64,000 bases of DNA, taken from Rhodamnia argentea (taxonomy: Eukaryota > Streptophyta > Magnoliopsida > Myrtales > Myrtaceae). A model generated the notes under the pieces. That model did not search any database. It was not told the origin of the DNA and was given only the letters and a program-made list of their open reading frames with translations. Location of the stretch: contig NC_063152.1 in NCBI RefSeq assembly GCF_020921035.1, forward strand, positions 11,732,001 to 11,796,000, given 5' to 3'. Below are positions 1 to 64,000 of this stretch, piece after piece. The translations under genes were made by a program, and so were the position numbers. Within the stretch, counting starts at the first letter, position 1; the number at the start of each line of letters is the position of its first letter.

Positions 1-503
1 GGAGAAGAGTGCTTTAGGTGGAGGAAGAGAACAGGTGACCCGAACGATTGGGAAAAGGATCCAGCTGAATGCTCATCCATATTCGTAGAGCCCATGAAGT
101 GGATGCAAGCAGGTGAGCTTGGCAACTCATGAGCATTTCTAATCCTTCTTTCTTTTATTTTCTCGAGGCTTTCACAAGAAATTCAGGAAATGTAGGTCGA
201 CTCGGAATCGAGTGCATTGGGGATGTCCTCGCCGTTGGATCGAAAGCACCCTTAATCCAAGGGCGGCACATGCCTGCTGCACATGATACCGAGTTCTCAT
301 GTCGTACTTGTCAACTTCACTCAGCTCGAGTTTTGTGATTTTGGCCAGTGGAAGACGGGCATGTGGAAGAGAAGCTTCAGTGCAAGGGCTGCAACGCTCG
401 CCTTGGTTCCTTCAACTGGGCGGGGATGCAGTGCAACTGCGGAGCTTGGGTGAATCCGGCATTCCAACTGCACAAGAGCCGGATCGACGAATGCCGTATT
501 TGA
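1..503 (+). CDS. DUSP12-like dual-specificity phosphatase, C-terminal zinc-binding part (partial gene)
   Basis: The 5' part lies outside the window. Two exons are visible: 1-112 (frame 1, donor GT at 113) and 349-503 (acceptor AG at 347-348, stop TGA 501-503). They join in phase. The first exon carries CSSIFVEPMKWMQ and the second carries CKGCNARLGSFNWAG followed by MQCNCGAWVNPAFQ and a basic tail ending DECRI. This C-x2-C / C-x-C arrangement with LGSFNW and WxxPAFQ is the zinc-binding tail of DUSP12 and its plant relative, which I remember as At4g18593. In yeast and animals the family dephosphorylates phosphoproteins and the tail binds zinc. The plant protein has been described as possibly inactive, and the catalytic CX5R motif cannot be judged here because it lies upstream. 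The short intron (113-348) shows nothing else. Confidence 0.9.
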
Positions 504-2001
504 AGCATAGATCAGTGTAAACCATCTATCCACTAGAACACTTCCGTGGTTTGTGCATAATCTCGCCCCATATGATCAGCCAGTCGGCATGTAGGCAAGG
601 AACGACAAACTCGGAAATCGACATTGCACCGGTTAAAATTGCTCATTCCCTGTATATTTTGGCATCCCAAGTTGCATACATCCATGTTATATGAGAGATG
701 ATGGTTCTTATCCTAAAACGAACCGACCCCGGCGCTCAGCGTTTTGGATGAGACGCCCATCAGGCGATGCTACTTAATCCTTTAGATGTTAAATCTGAAC
801 TATGGCTGCAGAGTATGGCCATGCTAAAAATTCTTTTTGGGGCGACTGTAGTCATTCTTTATTAAGAATGGTGTTGTTTCCCAATAATTCAGCGACTAAA
901 CGTTTAAAGTCATCAACGTAAGCATATCTCAAAGTCTTGACATGTTCCCTGGCAGGTCAGTGTGAAGGCAATAATAATACAGCCCATGTGATATTGGACC
1001 TCCTTGGAATTTCTACTTATATTTTTTATGATCCACTTTAATTTTATGCCTTTTGTTTTGTAAAATGTTTAGGTAATAATAATGCCAAGAGTTACATGAC
1101 ATATTTTTTAGTTGACTTTGTGGTGTTGGTGCGTGAACGAACTTGCACTAAATAGCAGCATTTTTATTTGGACCTTTGTCACTATTTTTGAATGCTTTAT
1201 TCTTTGAAAAGTAATAGTAAATTGATGAAAGGAGGATGAGATGTGATATTAGCTCGGAGCATCTATTACATACGATGGATCTACTAATAATTTTCGGTCA
1301 TCCCAAGGGCCCGGTGACTATCACCGTCCACAGAAGAAAAAGAGAGAACAAAAATTAATAAAAACTTTACAAAAAAATGTCCATGTCAGTGCTGGCGATA
1401 TCACGTAAAGTCGACTCTATTGTCAACGATTTTCAATCAAAATTAGTCTGATGGTCTCAATTGACAAAACATAAAAAGAAATATTTAGGACTAAATTGAC
1501 GCAATAAGTTAGGACTTTTTGGATAATTTTCTCAATTCTTGGGTGATTAGGTAAAATAACTTATGATATAAAAAATTAGGGTTACAAATGAAAGAAACAA
1601 ACAACCAAAATACAAATTAAGTGCTCAAGTTTTAAGTGATCCATGCATATATATTTTCATTTAAGAGTCGACTGGCCAACTTCTTGTGTATTTTCGTCAA
1701 GAGGGTTCAATTAAGAGCGGTCCAATACAAGAGACATGATTTGTGGAATTTACTGAATTGATGCTCATAAAATGTGAGCGATAGTATGGTTCTTACCATT
1801 ACCAAACGTTGGTATTAAACACTTTTTTTTTTTTAACAATTTGTAATTATGACTTTGTTAATTTGTTTAAATTTAAACTATTTTCAATGCAAAAGTTATT
1901 TGGTCTCACGCACCAATTTGTAAAATCTCACTTTCAAATTTAGGTTTTCTTTTTCCTGAGTTCAGCAACTTCCAAAAAATAATTCAGGAAAAAACCCCTT
2001 T
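504..2001. other. Intergenic, no gene seen
   Basis: This is AT-rich sequence downstream of the phosphatase gene, with short poly-A/T tracts. The first few hundred bases probably include its 3' UTR. I saw no coding, RNA or clear transposon structure. Confidence 0.6.
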
Positions 2002-2128
2002 TGGGTTTATTTTATTTTGTCATATGCTTAATTCTAGGTCATTTTTTTTTAGGATCTTATGTGATTTTATTTATATTTCACACGAGTTATCTAATTAGGT
2101 CAAGCGAAAGATTTTAGTTTCTACTGCA
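2002..2128 (+). repeat. Left terminal direct repeat of TRIM-like element
   Basis: This pairs with 2939-3063. The best-supported core starts at TGTC (2018) and ends at TGCA (2128). Weaker similarity reaches back to about 2002. Confidence 0.65.
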
Positions 2129-2144
2129 TCAATTGGTATTAGAG

Positions 2145-2747
2145 ATGACGATATTGCAAGAGAGCGAAGCCATGTTTGGTGTCGATAATGGAAGCAAATG
2201 TCTTGTTGATGAAGATTGGGAGATGCCGGCCCTGTCGACGGCTTTTCGTCGTCTCGAGGCATCTCAACATTCCATGGAGATGGATCTGCGAGGGACTCAG
2301 AACATGCTCACGAAGGGACTCGGTCCGAGGGGAAACCTAGAAAGGGCTGATGAAGTGGCGCTGCGACAGAATAATGCCAGCGGCCAACAGCTCTTCCAGA
2401 TCACTCCGGCGATTCAGAATGATTGTCAACTGATCTGCCCAAAGGGTTTTGCTTCGAATTGGGATATCCTCCGCTGGAATCACTACGACAGGCGGCGTGG
2501 GAGAGGTCGCCGTGGTGGCGGTGGCAATTGGTGGAAAAGTGAAGGCGGACAATGGGACTGGAATCGCTACGGCAGGCAACGTGGGAGAGGTCGCCATGGT
2601 GGCGGTGGCAATTGGTGGAAAAGCGAAGGCGGACAATGGGGCTGGAATCTCTACGGCAGGCGATGTGGGCGAGGTCGCCGTGGTGGCGGTGGCAATTGGT
2701 GGAAAAGCGAAGGCGGACAATGGGGCTGGAATCACTACGGCCGGTGA
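2145..2747 (+). CDS. Hypothetical TE-internal ORF with 28-residue Gly/Trp/Arg repeats
   Basis: This 200-codon ORF starts at the first ATG directly after the primer-binding-like site of the surrounding TRIM-like element. The first ~105 residues are non-repetitive and charged (for example LSTAFRRLEASQH), vaguely like a gag N-terminus, but I cannot assign a family. The remainder is a 28-residue repeat built on GRGRRGGGG-NWWKSEGGQWGWN, resembling RGG-type RNA-binding segments in composition only. No zinc knuckle, protease or polymerase motif is visible. The other frames over the repeat are open too, so the ORF may be a by-product of the 84-bp array and not a selected gene. No promoter is evident outside the repeats. 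Confidence 0.35.
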   Translation: MTILQESEAMFGVDNGSKCLVDEDWEMPALSTAFRRLEASQHSMEMDLRGTQNMLTKGLGPRGNLERADEVALRQNNASGQQLFQITPAIQNDCQLICPKGFASNWDILRWNHYDRRRGRGRRGGGGNWWKSEGGQWDWNRYGRQRGRGRHGGGGNWWKSEGGQWGWNLYGRRCGRGRRGGGGNWWKSEGGQWGWNHYGR

Positions 2748-2807
2748 CGTGGGAGAGGTCGCTGTGGCGGAGGTGGCAATTGGTGGAAGAGCGGAGGTGG
2801 ACAATGA
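2472..2807 (+). repeat. 84-bp minisatellite, four units
   Basis: The landmark GTGGGAGAGGTCGCC recurs at 2497, 2581, 2665 and 2749, exactly 84 bp apart, with few substitutions. A partial unit precedes the first landmark and the last unit degenerates after about 2807. 84 is divisible by three, so each frame repeats as a 28-residue peptide. The unit is GC-rich, unlike the AT-rich flanks. Confidence 0.95.
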
Positions 2808-2938
2808 AGGCGGTTATGACTAGGCCGATGAGCGTTGACTGGTGGGAAGGTGGTGGTGATGACCGCGGCTATCGGCGGCAGGAGGAATTCAGGATGAAAT
2901 TGGTTATAGGCGGCAGGAGAGTCTTATGTCCAAGAGTT

Positions 2939-3063
2939 TGATTAATTTTATTTTGTCGTATGGTTAATTTGAGGACATTTTTGTGGAATCTGAGGTGATT
3001 TTATTTATAAGTTTTTAATGAGTTATCCAATTAGGTCAAGATATATATTTTGATTTGTCTTCA
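2939..3063 (+). repeat. Right terminal direct repeat of TRIM-like element
   Basis: This is the counterpart of 2002-2128. Its core runs from TGTC (2954) to TCA (3063), essentially the same length as the left copy, with scattered substitutions. Confidence 0.65.
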
Positions 3064-4060
3064 TTTACTTCTCTCCTTAACTTTAGGATTCTAGATTAGA
3101 AAGTTCGGATTACTTTCAGTGATTTTTTTTTTATCATATCAGATATTCCAATTTTGAACTCTAAGTGTTAGAAATAAAATATTACAAAACGCAAGAATGC
3201 ATGCGCAATGAACGTTCTCGAGGTCCAGTGATCTTAATATAGAAAATTACTCAACAATAACTCATTGTAGCAGATTATGCGACCTTGCTAGCGACTTATC
3301 CTCACTTATAACCAAACGTTTAAGTGATTGCTGATCGATGTCATTAATTTTGTATTTAACGATACGTTTGTTTTTTAGGAAAACTTTATGATAAAAGAAA
3401 ATATTTTCTTATTTTTAAATTAGGGTATTCATTTTATCAACTATAAATACGCATATTTACTGACCGTAAATAATTTTCCATTTACTATTTATTTTCAGCA
3501 AATCAAATAAGTGAAAACTTGAAAATCTAATTTGTAGAGAATCGTTTTACTCAATCAAGTAAATTCTAAATATTGCCATGTGATCGAAGGACGGAATTTT
3601 CTCTTTCTTTCTTTTCTTCCCTTCTCTTATTTTGCTCAAAAAAACCATATGGTGGTGAACAGGCAGAGTTCTTTTACTATATAAATTTTGACTTCTAGAT
3701 TTACTAATAATGTAGCTAAATCTATCAATTGTCCATTTTTGTTTTGTTTTGTTTTGTTTTTTTTTTGGGAAGGGGGTCGTCCATGAAGCTTCGGAGCACC
3801 ATAATAGATAATACCATGTGCTATATTAACTAACATGCCATTGACCCTAATTCCACTCTAAAGTCATATTCTACACGATTATCGTATGACCGTGTTGCAA
3901 CATTAATTAATGTAGGATTAGGTCTGATGCGTGTTTCGGAACAATATCATAAAGTAGTTGAGCAAGCCAAAATAAGGCCATTCTTTAAGCAAAGAACCAC
4001 AGTGTGTACACTCAGTAGAAAAGCTAGCTAATAAGCGTGTAATTAAGAAACCGAAGAGGA
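3064..4060. other. Intergenic, no gene seen
   Basis: This is AT-rich spacer. Around 3360-3545 there is a weak inverted similarity (GTTTGTTTTTTAGGAAAA against the reverse of the sequence near 3530) that could be a decayed MITE. Nothing else is supported. Confidence 0.5.
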
Positions 4061-4072
4061 CTTTTCAATGGA

Positions 4073-4385
4073 CTAATTATCAATTATGTTAAATTGTATC
4101 TCGAGTTTGAGTTCGTGAAAGAAATATGATCCAAATAGGGATTCCAAATCCCAATAAGACTTGTGGGTTTTGCTTTGGTTGTAATCTAGGGTTAGGAAAC
4201 ATTTACATGATTGATTGAACGATTGTAATCCCTCCGAATCATAGTGGATATGGTTGCGGCTCGCTCTTTTCATGAAATAGGTATTGACACTCGGATCGAA
4301 CCAGGTAAATATCTTGTGTCATTATTGTTCATCATTGATTTCTCTGTTAATATCTTTTCCCCGAGTTAGACTTAAATTGTTAAAT
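4073..4385 (+). repeat. Possible Copia-type LTR remnant
   Basis: The stretch has the feel of a Copia LTR 3' half: GTAATCCCTCCGAATCATAG, then GATCGAACCAGGTAAATATC and CTTGTGTC followed by a T-rich tail. Plant Copia LTRs often carry a 'cgaaccacgtaaat..cttgtgtc' block. I see no partner LTR, PBS or coding domain, so at most it is a solo or truncated LTR. The call rests on remembered family flavour. Confidence 0.35.
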
Positions 4386-4391
4386 CTATTA

Positions 4392-5797
4392 GGGTCTGTT
4401 TGGCGATGATTCTGTTCCCAAAAAATGATTTCGATCAAAATCACTTTTTTTGATTCCGTTCCCTAGATGATTTTTTGAGAATCAAAATGCGTTTGGTAAC
4501 TGTTTAAAATTTTTGTTCCTGGAACGTAAACGCGTTTGGTAGCTACACAAAATTTCCATTCCCAATTTTTCATTTAAATCAAATAATTATATAATCACAT
4601 TTGATGGCAAAAAGGGAAAATAATCAAATAGTGATTATGGAGCAAAAAAAGAAAAAGAAAAAGTAACAAAATTTCCGTTCCCAATTTGTTTGTCGATTTT
4701 TCATGAGTATGCAATCGTTTATATTGTTTGAAAAGTAATTCGTATTACATTTACAGAATTTGTCTAAATCATTTATTTGTTATTATTTATCGTGACTTTT
4801 AGATTGATTACCAAAAAACAAAATGAAAGAAAAGCTCCTCATTGTGCAACTGCCTATAGTTTTGCACTCTTGTAATTACACATCGTACAAGCTTACAGGA
4901 CCCGCAACTCAACTACATTGATTTTTTCTTCACCCAACTCGACAAAATTTTTTGTGCGGCTCGAAAAATGGAGAAAAAATGGAGATTTAGTTGACGACGC
5001 GGAGGGTTGGGTCAAATCTTTAATAATAAAAAAAAGATAAAAGTTGAAAAAACATAATAGGAAATAAAAAATAAAACTTAATTAGAATAAAAAATAAAAT
5101 AGCTAAAAATTCGAAAAAAAAAATGAGTATTAGAGGTCCCTTAATATAAAAAATAAATTAGATTTAAAAATTTTCTAAAAACTAATTTTTTAAATATAAA
5201 TTTAAATTTAACTTGAATTTAAAAATAGGCTTAAAATTTTACAAAAAAAAAACTAATTTTTTAAGAAAAAAAGGGGGGGAGGGGAAGAATCTGGTGATGA
5301 GAATTTTTTTTCAAAATTTTAGCTATTTTCAATCTAAATTTTTTTAATTATTTTTAAATTATTAAATTAAAACTCTAAATATTTTTTATTTCCCCCATTT
5401 CTTAAATTTTTAATTTTTTTTATTAAATTTTCCTTAAATAAAATTTTTAATTTAAGAAAATTAGTTTTTAGCAATTTTTAAAATTGAATTTTAATTTATT
5501 TTAATTTATGTAAAGTTGAAAATCCACGTGGACTTTTTTTTAAAATAATACCATTTTATATTAAAAATTTAATTATAAGTATGAAGGATAAGTCATAAGT
5601 ATATTGTGTAAAAAAGTGATCCTCAAAAGTGTTCCAAAACACCGGAATCATCTTTTTTTTGCTTCTGAAAAGTGATCCAAAAGTGTTCTCGGGACCGGAA
5701 TCAAAATCATCTTTTTTTCCATTACCAAATATGTTTCTGATCCTTTTTTGTTTCTAGGAACAGAAACAGAGGATCAGAATCACCGCCAAATAGACCC
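4392..5797. mobile_element. Non-autonomous PIF/Harbinger (Tourist-like) element, 1.4 kb
   Basis: The left end GGGTCTGTTTGGCGATGATT and the right end, read in reverse as GGGTCTATTTGGCGGTGATT, are terminal inverted repeats. They are flanked by TTA at 4389-4391 and 5798-5800, the 3-bp target duplication typical of PIF/Harbinger. Similarity between the ends continues inward for over 100 bp in decayed form (repeated GATTC-GTTCC and TTTGGTA blocks). The interior (about 4900-5550) is extremely AT-rich with poly-A and poly-T runs and has no transposase ORF. It lies about 190 bp upstream of the HIPP TATA box and could affect that promoter. Confidence 0.85.
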
Positions 5798-5990
5798 TTA
5801 GTTTCCACCTTATGTTATAGCATGTTATCTGCACGATTAATTAATCCGAGTCTTTTATCTAACACTTTGGGCCCATATGTATCCGGAGGGAGGATCTTTT
5901 GACCTTTGATTTTAGTAGCTTTTTGGAGTTGAACTTTTGAAGCAAGTCATTTTCTATAAAGAGAGAACAAAAAATTGGTCCAAAGCTTTT

Positions 5991-5997
5991 TATATAA
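5991..5997 (+). promoter_or_regulatory. TATA box of the HIPP gene
   Basis: TATATAA lies about 300 bp upstream of the HIPP start codon, ahead of a purine-rich then CT-rich leader. If transcription starts about 30 bp downstream, the leader is about 270 nt. It would include two tiny upstream ORFs: ATG at 6050 (3 codons and stop) and ATG at 6133 (12 codons and stop). Confidence 0.5.
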
Positions 5998-6183
5998 GCA
6001 AGTTGAGCAAAAAGATTAGAAGAGAGAAAGGGGGTTTGTGGGGGGTCCCATGAAGGAATAAGATATTCTCTCTTGCCATCCTTCCCTGCCCCTATTCTCC
6101 TCCTGTTTTTGCCATCTCAGAATCCCATTATAAATGCTCCTTCAGATTCAAGCAATTTGCTTCACCAGCTGATCATCGACAGC

Positions 6184-6185
<2 letters not shown>

Positions 6186-6253
<68 letters not shown>
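6186..6253 (+). repeat. (CT)n microsatellite in HIPP 5' leader
   Basis: An uninterrupted CT run of about 34 units ends 45 bp before the start codon. CT-rich leaders are common in plants. A run this long is likely length-polymorphic. Confidence 0.95.
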
Positions 6254-6256
<3 letters not shown>

Positions 6257-6297
6257 AACTAGCAAGTCTCCGGATTTTCTGTCTCTATACCTCCAAC

Positions 6298-6443
6298 ATG
6301 CCGGTTAGATCTCTCTCTCTCTCTCGTCCTTCGCTGAGTGATGAGCTTCAGTGCATGCCATTGATGATCTGCAAAAGTTATATCTGTGATTTCCTCCATC
6401 CATGCATGTGTTCTGGGGTGGTTTTTATTTATGGTTTATATCT

Positions 6444-6487
<44 letters not shown>

Positions 6488-8578
6488 ATGAATAGGGAGT
6501 TTGACTGCATGCCACTGATGACGACCTACAAAAGTTTACGTCTGGTTTCCTCCATGCATGGGTTCCGTTTCTGGTTTCGATTTGGGGTTGTATCTGCACT
6601 TTGCGTTGGTTCTTGAAAAGCAGATATAGGCCAACATACACAAAAACTCCACAATTCCTCCAAATATCAACGTAATCTTCACTTCTTTTGTCGAGAAAAT
6701 TGTCCAAAAGCTCCTGAACCTATTGAACTTCTGTCAATTCAATCATAAACTTTTTAATTTTGCCAATTGAGTCCTAAAATTTATCATGTTTTATCGGTTG
6801 AGTTCAATAGGCCACAAATCGTTGACATGGATGCCTACAGTCCTAAGTGGCAATTATTTCATCTCTGTCTCGAAATAAATAAAAAACGATTCTAAAAATA
6901 TTAAAATATAATCGAAAATTGTCTACATACCGCCGATAATGCGACATAGGATGGCCGGAATCTACATCGGCGATTTTGGGTCAAAATTGACCGGATGCAC
7001 TCAATTGGAAAAATTAATAGGTTTAGGGATTAATTGACAAAAGTGCAATAGGTTTAAGATTTTTTAGAAAATCTTCATTCTTTTCTCGGTTTCACTGCGA
7101 GGTGAGAACCGAGAAGAGCTCAATGCCTTGATAACCTCAAGTAGATAGAGATGTCGATTTATTTTGGTATATATTATCAAGAGATTTCAGGGAAATGTTG
7201 CCTTTGTTTTTTTTTTTTTTTTTGTATTTTCTTATGAAAGATGCTTGATGATTGGTATAAATTTTGGGTCCATCTATATAATTCGTTTAGTACACGGTAC
7301 TATCATGAAATTTTTTTTTTTTTTGGTCGGAGTACTATCATGAATTGAGCCGCATATTTTTAAACCTTTTTCAATACTTGGAAATCTTCATTTTGCTTTT
7401 GTGATTTTCAGTATTTTCCGGTAGATATGAATTTCATTCTATTTTGATATCTAAGAGTTTAATTTATCTCAATTCCCATCTTATTTTCAATTCCATATGG
7501 TCTTTTGATGAGGCCATGATGGTCTGTTCTAATTAAGACGGATTAATTACTTCTTTTCTATGTTTTCAGATCGTTGAGATGCAAGTGCACATGGACTGTG
7601 CTGGATGTGAAGATAAGATAAGAAAAGCCCTTCAAAAGTTAGAAGGTAATTAGCAAACTCCATTAAACTTTGATTTATCGATGGGAAATCTCTCTTTAGC
7701 CAACTCATTTGTTAATAAAATCACGATACTTATTCTTCTGCATATAAAAAAAGTTACATATACACTTTTACTGTTAAATTTTCGGACTTTTCGATTTCAA
7801 GTTAAGAAAGAACAACTCAAGTAATTTTGATTTGCTCAGTTTATTATGTACCGGGCGATCTAATTGAAAAGAAAAAAAAATCTAAGGTGTACCCATAAAG
7901 AAAAGAAAAAAAGTCTGATGTACAAAAAGACTATAATACATTTTCAATTGGCGCGTTAATGTTTCAAAAGCTAGTCACATAGACAATTATTTCGAAATTT
8001 CGCATGGTTAAGCCTCGTCGACGTAAGCTACCATCACTTTCTTTTAATTAATTTTTTATTAGATTGGATGGGAAATTTACTTGCTCTATCGTTAGTTTTT
8101 TTTTGTTCCCAATTTGATAAGTGAAAATACCTCTTCCTATGTGCACTCAGGAGTGGATGAGATAGACATCCACATGGACATGCAGAAGGTGACAGTCACG
8201 GGGTGGGCTACCCAGAAGAAGGTTCTCAAGGCAGTGAAGAAGACAGGAAGGAGAGCAGAGTTCTGGCCATTCCCCTACAACCCTGAGATCAACAACTTTG
8301 ATCCACAAAATTATTATTATAACAATAACACTTATCACAATGATAATCATAATCACTATGAGCACAATGACAATTACTATTTCCACCAACCTAGTTACAG
8401 TCATCACTCCTATGAATTGCCACCAATACCTTCCTCATACCCCTATTATTACAAGCAAGGCTACACCAGTAATGATGACTATGGCTATTTCCACCACTCA
8501 CCTCCTCCTGCTATGGTTGATTATCAAGCTAGCTCCATGTTTAGTGATGAAAACCCTCATGCTTGCTCAATCATGTAA
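6298..8578 (+). CDS. Heavy metal-associated isoprenylated plant protein (HIPP)
   Basis: Three exons give a 169-residue protein: 6298-6303 (Met-Pro only), 7570-7645 and 8151-8578. All have GT..AG borders and matching phase. The HMA fold starts almost at the N-terminus with EMQVHMDCAGCE, where Cys12 and Cys15 form the metal-binding M-D-C-x-x-C motif, and continues through GVDEIDIHMDMQKVTVTG and a basic helix. A His/Asn/Tyr-rich linker follows (about 75-125), then a conserved tail and the CaaX box CSIM (166-169) for isoprenylation. HIPPs bind metals such as Cu, Zn or Cd and attach to membranes. They act in metal handling and stress responses. The tail SSMFSDENPH before CSIM matches the Arabidopsis subgroup I recall as HIPP28-30/45-like. 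The six-base first coding exon is inferred from family starts. Intron 1 holds a duplicated CT segment and a MITE. Confidence 0.9.
6311..6600 (+). repeat. Imperfect tandem duplication with CT tracts inside HIPP intron 1
   Basis: Two modules follow each other. Each is a CT run (6311-6325 and 6447-6484) followed by a related ~100-bp segment: TGCATGCCATTGATGA then TTTCCTCCATCCATGCATG in the first, TGCATGCCACTGATGA then TTTCCTCCATGCATGGGTTC in the second. This suggests duplication through the CT tract. Confidence 0.8.
6694..7077. mobile_element. Mutator-like MITE in HIPP intron 1
   Basis: The ends are inverted copies: CTCCTGAACCTATTGAACTT on the left, and the reverse of GTGCAATAGGTTTAAGATTT on the right. 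Similarity continues inward (CTGTCAATT, CCAATTGAGT). Flanks TTCTTTTGTCG (6683-6693) and TTCTTTTCTCG (7078-7088) look like a target duplication of about 9-11 bp with one change, which fits Mutator-type insertion. There is no coding capacity. Related copies lie in introns 1 and 2 of the cysteine protease gene. Confidence 0.7.
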
Positions 8579-10037
8579 ATGAGGTTTTTCTTTTTTTTTT
8601 TTAATTTTTATGGAGTGTTTACCATATGTAAATTTGTTTTGTAACATTAACGGGCTTTTATAATGCATAATCAAGGGAAATGTTATGCATTGTGTGAAGT
8701 TCTAGTATGATTGTCTATCTCGACAATAACGATCTTATCAACTCGTGCGACTATATCTTTAATTATAAGTGTAGTATTGTTGTCGAAATAGTCACATGAA
8801 TCTAGCACATTCTAAAAATTAGAATGTAAATCCTGATCAATCGATAATTTAATAAATTCACATCCTAAAAGAAATTAAAATTTCCACCTTCTCTCCAGTA
8901 TTTGTTTTTGGTTCCCTAGCTCCTTTCACACCCATACTTGCGTCTAACTTTAGTCTGCATCATGCTTTAACTTTCTGTTCAAACTCTATCCAGATCAAAA
9001 TACACTAGAAAATATCTGAAAATGTTAAAATGACGGCCCAAATTAAAAAAGAAAATTAACTTAATTCCGGCATAGTAATCACAAAAGCAGCTATTTTCCA
9101 TAAAAAGGTATCCCAAAATAATTGCCGCGATATATAATTTACAATTAAATATTTTGGTCTATGTGGTGTTTCATAGTTTTTTCCCTTTAAATATATTTTT
9201 ATTCTCCAAAAAGGATCATCATTTTGAATCATTTTGTCTTTATCTTCTCAAATCTAACATTAAATTACTATCTATGTTAATCTGAAAAATAACAAAACTA
9301 ATTGAGTTTGAATATGTTAATATGGTCATGTGGCCTTATCGGTTTTTCTTTGTGTTTTCATTTGAATTTAATTTCTAAACATACATATCCTACTTTTTTA
9401 AAATTCATACTTTCTCGTATACACTTACTTACCACCGCCCCTAAAACAAACATGTGAATTACTAAATTAATGTAATACCAACAGTAGAACTTCATTCGTA
9501 TAGGACAGATGATTACAAATGGTAAGAGCAAGTTGAAACATATCAAGAATAGTCCTTATAGTCTTTTTCGGTGTTTAACTTAACTCTTGAACTTTCATTG
9601 TGCTCTTTTTTTTTTTTTTTTTTGGTAACTTCATTGTTCTCTTTCACTAGAATCAATTTGGTCTTGACGTCAGTTTGATCCTGTTGGTATCTTCATTGCC
9701 AAATTGGCAAGATTTTTCAAAAGAATAAACCAACAGGGCATTAAAAAAAAGCCAGAAAAAGAACGTACAATTTCTTTAAAAAAAAAAATACCTTATCACA
9801 GATTCTCCCCCAACCAAATAAATTGGTTTGAAGGCTATATCGATTCATTGGAAAAGCCAATGAGACTATAATGGACGCAATTAATATTTGATAATGTAAT
9901 TGAATATTGAAGAAGAGTGGAGAGATTAGGTAATCAATTTCACGATGAGTGATTACCAGACTAACAACCTAAAAGCTATCATGTCAAAGTTGATTCCCTT
10001 GGCTACGTTTTGTAGTCAAGATAAAAGTCAGAATTGA
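8579..10037. other. Intergenic, HIPP 3' flank, no gene seen
   Basis: The first few hundred bases should contain the HIPP 3' UTR. The rest is AT-rich spacer with a long T run near 9608. I saw no supported gene. Confidence 0.6.
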
Positions 10038-10520
10038 AAAAATTTAGAAAAAATTGTAGATAAGGGCCTGAAGTGGCATAGCAATTTCAAATAAGGGTTT
10101 CAAGTGGACATGGAGTCTCAAAAAAAGGCTTGGCCTAAAGAGTATTTTTTTTCATTTTCCCTTTTTGATTTTTTATCTTTTTTATTTGTTTTTTTCCTTT
10201 TTGTGTTTTTTAAATTAAAAAAATTGAAAAACTTGAAAGGAAAAAAAGGAGCAAACACGGGCGGGAGGGCGTGTGTTTGCTCTGCCTGTGTGTGAATATT
10301 TTTTTTGTTTGTTTAATTCTTAAAAAAAAAAAAGGAAAAGACAAAGAAAAAAGGAAAAAAAATCAAAAAAGTGAAATAACAAAATTGCCCTTGAGACCAG
10401 GCTCTTTTTTGAGACTTCATTGCCACTTTAGGTTTTTATTTGACATAAAGTTCACGTCAAATTCTTATTTGAGAAAATAAAAGCACTTCAAGCTCTTATT
10501 TGAAATTTTTCCTAAAATTT
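10038..10520. mobile_element. MITE-like element with ~100-bp terminal inverted repeats
   Basis: The left end (about 10040-10135) has ATAAGGGCCTGAAGTGG then TGGAGTCTCAAAAAAAGGCT. The right end read in reverse has ATAAGAGCTTGAAGTGC then TGAAGTCTCAAAAAAGAGCC. The core between them is low-complexity T- and A-rich DNA. I could not identify a clear target-site duplication, so the superfamily is unassigned. Confidence 0.6.
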
Positions 10521-12639
10521 ATCATATTATATATTTGGTTCCTATGCGGGATAGGGTAAAGTGATATAGGAGATATGCCCCGGATAAAATTATTCATTGG
10601 AGGAGGTGACATAAAGGTGGATAGGATTTCTTCTGTTTAAGATATAAAAATTATTTTTTCTCGAATAACAACTTCTTGGATAATAAAACTTAAATTATAT
10701 TATATTTAACTTATATTTGAATTCTAATGCTAAACAAATTGCAAAAAGACCATTTTTGTTTTTATTTATTCCTATTTTTATTTATTTGTTTGTATTTCTT
10801 TCTAGTTTATAATATATAGTTTGTTTATACATATATATATATATATGGTATATATATCATTACATATTTTAAGCATTATAGTATAGTTTAATAAAAAATT
10901 TATGAAGAAATGATGGAAGGGAATAAAAATAATGATACATAAGAGATTTAAAAATAAAAAATAAGTAAATAAAAATGAAGTAGAAGAGTCCAATTTTTAA
11001 ATGCACATATTCGAACATGAAAATGATTGTTCTAATTCTTGAAGAATAAAGAGCAATGAAATTTCTACAAAAAAAAAAATTAGTATTTCCATCTCCTTTT
11101 CCTCTGTATATCTAGTTCATGTTAAAGTTTCACGACTCATTTGTAGTTTTTTAGTTCACGTCAAAACTCTAAGAAAATGGCGAGAGAGTCTCAACTTTTT
11201 CTTCTTCTTTGTAGCTTTCTATTTCACATCAAAAGTCTATGCAAGCAAAAAAAAAATCTTCTCCTCCGTTTCTTTATAGTTCATGTTGAAGGTTTAACAG
11301 TAACAAGAGAGGTAAAACTTTTCATAGTCACAAAGGGGATTATCATATTTTTTTTCCTCTCTTACTAGATTTGACACTAAATTATGAGAGATTCTTATAA
11401 TCTTCGTTTGTACATTTTTCAGTTCTTTTATATAGACATGTCATAAATACCGAACAATGAACATGATATCATATGATATAAACATATCTGAAATTATTAC
11501 TACGATTAAATGGCAAAATCTCTCGATTTCATATTATATTTTATCCATTCATATTATGACTAGAAATCCATACAATCAAACACAACGGGATTGGCCTAAA
11601 ACCAATTTGGTCGTTTCCAAGGTCGACTAGGGAACTAAACCCAGATAATAATAAAAATAGGTTCTGAATTTTGGTCCAAAGTTCAATGCCATAATTGAAT
11701 TTTTAATTTATACAATGCGGTCCTTGAACTTTGACTGAATGTGTAATGTCCCTCATAAACTTTTGATTTGTACAATATGATTCCTAAATTATCGGTGAAT
11801 AAAAGGAAAATTAATACTCGAACAACCGATCGATCCAACGGTTCACGGTATAAAATGGGGGAATCAAACTGGTGGAAGCCGGTTTAAGACCTTACCCAGC
11901 CCCATGTTGTCGACTATGTTACACAATTTTTTGCATGTCGGACGCTCTTGATGGGATACACTCTCGAACCAACCAAATTTTATACTTGAAATCCAGCCCA
12001 AGCACCATGGGCCTTACTAATGGCCCAACATTGTGCCCAACTTAAGACATTAGGGCCCCCATTTTATAAGGAGTTGTCCCTTGCTTCTTCTTCTGTTTCT
12101 CAACCAATGTGGGACATGGACCACACCAGGGAGGAAGAAGAGAGGTACCGTCAAAAAGAAAAAGAAGAGAAAAAACTTAATGCGTGAAAATAGAAATGTG
12201 CAAGGCAAGAAGTAAATGATTGCCTCTTAAAAAAAAAATTGACAAAAAGAAATTACTTCAGAGTAAATCTTTGTACTCTTTCACCTAAGTAAATATATAC
12301 TTGATGCTAGTGATGGCTTAGAGTAAGAAGAAGCAATAAAGTAATGCAATCACCGAAGTCATGGAATCCACGCATAAGCAGAACTCAATGTTGAAATAAA
12401 TTATTATGTAAATTTATTCTAGGACTCTTATTATTTATTTGTGCTTCATAAAAATGATAATTTAATATGTATCTATAAAAAAATATATTTAATACATAAC
12501 ATGTCCCAGCGTGTCGGAATTTTCTATTTTTTGTAAAATCAATTGCCGGCGTGTTGTGTCGTGTCGTGTCGGTGCAACATAAGTTGTCGACGGACTCCGA
12601 GTAAGATTGGTTGATCCGATTTTTGGATTGAACCCGGTC
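10521..12639. other. Intergenic, repeat-derived spacer
   Basis: AT-rich sequence includes a (TA)n run near 10831-10846, a fragment of a dispersed MITE family at about 11636-11810, and a GTGTTGTGTCGTGTCGTGTC motif near 12551 seen in related form (reverse complement) near 53180. A segment around 12000-12130 with CAACCAATGTGGGACATG is of a kind often found in plant LTRs. No gene is supported. Confidence 0.5.
11636..11810. repeat. Fragment of dispersed MITE family (see 52149-52562)
   Basis: Alternating blocks such as GAATTTTTAATTTATACAAT, GCGGTCCTTGAACTTTGAC and TGATTTGTACAATATGATTC match the terminal blocks of the element at 52149-52562 and the copy near 61555. Only part of the element is recognisable here. 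Confidence 0.5.
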
Positions 12640-14480
12640 GATTGTGGGTTTTTTTCCAAAATAATTTTTTTAAAATAAATATTTACAAAATTATTTTTTA
12701 AAAATAAATATTTACTGATTTGGGCCTCGCTCGGTGGTTGGATTGCCGAGCGAGGCCCGCTTCGGCATGGGCCCGCCGAGCAAGGTGTAAATCCGGCCCG
12801 ATTCCTTTTTTTTTTTTTAATTTCATTTTTTTTTAAATTATTGATACTTAGAATATTTATTTTATTTATAATTTTTTTTCTTGTGAAGCTTATATTTATA
12901 ACATTATTAGCAATAATTAATATAAATATTTATTAAGATATATAATTAATAAATAATGTTGTGATATAATGTAATATAGCCGCAAGAATATGTTGGAAAC
13001 CGCAATAATAGGTAGATGGGAAACCATGACAAAAGAGTTAAAAACCGCATGGAAAGATTAAAAACCGCGACGAAAGAGTGGAAAGGAGTAAAGAAAGGGC
13101 AAAACTTTAGAAGAGCATATCTCATTGCTCGGGTGTCCATTTGAGACAAAATTTTCTTTTATTTCACCTAATTTTTCGAGAGGAATCCATTGCAAATAGC
13201 CGTAGGCGGTTTGGCGAGACTTTTTCCCCAAAAAATGCCGTTTTCCTTGTCAATTTTACATTTTCTCCCTTCGGTGCCACTTCTCTATATCGAATGAACC
13301 CCTTTTCCCTCTTTCCTCTTTAATTTGGACATGAAAAACTGCCTAGACCCCTTTCCCACTACAAAAGACGTGATTTAATGAGTCCGGCATGGAAAGATTG
13401 AAAGAGGAGAAAGGGAAAGGAGGGTTCATTCGATATAGAGAAGTGGCACCGGAGGGAGAAAATGCAAAATTGACAAGGAAACGGCGTTTTTTGGGGGAAA
13501 AGTCGGGCCAAACCGCCTACGGCTGCTTGCGATGGATTCCTCTCGAAAAATTACGTGAAATAAAAAAAAAACTCATCTCAAACGGACGCCCGAGCGATGA
13601 GATATGCTCTTTCAAAGTTTTGCCCTTTCTTTATTCGTTTCCACTCTTTCACTGCGGTTTTTAATCTTTCCATGCGGTTTTTGACTCTTTTGCTGCAATT
13701 TCCCGAAAATACTAAAAAAATAGGAAAACCCATCTAGACGATCTCGAATCGCAAAAATCTATCGTTCATCCCCGCCAACGGCGATGAATATTGATTAGGA
13801 CGCCATTTCGCTTCAACCGATCGAATTTGAGCCCGATCCGATGTCGTCGACCCGATCCGCCGGTTCTTGACACATCACCGTTTTGCCTTCCGATTGTATT
13901 TTTGTCTATCCAATAGATGAATATATCATGAAAATCTCATTTTTTTTTCATTTATCTTACTAATTTTATTTTATGAATATTTTAAATTAATTGCATAATT
14001 ACAACATTATTTATTAATTATAGATCTTAATAAATTTTTACATTAATTATTGCTAATTATGTTATAAAGATAAGCTTCACAAGAAAAAAATTATAAATAA
14101 AATAAATATAAACATGTTAAAAAAATACGAAATAAACTAAATATTATAAATATAAATAATTAAAACACTTAAAAAATGAAATTAAAAAAAAAAAGAGAAA
14201 AGAAAAAGCCCCGCTCTGCAATGGTATGCGCTGAGCAAGTGGGTCGCTCGGTAGTCCAAACCCGGCTGACCTAGTTGCCGAGCAAGTGGGTGCTTCGGCG
14301 ATCAACTGCCAGCCAGCCCCAGCCAAGGGCCCAACAGGGCTTGCTCGGCGGTTGGGCTGCCGAGTGGGCCTCGCTCGGCAACCCAACTACCGAGCGAGGC
14401 CCAAATTGGTAAATAATTTTTTTTAAAAAATAGTTTCGTAAATATTTTAAAAAAAAATTAAATTGAAAAAAAAACCCGTC
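12640..14480. mobile_element. Large foldback element (long imperfect inverted repeat)
   Basis: The left arm (about 12640-13333) is the reverse complement of much of the right arm (about 13388-14480), with a 54-bp loop. Matching landmarks: GGGCCTCGCTCGGTGGTTGG near 12721 against the block ending 14403; TTCTTGTGAAGCTTATATTT near 12878 against AGATAAGCTTCACAAGAAAA near 14068; and CGAGAGGAATCCATTGCAAA near 13178 against its complement near 13530. The right arm carries about 250 bp (13715-13960) and extra GCTCGGCG-rich sequence (14215-14370) lacking on the left. A short ORF at 13389-13664 falls inside the arm and is probably fortuitous. No transposase is seen. The outer end lies within about 20 bp of the start of the lipase leader region. 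Confidence 0.85.
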
Positions 14481-14489
14481 GATTGTTCA

Positions 14490-15021
14490 CCCGCTGTTGC
14501 GGCTTAAGTTATCGGAATAACACAGTTCAAAAGAAGCAGCAGAGGGAGCCACTTTCTCGTTCTCTTGTCTCCTACTTCACAGTTCACACAACCTACCAGA
14601 TTTTTCCGTCCATCGCCACCGCACAGGTGTCCTCTCAGTCTTCGCTTTCCAACGAACGCCAAAATGTATCGACTTTTTTCCCAAAATTCGCAAGAAATTG
14701 GAGAGAAAGACGCAAGCTTTGGCCTTTTGCAGGCGGCAATTCCGATTCTGCTCCTGAATTTGGCAAGTAATTCCAAAATCTTTGGTGGGTGCGCGAGCGT
14801 GGGTGCGCCAGTTCTTGAACCCATCACCAATGTCCGCACGGCGAGAAGACCGAGAAGCGTGGGCGCTGTCTGCATCGCCTCCTTCTGATCAGTGAGGATA
14901 ACAAAATTTATGGCGATTGGTCGAACACCCTGAAACTGCGCGAACCCATCTCTCTCTCTCTCTCTCTTCCCGTGCTTTGTTGGCTTCGCCCATCTGGAGC
15001 TTTCTGGCTTTGTCTATAAAG
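14490..15021 (+). promoter_or_regulatory. Lipase promoter/leader region with upstream ORFs
   Basis: Sequence between the foldback element and the lipase ATG is CT- and GC-richer than its surroundings and looks like a plant core promoter plus 5' UTR. If transcribed, it holds a 74-codon upstream ORF (14664-14888) and a 7-codon one (14910-14933, MAIGRTP), which could lower translation. No clear TATA box was identified; TATAAA at 15015 is too close to the ATG. Confidence 0.4.
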
Positions 15022-15169
15022 ATGGCTGCGGCTCCTTTCGTACACGCGCGATGCGGTTGCTCGCCGAGGCTCGGTGGCAGTTTCAGGAACGGCTCGCACG
15101 GATCGATTGGTTCTAGCTCGTACCCTTCTTCATCTACCACGCCGTGTGCTTCTTCTTCTTCTTCTCCGA

Positions 15170-15200
<31 letters not shown>

Positions 15201-18200
15201 TTCGTCTTCTTCTTCAATCGGTAAGTCCTGTTTCGAGTTTTTTTAGATGGGCTTATTCGTTTTTTACTTAGCTATTTTGTGTCTTGCTCATTAGGTGATT
15301 GAGATATTGCCCGTAATGATTTTGGTCCTTAGATAGGGGATAGCGAACAAAGGCGGGGATGCTCGGTGGTGTGTGTGATTTGATTATCTCGGGTGGTTAG
15401 GATGAGAAGTGATGAAAATGAGGATAACACGAGTTCAAGTGCCACCAATAGTGTTGAGAATGAAGTTGGATGACACGATTATTTGTTTTCGCTAATGTAA
15501 TGTGGCTAGCATCTAAATAGTATCTTAAATGCAGCAAATCTAGGGGTTGTGACATCATTTGCTTTCGTCCAAATAATGGCGTGTCTGCAGAAGGTATAGA
15601 CTAGATGGATGCAAGAAGCGACGATCATATCCGACAGTTGTCCATAGATCTGTCAATTTATGGCCGGCAACTGCTTTTGGACTGTTGTTATTATTGCTAC
15701 AAGTATAGATCTCTTCTAAGCAGATCAGAGCTTCGACTATGCATATTTTATCACACTTCAAAACAAAAACACACTTGTCCAAGAACTAGTTATCAGGTAC
15801 ATTTAAGACCAAAGATATTTCCATACCAAGCCACATTAGTTCATATCCATCAGAAGCAATTAAACAATAACATCAAAGCAACATCAATGGTCCAGTCCAC
15901 TGAGTAATTTAGTGCACGTAGTCAAGATTATGGCCCCGCTTAATACCCTATAGCAAGGCCTACCAAGATACCCTTTCTTGGTAATCATAATTAGTTGCAA
16001 GATAAAACTCTATCAACTTTCGTTGTGGACTAATTGATAAGATTTTAGGATGTGATGCTAACTCTTTTGTACCTGTATACTGGTATTAGTCAATCCGGCT
16101 TTACAACCCTTCATTCTAAAATATTGAACAATTTTGTTGAAATTCAAAATCTTGTAGCAGTGCAAGAGCTTGTCAATAAAAAAGTTTTGGGAAACGGAAC
16201 AAAGCTGAACTCTTTGGTGATAGAATTATTGAGGATACACTTTGAAGGGGCCTATGTAATAAAGTTTTAATTGTATATTAAGTAAGTGGTGCTTATGGAA
16301 GCCTTTATGGTCATCTGGATGTGTAGTGATTTATAGATACTCTTTAAGCATTTCAATAATCAGAACGACCCACTTTAGTCTCCTGGGGTACGTGACTTGT
16401 AGCTTGTTGCCTCTCTACCAATACACAAGTTATGTAACTAATCTAGGAAATTGGATTAAGTGTACAGGAGATCATTTGATTATATTCTTTAACTGAACTG
16501 GACGACATCTTATAGTTTTGCATGGCAGAAGAAAGAGCAACTCTTAACCAGCTTAACACTGAATCTTCTGAAACTAATTGTAATGGTGTGCTTCCAGAAA
16601 AGAAAAACCCAAATGTCACTTCAAGATGATATTGAGGCAGTAATCTTGGATATCTGATTTGTTGGGTAGTTTGCTTGTTCTATGATAATATCACTAGATG
16701 CTTGAATTTTTACTCTCTGTTTGTTTTTTTTTATTGTTTTTTTTTTGGGGGGGGTGTGGGGGTGGTTTGTGTGTTTGGTTTCTAGCCTTCAATGTTAGTC
16801 AGCCAATTTAACTGTAATAGATAACTATGCTGGCAATAGAATGAGTTAAAAACTTGTAACTGCAAATGAGCGATTATGTGTGAGGCATCTATCATTTGAC
16901 CAGTGCACATTAATCAGCATTTTTCCTCAACATAGTATCTGGTTAAGAAACTTCATTTTGATCGAGGACTGAAATTGTTAGCTTCGTTTGGCAGGAATAA
17001 GTAACAACAGAAACTACCACGGTTTTAGGGCTCAAGCTATGAGCACTACTACTCGAGGAACATCACCGTGGGGAGCTATGAGTCTAAAAGATGAACCAGA
17101 CCATCTGCTTGTTCTGGTACATGGCATCCTAGCAAGGTATTCCTACAATAGCAATTTAGCAGTAGGATCTGTTATTATCTGCTGAAGGGATTGTAATGAA
17201 GTAGACTACCCTAATCATTCTTCTGTACCTGTCCTAAGAACGAAAAAACATATGGTGGTAGTCACATGACCATGAAAAAGAGTTCTCGTCCTAGGCACTC
17301 TCAAGTGCTTCTTTATCTATCTTACAATTTCTATTGATGTTTATGTTAAAACTTGTCCATGCATTGTACGTAGTGCCAGATCCATGCGAGAATCCTTGGC
17401 ATCTGTTGGGTCTTTTGATCTATTTTAAAAAGATTTTAAACTGAGACGCATATTGACAATTTAGGTGTATTTGCAATGGTAGGATCTGTTCTTTTGCTTC
17501 ATTAGTCTGGACATGCAGTTAAGGTCTATCATAAAGCATCTCTTGTTAATACACTGGTGACTCCAAACAAATCCCCCAACCCCCAAAATAAAAAGGAAAT
17601 TAATAAAAAGGAAATTTTTGTGTATGGCATCTGGGTAAGGTAATCGAAGCAGAAATAATATTAATAATGTAAGCTGCTCGCAGGCACTATGGTGACCAAC
17701 ACCAGATACAAAAATGACACAACATTGTCCTCTTTGGCTCCTTTTTCTCTTTTTTTTTTTTTTTTTTTTGGGTGGGGGGAGGAGGGGTGTATTTACTTGC
17801 GGTAATTGGCACCACTGTGTCTCTGTGTGAGCGCGTGTTTCCTGAATAGGTGACTATTTTCAACCACAAGTGAGCAGTGCAGTGGAACTACATCCTATTA
17901 CAATCCCATAATTACAACACTAATGTCACGTGATGACATGAACAGGCCTATGTAATTCTCTATGAAAACCAGACATAATCCTCTTAGAAAAAGCAGACAT
18001 AGTGAAGCATTGATACTTTACGTAAATATAAACATGCAGAAGCTTAACCTGAACATCTGACAACTGATGAAAATGGAGTCTCATTTCTATTCTCCAAATA
18101 TGGTGAAAGCTTTGCCCTTGAAGGAGGTTATAGCCCAATGCAGCATCTCAGTCCCAATCTCCCTGTTCCCAGGGGAACTGACATATAGATTTCATTTTGT

Positions 18201-21200
18201 TCCATGCAGGATTGGTCAAGTATCAATGGAAAAATAGATGATTTCTGGTATCTGTGAAACAATTGTAATGTAAACGATACTAAGGGACAATCAAAAGTTC
18301 CACTGTTATGATAATGGCCATGTTAATGAGTGCGCAGGAGCACTTGTAGACTTACTTTACAAGGAAAAAATCAATTTCCGAAGTACTGGTTATGCATAAC
18401 ATGAGACTAGGGTATTGGGAAATGAAAATTTTCCTTAATTGGTTGGTTAAGTTTCCCTAGGGCACTCATTACCAAAATCCTCATAATATTTCCACACTCT
18501 TTCTTCCATGAGTACTGTCGGTTATATTGTTCATCTGTACTTATCCTGTAGTGTCGGTTTGAAGTATAGATCCTTCTATTAGGTGTATCTCTTGATCTCA
18601 ATTGCAATTTTCACCTGAAAGTTGTACAATGATCACCAGTATGAGTTGGCTATATTAGCAGAGTTTTGCTTCTATATCTCTTAATGAGAGAATTGACTGT
18701 ATAAATAAACTTGCGTGGTTCAGATTCAGGAAAATGCTGAAGTCACTAAATGTCGTTGGAATTGTCTTGATTTTTGACAGAGGCAATGATTTTAATTGTT
18801 CTAGGCTTATATCGAGAAAATAACAAATATAACTGATTCTTAAAGTGTTGCAGCCCAAGTGACTGGATATATGTAGAAGCAGAACTTAAAAGGCGCTTGG
18901 GAAGAAACTTCCTCATATATGGTATGTTCAGTGCCACTATATTAATTCTTTCAAATAGACTTGCCATCTTTGGGTATCTCAATTCGTAAAAGTAGGGTTG
19001 CCTGTCATGATTGATTGGCTTTCTCAAAGGGAGTAGTACTCTGGTCAGAAGTGTTACTTATTAGACTTGCTTGGTTAAGCCTTTTGAAGATGTAAAATCA
19101 GGTGATGTCTTGATTTCTAGTGCTTTTGGTATTTCGAGATCAAGACATGGACCCTGATGGCTATGAGCTTCACATAGATAATTATGTTCATTTCTAACTA
19201 ATTTAAAGAGTCATGAGTTTGGAATCCGTGACATCAATCCTTGGAAGTTGAAACAAGCAAATGGAGTTGAGGCTTGTCACTTCTAAGTGAGATTATTTAG
19301 CATTTGCTTTTGATCAGTGAGATTATTTCAGCATTAAAGTATATTAAGGCTCTCTTGAATGATTAGTTGACTCAAATTTCACACAACCTATTTTCAAAAT
19401 TGGTGGCTCATGCTTCTAGGTAGGAGTAGGTGTTAGTGCTGATATTTAATCACTCGGATTTATGCTTATTTTTCTGTCATCTAGCATTGGAACTATTATG
19501 ATTCCCACATTCTGAAACATTTGCATCTGCTCCCTAATTGCAGCGAGTTCGACTAACACTTACACTAAAACATTTGATGGTATTGATGGGGCTGGAAGAC
19601 GACTAGCTGATGAAGTGGGTTCTCATTCTTCTCCCATTAGTGTTGTTTTTTCTCTGAGTTGTTTTCTTTATGCTTTCTTGCCTTCATTTCTCCCTGCTAT
19701 ACCTGATGTTTCGCTGGCAAGATGCGACATGGATGACATTATGGCTACCAGTTAGCTACCCATGCAACAGTCCTACCCTGGCATGTTCATCACCCGCCTG
19801 CGTGCGCACACACACTCTCTAGAGAGAGGGAGGGAGGGCAGATATAACATCCTCATAATTTGAGAGTGCTCTAATTTTTCTAAGCACCATGAATGATGAT
19901 AACCAATAAATAACAATTAGGGATGATATGACAACAACGCTTCTAAATCATTCTCATTTTCTTTTTGGGAAAGTGCCAAAAACACATCTCACTTTTGACC
20001 TAATGATCAATTACATAGCTCTACATAGCTCTATGTTTTCTAATACCATTCACATACCTCTATATAAAAACCCTCATAAAAAGACCAAATTACCCCTCTT
20101 TGTTAACTTATCTTAATATCTTGCTTAGGGTTTGGATGTGGTCTAGTTTTTAGTTGTTTTTGAGTGTTTTGGATAGACATGAGAATTCAGGATTTGGTTA
20201 TGGGCATTTTTGGCAAGAATTTGGCATTCACGTAGATAGGGATAAAATGATAATAGATGTGAAGGTGCAAAATGGTCTCCAAAAGTAAAACTTAGGTATA
20301 TATTTGGTATTTTCAAGAGTAGAGGTATTACACATTTATGGTTAGTCTTGATGCAGCATCTGTTGCAGACAATGTAGTGGTAATGAGTTAGCCTTACAGT
20401 ATGATGAGGTCCAGCATATTCTTTTATGTCCTTTCAGGCTACAATGGCTTCTAATTAATGTATCTGCCGTGATATGGAGATGTTTAATTACATGAGTTTA
20501 TTATACTGTTGTTTAGGTAAAAAGCAATAAGGGATTTAAACACAAGAAGTGGAACCTTCTGTTTAAAGTTTGTGTGGCCAATGGTTCTACGCTGAGTTGA
20601 CAACACATTGTGTAACTAATGATCTGATTTAAAGTAGGTAATGCAAGTAGTTCAAAAGACAGACGGTCTGAAGAAGATATCCTTTTTAGCTCATTCCCTT
20701 GGTGGGTTGTTTGCAAGATATGCTCTAGCCGTGCTATATTCTGCAAGTGCTTCGCTTACAGACCAATTAGAGGATTATATGTCTATATCTTCAAATATGG
20801 AGAAATCCTCATCCAAGCAAGGTTTGATTGCTGGATTGGAACCAATCAATTTTATCACTTTGGCGACTCCTCATCTGGGCGTGAGAGGGAGGAGACAGGT
20901 CAGTTCAAATTTTGATAGTTGATTTTTTTTATAGGTGATTTTTTAGTTGTCTTTCTTTATGTCATTTTCATTCTTTTTCATCTTCAAAAACCAAATTGTG
21001 GGAAAAATAGAATAGGCATTTGAAATTTGCCTCTTTGGTACTGGACACCTAAATTTACAATGTGAGCCAAAATCTGCATATTCTTCTGATAGACCCTTTA
21101 ACCTCGTATCCATTTGATGGTTGTTACGCAAATTGACCACTTTGACTTTTTCAATGATTTAAAATTATTTGCAAGTTCAACACCACACTTACCCACTGAT

Positions 21201-23714
21201 GTATTTTAAAGTACTTACGATCCTCTGCTTTGTTTCTTTGCTCCTCACTCTTCCTTGAATATCATTTCCATTTAGCAACCTCCAGAGTGTCCACTACAGT
21301 TTGAAATTAATTCTTTACACTGTACGTGTAAGTCCCTTGTGAATTGCACATTCGCATTTCCTTCCTTTAGAATTTCTTCTGAAAGATCTTATCTCAAACC
21401 TAAACCAAACACGAATGATCTTAAGATTAGACTGAACAGATAACAGACTGTGTTGGTGTCAAACTGCTAAATGTTAAGTGCACACACATCAGGAGTTCAC
21501 CTTTAACTTAAGTTTGACCAAAAGAACTTTAACTAATGGCTATGTATCCTTTGATATCAAGAAATAAACTGCTAGAAAGAATAATCTCTCCATAACCCTA
21601 AAAAAATAAGGAACAACAAGATTTAGGGGTGTTTTTAGATTGGTTATGCTTAATTTGGAGTGTTTTAACTCCACACCAAACCACAGGTCAAACTTGTGTC
21701 TAAATGAAAATTTTTCAAGCCAAAACCAAATCGAACTATCAACAATTGAAGTTTTTTCCCCGGCCAATTACATTGGTTTATTAATTTTGTCTTGAAGAAG
21801 TTGCAATGAATCTGACCAGGTGTATGCTAATATTAGATTGTTTGGAATGCAATATTACCCACACCCACCCTTCTTTATCTTTATCAGGTGGGGAAGATGT
21901 GACAGTTGAGTGTCTAAACCTGCAAATGTTCATCAATCTAGCTTGACAATCTACTTGTTCTTACGTCAATGTGCGGATTAAAACTAGTGAGATATGTTCA
22001 ATAAATGCACCTTATTTTATCTACATCTTTTACTAGATATTTCCTCTCCATTATTTACTTTCTTGTTATACGTGTATCAATTAGGATATGTTAGAAGAAT
22101 GTGCTACTTAATGTTGAAGGATTAGTGTTCTAGAAGTATGAATTTCTTTCATGATGATTTACTTTGTGGGGTGAAAACTTGTGTGTCCATGGGATATGCT
22201 ACCCTTTTCCAGGGTCTTTCACTTCCTTCAGAGCTTCTTGCTGCTAGTTAATTTACGTGTTAAAAATACTCCGGTCCTGATGATATTCAACTGCCAAATC
22301 CTTTTGTTTTCTTCATAAGTTAGATGTCCAATTCATGCCATAATTTTGGATTTTTCAGCTTCCTTTCCTCCTAGGTGTCCCCTTCTTGGAAAAACTTGCT
22401 GCACCAATGGCTCCATTTGTAGTTGGCCGAACTGGAGCCCAATTATTCCTAACAGATGGCAAACCTAACAAACCTCCTCTTCTACTGCGAATGGCGTCTG
22501 ATTGTGAAGATGGAAAATTTCTGTGAGTGAAGAATGCTTAAAGTTAGCATAGTAAAAATCAATTTGTCCATACAGTATTACTGACGATTGACTTGTAACG
22601 GTGCACGGATTTGCAGATCTGCTCTTGGTGCATTTAGATGTCGAATTCTTTACGCTAATGTCTCGTACGACCGTATCCTCTGCTTTTGATGATTATGGTG
22701 CTTTTGTGTTTGATTTTTGGCTTCTTGGTTCTTCCTTTCTCCAAGTGAATTTCTGAGCATAAGTAGACATGGTGGGCTGGCGCACATCATCGATTAGAAG
22801 GGAAAGAGAACTCATAAAGGTGAGCAACATGATCCTCTATATTGCAGCATCAAATGCACCGAACCTTTATAGAGAAAAAATTTGGATGAGTTTTAAGTTT
22901 GATGTGCCTGTGACTTGTATATGTTATCACCAAAAGGTCAGTGAGGATGCTGGGGTGGTGTTTCTCTTTATCACGTGGCTATAGAGATGAAGTAACTTTT
23001 GTCTCAAAAGAGTACAAAACAACTACAAGTATAGTTGGAGTACTCGTGATGCTTTCCTTTTCTAAGTGGGTGGAACAATTGTGCTTTCAAGATGCTATTA
23101 TCTGAGCATTATGATAAGTGAAAAATGTCTGCCAGAAAAACATTGTGTTGATATGCGACTACTCTATTCTTGTAGCCTCCTCGTCGTTCTTTGGATGGGT
23201 ACAAACATGTAGTAGATGTTGAGTATTGTCCACCCATATCCTCAGATGGCCCACATTTTCCACCAGAAGCTGCAAAAGCCAAGGAGGTTGCACAGAATGA
23301 ACCTAGCATAAAAAATACTGTCGAGTACCATGAAATAATGGAAGGTAACAATCTATGTTAGTTGAAACCAATGTTCTCCATCATTGTTCGTATGTTTCCA
23401 TGTTCACAGTTTTCCAAATAATGCAGAGGAGATGATATGCGGCTTACAACAGTTAGGATGGAAAAAAGTTGATGTCAGCTTTCACTCGGCATTCTGGCCC
23501 TTCCTGGCCCATAATAACATTCATGTAATCTTTTTTCTACTACCTACTCTTAGTGGTAGTGATTTTCTCCTTTGATTCAACTCCTGATATGATTTTGGTA
23601 ATTGGGCAGGTGAAAAATGAATGGCTTCATAATGCTGGTGCTGGAGTGGTTGCTCATGTTGCTGACAGCCTGAAACAACAAGAGTCCTCCACAATAATAG
23701 CTGCAAGCTTATAG
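15022..23714 (+). CDS. DUF676-type serine esterase / putative lipase, 11 exons
   Basis: Exons 15022-15220, 16995-17136, 18854-18921, 19544-19614, 20638-20898, 22359-22522, 22617-22672, 22767-22819, 23176-23344, 23427-23524 and 23610-23714 join in phase into 461 residues. The N-terminus (1-67) is Ala/Ser-rich with a poly-Ser tract and few acidic residues, suggestive of a plastid transit peptide. The alpha/beta-hydrolase core has the oxyanion strand LLVLVHGILAS (104-114) and the nucleophile elbow AHSLGG (Ser180), typical of DUF676 enzymes. His414 in FHSAFWPFLAH or His427 is a candidate for the catalytic His. The family cleaves acyl esters of lipids. I remember the closest Arabidopsis relative as At1g29120, but its substrate is not known to me. 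Introns are long with no large ORF. The start is the first ATG in frame and gives the family-like Ser-rich leader. Confidence 0.9.
15144..15213 (+). repeat. Coding (TCN)n microsatellite encoding poly-Ser
   Basis: TCT and TCG triplets encode five Ser, Pro-Thr, then about fifteen Ser within lipase exon 1. The repeat is in frame, so slippage would change only Ser count. Confidence 0.9.
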
Positions 23715-26125
23715 CAGGTGTAATGTCTAAATGTATATTAGTGTCGCGAATTGATGGTAAATGCTTTTGGTTCACTGTGCTGGTGCTTTGGTTCGCCATT
23801 CGTAAAGTTCCCTTTTCCTTTTTGTGTTGCACTTGTGACTGCAATCCTTGCAGATGATGGCACTCCTTAGATGTGCCTTCGGGCGTTTGTCAGGAAAAGC
23901 AAAATGCAGAAAATCCCTCTCAGTGGTAGATCCAAAGTCAACATGAAATTTGCATAATGTTATGTCTCGTCCGTCTTGAGCATGTATTCTTTCGAGGATC
24001 ATATTGAGCAATGAAATTTAATTGTTCATGTTTTTCGAAATTCGCGCAGCCTCTCTGAAGGGTAACTTCCTCTTGTTAACTTGGTATCCAGTCGATTACC
24101 GGCATTTAGTTCAATAGATGGCCTTGTTTATGCCTAATATCTGTAGCCGGGTTTCACATATGCTGTTTTTCCTCTGTACCTGGGTGAAAGGGGGGACATT
24201 CGCCTTGTCCCACAAGTGGTCACGCTAGATGACATTATTCTGACGCCACATCTTTTTCAGCCTCGTCTTTTCATTTTCGGAAGCCATTTTGAGGCAATAT
24301 CGCTTCGATACAGTTCATTCGACACTCAAAATGAAGCCATGGATGGCATGCTCCTTGTGGTGTGACTATTGGAAGTTTGTCATCTGTCCGACTGGTGGTG
24401 CAAATCTGGCTTGGTAAAGGAGGAAAACAGGAGAGATTGTCTGCGCAATTTGATACATGAACTGTTTGTCCAAAGGGACCCTTGTATTATTAGATAGCTC
24501 CTTTTTAATTTTCATCTGATGTGTTTACTTCGAATTTGACAATGTAATCTTCACAAGCACCATGGAAGAACGCAAGGTACAAGGGGAGATGATGGCGAAT
24601 CCATCCTTTTCTGGTTGCTTTTAAGCACAATCTGTCAAATGGGAATACAATGATGTGGTCTGTCTACTCTTCTGTTGGTATGAATAAAAAGTACATTTTC
24701 TGGAGCATCTTTCGTGAAGGGCCTGACGACACTAGAAGTACTTGTAAAAAAAAATTTAAATAAATGAAAGGACCAATTTTCAAAAGTAGTAGGCCACCTA
24801 AATGGTCGGCCCGTAAAATATTCTCGTCACTGGGTTTGGAATCCACTTACTGTCAATTCTTTTTTTTTGGTTGTCGTCGTGATTACTATTAAGACTGGAA
24901 AATTAGCATTACATATATCTCCATACATGCCAAGGTATGCCCTGAAAGTGTATCCACGACATTGCACTGGTGCCCATCATTTGAAAATTTTCAGTCAGGC
25001 TCATCGTACTGCTTCAATTAGCCGCTTGAAAGCCACGATCCTCGACAGGTGGCTTCCTACTATCGGCGACCAGTGGGTGTTGGTGACGTCGCGCCACCAT
25101 GAGCGCTGATGTTCAAAATTTGCAAAAGGCGTTAACAAAAATGATAATAAAATTTGGATACTCATATTATATTATGGAAAGATATTAATGAAAATATTGA
25201 AAAAAAAAACTTTAAGAAAAAGAAACACAACCGAGTAAAAAGGAATGATAGCAAGTCAAAGTAAAAAAATCACATGCTCATTACGTACTTTTAAATAATT
25301 GATTAATACGAGAAAATGATTAATAAACATATTTAAAAATATCACCTTAGATTTGGGATAATAATTTCCTATTTTTGAGTTGAGGGCAGCATGTTACTCT
25401 CATGATGTTTAAGTATTACTATTCATAGATCATTTTTCACATCCGTTGAGACTTCGAATATACCTATTGAGTAACCAATTTCTGCCATTTCGCCGTTTTG
25501 TTATTGAAGCCTTTTTCGATTTTGTTTGATTAATGCTTAATCACTTTCCAAAATTACATTGTTCAGTGTTACTTATCAAAATTTGAGCATTTGTTTCTTT
25601 TGTTTAATATGTCAATTAATGTTTAACTTTTTGTTATTAGGATTTGCTAAGAGAAAAAAAAAAAAAGCTTGGTTTTTTTTTTTTTTTTTTTGGGTCGGTA
25701 ATAAAAATGAAAAGCTTTCAGACAATGAAGAGCATCTATCAAGACATTACAGAACCAGAAAAGAAACAGAACACAAAAACAAAAAATCAGACCTCGAAAT
25801 TGGGCTCTCTCAAGTATCAACTCACGCGCCAGCCTTCCGAGTGAACCACACGCTCCATCTCCCCAGAGGACTAGAGGAGATCGGTCGCGCATAAGACCGA
25901 CGTGAGAAACACGCGCGGACGGTGCGCTTGGCGGAACTTTATTCCCCTTCGCGCCCACAGAGACCGACCAACCCACACCACGCTCGTCCCCGCGTCGATC
26001 TCCTCACCAGCCAGTCGCCTCGCGACAAAGTACAGAGCCATTGGAGGTTAGAGAGAGAGAGAGAGAGACTGAGAGACTGAGAAATTGCTTGAGTGCCGGT
26101 CTTTAGAGAGAGAAAGGTAGAGGAG
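23715..26125. other. Lipase 3' flank and 14-3-3 upstream region
   Basis: The first several hundred bases likely hold the lipase 3' UTR. After about 24850 the sequence is AT-rich spacer. From about 25790 it becomes GC-richer, and a GA run at 26051-26069 lies in the probable 14-3-3 leader. No other gene is supported. Confidence 0.5.
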
Positions 26126-29100
26126 ATGGCGTCGACGAAGGAAAGAGACGGCTACGTCTACGTCGCCAAGCTCGCGGAGCAAGCTGAGCGCTACGACGGT
26201 TCGTCTCTCCTCTTCCTCCTCCTTCTCATGTTCCCTCTCTCAAGGTCGATCTGTTTTGGTCTCTTGCTGCTCTTGACGTTTGACTCCTTACTGGGTTTTC
26301 GCTACGGTAGTCAAATTTGGAATTTTTTTGAATGTTAGGGGGTTTCTGCATCTGATCCTGTGATAGATATGTCGTTCTCAATCTCGTTCATAGTGTTGTT
26401 CTTGACTAGGGTGCCTTCTTCTTTTTGTGTTTTCTGATGTTTTGATTCATTAGGGTGAAGTAGGGGTCGACAATGTTGGGATTATGTAAGTCGGGAAGTG
26501 TGGGGTTTGGTGCTTCATTTGGGTTGTCGCGGGATGTGAGCTTGATTGGAAATTTTGGCCGTTTTAAATGTGACAGAGATGGTTGAAGCGATGAAGAATG
26601 TGGCGAAGCTTGATGTCGAGCTGACGGTGGAAGAGAGGAACCTGCTGTCCGTTGGTTACAAGAATGTGATCGGTGCACGGAGAGCATCTTGGAGGATTCT
26701 CTCTTCCATCGAGCAAAAGGAAGACTCGAAAGGGAACGAGCATAATGTGAAGAAGATCAAGGAGTACAGGCAGAAGGTTGAGGCCGAGCTGGCAAACATT
26801 TGTGGGGACGTAATGAAGGTGATCGATGAGCATTTGATTCCTTCATGTGCTGGTGGAGAATCGGCTGTGTTTTTTTATAAAATGTGAGTGACTTTTTCAG
26901 ATTGCATGTTTCAGATTTTTGTGTTGTTTCTTGCGTCTGTTGAGGATTTGAGGAGTTTGAGTGCGTTATATCTTGCAGGAAAGGAGATTACTATCGTTAT
27001 TTGGCCGAGTTTAAGGCTGGTGATGACAGAAAGGAGGCAGCTGATCAGTCTATGAAAGCATATGAGGTACTTCTCTTATCATAGTAATTGCTTTAGAAAT
27101 GGTAAAAGTCATGTGTGTTTAGTTTAGTCCAATGGGTACGTAAATGATGGTAGAGATGACCGAACTGAGTCTAAAATGATAGAAAAAAGATCCTTAAATA
27201 CCATCTAGTTGCATGAGCTTGGCCTCTTATTCATCTTCCTGTGGTTTAGTTGCCACAGCTTTATTGAATAAAGAAGGGATTATGATTCCCTTCGCTGCGG
27301 GTAGATTGACAATGCTTTGAATCTTCTCGCAGATTCTAATACTAGCATTTGGAAGAGGTATAATCTGATGTTATCCTCCGGTTGATATTGATGTACTTCC
27401 TATGAATGATAGATGTATTTATAATTAGTTATTGCACTTAGAGTCATTTGTGACTAACGCTTTGCTTGCTTCCTGTGTCACTGTGTTTCTGATTAAGTTT
27501 CATTATGCACTAGTCAATTGAGAAATGTGAGAATTTTAATTAAAAGAGATAATTCTATATCTGTCTTCATTTAGTTTAGAAAAATGGCCACATCTTGTAA
27601 GGAAAAAGCCTCTTTTGGAAAGAAAATACCTTAATATCATCTTCTTCTTCTTTTCAGAATATTCAAGTGTTAAATGACTGAAAACATCATTATGCAAGAA
27701 AGAAGTCCTCACAAAGGCTTGTCAAACTAATGTTTTTCTTGAAAAAAAATAAAAGTGCATTCTTTGTACATTTCCAACAGGTCTTTTGGATTCTGAAGTT
27801 TGTATTGTCTGTCTGTACTCCTCTTAATGTTTTAGTTTTTCTTTGATCTGGAGTCTGTGCTTCTAGTATTAGTTGATTTCCATCTTTCTTTGTTTAATGA
27901 GTCTGAGCTACCATAATGCCTTTTTCGTGACAGATGGCTTCCACCACAGCAGAGGCTGATCTATCGCCAACGCATCCAATCAGATTGGGTTTGGCATTGA
28001 ACTTTTCTGTCTTCTACTATGAGATCATGAACTCTCCTGAAAGGTATGTGCTGCATTGCTCATCAATTTTCTTTTGAGCAACCAACATGAGCCCATCTAA
28101 TGAGACAACTTGTACTCCAGGGCCTGTCACCTTGCAAAGCAGGCTTTTGATGAAGCGATCTCAGAGTTGGATACTTTGAGTGAGGAATCCTACAAAGACA
28201 GCACATTAATTATGCAGCTTCTAAGGGACAATCTGACATTATGGACTTCTGACATCCCTGAGGATGGAGGTAAATAAGCGATATCTGCAATGCTAGAACG
28301 TCTTTAGATTTTGGTTTTCTATAGCTCTTATGCAGATATTTTGTCAGAGCTTTTATGCAGATTAAATTTATCATTGGAGACCAAATCATTATTATTTTTT
28401 CATATTATATCTTTTGATGGAAATGTTTTTCTAGTTTTAACACTTTGTACCTCAGACTCGAAGTGGTCCAACACTTCCTTGGATCCCATGCATTGGCAGA
28501 CCTTTGTGTTTGAGTTTAATGAATGACTTCCCTAACTTAGGGCTTTAGTCTAGAAGTTTATCCTGAAAAGTCCCATCTAAATTGTCTCTTTGAAGTCTCC
28601 TCTTCCCCCCTTCATTTAAGCTTGTGGTTTAGTGTCTTTATTGGTCCGTGCTGCCACTAGGTTTCTTACCACATTATCTGTTAAGTGTTCCGTTAAGAAG
28701 GTTAAATATTACTGAAGTCGATAAGAACTTTAGATCACTCTAATTTGACATTCTGCTAGATTAAATTTTATCCATCCCTCGATATGGTGTCGCCGCAATG
28801 TAGACTGTCCATAAGCATTTGAGACTCTTACTCTGAGGACTATTTAGTTTTCTGAATTTCCTGCAAGCTTCTCTACGTCAGTTACTTTAATCTTCTAATT
28901 ACATAGCAGAGAACATGTACAAGTAAGTGAAAGGAGTCCATTCTGAGCCATGAACTTCCTATATACAAGTGAAAGGAGCCCATTCTATAGCATGAACTTT
29001 CTATGTTCATGTGCTGCAAATCATTGCTCGGGATGTCTCCTTTTCCAATCTGTCATATTATTATGATCTGTCCACTATGTATGTAATGTTCAACAGGCAT

Positions 29101-30094
29101 TCGAATGATGTATGCATGTATTGATTGTTGAAGTATCAAATCAATATTTCATCTTGACCCCATTGAGGGGGGATAAGTCCTTGGTATTGTTTGTGTGGTC
29201 ATTTAGTATTCTCATTAAAGTGGGTTAATATCACACTTCTGGGTAGTATGGGTACTTGGTTTTCTTTTTCTTTTTGTCTAATTAAAGTGTGAAGCATGGT
29301 CCTTTGATATGAAAGCTTGATCCTAGTAGTAGGATCTGAATACAGAGGGATGATTGCAAAAAAGATGGCCGCATGCCTACCACACAGTCTTCCTTTTGTT
29401 GATATAGGCTTTAAAGTTGCAATTGGTGGTTGGAGATCTGGATTCGTCTTTTCTTAACTAAACAAAATAAAATCTAAGTAGCATTTTATATTTGCCATAC
29501 AGCTTGTAAAAAAAAAAGGGTATACATGGGCTGTGTTAGATGCGTCTCATATGTTCTGTCGGATTCACAATGTTGTTGGATATGACACATGTCGACACTT
29601 CTGTTGATGTTTTCCTTAACGCAAGTTGTATACCAAGTAAAAGACCATTTGAGTATGCGCTTCTGTCAAAACTACATCGCACTGTGTCCCATTTTAGAAG
29701 CTGCAATATTGCTGGTATACACGGAATTTGTTGGTTGCTGTATTTTGGACTGATAACATCAAATAAATGTTGCATGGTGAATAGTGTGTTTGTCTTGCGA
29801 CCATCCCTCCTGCCAGGTATTTTCCATTCTTTGAAGGTTTATAGAGCACTTTTAGTTGCTTCCTGATTTTATGATGATAGTATTCTCATCCTCCGATCTC
29901 TGAAATTCAATGACTAATGGGTTTGCACTGTTGTTTACATATTTGCCTCCGATGATACAGCAGAAGATGCCCAGAAGCTTGACAATGCTGCCAAAGCTGC
30001 TGGGGGTGAAGATGCGGAGGTGATTAATTTGCTAAATCAGATAGTATAGCATAAATCTCTTCTCTTTTGACCTCTGGTTTGTGCATTGCAGTGA
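26126..30094 (+). CDS. 14-3-3 protein, epsilon class (mu/GRF9-like)
   Basis: Exons 26126-26198, 26577-26883, 26979-27066, 27934-28043, 28121-28269, 29961-30019, with the stop TGA at 30092-30094 opening the last exon, give 262 residues. The protein starts [20 protein letters not shown] and has the nine-helix 14-3-3 fold. Phosphopeptide-binding residues are visible in [11 protein letters not shown] and [11 protein letters not shown] (the Arg-Tyr pair). [14 protein letters not shown] and [14 protein letters not shown] are family signatures. The tail ([20 protein letters not shown]) is short and acidic. 14-3-3 dimers bind phosphoserine/threonine clients in cytosol and nucleus and modulate enzymes and signalling proteins. 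The exon count and tail match the plant epsilon group (GRF9-13). An upstream in-frame GTG exists, but ATG 26126 is the family start. The last intron sits between the final Glu codon and the stop codon. Confidence 0.95.
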
Positions 30095-31201
30095 TGCAGA
30101 GTGTTGCTTGGGAGCTCATAAAGGGAGTCAAATGGTTTGAGGGTGGTGTTTCCTCGTCTAGAGGCATATTGATAGACTTTTTCCTTTCTATTTCCTTTAC
30201 TTTTTTTTCACTCCGTCGTCCTCTTTTGCTTGGATATTGCTACAAGCTAATTGTTTGGTGCTTGTTCTGTGCTCCCATGGTCACGACTGCTGATTAAACC
30301 CGATAAAATTATGTCAAGGGCAGTCTGCTGTACGATCTAAGTCTGTTTAATCGAGAATGTAGCGTTATTAGATGACTAAATATCATCGGTTGCACAATCG
30401 GATGTTTGTCTTTTCTAATGCTGTGGCCTACTCGTTGATCTATTTGGGGCTGTTCGTCCCTTGTGCTTCCCAGATTGCCTCTAGTCCTCAAGGGTAGAAA
30501 CCAGAATCTCATCTAATCTATGTCCTATTTGACAATGTCGGAATCGATGCAAAATCTCCGTTCAAAGATGATGACTATCTGCTTTCTTCACTCCGCGGAT
30601 GATCTTTCATCTTGAAGCAATTCCTCAGGTGTAGGAGTTTGCACATGTAATGAGAGAACACATATGGTCTCTATAACCTCGTGTGATCACAGGACTCTCG
30701 CATGTCTCTGAACCGGACAGTAGCCTGCCATTTTTCATGCTTGTGCCAGTGCTATTTCCCTTTGGTTGGCTTTTGCTAGATTGTTTGGTCCCAACTCTGA
30801 TATTCATTGAGCTGTTCCAAGCCCTCTGTTTAGAACACTGCCCGCCTCGGCCGGGGTTGACCTGCTAACATGTGCCTCTTCCATGTCGAAATTTGTCAGG
30901 CAGCCGAAACATCCACGGCACTAATTTAGCCCTACATTGTTTGCCCTCTATTTTGAAGACCATCTTTTTCATAAGAGTCCATCCTCTCTAAGATCTACCA
31001 AATGGTCATTATGTGCCCTCTTTACAAGAAATGGTGTGTGAGAGAGAGAGAGAGAGAGAGGCGGGTCACAGACATAGAGAGAGAAGCGGGTCAAAGAGAT
31101 TTCCAAACCACCAGGAGGAGAAGGCAATGACAACCGCACAAAAATAACTGCAACTAGGACATAACAAGACCTTCCCAAAAATAAACAGCTTGACTTGGCT
31201 T
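30095..31201. other. 14-3-3 3' UTR and Ole e 1 promoter region
   Basis: The 14-3-3 3' UTR probably occupies the first few hundred bases. A (GA)n run lies near 31030-31060 about 260 bp upstream of the next start codon. No gene was recognised. Confidence 0.5.
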
Positions 31202-31206
31202 TATAA
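31202..31206 (+). promoter_or_regulatory. TATA box of the Ole e 1 family gene
   Basis: TATAA within GGCTTTATAACAAAAG lies 113 bp upstream of the ATG, a usual spacing for a short leader of about 80 nt. Confidence 0.55.
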
Positions 31207-31318
31207 CAAAAGGGACAAGCCCCTGGGCTCTTCCTCAGACCAGCCCCTCCTCTACATATACAAATCTCCATCCTAAGTCCAGAAGATCCAACCAACAGGA
31301 ACGCATCCAGCAGGAGCA

Positions 31319-32257
31319 ATGGCAAAGTCTCTCAAGGCTATCGTCTTCTTGGCCTCGGCCCTTTGTTTCCTGTCCCTTCTCGGGGCCGTGTGCGGCGACG
31401 ACCGCTTCTTCGTGGAGGGCAAGGTTTACTGCGACACCTGCCGCACCCAGTTCATAACCAAAGTCAGCAAAGACATGGCAGGTTCGGATTTCCTTCGTCG
31501 CACTGCGAAAATGACACGATATCGTCTTTGTTCCAATACTAAAGATATGATACTGAACTCGACGATTTCTACTGTATAAATGCATTACAGGGTTGGCTCG
31601 AGCTATTAGGTAGGGCCGAGCACAAAAAGAAAAAAAGCGACATTTTAATGCAAAATAGCTCTCTCAAAGTTCATAATTTCCGGATATTTGGCTTTCTTTC
31701 GCGACAAAGATTTTCGTCGATGCGAATGTTCTTGTTTTGTAGTACTTATACATATAGCTCTCATTTCAAGCTCTGTAAAATTCTCATTAGTCGATCAAAA
31801 CCACAATGCCCTTATTCCAAAATCCCTCCATATTTCACTTGTTCCCTACGTTAAAATCACTGCCCCTTTTCTGAAAATATGTCCACATGAAATGGTTCCA
31901 ATATGGCGTGCAGGTGCCAAGGTGCGCTTGGAGTGCAGGGACCGCGAGGGCGGAGCCATAACCTACAGCATTGAGGGCGTGACCGACAACACCGGGACCT
32001 ACCGCCTTCCGGTGGACGGAGAGCATGAGGAGGAGATCTGCGAGATCGTGCTCGTCAAGAGCAGCCAGCCCGGCTGCGAGGAAGTCAGCAACGATCCTTT
32101 CCTGAGGAAGAGCGCAAGGATCAGCCTCACCAAGAACAACGGCATGGCCACCCCGGTTCGCCAGGCCAACCCGCTCGGGTACATGAAGAAGGAGCCTCTC
32201 GCCGAGTGCGCCGAGGTCCTCAAGGAGCTCGGGATGACCGCGTTCGGCCTCGCCTAA
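31319..32257 (+). CDS. Pollen Ole e 1 allergen/extensin family secreted protein
   Basis: Two exons, 31319-31481 and 31914-32257, encode 168 residues. A hydrophobic signal peptide (about 1-25, ending near AVCG) precedes FVEGKVYCDTCRTQF, the family signature VxGxVYCDTCR (Cys38, Cys41). Further Cys occur in LECRD, EEICEIV, PGCEEV and AECAEV, giving the conserved disulfide pattern. Family members are small secreted, often glycosylated wall or pollen-tube proteins of unclear biochemistry; LAT52 helps pollen hydration and tube growth. The tissue of expression cannot be read from sequence. The single intron is 432 bp. From memory it resembles At1g29140. The start is the first ATG after the TATA box and gives a clean signal peptide. 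Confidence 0.92.
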
Positions 32258-32822
32258 ACCCTAAAATCTCCGTTTCTTTTCACCATTTCGCAATGCAATG
32301 TCCCTAATCTCTGTCCTCTATGCAAGAGGGCAAACAAACATTAAGTACTAGTACGAGCCCGTTTGAACGTTTTGCTTGCTCATCAAGTTGACTTAGGTTT
32401 CGGCTTTTGGTGAAGTGGGCAAGCATTTCCTTGATCAATGCTTTATGTACGTAGTTTGCATGCCTGTTATTGATCAATGATGAAGCTGCAACTAAATCAT
32501 ACAGAAGAATAAAAAAAAAAATTTGATTATCGCAATTCGATCCAAGTTGATCTTAGAGCAACGTTTTGGCTTCGAATCATATACAAATGTACCACCAAAA
32601 CCATAGGGCAAAGATGATACATTATCATCCCATCGGAATTAACGCTATCCGGTCGGACTCGACCCGATATTTATAGTATGTCGCTGTTCGGACATCAAGG
32701 GACTTCCTTGCAAAACGAGTGACATGGATAAGATAGATGAAAATGGTCAATGGTCTAAAATGGTAATTTTTCAAAGTTCGAAAACCCTCGTCTTCAAGCA
32801 AAAAACTCAATTTCTCTACTTA
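32258..32822. other. Ole e 1 gene 3' flank, no gene seen
   Basis: Probable 3' UTR followed by AT-rich spacer up to the MITE at 32823. An A-run at 32509-32521 may mark low-complexity DNA. Confidence 0.5.
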
Positions 32823-33063
32823 GGCTCCGTTCATTTTACTTAAAATGAGTGACTTGCAAAACAATTTCATAAAGCTGATCGCCATAACGCTTTAAATAAT
32901 TAGTTGATGGAAACTATATTCTTTATTAACAATAAACTATATCCAAATGTTTTCATGAACTATGTATTTTCGTTTGTATTCTTTCACTTTCTAAGCAATA
33001 TAAGCAATAATCGTTAAAAAATATATTTTTTAATTATTTATTTTTCATGAAACAAATAAAACC
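32823..33063. mobile_element. Tourist-like MITE (PIF/Harbinger type)
   Basis: The left end GGCTCCGTTCATTTTACTTA pairs with the reverse of the right end (GGTTTTATTTGTTTCATGAA). TTA occurs directly outside both ends (32820-32822 and 33064-33066), the expected 3-bp target duplication. The 241-bp element has no coding capacity. A related element lies at 63383-63599. Confidence 0.7.
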
Positions 33064-33066
33064 TTA

Positions 33067-36000
33067 AAAGAGCTCTGAAATTTGATTCATGTAATGTCGA
33101 AGAAAACCAATCTTTTCATCTCTCCAGCTTTTCACCCGATGGGGTCAACACTTATGGTATCCACATCGATGTATCAAACGATCACTTAAATGGTGTTGGC
33201 GTTCACATCAACAAATCCTTCATGTACTAATCGAAATTCTGACACTAAACCATGTTCGAAAATTCTAGTCCCTTCATCGGAAGAAAGAAAAACATTTCAA
33301 TACCAAATTGCACATTGAAAAAAAAATCCAGACGCTTTTAAGCGGCATAACTCCTGGTATAAGCCCGCATAGATGACAGGAAATGTATAGAAGGCCGACT
33401 CACAGGAACGTACAATATAACAATGTTGCTTCTGCATATTTTGCAACGAAAAGCAGGTCGCAATAGCCGACATGACAGTCGAAATGAATTAATATGAGAT
33501 TTGTGGCTTTGGGACGACTTCATGTTCTTAGAGAGCATAGCATTCTTGAGGACACAATTGGAGTAGCTTTGATAGTTAAAGAGTTTTTAAGTTTCACATG
33601 CATCGGCAAGAGGAAGGCATATGGGAATCCCCTGTCAAAAACAGAGGCTCGTATGCCCTCGACAGAAGGGAGCATACCAAGGCCACATTCGGCATCCGTC
33701 GGAAGAATTGATCCCAAGCCAGATCCGAACTCACCAGAACAACACAAGACGGACCAGGCGACCGCCACCCCTCTCTCATTTGCTTCACGTTGCCATTTCG
33801 CACATGTCAAAGACAAATTTGTACAGCAAATGACAGACGGAAGCAATGCTTTTCTACAACACTAGCTACTTCAATTAATTAAAGAGTCAGGACTCACCTA
33901 AATCATTCATTAACAACGATTCCTAAAGACGATACTGACAAGAAAAATGAGTAAAGAAGAAGGGGCAACATCAAGAGAAAACGAAAAAGAAAAAGAAAAA
34001 GAACAGACTCACATTGTTATGGTAGTACAACTACTAGGGCAGGCAGGCAGATAGGCAGAAATTGCACGAGAAAAACTATGCCATAATTAGGTTTGCAAAA
34101 TGAACTTTAAATTACTCCGACAATCTTCTCCGCCTATAATTTTGTGACAATGGTATCAGCTGGACTTCCACGCGCACTTAGTAGTACAATGCAGGGAACT
34201 ACAACTATGCTCGCAACAGGGCAGGCGAGACCAGCATCACTTCCATAAGGCTAGCTATAAATATCTGTCACAAAGGAAAAAACGAACCATCATCAAAACC
34301 ACGTATCTGCAAAACTAATCAGCAGAAGTGCAAAACATGTTTCAAAACCGTTAAAATGCTCAAACCTCAACTCAACATCTTTTCTACTTTACCTCTACCA
34401 TTTAAGCACTACATAGGCCAGTAACAGTTAGTGATCGCACTATAAAGTACCACAAGAATTTCTTGTCTCGTTGAGCTACAGAATTCCTACACATCAATTA
34501 ATTAGCGGGACATAATACTTGTCGCACTTAACAACATGCAAGAAAAAATTGGACATGATGATTTTCAGTCCTCTGCTCTACTAGAGTTAACTACCCTTAC
34601 TTATCATCCTAAAACTTTTTGAACGAGCAATCATCAACTCAATATAATCAGAAAAACACCACAAACTTCAGAAAATGACACAAGCTTTTACATCGAGCCC
34701 TGAGCAAATGGTATATCGAATGTCAACATGAATTAAAAAGTGGCAGTTTCATGACGACGCAAATCTATCTTTTAAGTACTGCCGCTGAAGGAGCCCTAAC
34801 TGTGTTAAAGCCTAGCATATGTGGAAAGAAGATGAAGACAAACAGATGCTCAATTGACTTTCAAGCAACCCAAATTCGGTGCTTCAGCTTCTATCTGCTG
34901 TTGCTTCTATCAGGTTCTTCCCTTTCCCATTCGGTTTTCCTCCCTATCTTTTTGCTTCTTCAGTTTCAGCAAATGCTGAGGTGTGTCTAAAAGGCTACGA
35001 GCCACTAATTACCTATCGGCTAACAGAGAGTAAGGCAAATATCAACATTGGGATGTGCTGATACTGTTGGTTGAGGATTCTAGCCATCATTACGCTTGAA
35101 GCAATTCTATGCATCAGCCTACAGCTGACCACTCCATCACATGTAGATTTAGGAGTACCTTTGGAAATTTCTCTAGTTACTAATATCATAAAATTCTTTG
35201 AGAAGTTGCTCAGTCATGCAAACTAAACATTGTACAACATCCAAGCATGCAAAATATGGCAGCTAATGCCACTGACAATCTGTGAAGCCAATTGGTTTGC
35301 CAGAGTTCATGTAAGAGCCTACCACATCCTCCAGAGATTCCTAAACTCTACATCAAAAGATAGCAAAATTTTCATAGCTGACATCTCCTCATTATATGTT
35401 GACTTCAGAAATAGAAAACTATCTCTATATGAGCCATTCATTATCTGATGTTGTTATTCAAAAGTAGTACAAATGATATGGCAAAATATTGCCTTCTACC
35501 ACTACGACAAGCATTGGCTGGTCATCATGTCTAAGATCAGACTTGACTATGATGTAAAGACCTTACAGTTTCATTGCCAGTTCAATACCAGGGATAGACC
35601 CCCAATTCCATCAAAGAATCAACAAATTGAAAGAGAAATGTCTAGCTCTTTCGGCTCCATATCTCTCTTAGTCATAAAGGAACATGATACTTGATTCTTA
35701 GATGCACAAAAAGTACTGCAATTGGTTGTACAACACTTTTATACTGGTCAATTCACCTTTCTTGAATGACATCATTCGGGAGTATTGTGCTTAATCTTGA
35801 AAGGGGGGAAAAAAAAAGTAGCCAATAGCACTGAACAAATAAAAACTTTGCAGGTTTTAATTTTGTTAATAGACTATCCACATAAAAGCTGCCATTCTCA
35901 TCACGTTACAGACAGCAGAACCTTCAAAGTACAAGACTTGAAACCCACATCACAAAGTAAGAAAAACGGAAAAAGAACATTCCATCTTAACTCTTTGAAA

Positions 36001-37263
36001 ATACTGCTGGTTATTGCAATGATAACCACAGCAGACCCATGATAAGACAAGTTAATCGATATGATGGAAGCCTACCATAGCTAAAGATTAATTAACTAAA
36101 CAAAACATGGATTCAGTTTTTTTCATCGTACTGTGCTCTCCAAAGAGCAACTCTCCTCAAAATCTCAAAGGGTGTTGAGTTGGAATGCTAGATAAGAAAA
36201 AAGAGCAGCAAAGAAATCAGTAGTCTCACGCAGAAAGGAGAGGAAACTGAGATTGCAATCCAACATTGAAAGAAAGAATTTCAATGTTCTGCAAGAATAC
36301 AAACAAAGCATTAAAAGAACTATGTTCTGACAATGGAGATCAGACCCAATCCCACTCCATTCTCCAGAACAAATTGGATCCTCCCTCCCACAATGCACTG
36401 CAGTAGAGTTCAGAATGTGTAAACTGCATGCGGCAACTATCTACAAACAGGGGAGAGAGGTCATATCTGTAGTCTGAAATTATGAGCCTTTCTTATCACT
36501 TGTCACCTGGACATAATCTAATAATTCCCAAAATAGCTGGCTGTGTGCTTCTGATTTTCCACCAAATATCTCAGTCTCAAGAAACTGTGAATAAGAAATC
36601 GATGCAGATTTTAAGTCTGTACAAGTTAACAGCAATTACTGATCCACAGATACCAACAAGATCACTCAGGACATAATGCATGACCATGTCTTTGGCTACA
36701 TGGAAATCTAACATTGCTTGTTCGAATCCATTCCCTTAGACACAATTCCAAACTAGAACCATGATCCGCTGTCACAGATCTAACACAACAAGAGGTCAAG
36801 CATCGCATGGAAATGCCTCTAAGATTAACCAACCCTCCACCAAAGACATTTAATGCAAACAAAATCCATTTGCCAAGTTCGGTGCCCAGCATCTGTATAA
36901 AAGATCAGGGGGATGGCATCAATTTCTTCACCAATAAATCTTGCATCCAAAGAAGATTAAAGAGCCCACCGTCAAAATTATTTTCCAAGAAATTTGTACA
37001 ACTAATAAACAGAGCTTTGACCACAAACAAAACATCTCACATTCTACACACATGCTATACAGTATAATGACCTCAGGGACAATGTGCTGCAACCCTTTAT
37101 GAACACTAAACAATTAAGGAGGACATCTACCCTCAAAGGCCAAAATTATTGAATCTCCGGAATCAAGTAAAGAATGTGGAAATCCATGAAAATGAAAACA
37201 ATCCATCATTCATTGTGCAAACGGTTCCACAATGAAGATATTCCCTTTTCCCATCAATTGATG
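33067..37263. other. Long spacer upstream of/behind the trihelix gene, no gene recognised
   Basis: No family could be assigned to any ORF here. 33494-33865 is open on both strands with modest peptides that I do not recognise. The part nearest the trihelix gene (about 36000-37263) could be its 3' UTR or later non-coding exons, since that gene is transcribed leftwards. Base composition is intermediate and intron-like. No tandem repeat or TIR element stood out. Confidence 0.4.
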
Positions 37264-38268
37264 TCACGTTAATACTGCAAATGAACATGGAAAAAAAAAC
37301 AATAAGAAAAATATATAGGCTAACCAAGACTAATCGGACGATTTTGTTCTCAGCAACATCTAAAAAACACATGCACGTAGACAAGATAATATATATATGT
37401 TTTTTTTTCTTTTCTCACCATCAGAGCCTGAGCGCTTGGCGTGCTTTATCCTCTCGAGCTGAACCTGCGTGTCCATAAACATCTTCAGCCTCTGCACTTC
37501 CAAATCCTTAGCAAACTGCATCCTCTGCTTCTCCAAGTCCACCATTTGCCTCAGCTTCTCAGCCTCCACCCTCTGATACACCTCTCCGAACCTCTCGATG
37601 GCCTTCGCCAGTCTCCTCATCCCCTCTACTTCATCTTCCTCGCTATCCCTATCCTCATCTCTCTCCTCCTCATCTTCATCCTCATCCTCGACCCCTGCCG
37701 CGGCCGCAGCAGCCGCGACCTCGGAGTAATTCCTCCTGAAGTAGCCCTCGTCCCCCCTCTCCGCCGGCCTCTTCTGCGGCAGCGCCACGGCCGCCACCAC
37801 CGGGGACGGCGTCTTCTTGTAAGGAAGCGGCAGGGCCACCGGCGGCGACAGGGGGGACACCGACGGCGACGGCGAGGCCTTCTTCGCCGCCGAGGAGGAG
37901 GAGGAGCTGGATCCGATCAGCGCGTCGAGCCGGTCGTAGAAGACCCACGGAGAGGCGAGCCCTCCGCTGGAGGACGAGATCCTAGTCTTCTCGATCTTGT
38001 ACTTCTTCTTGACGGTGTCGATCCGGTTCTTGCACTGGACGTCGGTGCGGTGGGTCTTCTTGGAGTGGCCGTGGAGGGCGTTGACGGCGTCGGCGACCTC
38101 CTGCCAGTCCTTCTGGCGGAGGTTCCCGCGGTTGAGCTCGACGTAGCGGCGGCCCCAGGCCTCGATGAGGGTGGCGGTGGCCTCCTCGCTCCAGCAGTCC
38201 TCGCGGACGGGCAAGGGGCGGGCGTTCTGGGAGGGCGACGGGGAGACGTACTCGATCAGTTCCCCCAT
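37264..38268 (-). CDS. Trihelix (ASIL/SIP1-type) transcription factor
   Basis: The main exon is 38268 down to 37419. A proposed terminal exon, 37274-37264, adds V-L-T and the stop, giving 286 residues. Without that splice the frame runs on into intron-like sequence. The trihelix DNA-binding domain covers about 24-95: CWSEEATATLIEAW, then QKDWQEVADAVN, with Trp26, Trp38 and Trp55 as the three helix tryptophans, followed by a fourth helix ending KKKYKIEK. A Ser/Pro-rich linker, poly-Ala and a strongly acidic stretch (about 193-215) precede a C-terminal coiled-coil (about 220-278) likely used for dimerisation. SIP1/ASIL factors bind GT elements and repress embryonic genes in seedlings. The start is the first ATG and gives MGELIEYVSPSPS. 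The short last exon is the weakest part of the model. Confidence 0.85.
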
Positions 38269-38845
38269 GGAAGGAGGCGTCGGCGTCGGCGGCGGCGTCG
38301 GCGGTGGCGGGTCACCGGAGCAGCAGCGGCGGCGGCGGTGCTAGGGTTTTTTGGTTCCGATCGGGAGAGGGATTTCGAGAGAGAGGGAGAGAAGGGTAGG
38401 GGAAATTGCGGTCGGTGTTTGGCTGCCGGTGACGAATACGAGACGCGTGCGTAATGGTGATGAGGGGCAATACGGGAAAGGGGAGGAGAGAGAGAGAGAG
38501 AGGGAGAGTCGCCGGGGAAGGGGAGCGCGTGAGGACAAATCGGATCTTCCCTTCGTGGGCCGGCTTCGGTCGTCGGCTCGGCTCGCCTTGCGTTTTGGAA
38601 ACGGCATCTTCTCTTCTTTCTTTGCTGTGGTCGCGACCGGATCGTACTTTGACCGTCGATCGTTGTTTGGGGTCGTTCGATGTTGTCGTCGATTTCTCTT
38701 TGTCCTTTTTTTTTTTTTTTTTTTTGAGGCTTTCGGTCGGTCGGTCTTGAAACGTTAGGTGGGCGCCGAACCGGGGGCTGCTGCCGATAATGAGGAGGGA
38801 AGACAGCACGGAAGAAAAGAGGTTTAGGCTAATAAATAAAATAAA
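38269..38845 (-). promoter_or_regulatory. Trihelix gene promoter/leader
   Basis: GC-rich sequence with GGCGGC repeats and a GA run (38487-38502) lies immediately upstream of the minus-strand ATG and is presumably 5' UTR and core promoter. No TATA box was identified. A 22-bp T run (38707-38725) lies further up. Confidence 0.4.
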
Positions 38846-38848
38846 GGA

Positions 38849-38889
38849 TGACCTTTGGGGCCCCCTACAGTAGTGGGCCCCAAAGGTCA
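38849..38889. repeat. Perfect 15-bp inverted repeat with GGGCCC core
   Basis: TGACCTTTGGGGCCC (38849-38863) and its exact reverse complement GGGCCCCAAAGGTCA (38875-38889) are separated by 11 bp. GTGGGCCC inside it fits a class I TCP-factor site. The pair lies about 580 bp upstream of the trihelix start. Confidence 0.85.
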
Positions 38890-40234
38890 ACCTTACATAC
38901 ATATGTCGAACTTTTATTATTATAATTTTTTATTTTTTGAAAAATCTCATACTATTATATTTGATTTTTTATTATATTTCGAGATATTGGCATATTGATA
39001 TCTTGCTCTTTGCGACATCATAAATTTTGACAGGGAAAGTCGAAAGAAGATTTTTTTTTGTTTTGGTCGGAAATGATGACAAATTAGCAAGCTTGGTCAT
39101 GTTCATTATGAATAGTCGTACGTCGAGAGAATGCGCTTTTAGATGTAGGAGCATCGGGCTCTAACGATCAATTCTCATTCGCTATTCTTGCAAGCAAAAT
39201 CTAATTTCTGCCCATTTCAATCATATGTTTCAAGGATGGAATCTCAAGGTCCAATTAGTGCCCTTTCGATATCTATTCTCGCTTTCTATGTTCAAAATAA
39301 GAAAACGTGATTTTCAAGGTGTCTTCCTTAATTTCAAGCTTCTAGGTACATTCCACTAAATGATCATGCATGTTTGAGCGCAAGACGGGTATCGATCGAA
39401 TAAACAGGATAAATAATACACTAAATCGAGATGAGTATGTAAATAAGGAAGACGGAATGTAAAGTGCAAGAAAAGTAAAACCTGCTATTGTGGGTATCGG
39501 GTAAAGAATACACATGACCTTGTTACCACGGCCTTGTTATCATGCTCCGGGACTGGATCATCGTGAGCATTACCTTAAACTAATTGTACCTATGTATCTT
39601 AAACTAAATAGCACTGAACGACCAATGGAATGACTAGCTACGTGTTAGCAACGAAATTCTAATCAAAGAATTAAGCATATCCCTATAGGAACATTTATTC
39701 AAATGAAACTATACATACTATATTATCATTTTCCCTTTTTTTTTATTCCCATTCAAAATAACATGAACTGATATCTATATGACACTAGATATATTAGATG
39801 CACCATAAATTAACTTAAAACAATATGAAATTAAACATAGACCCAAAACATTGCAAAAATCATAATTTAACGTTGAACCACGCCATATCCCGAAATGCTC
39901 TATTTTATTTTATTGTTTTTACCTTTCCATTTACATGCTTTTCATGCCACTTTATCACTTACACTAACAGGCAAATAATTTTAGGGTCAATACCGTGAAA
40001 AACTCTAAATTGATATATGTGACAAATAATTCGACTTAGTTTTTAACTCACAAATTGATACACATATAATAAATTTATTCCCCATTAATTTTCGTTATAT
40101 TTTACTGTCAAATTGCTGAATTATATAATACATGACAGTTGATGAATATACCATTTTAAGATTTTTATCATCCGTTTATCACGGGTGTACCGGTTTGGGG
40201 TTTTTTGTTGAAAAGATTAATTTGAGGTAAATTT
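38890..40234. other. Intergenic, no gene seen
   Basis: AT-rich spacer with no ORF of note and no repeat structure recognised. Confidence 0.6.
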
Positions 40235-40905
40235 TGTTGAGATACAATGTGAGTTGGGTTAGAGAAATTGGTCTAGTGTTAAGCGGTTATGGAAATTGGC
40301 ACATGACTCATTGGTTTAAACTTTTGAGTAAATGTGAGTTTAATTGGATATGTTGATGGACTCGGACTTGGATTCTCTCTTGGCCATCTCTTAGGGTATT
40401 AAACTTCTGTCGCACGCTCCCAACAAATGGTATCAGAGCCGATAGTTAATTGGTGACATACTCCCAATATATATCGGTGTTTGGTGAATATCTCAAGAAA
40501 GGAATTTGATAATCAACGCGATTTCTGGCATGTAGGTGTTGCGGTGTAGCAATGCGGACTCGATGGCGGACTTCATGGTTTGGTCTGGGAAAAGAGTAGA
40601 GGATGAAGATAGGCGATGATGAAGATTCAAGTTGAGATATCTTGATGCAGAAGGATAGCTAGATTAAGAGAGAGCGGACCTAACACTAAAATCACACGTG
40701 ATGGGAAGATAGTCGAAATATAGTGTTAGAAAAATTTGTGTGGTGTTGAGCAGTTAATATATCTTAGTTAACCCATAATTCATTGGCTCAACTTTTTGAG
40801 TAAATGTGAGTTCAATTTTTTTTTTGTTGACATGGTCGAACTTGGGCTCCCTCTTGGTGATCTCCTTGAGCGAAAATATCGGACTTCTGTTGCCCGCTAC
40901 CAATG
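40235..40905 (+). mobile_element. TRIM retrotransposon (short LTRs, tRNA-Met primer site)
   Basis: The left LTR is 40235-40425, starting TGTTGAGATA and ending CCCAACA. Two bases later TGGTATCAGAGCC (40428-40440) matches the initiator-Met-tRNA primer-binding site used by most plant Copia/TRIM elements. The right LTR is about 40710-40905 and shares GAGTAAATGTGAGTT-AATT, CTCTTGG--ATCTC and ACTTCTGT-GC-CGCT with the left. A purine stretch GTGATGGGAAGA directly precedes it and could be the polypurine tract. The interior is only about 280 bp and non-coding. LTR divergence is visible by eye and no target duplication is clear, so the insertion is old. Confidence 0.85.
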
Positions 40906-43650
40906 AATAGGTCTTTATGTTTAATAGCATTATGTTAGATAGCATGTCAATATAGAATTGCAGGTCACTCATCTAGTTCAATAGTAGAAGAGAGATTCCT
41001 GTACAATTTAATCATGTACCATGTGTAGGCAACACCACCCCCGAGGAAAAGCACTTTCCATGAGAAAGCAAGCATAAGATGATATCCTTGTCCGTTAAGA
41101 ATTCCACGTGAAATTTCAACAGAATTTCTAGCAATCACAGCATGAACAATTTCCGCTGCGATGCCTTAGCAGCCTTTGCTCTTGTCTAGCCAGCTTCATA
41201 GCAAAGTAATCAAAACAGTCACTTAGATTGATTGGCTATGAACCTTAGAGGTGATTGGTTCTCAATCCGATTCGGTTTCCTCTCGAAGCCTAATATTAGA
41301 CTGTTGGTTCCGGTTCCTAGTTTTCAAAAATAGGGACAGGACCGAGTGGTCCATTGGAACAAGTGAACCTTTTATATACGTGCGTGCTTTTTTAAGTTGC
41401 GCAACATGTCATACTTCTTAAGGAATATTTTTCATGTTTGTGTTGTTATCTTTTTCTACTGGCTAGGGTTCGAAAAGGTTTTGGGTTTTTTAATCTCAAC
41501 TATGAGGGTTGAATTCTAATTCCAAAATTATCATCTGGTTCTCCCATGGAACGGGGAATCGGGCCGCCTAATCACAAGTTCCAATTTTAGGAACAGGAAA
41601 CCTAACCGGTGCCCTTTGTAACCTAACCAAATCGGCCAATTCGATCCGATTCAAGTTACTCTTGGTTTGGTTGGTCCGCTTTGCTCACTCCCGACGCATT
41701 CTCTATAGATGGGATGGAGGTAAACTAAAAAAAGTATTGTTAACTTGTCCCTTAAAGATGTCATTCTAAATCTGCAGTTCCCTTAATAATTATGTCATAT
41801 TATAAAATTTGTACATTTCTTATTCTCTCATATCTTATCTTATCTAGTTTTATCATTGCTAAAAATCCGAACCATCAAATGCCATCAATTCATCTAAAAT
41901 TTGGATAGTCGTACATGGACGGTGAGATGCGACGTATCGAACGGTGAGGGAAGGAGGGGGAAGGGTGCCATCGTGGGGTCCAAAACTCGAGGCAGAGTCA
42001 CGCCGGATCCGGCGCTGGCGAAGGGCCGTCATTCGTGGAAAGGAAGCGATAGTGGTTCGCTCGCCGTACTACATTGAGCGGGTGAGAAGGGAGGTGGGGC
42101 CCATCTATGTGGAGTAGGCCAGAAGAGACGGGCAAATTAACGAGGAAGTTACCGCCTTCCTCAGGCGAAGAAGCTGCAATCAAACAATGAAACGTGAGGT
42201 CTCCGATCAAGAATTGAGTTCATACCACTCGACTGTCTGTCGGTCCAGCACGGTTGATTCTGTAGGTTTTGCATATGAGCTTTGCAAAAATCAGTAGTTA
42301 CGATTAACACGAGCCGGTAAGTTCGAATTCTCCCTACCGTCGTATGAAAGACGGGACCATTTACGAGGTGTCCTCTTGATAGACTCGAGCATTGTTCGGT
42401 TTATTTCTTTAGTCGAAATCTTGTTGCATGATCTTGCTTGTTAATTGTGTTGGTTGTTCTTTAATCAGAGTGTGTTTTGGTTGATAGAAAGTAAAGATTT
42501 CAAATAGCCTCCGAAGTGGGTCGTTCTCCCATAAAGAGTCCGTAAGCCGCCGAAATGGCCAGCTTAGTCTCAAATCATGCCCGGCTCGCCGGCCAGCCAA
42601 ATTCTTTGCTCATGGGCTAGCACATGCGACTTTTCGCGGCAAGGGCGGGGGCATTTTCGTATGTTTCATTTTTCTTTTCCTTTCATTTTCAATCCCTCGA
42701 TGAGGCCACGCATGATGACAGAACCACCGTACAGACTAAGTTGCTCATTTTAAGGGTTTATCCAAAACAATGTCCACTTTGGGGGCTCTTTTTTTTTTAA
42801 ACAACTGCCTCACTTGAAAGACCTATTTGAAATTTCGAGGATGAACAGTAAAATATCAAAATAACAACTAATTCATGTTAAAATGTCCGATAATATTTGG
42901 GACTGGGTCTGTGATTCCCATGTTATAATTAACAGATTACCATTAATCTAATCAAAACGATAATTTGTTCTCATTTACAAAAAAGTTGCCAAGGAGGCTT
43001 CTACTGTTTTGTCTCCTAACAAAGTTACCTTTTGTTGTCATTTTCTTCTGACACTGTTGCCAACCTTCTTTTTCCAAAGAGAAGCATACTACGACATCGA
43101 TGACGATATACAAACAGTGCTGCAAAAGAATCTGTACTTTTATAAGAAAAGTCGTCGAACCCATATAGCCGGGGAGCTTATTCGAGCCCATATAGCACAC
43201 GCCGGAGTGAGCCAGCATGATCAGGACGAGATGAATCATGAAAGCTAGGTGATTCTTCCATGTAGATATGAACAACGAGGGATCGCCATGTAGGAAAGTA
43301 TTCTTGGCAGCTAAATTGGCTAATTTCCTAGTTCTGAATAGTTGAAATGGATGGAACGATATAAATGGATGCTTGTTTGATTACCGGACGAAAAGTTTCG
43401 AATCATGAAATATTTGTTTCTAGAAAAAGGAAATCGCTAAAACACTTCCGTGCAATTGAAATTTTTTAAATTTTTCTTTAAAAAAATTGTACTTTTATTT
43501 TTTATGAAAATAAGATTTTATTATTACCCGCCGGGCGCGGCCCTTGTTTCTAATCATTTCATTATGATTGTACTTGTGCTTGTTTCTCGCATGTATTTGC
43601 GTGCGAAATCGCAGCAGAGCATGAACCCCAAATGATCCCTCTCCGATCCT
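40906..43650. other. Intergenic, no gene seen
   Basis: AT-rich spacer. A GC-richer patch at 41930-42215 has a 70-codon minus-strand ORF that I do not recognise. AAGTTCGAATTCTCC near 42322 is B-box-like but no A box or tRNA fold accompanies it. Nothing else is supported. Confidence 0.5.
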
Positions 43651-43751
43651 TCCTCGATCTGAATGAATTTCGTCCTCACGGCCTCTTCTGTCGTTCATTC
43701 CATCTCCTCTTTTCTCATCTGGCATGCCATCCTCGTTTGACGGCCGGCATC

Positions 43752-43754
<3 letters not shown>

Positions 43755-43790
<36 letters not shown>
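43755..43790 (+). repeat. (CT)n microsatellite
   Basis: An uninterrupted CT run of about 18 units. It precedes the orphan first-exon candidate at 44170 and may be in a former 5' leader. Confidence 0.9.
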
Positions 43791-43794
<4 letters not shown>

Positions 43795-44169
43795 CTCCTT
43801 CTGTTGCTTCATGTTTCTCCGTTTGGACGGCGATCTGGTTAGCTTTACGAGTCGGCAGTGAGTCGCTCCCCTTCTTCTCGCGCTCTCCTGCATGTCGTTT
43901 GCTTATGGTGCTGTTCCGTTTACTGGGTTAACATTGCTGTCTAGAGGAAAGCGTTGGTTCAGTGGAATTTCGTTTTGTGATTCTTTGATTTGTGCCGACT
44001 CTTTTTGCTGTTTCCATTTCGGAAAAACGGAAGAGAGAAGAAGTGGCTTCTCTGAGAAAGTTGGCATCTTGAAGGAGGTTGGTTTTGACGTCTCTTTCGT
44101 GGCTTTGATGGAGTTGCTGGTTTTAGCATTTTTTTTTTCTGCTGGTGTCTGATTTGGTTGGATCTTCGT

Positions 44170-44221
44170 ATGGCTGCAGGAGGAACCAAGAAGCTTGACG
44201 AAATTACTAGCTGCATTCCAG
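44170..44221 (+). pseudogene. Orphan first-exon candidate of a truncated gene
   Basis: Sequence from about 43650 to 44220 looks like a plant promoter and leader (CT run, CG-richer composition), possibly with a leader intron. ATG 44170 opens MAAGGTKKLDEITSCIP, followed by a donor-like G|GTACTT at 44221-44222. No continuing exon was found before PEX7: beyond 44330 the sequence becomes very AT-rich. I do not recognise the peptide. It may be a gene fragment left by rearrangement, or chance. Confidence 0.25.
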
Positions 44222-44329
44222 GTACTTCTCTCTGCTCGATCCCGCCGTGAGCGATTTGATGGGAGGTGAAAGCGCGACGGAACCGTCGTTGGGCAATCTT
44301 CGGTGGCCGGCAAAGGTGGCAGCATTCTA

Positions 44330-45473
44330 AAATAGTTTTTATTTTTTTATTTTTAAAAAATATTATATTTTTTTTACTTATAAAAAAAAAGTAAAAAGTA
44401 AAAAATAAAAAATATAAACTAATATAATTGAGGCTTATTTGTGAGTGATGCTTGGGAAGTTGTAGGCCATGGGGTCGAATATGGGTTGAAAATGGATTGA
44501 GTTATAAACCTAAATCTATATTTGATCTATTTTTTAAATCTATTGAATTAATATGTAACCCGAGTGAATCAAAGTGAGTTAGAAAGTGGGTCAAAGACTT
44601 ATATCGACACCTCTAGGAGCCAAACACTCGGAGTAATGAATAGTCCGAATAAGACGGAATATGGGCCTCGATTGCCTAGAGCAATGGGTGGAAGCCGATT
44701 GATCAAACGATTCATTGTTGTAAACGCCGCCACCAAATCTGTAAGGTTTCGGGATGGACACGCTTCGACTACGCCTCAATGTATTGACATGGATGGAAAG
44801 GTAGTTGAGTCAAAAATTGCAAGACTACCATGTGGTCTATGCGGGTTCCTTCCCAATTATATCGTGAGTGCGCTCCTCGACTCGAGAATCCGTGACTTGT
44901 GCGTGAAGATCTTTAGACGAAGTTGGATTTTTACGACCGCGGGGCATTTTTTGATGTAATAATTCACTTATTTCTATGCATCGTCGAGCCAGGTTAGGAG
45001 GGTTAGTTTGTCGTTCTCAAGATAATTTTTCTCTTGATACGATGGACCAATCCACCGTTACGAATATGTCGTACCTAAATGTATTTTTGTCGTATTCGAA
45101 ATTTTAAATGTTATATATATGTGTGTATAGATATTTTTAACAAACGAAAGATAATTGTTTTTTTTTTATAATTACGAATTTATTTGAGAATATTCAATTT
45201 ATTTGGTTTAGGATTAAAAAAAAAAAACCTTTATCACGAATATCCAAAAGAGTAAGGATAAAAGCTTTCTCTGGTTTCGAAGTAGCCCTCCTTTCTACTG
45301 AATATCTTTTGTTTTGTATTTTTTTTTTTGGAAATAAAAAATTTAAAAAAATAAAGAAAAATGAAAAAGAGAAAGGCTCCTCGGCCTCGCCCCCGATCCG
45401 ACAAGCAATCCCCAAGGTCAGCTGAACTACAACAGCAGACCCCGACCCACCAACTGCCGCCGTCGCCGCCGCG
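44330..45473. other. PEX7 upstream region, no gene recognised
   Basis: After an AT-rich stretch, 44564-44959 is open for 131 codons on the plus strand, but the peptide resembles nothing I know. Poly-A/T runs lie near 45147-45170 and 45220-45228. The PEX7 leader probably starts after about 45360. Confidence 0.45.
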
Positions 45474-46430
45474 ATGCCCATCTTCAAAACACCTTTTAAT
45501 GGCTACTCCGTCAAGTTCAGCCCCTTCTACGAGAACCGTCTCGCCGTAGCCACCGCCCAGAACTTCGGCATCCTCGGCAACGGCCGCCTCCACGTCCTGT
45601 CCCTTCCCCCCTCCCCCGCCGCCCCCATATCCGAAATCGCCTGCTTCGACACCGCCGACGGCGTCTACGACCTCGCCTGGTCCGAATCGCACGATTCCCT
45701 CCTCGTCGCCGCCGTCGCAGATGGCTCCGTCAAGCTCTACGACTCCTCCCTTCCCCCCGCCAACAACCCCCTCCGCTCCCTCCACGAGCACACGCGCGAG
45801 GTCCAGAGCGTGGACTACAACCCCACCCGCCGCGACTCCTTCCTCTCCGCCGCCTGGGACGACAGTGTCAAGCTCTGGACAGTTGACCGCCCCGCCAGCG
45901 TCCGCACCTTCAAGGAGCACACCTACTGCGTCTACTCCGCCGCCTGGAACCCCCGCCACGCCGACGTCTTCGCCTCGGCCTCCGGCGACTGCACTGCCCG
46001 CATCTGGGACGTCCGGGAGCCTGGCTCCACCATGATCATCCCCGCCCATGAGTTCGAGATCCTCTCCCTCGATTGGAACAAGTACGACGACTGCGTGATC
46101 GCCACCGCCTCGGTTGACAAGAGCATTAGGGTTTGGGACGTCAGGAATTACCGGGTCCCTGTGGCCGTGCTCAATGGGCACGGGTATGCAGTGAGGAAGG
46201 TGAAGTTCTCGCCGCACAGAGGGAGCTTGATGGCCTCGTGCTCCTACGACATGACAGTGTGCTTGTGGGATTACATGGTGGAGGATTCGCTCGTGGGGAG
46301 GTACGATCATCACACTGAATTTGCTGTAGGCGTGGACATGAGCGTGCTTGTCGAAGGGCTTCTCGCTAGTACAGGTTGGGATGAGCTTGTTTATGTTTGG
46401 CAACATGGAACTGATCCTAGAGCTCCTTGA
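45474..46430 (+). CDS. PEX7: Peroxisomal targeting signal 2 receptor PEX7
   Basis: A single uninterrupted exon of 318 codons encodes a WD40 beta-propeller. Blade-ending motifs are visible at SVKLYD (85-90), SVKLWT (131-136), ARIWDV (175-180), IRVWDV (218-223), VCLWDY (262-267) and VYVWQH (306-311). The start MPIFKTPFNGYSVKFSPFYE is the family N-terminus. PEX7 binds the PTS2 nonapeptide of proteins such as thiolase in the cytosol and, with PEX5 in plants, delivers them to the peroxisome docking complex. Length matches plant PEX7 (about 317). Arabidopsis PEX7 (At1g29260) is also intronless as far as I recall. Codon use is strongly GC-ending in the first half. A decayed copy of the last ~65 codons lies at 48010-48255. 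Confidence 0.97.
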   Translation: MPIFKTPFNGYSVKFSPFYENRLAVATAQNFGILGNGRLHVLSLPPSPAAPISEIACFDTADGVYDLAWSESHDSLLVAAVADGSVKLYDSSLPPANNPLRSLHEHTREVQSVDYNPTRRDSFLSAAWDDSVKLWTVDRPASVRTFKEHTYCVYSAAWNPRHADVFASASGDCTARIWDVREPGSTMIIPAHEFEILSLDWNKYDDCVIATASVDKSIRVWDVRNYRVPVAVLNGHGYAVRKVKFSPHRGSLMASCSYDMTVCLWDYMVEDSLVGRYDHHTEFAVGVDMSVLVEGLLASTGWDELVYVWQHGTDPRAP

Positions 46431-47692
46431 ATTGGGATAAAGTTTGGTTTTTTTTTTTTTTTTTTTTTTGGGTCCCTTCATTGAGCTGATTTTGTTGTAC
46501 TTCTTTGTCAACTTGGAATCACAATTCTGGATTGCCGAATTTGAAAGTGTCGCTGTCGTTTTACGGTTGATCTTGGCAAATGGCTAGCATATAAATACTG
46601 TCTATTAGATTCAATAAAACAGGGCAAGTTTCCATCTGCATTTTTAGAATGATGAGTTTGCTCTTGTTAAGTTCACCGTGTATGGTATCACCAGTGATGG
46701 TTCTCCTGTGTTTGTTTGTTGCTGCGATTGTTTAAACTCAGCTCTCTGGTCTTATCATAATGATTGCTGTTGCTGAAGTCAAGTTAACGTCTTGACTACG
46801 GATTTCCATGTTGCCTGGTTTGATCCAGGAAATACCATGTAACTGCCTAGTCTTTGTCATTTCAGGATAATATCAAGCTCCATATTATCAGTTCCTTTGT
46901 TTTGTTAGGGAAGCACTCTGTCATATTTCTTATTATATGATCACTCTTTCCATCTTGTATACCCCCTGTTCCAAGCACGGGACCTCGAACTTCTTTGACT
47001 AAATAATTGTTGTGCTCGTTTCAAGGTAATGTTTCTTTATGAATTGTGTTTACGAGCATTTCAAAAAGATTGAAAGTGTCATTTGAAAGCCTCTCTCTGA
47101 CATGGATACAATTAAATGGTATGTCCAGTTGGGTTACTTTTGCAGATGATGATTTACTTTCATTGGGTGCAACTATTGATACAGTGTTCATGTTTTCATT
47201 GAGTTTGATCATAGCTTTGTCCAGTTACTCTGCCAAAGACAGTTGCTGATAGAAAAACTGATATATAGGAATTTCTGAATGTCATTTATAACTGTAGCAG
47301 ACCAGCAACAGGAGTTTGTCTAAACTGTTCTATGTGGCATAAATTTTTTAATATAGAAATTACTCATAGTTATCTTCAAAAGGTGAAGTGATCTAAATGT
47401 AAGATACTGATAATACCGCGTGTTTTTCAAATTATAGCTTTGTTTTTTGGGTGTACTGTCTTGTTTACATGCCTGTCAGTTCTCTTTGCCGGGCTCTGTC
47501 CCCAACTTCTGTCTTTTAAGTCTCCTAAAGAATTAGAGCTTGACAAGGATGTGATCACCATCTATGCCTAATGCTGCTCCCCAAGTGAGGCATTTCTCTT
47601 TTTGATTTTAGTTTCTGAGTCTGGGATGATGTTGAGGGTCCCTTGTTTAATCATGAAAGAACAATTACTTTAATGGAAGGGCCTCCTTAATA

Positions 47693-47723
<31 letters not shown>

Positions 47724-48009
47724 TTGTGCGGAAATTTCTGGTGGTGTTGCAGGATGGAAGTATACTTCCAGGCATTCTTTGTTCTTTTGAGTTCCTTGTT
47801 TGTGAATTTTCATTGTTATGTAGAATATATTGTCATAATTGCGGCTGCTTTAATTTGAAGCTTCATTTTTAATCAATCTCTTGCTTTTACATATAAATGG
47901 CTTTCATCAGTTAGCTTCTTTCTTACAAGGTCAGGTCTTCATTTGCTAGGTAAGAATATTACCATTGGAATGCTCCTGGTAGTTCGAGTTTTAAAGAATT
48001 TTGCCTTAT
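46431..48009. other. PEX7 3' flank, no gene seen
   Basis: The 3' UTR begins here (T run 46450-46469). A (TA)n run lies at about 47691-47714. The part up to about 46930 resembles 48256-48790 and belongs to the duplicated segment. From about 47945 weak similarity to upstream PEX7 coding sequence appears. Confidence 0.5.
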
Positions 48010-48255
48010 CTCGCTGGTAAATGGGTATTCGGGTTAAAGTGCAAGTTGGAGTTTGGTCGTGTCTTGTTTCTACAATATGACTCTGTGTTTGTGGGATTCC
48101 ATGATGGGGGATTTGCTTGTAGAGAGGTATAACAGTTGGACAGGATTGTGCTTGACCTTGATATGGGTGCACTTGTCAAAGGACTTCTCGCGAGTACCGG
48201 TTGGGATGAGCTTGTTTATGTTTGGCAAATTGGGATTGATCCTAGAGCATCTTAA
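48010..48255 (+). pseudogene. Decayed 3' fragment of PEX7
   Basis: The fragment aligns with PEX7 residues from about 236 to the stop. The first frame reads SCFYNMTLCLWDSMMGDLLV, against the intact SCSYDMTVCLWDYMVEDSLV. After a frame change it matches GLLASTGWDELVYVWQ almost base for base (48180-48230), ending with a stop at the equivalent position. Similarity continues into the 3' flank (GAGCTGATTTTATTGT at 48294). The N-terminal three quarters are missing, so it cannot make a propeller. A local partial duplication is more likely than retroposition because the flank is included, but PEX7 has no introns to settle this. Confidence 0.85.
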
Positions 48256-51168
48256 CCTAAAGTGAAGTTCTTCTTTTTGGGGGGTACCCTTTAGAGCTGA
48301 TTTTATTGTGGTTGTTCAGGTACTTGGAAGCGGATTTTTGAACTGCCTAACACAAAAGTGTGATACAAATATGATGTGCTTTGGGTTCTTCAGTCTGGCG
48401 ATGTCAGCATCTGTATTGCTTGTTTTGCTTTTGATCTTGATGAATAAGAATAATTTATGAAGAAGTAGACTACATAATTAAATTGAGAACACAGGAAATA
48501 TCTTTGTTAGAACTTGCATATCACGATTATCTGCTTATTGAGTTTATTGTAAATGGTATGGCAGTACACAAGAGTTGTCCTGTTTTCATTTGGTATATTG
48601 TTTAAACAAATTAGCATAGTCTTCTATTATGGATATAATAGCAATGGCTATTCTAGTAATGTCTGTTCTACGGAGTTTTTGTCAGGTTTAACAAAAGAAT
48701 GCCTTTTTAACTGTTTATTCTTCTCACCATGAGTAAAGTTTTAATTACCAGTTCCTTTGTTTGGTAGTGCTACATTCTTTCGGTACATGCATTTTTATAG
48801 CTCCTGAAGAACTGGTAATTGCTTATCAGGTTTTTCATGATTCCATAGGGCTCTATACAGACTCTTTCTGACTTTTAAGATTAGTGAAGCCGGACTCATT
48901 CGCTGTTTTCTTGTTCTTTGGCGTCAGTTGTATCCATGTTGGGTCGGTCGAGAATTGCTTTGAGGTTTCTAATCATGTAAATCAGAGCCAGAGTTAGTGG
49001 AGGTCGACCAGTGATTCATGTTGGTATTTTCCTATCAAATTGATGACATGCATTCAGAACAGAGTCAAAGTTATTATTCATTTCTATTTTAGAGGTTATT
49101 CCTTCCCAGCTTGTATTCTCTCGTTATGTTCTATAGCCCAGAAACCCTTTCTGCTGCAACTCTCTTTCTTTCGGTCTTTCTGTAGTTGATGTTTACTTAG
49201 TTTTTCTATTATTTGGTCCTTGACATATCTCCTTGTCATATCCTAACTAGCTTACTTTTATAACTGTGTAGGGCTGATTCTGATCCTGGATTCCAAATTC
49301 CTTTTAACCTTCTAGCCTTATCCAATTTGAAATGTGATGGATCATGTAATCATAGACTGTTGCATTTGTTATACTATTGCGTCCAAAGCTTAAAGCATAT
49401 AATCTCGAGTTTAACTTACCATAAATGACCTTGGAAGCTGGTTAAACCCTTTTTTAGCTTGCCATATAATAGTCTTTTTTTCCCCCTCATATTGAGTCCA
49501 TATCTAGATTTGCTTCGTTGTTTGGCCACTCTATCTAGTTTCGTGTTTATAATTCTTTCCTGTGAATGATGTCACTGCATTCCCTCAGGGTCACGGAAGA
49601 TCCATTGTGTGTGGTCTGGTTAAAAGAAGGGCATAGAGGCATTAGCTAGCGTAAGAGAGTTGAAAAATTCGATTCATTGTGGGAGATCTACTGCTATGAG
49701 TCTCGTCCATATTTCACTCTCCTTGCTTTCTTGCTTAAGGTTTGTGTCTACGGGGCCAAATCTTAAAAGAGCCTGTCTGTGACTAGTGGACAGTATATAC
49801 TGTCAAGGGACTTTTTGGTGCCTAATTTCAACAGATTTATTTGTCTGTAACCCACGTGAAAAGGTATCTTAGTAACTCATGCTTTTTGTTCATTACTTTT
49901 GGTTGCTGGGTTTTTGTGGATAAGGACATTCATCTACTGGTCTTGTAGTATGTGGTCCAGAAGATGAAAACTCTGCCAAATGCAAGGAACAAAAGATTTG
50001 TTGGTTAGTTTTATCCTTGTCAAGTAAATAGGTTCCTTAGGGTTGTTTTTTCTGATAGTTGATATTGCACTGCACTTGTTTTCATGTACTGAAGTCGAGT
50101 TCTTGTTTTGCACCCGAAGAATTTGATCAGGCTAGAATCATTAGCTGAAAGAATCAAAAGGATTCTGTCGAGATGTCTAAGTAAATTCAGTGAATTAACC
50201 CTTGCGGGAATCGCATCTTGAAATTATGCTGATACTGTCTCAGAAAGTTCTGAGATGTTTGCTGTCCCGGGGAAGTAATTCATTCTCTTAGTGGCTGCCG
50301 GTTTTTATAATTATTTCCAGAAAATCAACTCCAGTTATGGCGCCATGTCTGCTTGATGAAACATGTGAATGTTCAGTGTCTATCAAGAATAACCATACAC
50401 CATATCGCATCGCTGCATCTTTAGATTTCGGATATTCCGTCATTTGCCCTTTTGCGACGAACAATGGAGGTGGCAATTCACGGGAACTGCTTTGTGTTTA
50501 GCTCCAAGCCAAGAACTTTATTAGTCATAATCTCAGGGCTTGAGATGTGATCCGATTCTTCATTCCGAATTTTTGGCAAACGATTCTTTGTTCCTTTTCT
50601 TTTAAGAGACCTTAGACTTATGTACTATTTAATGCTAATGTGGTGCTCGGAATTTGAGCGTTCTGTTTGTGTGTCTCTCTCGTTGCTAAGCTAGTGATGC
50701 GTCGCTTGAACACCAAACCTAGAGCTGTGAACCACGTCTCGTTGCAGGAATGACAAATGAATTTGCTATCCTCTGTCAGGAAGATCTGCAGAATACAGTA
50801 CCGTCCTCGAATTGCTCAGTATACCGTCGCTCCTCGGGTCGAACTTTGAACTGAATTGTGGCCTCTGTGGTAACTGGTGACTATAAGAGGCTAAAGCTGC
50901 ATCAGTAACTCCTTTCTGCGGAAAATGGGGAAGAAGAAAAATAACATAACATACGAGGCTTAAAGCCCTTTTTCTTTCAGGGGTTCCTCACTACTCATTC
51001 AAATCCTTCAACCCCACATAACATGAATGATCTGCCCTAGTTGCTGAAGCAGTCGTTGCAATGAATTGACAGCATTGCTTTCTCTGTTGTGCAGTTGGAG
51101 AAACGTTTTCCACGTTCCCAGTCCTGATGAATGTTGTTCTTAGCTTTGCCTGGAAAGCCCATGTGTGT
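48256..51168. other. Spacer, no gene recognised
   Basis: The first ~530 bp parallel the PEX7 3' flank (for example CAGTTCCTTTGTTT-GTTAG near 46889 and CAGTTCCTTTGTTTGGTAG near 48750). The rest has transcript-like composition but no ORF that I recognise. Confidence 0.45.
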
Positions 51169-51755
51169 ACCAAAATCAAGGGTGCAATCAAGTCGAGTTG
51201 ATACAGTGTAGAGCTTCAGCGCCACTCGATTTGCTTACTCAGTGCTAGAAAATCGACTCGAGCTCGATCAAGTATCAAAATCTAGGCTTGAGCTCAACTC
51301 TGAATAGAAAATTCAAATAATCAGGGCTCAACTCAATTAACATATAGTAAGATATGTACTCGATCTCAAGCTTAATAAGCTCGGGTATTTTTCTCGCATT
51401 TATTTACGTGATGGCGCAATATCTAATTTCAAAGACTTTTGTGTCTTTTTATGTAATTGAAACCAAAATCAAGAGTGCAATCGAGTCGACTTGATACAGT
51501 GTCAAGCTTGAGCTCGACTCTATTTGCTTATTCGGTGTTGGAAACTCGACTTGAGCTCGATCGAATATCAAAATCTAGGCTTGAGCTCAACTTGAATAGA
51601 AATTCGAATAATCGGGCCTCGACTTAATTAACATATAGTAAGATATGTACTTGGTCTCAAGCTTAATAAGCTCAGATATTTTTCTCTCATTTATTTATGT
51701 TATGGCACAATATCTAATTTCAAATACTCTTGTGTCTTTTTATGTAATTGAAATA
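51169..51755 (+). repeat. Two tandem copies of a ~293-bp unit
   Basis: The landmark CAAAATCAAG recurs at 51171 and 51464. Most of the unit repeats with few changes, including ATCAAAATCTAGGCTTGAGC, TTAACATATAGTAAGATATG and TTTTTATGTAATTGAAA. It is rich in GAGCTCGA-type palindromic words. Confidence 0.95.
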
Positions 51756-52148
51756 TATTTTCTTACAAAGTAATAAAAACTAGATTAGGTTCCCTAGTTT
51801 CCCAAGCTTAGTATTGGCGCTTGAGATCGGCTCAACAAAATACCCGAGTTCCTCGAACTCGAGCTCGACTAAAAATTAGGTGTCAATTTTGAGTAATTAT
51901 CAAGTCGAGCTTGAAGCTACTTGAGCTCGAACTACTAGTGAGTAGCTTTGAGCTGAACTCACACTCACCCCTAGCTATAGATATGTCCATGGCAATTTAA
52001 CATTGTAACATCGATCATTTCTTTCTTCTCCATATTCGCGATTCTCACGACAAAATTGAAATCTCGAGACATGTTTTCATTATCAGCATCTATGTCCACA
52101 GGAAGATATTTATCTCACGGTAGATTCATTGATCCAAGAGTTTTTTAT

Positions 52149-52562
52149 TGGGATAATGACACAAATGGCCCATGAACGTTGGCATAATGTGTAATGTGAT
52201 CCCTGAATTTTTAATTTATTCAATGTGCTCCATAGACTTTTGGTAAATGTTCAATGCAGTGCATGAACTATATAAAAATATTTAATGTAGTCCTTTCATT
52301 AATTTGAGATTAGTGGTAGCATTGAACATTTTCATATAATTCATGGACTAAATAAACTGGTACAAAAAGTTGAGGGACTAACAAAGTAAATGTTTAGGTA
52401 CCAAATTGCACATTGGGCTAAAGTTCAAGGATCACATTGAACAAATTAAAAGTTCGTGGACCGCATTGTACATTATGCTATAGTTTAGGAATCGCATTGA
52501 ACAAATTAAAAATTCAGAAATCACATTATACATAATTCAGGAACTATATATTTCACTTTCCC
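52149..52562. mobile_element. MITE with ~100-bp inverted ends
   Basis: The left end GGGATAATGACACAAATGG and the following TAATGTGATCCCTGAATTTT are mirrored by the right end (reverse: GGGAAAGTGAAATATATAG, TAATGTGATTTCTGAATTTT). Internally, blocks ending in -TTTAATTT-TTCAATG- repeat. Fragments of the same family occur at 11636-11810 and 61555-61995. No ORF is present. A target duplication is not clear. Confidence 0.65.
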
Positions 52563-54896
52563 TACCCTATTTAATAATAGGCATTGAGCCACTGACCGCC
52601 ACTTCTATGCTAACTTTCCTCTTGTAATGGAACTAAGCTGAAGAAAGACATTTTGGTGAAGTGAAGGCTCGAAGGACTGTCCACTAGCACATTGTCTATT
52701 TGCAAAAGAAAGCAGCCAATGATGGTCCCATTTGATTTTACTACAACAACCACGTTCTCTCTCTATACAACAACCACGTTCTCCCTCTATACAATGCCTA
52801 AGTTACATCGATACTGGCATGTGATACGCGATACGACACGACATAATACGCCGACATGTCATTCTAAAAAAAATAAAGAATTTTGACACTTTGAGATAAG
52901 TTATACGTTAAATATGTATTTTATCATGTATGTATTAATATGTGAGGCACGATTAGATTTTTTTTTTTTTTTTTTGCTAGATATATGACTTAAACATATC
53001 AATTTTTTTATAAATTTACATTTTGGCCCTTAATTGATTGAAAATACTTAAAATTGACCTCGTGCACGTCAAAATGACATGTTGGGATACTGAACTCATG
53101 TGTCGCTAGCGTGTCTGGAGCACTGACCATATGTTGGTCGCATGTCGAAGAGTATCGAAAAGTGTCGGAGTATCGGACACGACACGACACGGGGGTTTTC
53201 GAAAAATGTCGATGCTTCCTAGTACAATACTCACCTGCTCACTGACAAAGCTGTGATGTTGGAAATCGAATCCCCACTTCCCATCTAATTTTCCTCATGT
53301 CTGACCTTATTCTAAGCTTTTTCTCCACAGAAATTTGTTCGATCACTGATGATTCATGTTAGTTGAATGGGAGTTGCACCTGTCCAAATTCCGCTCGTAC
53401 CAAACTAAGGTTGTACTTTCTGTTTATTTTATATTGGAAGAGATGGATTTTCCATTCAGTCCAGAACGTGGAAGGGAAGAAACTTCTGATTCTGTTGATG
53501 CCAATCCCAATTTATCAGGGATAAATACAAAATACTAGTGGATCTTGAGCTTCGCACGTTCAAATTTTATAAATCCAATCGATAGTGTATCCACAACAGA
53601 ACAATGCTATAAACAAAAGCCTAGAATGTCCCTAAGGTTCTATGTTTAGTGTGCTAACTCTGTCCTAGGTTTTGCCTCCATTCTAGAGAGCGGCTTCTCT
53701 TATTGTTAAAAGTCGATTCATTTTTATCATGTAAAATTAGGTACCGGACCCTTTTAGAACATTCAAGTAATGTTAGAGGATCTCAACGGTTTTCCGGCCC
53801 CGCCACTATCGAATAGTTATCGGCCGAAAGGAGTCCCAAGGCTAGCACTAACCTAAATAGAATGCTGGGGTTGCGCCTACATTTCGCGACTGTGTTTTGT
53901 ACAGTGTAATTAATCGGGTGTTGAGATTTAATAGACTTACAAGCTCTTTGATTTGGGAGGGTCTACCATATTTAGCCATGAACTTATTAAGGTACATAAT
54001 CCCTGACCATCCATCGAGTAACGCTAATATCCTAAGACTAGTTTTAAAGCTGGTATAAATAATGTTGTAGCAAACCGCAAGTCACCGTTTAGATAAGTGA
54101 GTGATATTCAACACCTACTACTAATTTGTTATATCACTTAGTATTCTAACTCTGTAAATCAACCTTACTTCTTCTTTTTTTAATAATCTAACGGCATAAA
54201 CATGAAGAACATATTATCTTCAGGCCCATGGAATGCTCTGCCAACCTCATGAACTGGTTTGGCCTGTACGAATGGCTTTAATTCTGATCGGTTGACACAT
54301 AATTAGTAGGATCGGATAGGTGACATGCCAATCTTACGAGGTTAGCCTTGTGATTCACATCATTTCTCTATCTCTCTCTTTCTCTTCTTCCTACGAAGTT
54401 CCTTATCATTCGCGATAAAAATAGTTTCAAAGATGTAATCCAATGCAATTTTTTTTTTATTAATCTTACTTCACTTAAAATCATTTTTTTTTCGTAGTTT
54501 CCACGTTATTATCTTTCACAAATAGCTTTCTACTGAACACTTTGATGCCGTCTGACCTCAAAATGCAAGTGTCGGATTTACAACTTGAGCAAACGATCTC
54601 TGTTTCTTTATCCAATTAAACTAATTTCATTTTGTAAAAAAATCAATTTTGACAAATTGTTTAGTGACCTCATTATGTTTGGTCTAATCAATCACAACGA
54701 TATATCATTAAATAAACTTTCATGTTATGTCTCGTTCTATCCACCACATTTTTTGTATATTAAGTCTATACCGTATCTTCCCCGAAATCTAGTACGATGT
54801 GGACACATGTAGACAGCATAATGTAGATACTATTATTGACTCCATAATCTTTTTCAACCTAATTACAATGTCTCTGCGTGAATGTGTGAGCGTGTG

Positions 54897-54944
<48 letters not shown>

Positions 54945-55742
54945 TAGTTGGATTGGACTGTTAGATTTCCACCCCACTTAACTCCCTTGTCCTCTCCGAC
55001 CAAAAAAAAAAACTCCCTTGTCCTCTGACCAAAAAAAAAAAAAAAACAAAGAAACTCCCTTGTCAGGACCCATCAAGAAAAGTGGCCCAAAAAAAAAAAA
55101 AAAAGAACCCAGTTAGAACAGTGTAAAATGTGGACCTATGCCAACTGCAATTACAGTTTGAGGTTGATATGCAGAGATTGTGATGTATATCCATGATATA
55201 AGCAACATCATATATGTTGGAGTGACTCACTGCTTCAATTTGGCTTCGTTGTTGCTGCCAATTCCATTTTGGATTCAACAAGTAAAAACATGAAAATACA
55301 CAGTTTTATATTGGGGAGGGGGGGGGGTGTGTCCTATCGTTAGCCCAATATTACAAATCCCCTTTTTTCCCCTTTGGTGGAAGCGAAAGCACTGCATTTT
55401 GAAAATTTACAATACCTAAATATATGTAAAGTTATAATCTCCGTATATATATTTCGATGTTCTCGATGACTTTGACATGTCTTAGTCGAACCACTCACAT
55501 GGAATGATCCGATAGAAGTGCAAAAAGAAATATATATCTCAACATTTAAAAGTCAAATTTCGATTGATCATACAGCTCCAGAGGGAGCCCCTTATTATAT
55601 ATGTCGAAAGTCCTTATCATAATGAAATAGATTTAGTGTTAATTTAATAGAGCAGCTAAGTATGGACAGCGAAAAGAAAATAAAAAAGAACAGAATAGAA
55701 GTTGTTGAGCTGACTGGTAGGCAATGTCGAGAATTCCCATCT
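52563..55742. other. Intergenic, no gene seen
   Basis: AT-rich spacer with a CACGACACGACAC motif near 53180, a T run at 52960-52976, and a small duplicated CTCCCTTGTCCTCT plus poly-A block near 54982-55060. No gene is supported. Confidence 0.5.
54892..54944 (+). repeat. Compound (GT)n(GA)n microsatellite
   Basis: GT units, interrupted once or twice, pass directly into an uninterrupted GA run (54918-54944). Confidence 0.9.
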
Positions 55743-55748
55743 TATAAG
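55743..55748 (+). promoter_or_regulatory. Candidate TATA box of the cysteine protease gene
   Basis: TATAAG in CATCTTATAAGCAAACC lies 85 bp upstream of the ATG. Another TATA-like stretch lies near 55592. The choice between them is uncertain. Confidence 0.4.
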
Positions 55749-55827
55749 CAAACCCCATTTCAAAGGGATAGAAACCAGCTCTCACACCAAGTTAAACCCT
55801 ATTCTCTCAATTCTCAGTCGAGAGAAC

Positions 55828-59895
<4,068 letters not shown>

Positions 59896-61554
59896 TGACT
59901 AGAGAAGCGCCGATCGAACCGAACATTTCTCAGACTTCGATACTAGTAATCACTGGCAATCTCATTTTACTCCCTTCGCCAGGGATCGACCTGAACCCTG
60001 TATCAGTCAGGCTCATGTTCAAATATAGGATTTGAGCATGTCCTGGCTTCAGGTCAAAGGTTATTTTTCTTCACTACATCATGTGTACTAGCACACTACT
60101 TGCACTTACTGTCAGTGCCACTGGTAGTTATTGTTTTCGTTATCGCCTGAGTCGATGCTCGAACATGTCTGCGCCTTTCCGGGATCGGAAAATAAAGAGT
60201 ACATATTCAGATTATGTGTTCTTCATCTTATTTTTCTGCATCTCGTGGGGTTGGGTTGGGGGCTCATTAACCAATTAGGTCGGAGAATCAGAGCTCGGCC
60301 ACAGGCAAGAGCAAGTGCCCCTCGCGCGCGGCGGTGGCGCCACCACTCGCCTGAACCGCATGTGGTTTAACCGACCCTTGTTTGACGGTCGTGAGGACGG
60401 GCCAACCCTCATTCCTTAACGCCGAGCAGTGGTGGTGCCGCCACCGCCTGGAGGGGCTCCGCCTCCATTGATCAGGGATTGATTTAGTGATTCAAGTGCA
60501 AGGATCAATTAATGTGTGGGATGTTAATTTGATCTACCAGTCCAAGCTCCAGCTTGCAATTTTTTTTTTCTCTTTTCTCCAGCTTGCATATATTTCACTT
60601 TACGAAACCTAACCATTTAACTAGGACAAGCAAATCAAAAAACAAAAAGCAAGATAAAAATATCGCAATCAATTCGTTAGAACAGTAATAAAAGAACGAG
60701 TGGACCTTAGTAAAGACCTTAAACTGGTTAGTCTGAATTCTCGAACGTAAAATTCGGGAGTATTTCCTGAGATGAAGGGAAGAAAAAATATTTTCTCTAA
60801 ACTTAGGGGGTAATGGTAAGGAAGGTAGACTTCACGTCATCTTCGGATGGCTACCACCGGGTAGAGTCATATAGTAGCGTCCCGCACTTGGAGTGCATCA
60901 TCGGAGCTTCGGCTCCTACATCGTCGACCCGTGCTTCGCACAATGTCTTTGAATTTACCTCATAGGGATTGCTGTCGTGTTATTTTCTTGACCACCTCTT
61001 GTATATTACTTTAGTACACTTTATCTTTTAATCCAATTTCTTTTCTATAGATTAAGCACATCTAAATCAAAGGCACTCATTAAAATTCCTAAACTATGTG
61101 TAAACTAACTTAACGAAACTACGCTAAATCTAATAACCAAATAAAGTGCTATTTCCCTAACCATTTTCCAAAATTTTCGATTTTTTTATATTTATTTATT
61201 TATTTATTTATTTAAAAGGGGACACGGGCCGGGCCCAAGGGCCCAGCCCACATATGTCAATGAGAAATGACAAACTTAAAGTGCAAATCGAGATTCGAGA
61301 ATCGTGAGAGATGGGCTTGAAGAGGGATTGATTGGTGGTGGCCCATTGGTTCAGCTTGCAGACGCTCATGGGCTGTGATTTTAGCCCATATTAATACTAA
61401 TCTAAAACGGCCCATTAGTGAGAAAGCTAGAAGTGGATTAACATTTTCGTCTTAAATAAAATAAAATATAAAGTGAAACGTCCTTATTCATCAAAATAAA
61501 TTAAATGAGGTACCTAGTCGCAACAAACAAGAGGATACGGACATGAAACTTTTA
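59896..61554. other. Protease 3' flank and spacer, no gene seen
   Basis: The 3' UTR probably covers the first few hundred bases. A GC-rich patch with an inverted repeat follows (60331-60449). The rest is AT-rich with a (TTTA)n run near 61188-61213. Confidence 0.5.
60331..60449. repeat. GC-rich imperfect inverted repeat
   Basis: GGCGGTGGCGCCACCACT near 60330 and the reverse of AGTGGTGGTGCCGCCACCGCC near 60428 can pair as a stem with a loop of about 80 bp. It stands out from its AT-rich surroundings. Confidence 0.6.
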
Positions 61555-61995
61555 ATTTGTATAGTATGACTACTGAGCAATTGATAATTATTCAATGCGG
61601 TCCTTTCCGTTTGGTCAAAAGCAAACCAAACTTTGCTGAATTTTTAAAAAGTGATGAGTTCCATGTCCATAATTTTATTCATCTACTTCAGAAAGGGGAA
61701 AAAAAAAGGGTGTTAACATATCATTTATTATTTGATGACATGGATTATTATATCCTAATTCGAGATGAATATCTTACTTGAGTAATCCACGTGTAACTTT
61801 CTTTTTAGGTCCGTCGTTCAAACTTAATTGATTGAAGCCGCATTAGCAAATTTCAAATTAATAGAAGGGCTGCATTTAACATTATTTTCATACAATCTGG
61901 GGACTAGATTGAACATTTACTAATAGTTAATGGACCACATTAGATAAATGAAAATTTTAGGAATGATATTATACATTAGACCAAAGTTTATGGAC
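61555..61995. mobile_element. Decayed copy of the dispersed MITE family of 52149-52562
   Basis: Blocks such as TTATTCAATGCGGTCCTTTC on the left and ATTATACATTAGACCAAAGTTTATGG (near 61968) on the right match, in opposite orientation, the terminal blocks of the element at 52149. A 74-codon ORF at 61557 lies inside and is probably fortuitous. Confidence 0.5.
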
Positions 61996-63382
61996 CATTT
62001 GTCTCCCTCTCTTTTTAGTTGAACTTGAGGACAAAGAATATCACAAGCGTCATAATTTTCGTGAAGCATTCACACGAGAGTCGTAACTTTCGATCGAATA
62101 CAAGAGTGTCATAGCTTTCAATACTTGTGGCGAATGTTTCCTAATTATGGCACTCAACTAATCGATCTAAAAGTTATAATACTCTATTAAACATAAATAG
62201 TCAGGGTATTTATGTGGTCCATTAAAAAGTTGTGGTATTCAAATGAACTTGAACGTGGTGTGCCTATCCTTTGATTACTCATTATCCTCCATCACGTACA
62301 TGTTGATAATGTTGCATGTTTGAAACCTCATCACTAATGAGATGTCAAATCACAAAAATCAGGGAACATATTCTAGCAAGAATTTATTCAATTAGCATAT
62401 GGAAGAGTGAACATAACAAACCCAATCTAGTACCATCAAGGCCAATTTTAATTTCCTAACTTATAGCATTCTGCAATTTCCTTTTTTTTTAGTGAACTTT
62501 TTTTTATATTGAAATAAGTCCTGAAGTTCTCTCGACTTGAGAAATCAAATTCTTCATATTACCGACTATTATTGATCACGTATGAAAATATCGATGGGAG
62601 AAATGAAGGGGAAATTGCTGATGTGAGAGAAAATCTATACCATTAAAGTGAAGATAACAAGTGAAAAGAAGGGAGGTAGAGGAAAAAGGGAGGAGGATAG
62701 AGTGGCGACACATTCTCGAGCGTATCGAATACACGCGAGTCTAACACATTTCAACCACGAGACCCGCTAAAATCAAGGATTGGAATGCAATAGGTAACAT
62801 GGATCCGAAGCACAAAAGGGTTTTTTCCAAATTGGCAATGGGGTCCGACAACCCTTGGTCGCACACGTTAATTGTTTGTCGCGTAAGTAACGTCGCATCG
62901 ACCGATTGCTAGTCTTTAGCTATATGTATGGAGTAACTTATCGCCCCTCTATAAATCATCCCAACTTTTGCAAAATTTTGGAGTATTTATTTAGCTAGCT
63001 AGGTTACACTCCTTTGTTAATAAAGTGCTGAGATGCATAAATCTAGCAAGGGAACAAAGGATCGTGAGCACGTGTCAACCACAAAAAGACTTGTTGACTT
63101 TTGAGATTGCCTAATCAATATTGTATTCTCCAATTTACTCTTTCATGTGCATGTGATGGACAATACATATAACGCGGGACAAATCCCGTAAAGGTCGAAC
63201 GACAAGAGGGCGCCGACCAGCACTTGTCTTTTTGGGGTGATTTGCGCTACGATAGATAGACCGTATTCAATTATGTTTTGAGGGAATTTAATTATATCAC
63301 AAGTAGATTAATGAATCCAGACATATCATCGATCAAATTATGCTTGAAGGAATCAAATTCTAGGATTTTGTAAAGAAGTCCA
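61996..63382. other. Intergenic, no gene seen
   Basis: AT-rich spacer with no recognisable ORF, RNA or repeat. Confidence 0.55.
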
Positions 63383-63599
63383 GGCTCCGCTTGTTTTGCG
63401 AAAAATGAATAATTTTAAAAATATTTTTTTTTAAGAACAATCGCTTGGATCGCTTATAGATATGGAAAGAAGACAAATATATTCACTGTCAATTAGACTA
63501 ACTTATTGTATGATGAAATGTTTTTCCAAGGAACAATTATTTTACGCAATATAAATAATTATTTTTTAAATTATTCATTTTTCGCGAAACAAATAGACC
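63383..63599. mobile_element. MITE related to 32823-33063
   Basis: The left end GGCTCCGCTTGTTTTGCGAA and the reverse of the right end (GGTCTATTTGTTTCGCGAA) are followed on both sides by AAATGAATAATTT, giving inverted ends of about 40 bp. Flanks do not show an intact 3-bp duplication. Confidence 0.65.
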
Positions 63600-63770
63600 G
63601 TAAGCTATCGTTTGTGAATTGATCAAGGTAGAAAAAAAAACACTGATAATTTGATTTTGGGTTATTAACGATACCATACCGGTACTCTCATATCCCAAAA
63701 TTAGTTTTCATCTCATAAAAAAAAATTTCAAACTGATAACTCATAACACATTTACAACAAACTAACTTTT

Positions 63771-63974
63771 TTTTTTTTTATGACCAATGATCCGTAGGGG
63801 TACGCAACGGTTTACGCCTGCATCGGCCCGCGACTATACCTCGGGGAGACTAGCCCAGCAACCTATCGTCGGGGCCCTCCACTTAAATCACGAAACCGAG
63901 TTATGAGAGTTTCGAACCAGAAACCACCAAGGGAAAGGAACGCCCTCGACCAACTCGACCATGCGTGGGTGGGT
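63771..63974 (-). mobile_element. tRNA-derived SINE with 11-bp target duplication
   Basis: Read on the minus strand, the element starts near 63974, carries an A-box-like TGGTCGAGTTGG (complement of 63951-63962) and a B box GGTTCGAAACTC (complement of 63907-63918), and ends in a poly-A tail (the T run beginning within 63767-63779). AACTAACTTTT flanks it exactly on both sides (63760-63770 and 63975-63985). These are the hallmarks of a Pol III retroposon mobilised by a LINE. The intact duplication suggests a fairly recent insertion. It does not fold obviously as a functional tRNA. Confidence 0.85.
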
Positions 63975-64000
63975 AACTAACTTTTGTCTTGTGAAAAATC

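Follow-up and report, generated by a model that had tools for sequence, protein, structure and literature searches.

Locus and neighboring genes

The window, i.e., the whole 64-kb stretch of DNA that was analyzed, contains a giant imperfect inverted repeat of 1832 bp (12646-14477), which is bordered on both sides by a perfect 9-bp direct repeat. To its right, a gene for a putative serine esterase of the DUF676 family is encoded on the + strand and directed away from the repeat. The Pfam match of this gene reaches an E-value of 1.1e-24 over the whole frame and is strongest near 20.6 kb; a second DUF676 match was obtained in another frame near 22.4 kb (E 5.5e-6). We infer exon limits according to which the first exon plausibly extends from an ATG at 15022 to a GT splice donor at about 15221, leaving 535 bp between the right copy of the direct repeat and the start codon. 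Three further ATGs are situated between the inverted repeat and this position (14664, 14830, and 14910, the first of them opening a frame of 74 codons) and a TATAAA motif occurs at 15015, so that both the start codon and the transcription start are uncertain. The sequence-only reading, which placed the repeat beside the lipase promoter, is plausible with regard to the distance, and the repeat lies only probably near the transcription start of the esterase gene.

To the left, the sole Pfam signal between 3000 and 12636 (both strands, E ≤ 0.001) is a heavy-metal-associated (HMA) domain on the + strand at about 7.6 kb. This match is weak (E 0.00025, under Pfam's own cut-off) and 5 kb distant from the inverted repeat. 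An open reading frame on the + strand, which probably belongs to the gene with the HMA domain, terminates at 8578, about 4 kb to the left of the repeat, and is the nearest reading frame directed towards it from this side which we judged to be a gene. The scan for promoters and terminators relied on a bacterial model and is uninformative for this window, which we assign to a flowering plant from our reading of its genes. In the left flank, the segment 12478-12571 shows a 94-bp inverse match to 52829-52922 (75.5% identical) and represents a dispersed repeat near the insertion.

Architecture of the inverted repeat

The best self-inverse alignment scored 709 bits, while none of 100 shuffles that preserved the dinucleotide composition exceeded 46.4, which excludes a chance origin. 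Accordingly, the inverted arms described earlier for this place are real, with a left side from 12646 to about 13325 (approximately 680 bp) and a right side from about 13397 to 14477 (approximately 1.08 kb). Aligned globally, the two halves are identical at 607 of 683 aligned bases, a count that includes some chance pairing within gapped stretches. The hairpin center (13326-13396) is mostly unpaired over about 70 nt in this alignment and hence larger than the 54-bp loop proposed before. Almost the entire element consists of one long imperfect inverted repeat around a small center, with approximately 440-480 bp of the right arm being unpartnered.

Three main arm segments were aligned separately with gaps left out. 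The terminal inverted repeats (12646-12784, +, and 14340-14477, -) agree at 119 of 133 aligned bases, the middle arms (12853-12965, +, and 13998-14109, -) at 106 of 112 and the inner stem, compared over 13030-13340 and 13385-13692, at 270 of 303, corresponding to identities of about 89-95%. Within the boundaries of the unpaired center, the inner stem comprises 13030-13325 (+) and 13397-13692 (-). In addition, an AT-rich subterminal piece (12802-12850, +) pairs with 14147-14200 in 44 of 54 columns, which was likewise seen by blastn. A blastn search of the stretch against the window recovered the inner stem (13030-13692) as a structure folding at its own center with 84.3% identity over 669 columns, the middle arms with 93.8% and the terminal arms (12646-12784 and 14340-14476) with 83.7%, the first and last values counting gaps. 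No part of the inner stem was linked to the terminal repeats in this search, except for an AT-rich match of 32 nt with 72% identity.

Summed over the three main segments, 53 of 548 aligned bases are mismatched between the arms, with indels in addition, and the Kimura two-parameter distances between them amount to 0.114, 0.056, and 0.120. The divergence of the middle segment compared to the inner one gives p = 0.09, and heterogeneity is therefore not clear. The sequence-only reading had stated that the arms evolved separately. This is a fair description of the observed identities and indels, but a divergence of the arms may have been present in the donor copy beforehand, and for this reason a dating of the insertion from arm divergence was abandoned and no age is claimed.

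The asymmetry between the arms results mainly from two blocks found only on the right (about 13700-13997 and 14201-14339) and a small piece at about 14110-14146. Right-arm sequence lacking a left partner had been recognized previously, yet the amount exceeds the approximately 250 bp then estimated. The first block shows no Pfam match, and the CpG observed/expected ratio is 2.16 over 13693-13997. For this large block, a nested insertion was considered as the source and dismissed, as the longest matches between the searched edges are 6 bp and no convincing duplication surrounds it. The second block is GC-rich, mostly without left partner in the global alignment, and contains two 22-nt copies that are 82% alike (14230-14251 and 14277-14298). 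The small piece belongs to an extra segment (14102-14156) with an 11-bp direct repeat at its edges (14102-14112 and 14146-14156), so that it can be explained by slippage or, in the opposite arm, by a repeat-mediated deletion.

Furthermore, the element is weakly modular. Tandem Repeats Finder detected a 29-bp unit in the left terminal inverted repeat (12653-12715, 2.2 copies) and no such array at the right end. Imperfect units of about 20 bp are present at the base of the left inner stem (13021-13079, 2.9 copies, 71% matches) and in the right inner stem (13643-13690, 2.3 copies), so that the repeated units occur in 2.2-2.9 copies each. A small GC-rich palindrome at 12722-12758 in the left terminal repeat was read directly from the sequence.

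Termini and target-site duplication

Directly outside the inverted repeat, the 9-bp sequence GTCGATTGT is present at 12637-12645 and, as an exact match, at 14478-14486. It occurs just twice on the + strand of the window, and this pair is the only exact 9-mer match at an offset of 1841 in the window. Among random position pairs of the window, a 9-mer match with a slack of ±5 bp was found in 221 of 200,000. The direct repeat is exactly 9 bp long because the neighboring bases differ, and according to our reading of the alignments a shift of the boundary to an 8-bp duplication renders the two ends of the element unequal. The inverted repeat terminates in GGG...CCC, and when cut at the 9-bp repeat both ends read inward as GGGTTTTTTT. 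Exact ends flanked by a duplication in this way are the hallmark of transposon insertion. Neither the exact limits at 12646 and 14477 nor the duplication were given in the sequence-only reading.

Probable assignment to the Mutator-like elements

Mutator-like elements (MULEs) are described as being set apart from other DNA transposons by target-site duplications of 9-11 bp and as typically carrying terminal repeats of 100-500 bp (PMC3310237). At the present locus, the duplication comprises 9 bp at both ends and the terminal inverted repeats extend over about 139 bp. The earlier designation as a foldback element was correct, and the 9-bp duplication allows it to be narrowed down to a Mutator-like transposon of the foldback type. 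Membership in this superfamily is suggested by the length of the duplication, the length of the repeats, the ends and the position. The unequal length of the arms and the restriction of the 29-bp module to the left end were counted as points against it. A Pfam search in six frames of the element (E up to 1) returned no family, so that the element contains no recognizable coding sequence and is taken to be non-autonomous. Likewise, no Pfam transposase was detected on either strand of 3000-12636 at E up to 0.001, and blastn found no second copy elsewhere in the 64-kb window. A 22-base pattern of the inner stem had no exact match in the collections viral_contigs and genome_contigs, which says little, as these consist of viral, bacterial, and archaeal records. 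The capture of a gene fragment, as in Pack-MULEs, is unsupported in view of the missing Pfam matches, although non-coding or divergent sequence may have been captured. Taken together, the locus very probably represents a single insertion of a non-autonomous foldback MULE DNA transposon upstream of a plant DUF676 esterase/lipase gene.

In such an insertion, a MULE transposase produced elsewhere in the genome would act in trans by binding the long terminal repeats. The element would then have moved from a donor site and been joined across a 9-bp staggered cut, giving rise to GTCGATTGT on both sides. The inner hairpin may be regarded as an inward extension of the inverted repeats of the element. 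Its nearness to a gene start would be expected from the target preference of the superfamily. In maize, an enrichment of Mu insertions close to transcription starts is described, and the Pack-MULEs of this species and of rice peak just upstream of them (PMC7337890). Given this preference, the position of the element needs no special explanation.

Two other origins of the structure have to be weighed against the foldback MULE. Palindromes are a known type of artefact, and the locus might accordingly have been created during assembly or amplification, or be a local inverted duplication that arose without transposition. Near-identical arms would be expected from an artefact, but 53 of 548 aligned bases differ and indels occur in addition; with identities of about 89-95%, an assembly palindrome seems unlikely. 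Moreover, an artefact is not expected to leave a 9-bp duplication at the outer ends, so that this whole group of explanations appears exceedingly improbable. A different DNA-transposon superfamily (e.g., hAT or a Merlin-like one), or an FB-like element without MULE ancestry, could be envisaged as the element carries no transposase to decide the matter and GGG...CCC ends alone are unspecific. However, the duplication measures exactly 9 bp, while that of hAT elements has 8 bp. In addition, terminal repeats of DNA transposons are usually shorter than 50 bp outside a few families such as Mutator, according to PMC3310237. Such an origin is thus considered very unlikely.

Comparison with known foldback elements

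As a probable foldback MULE the insertion is an ordinary feature, real and of known type, which fits the kind of MuTAnT, FARE and Tm1. MuTAnT of Medicago truncatula is described as a foldback MULE family with GGGG/CCCC ends and 9-nt duplications that is often located near genes (PMC4486113). The present element shares with it long terminal repeats forming a foldback, which are only weakly modular here, the 9-nt duplication, G-run ends (GGG/CCC in this case) and a site probably near a gene. It differs by its length of 1832 bp, since 90% of 218 MuTAnT-related elements measure 200-300 bp, and also with regard to the mean terminal repeat of 47 bp reported for that family and to the TA microsatellites serving as its insertion sites, as the site found here is not a microsatellite (PMC4486113). 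The FARE foldbacks of Arabidopsis, now classed as MULEs (PMC4486113), resemble the element, as far as a comparison by description goes, in folding back through long palindromic repeats at either end (PMC4486113, PMC3169594).

Composite and unequal terminal inverted repeats are also known from Tm1, a Mutator/Foldback family of root-knot nematodes (PMC3169594). In 45 of 53 complete elements, its target-site duplications measure 8-10 bp, with 9 bp as the most frequent length; the arms within one element are on average 93.15% identical, and examples of 1080 and 2593 bp are described (PMC3169594). In contrast to the present element, Tm1 resides in an animal host, has other end motifs and includes members with a putative transposase (PMC3169594). 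Further, MULEs with multiple long terminal repeats likewise enclose more than one layer of inverted repeats within a single flanking duplication (PMC3310237). In these elements the inner repeats resemble the outer ones over 100 bp or more (PMC3310237), whereas the inner stem here is, apart from the short AT-rich match, unlinked to the termini by blastn. The value of the locus is modest: it provides a clean case of a MULE-like foldback that inserted upstream of a plant gene and whose exact ends and duplication are known.

Predicted hairpin and possible small RNAs

The predicted fold of the element RNA reaches -928.3 kcal/mol for the + strand and -919.9 kcal/mol for the - strand, compared to -365.3 to -533.2 kcal/mol in 11 other windows of 1832 bp folded on the + strand only (12 starts were drawn, of which one was excluded for its distance of less than 1900 bases from the element). 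If G-U pairs are allowed, the longest helix without interruption comprises 43 bp on the + strand and 31 bp on the - strand. In the four arm pieces, 32, 9, 82, and 141 windows of 24 columns contain at most two mismatches or gaps, and 0, 1, 0, and 13 are perfect. Owing to this very strong predicted fold, the RNA could be a Dicer substrate if transcribed.

The earlier suggestion that read-through transcription would yield a very long hairpin RNA which could feed small-RNA pathways is therefore possible as far as the structure is concerned. The supply of a transcript is the weaker part, as the lipase gene points away and the nearest gene-like reading frame on the left ends about 4 kb off. Transcription of a functional hairpin locus, which would be compatible with a MULE origin, might start in its own terminal repeats, proceed in antisense from the lipase promoter or read through from the left side, and the RNA might be diced to 21-24-nt RNAs directed against the lipase promoter in cis or against the parent MULE family in trans, as proposed for maize Mu killer. 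The predicted energies far below all control windows and the near-perfect 24-column windows in all four arm pieces speak for this reading, as does the precedent of Mu killer, an inverted-repeat MULE derivative with a possible hairpin RNA (PMC3440606). Nevertheless, Mu killer carries an inverted piece of a transposase gene, unlike the element described here with its lack of a six-frame coding match, and its antisense transcripts in silencing plants are described as not being read-through from flanking genes, with a contribution of the hairpin still possible (PMC3440606).

Besides the orientation of the lipase gene and the weakness and distance of the HMA signal, the nearest on the left, the base composition argues against such a function. 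CpG is enriched in the element and not depleted, with an observed/expected ratio of 1.38 compared to 0.81 in the entire window, and changes from CpG to TG/CA account for only 9 of the 53 arm differences. The composition thus gives no sign of long-lasting CG methylation, an indication that is weak because a young insertion would look alike. Moreover, no Rfam match was obtained in the window at the gathering score. A functional hairpin locus is accordingly judged quite unlikely. That the foldback has been retained as a regulatory hairpin, with antisense transcription from the esterase promoter supplying diced RNA that would set methylation at the edge of the promoter or act in trans to silence related MULEs, is regarded as highly improbable. 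If small RNAs did arise from the element, it would be comparable to Mu killer as a naturally occurring inverted-repeat locus, situated beside a gene promoter.

Further repeats and reading frames in the window

Apart from the foldback MULE-like element, several smaller repeats were observed. A second palindromic element of 363 bp (10084-10446) matches its own reverse complement by 70% and has no clear target-site duplication. At 52184-52536, an inverted-repeat element of about 350 bp features arms that are 78% alike over 86 bp, and its partial relatives at 61849-62005 and 11696-11781 perhaps form a MITE family with it. Another possible MITE is the palindrome-like sequence of 288 bp at 57327-57614, which is 64% self-inverse with the ends GCTGACGTAGA...TCTACGTCAGC.

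Tandem repeats spaced 84 bp apart are found at 2473-2831, partly within the open reading frame 2118-2747, and encode glycine/tryptophan-rich units, while a tandem duplication of about 293 bp with 88% identity occupies 51169-51753. An intronless open reading frame of 334 codons (45426-46430) encodes what we take to be a WD40/PEX7-like protein. A fragment resembling its last approximately 67 codons lies 1.6 kb downstream (48050-48249) and represents a truncated duplicate, agreeing with the reading frame at 81% over 31 amino acids and at 51% over 35 amino acids.
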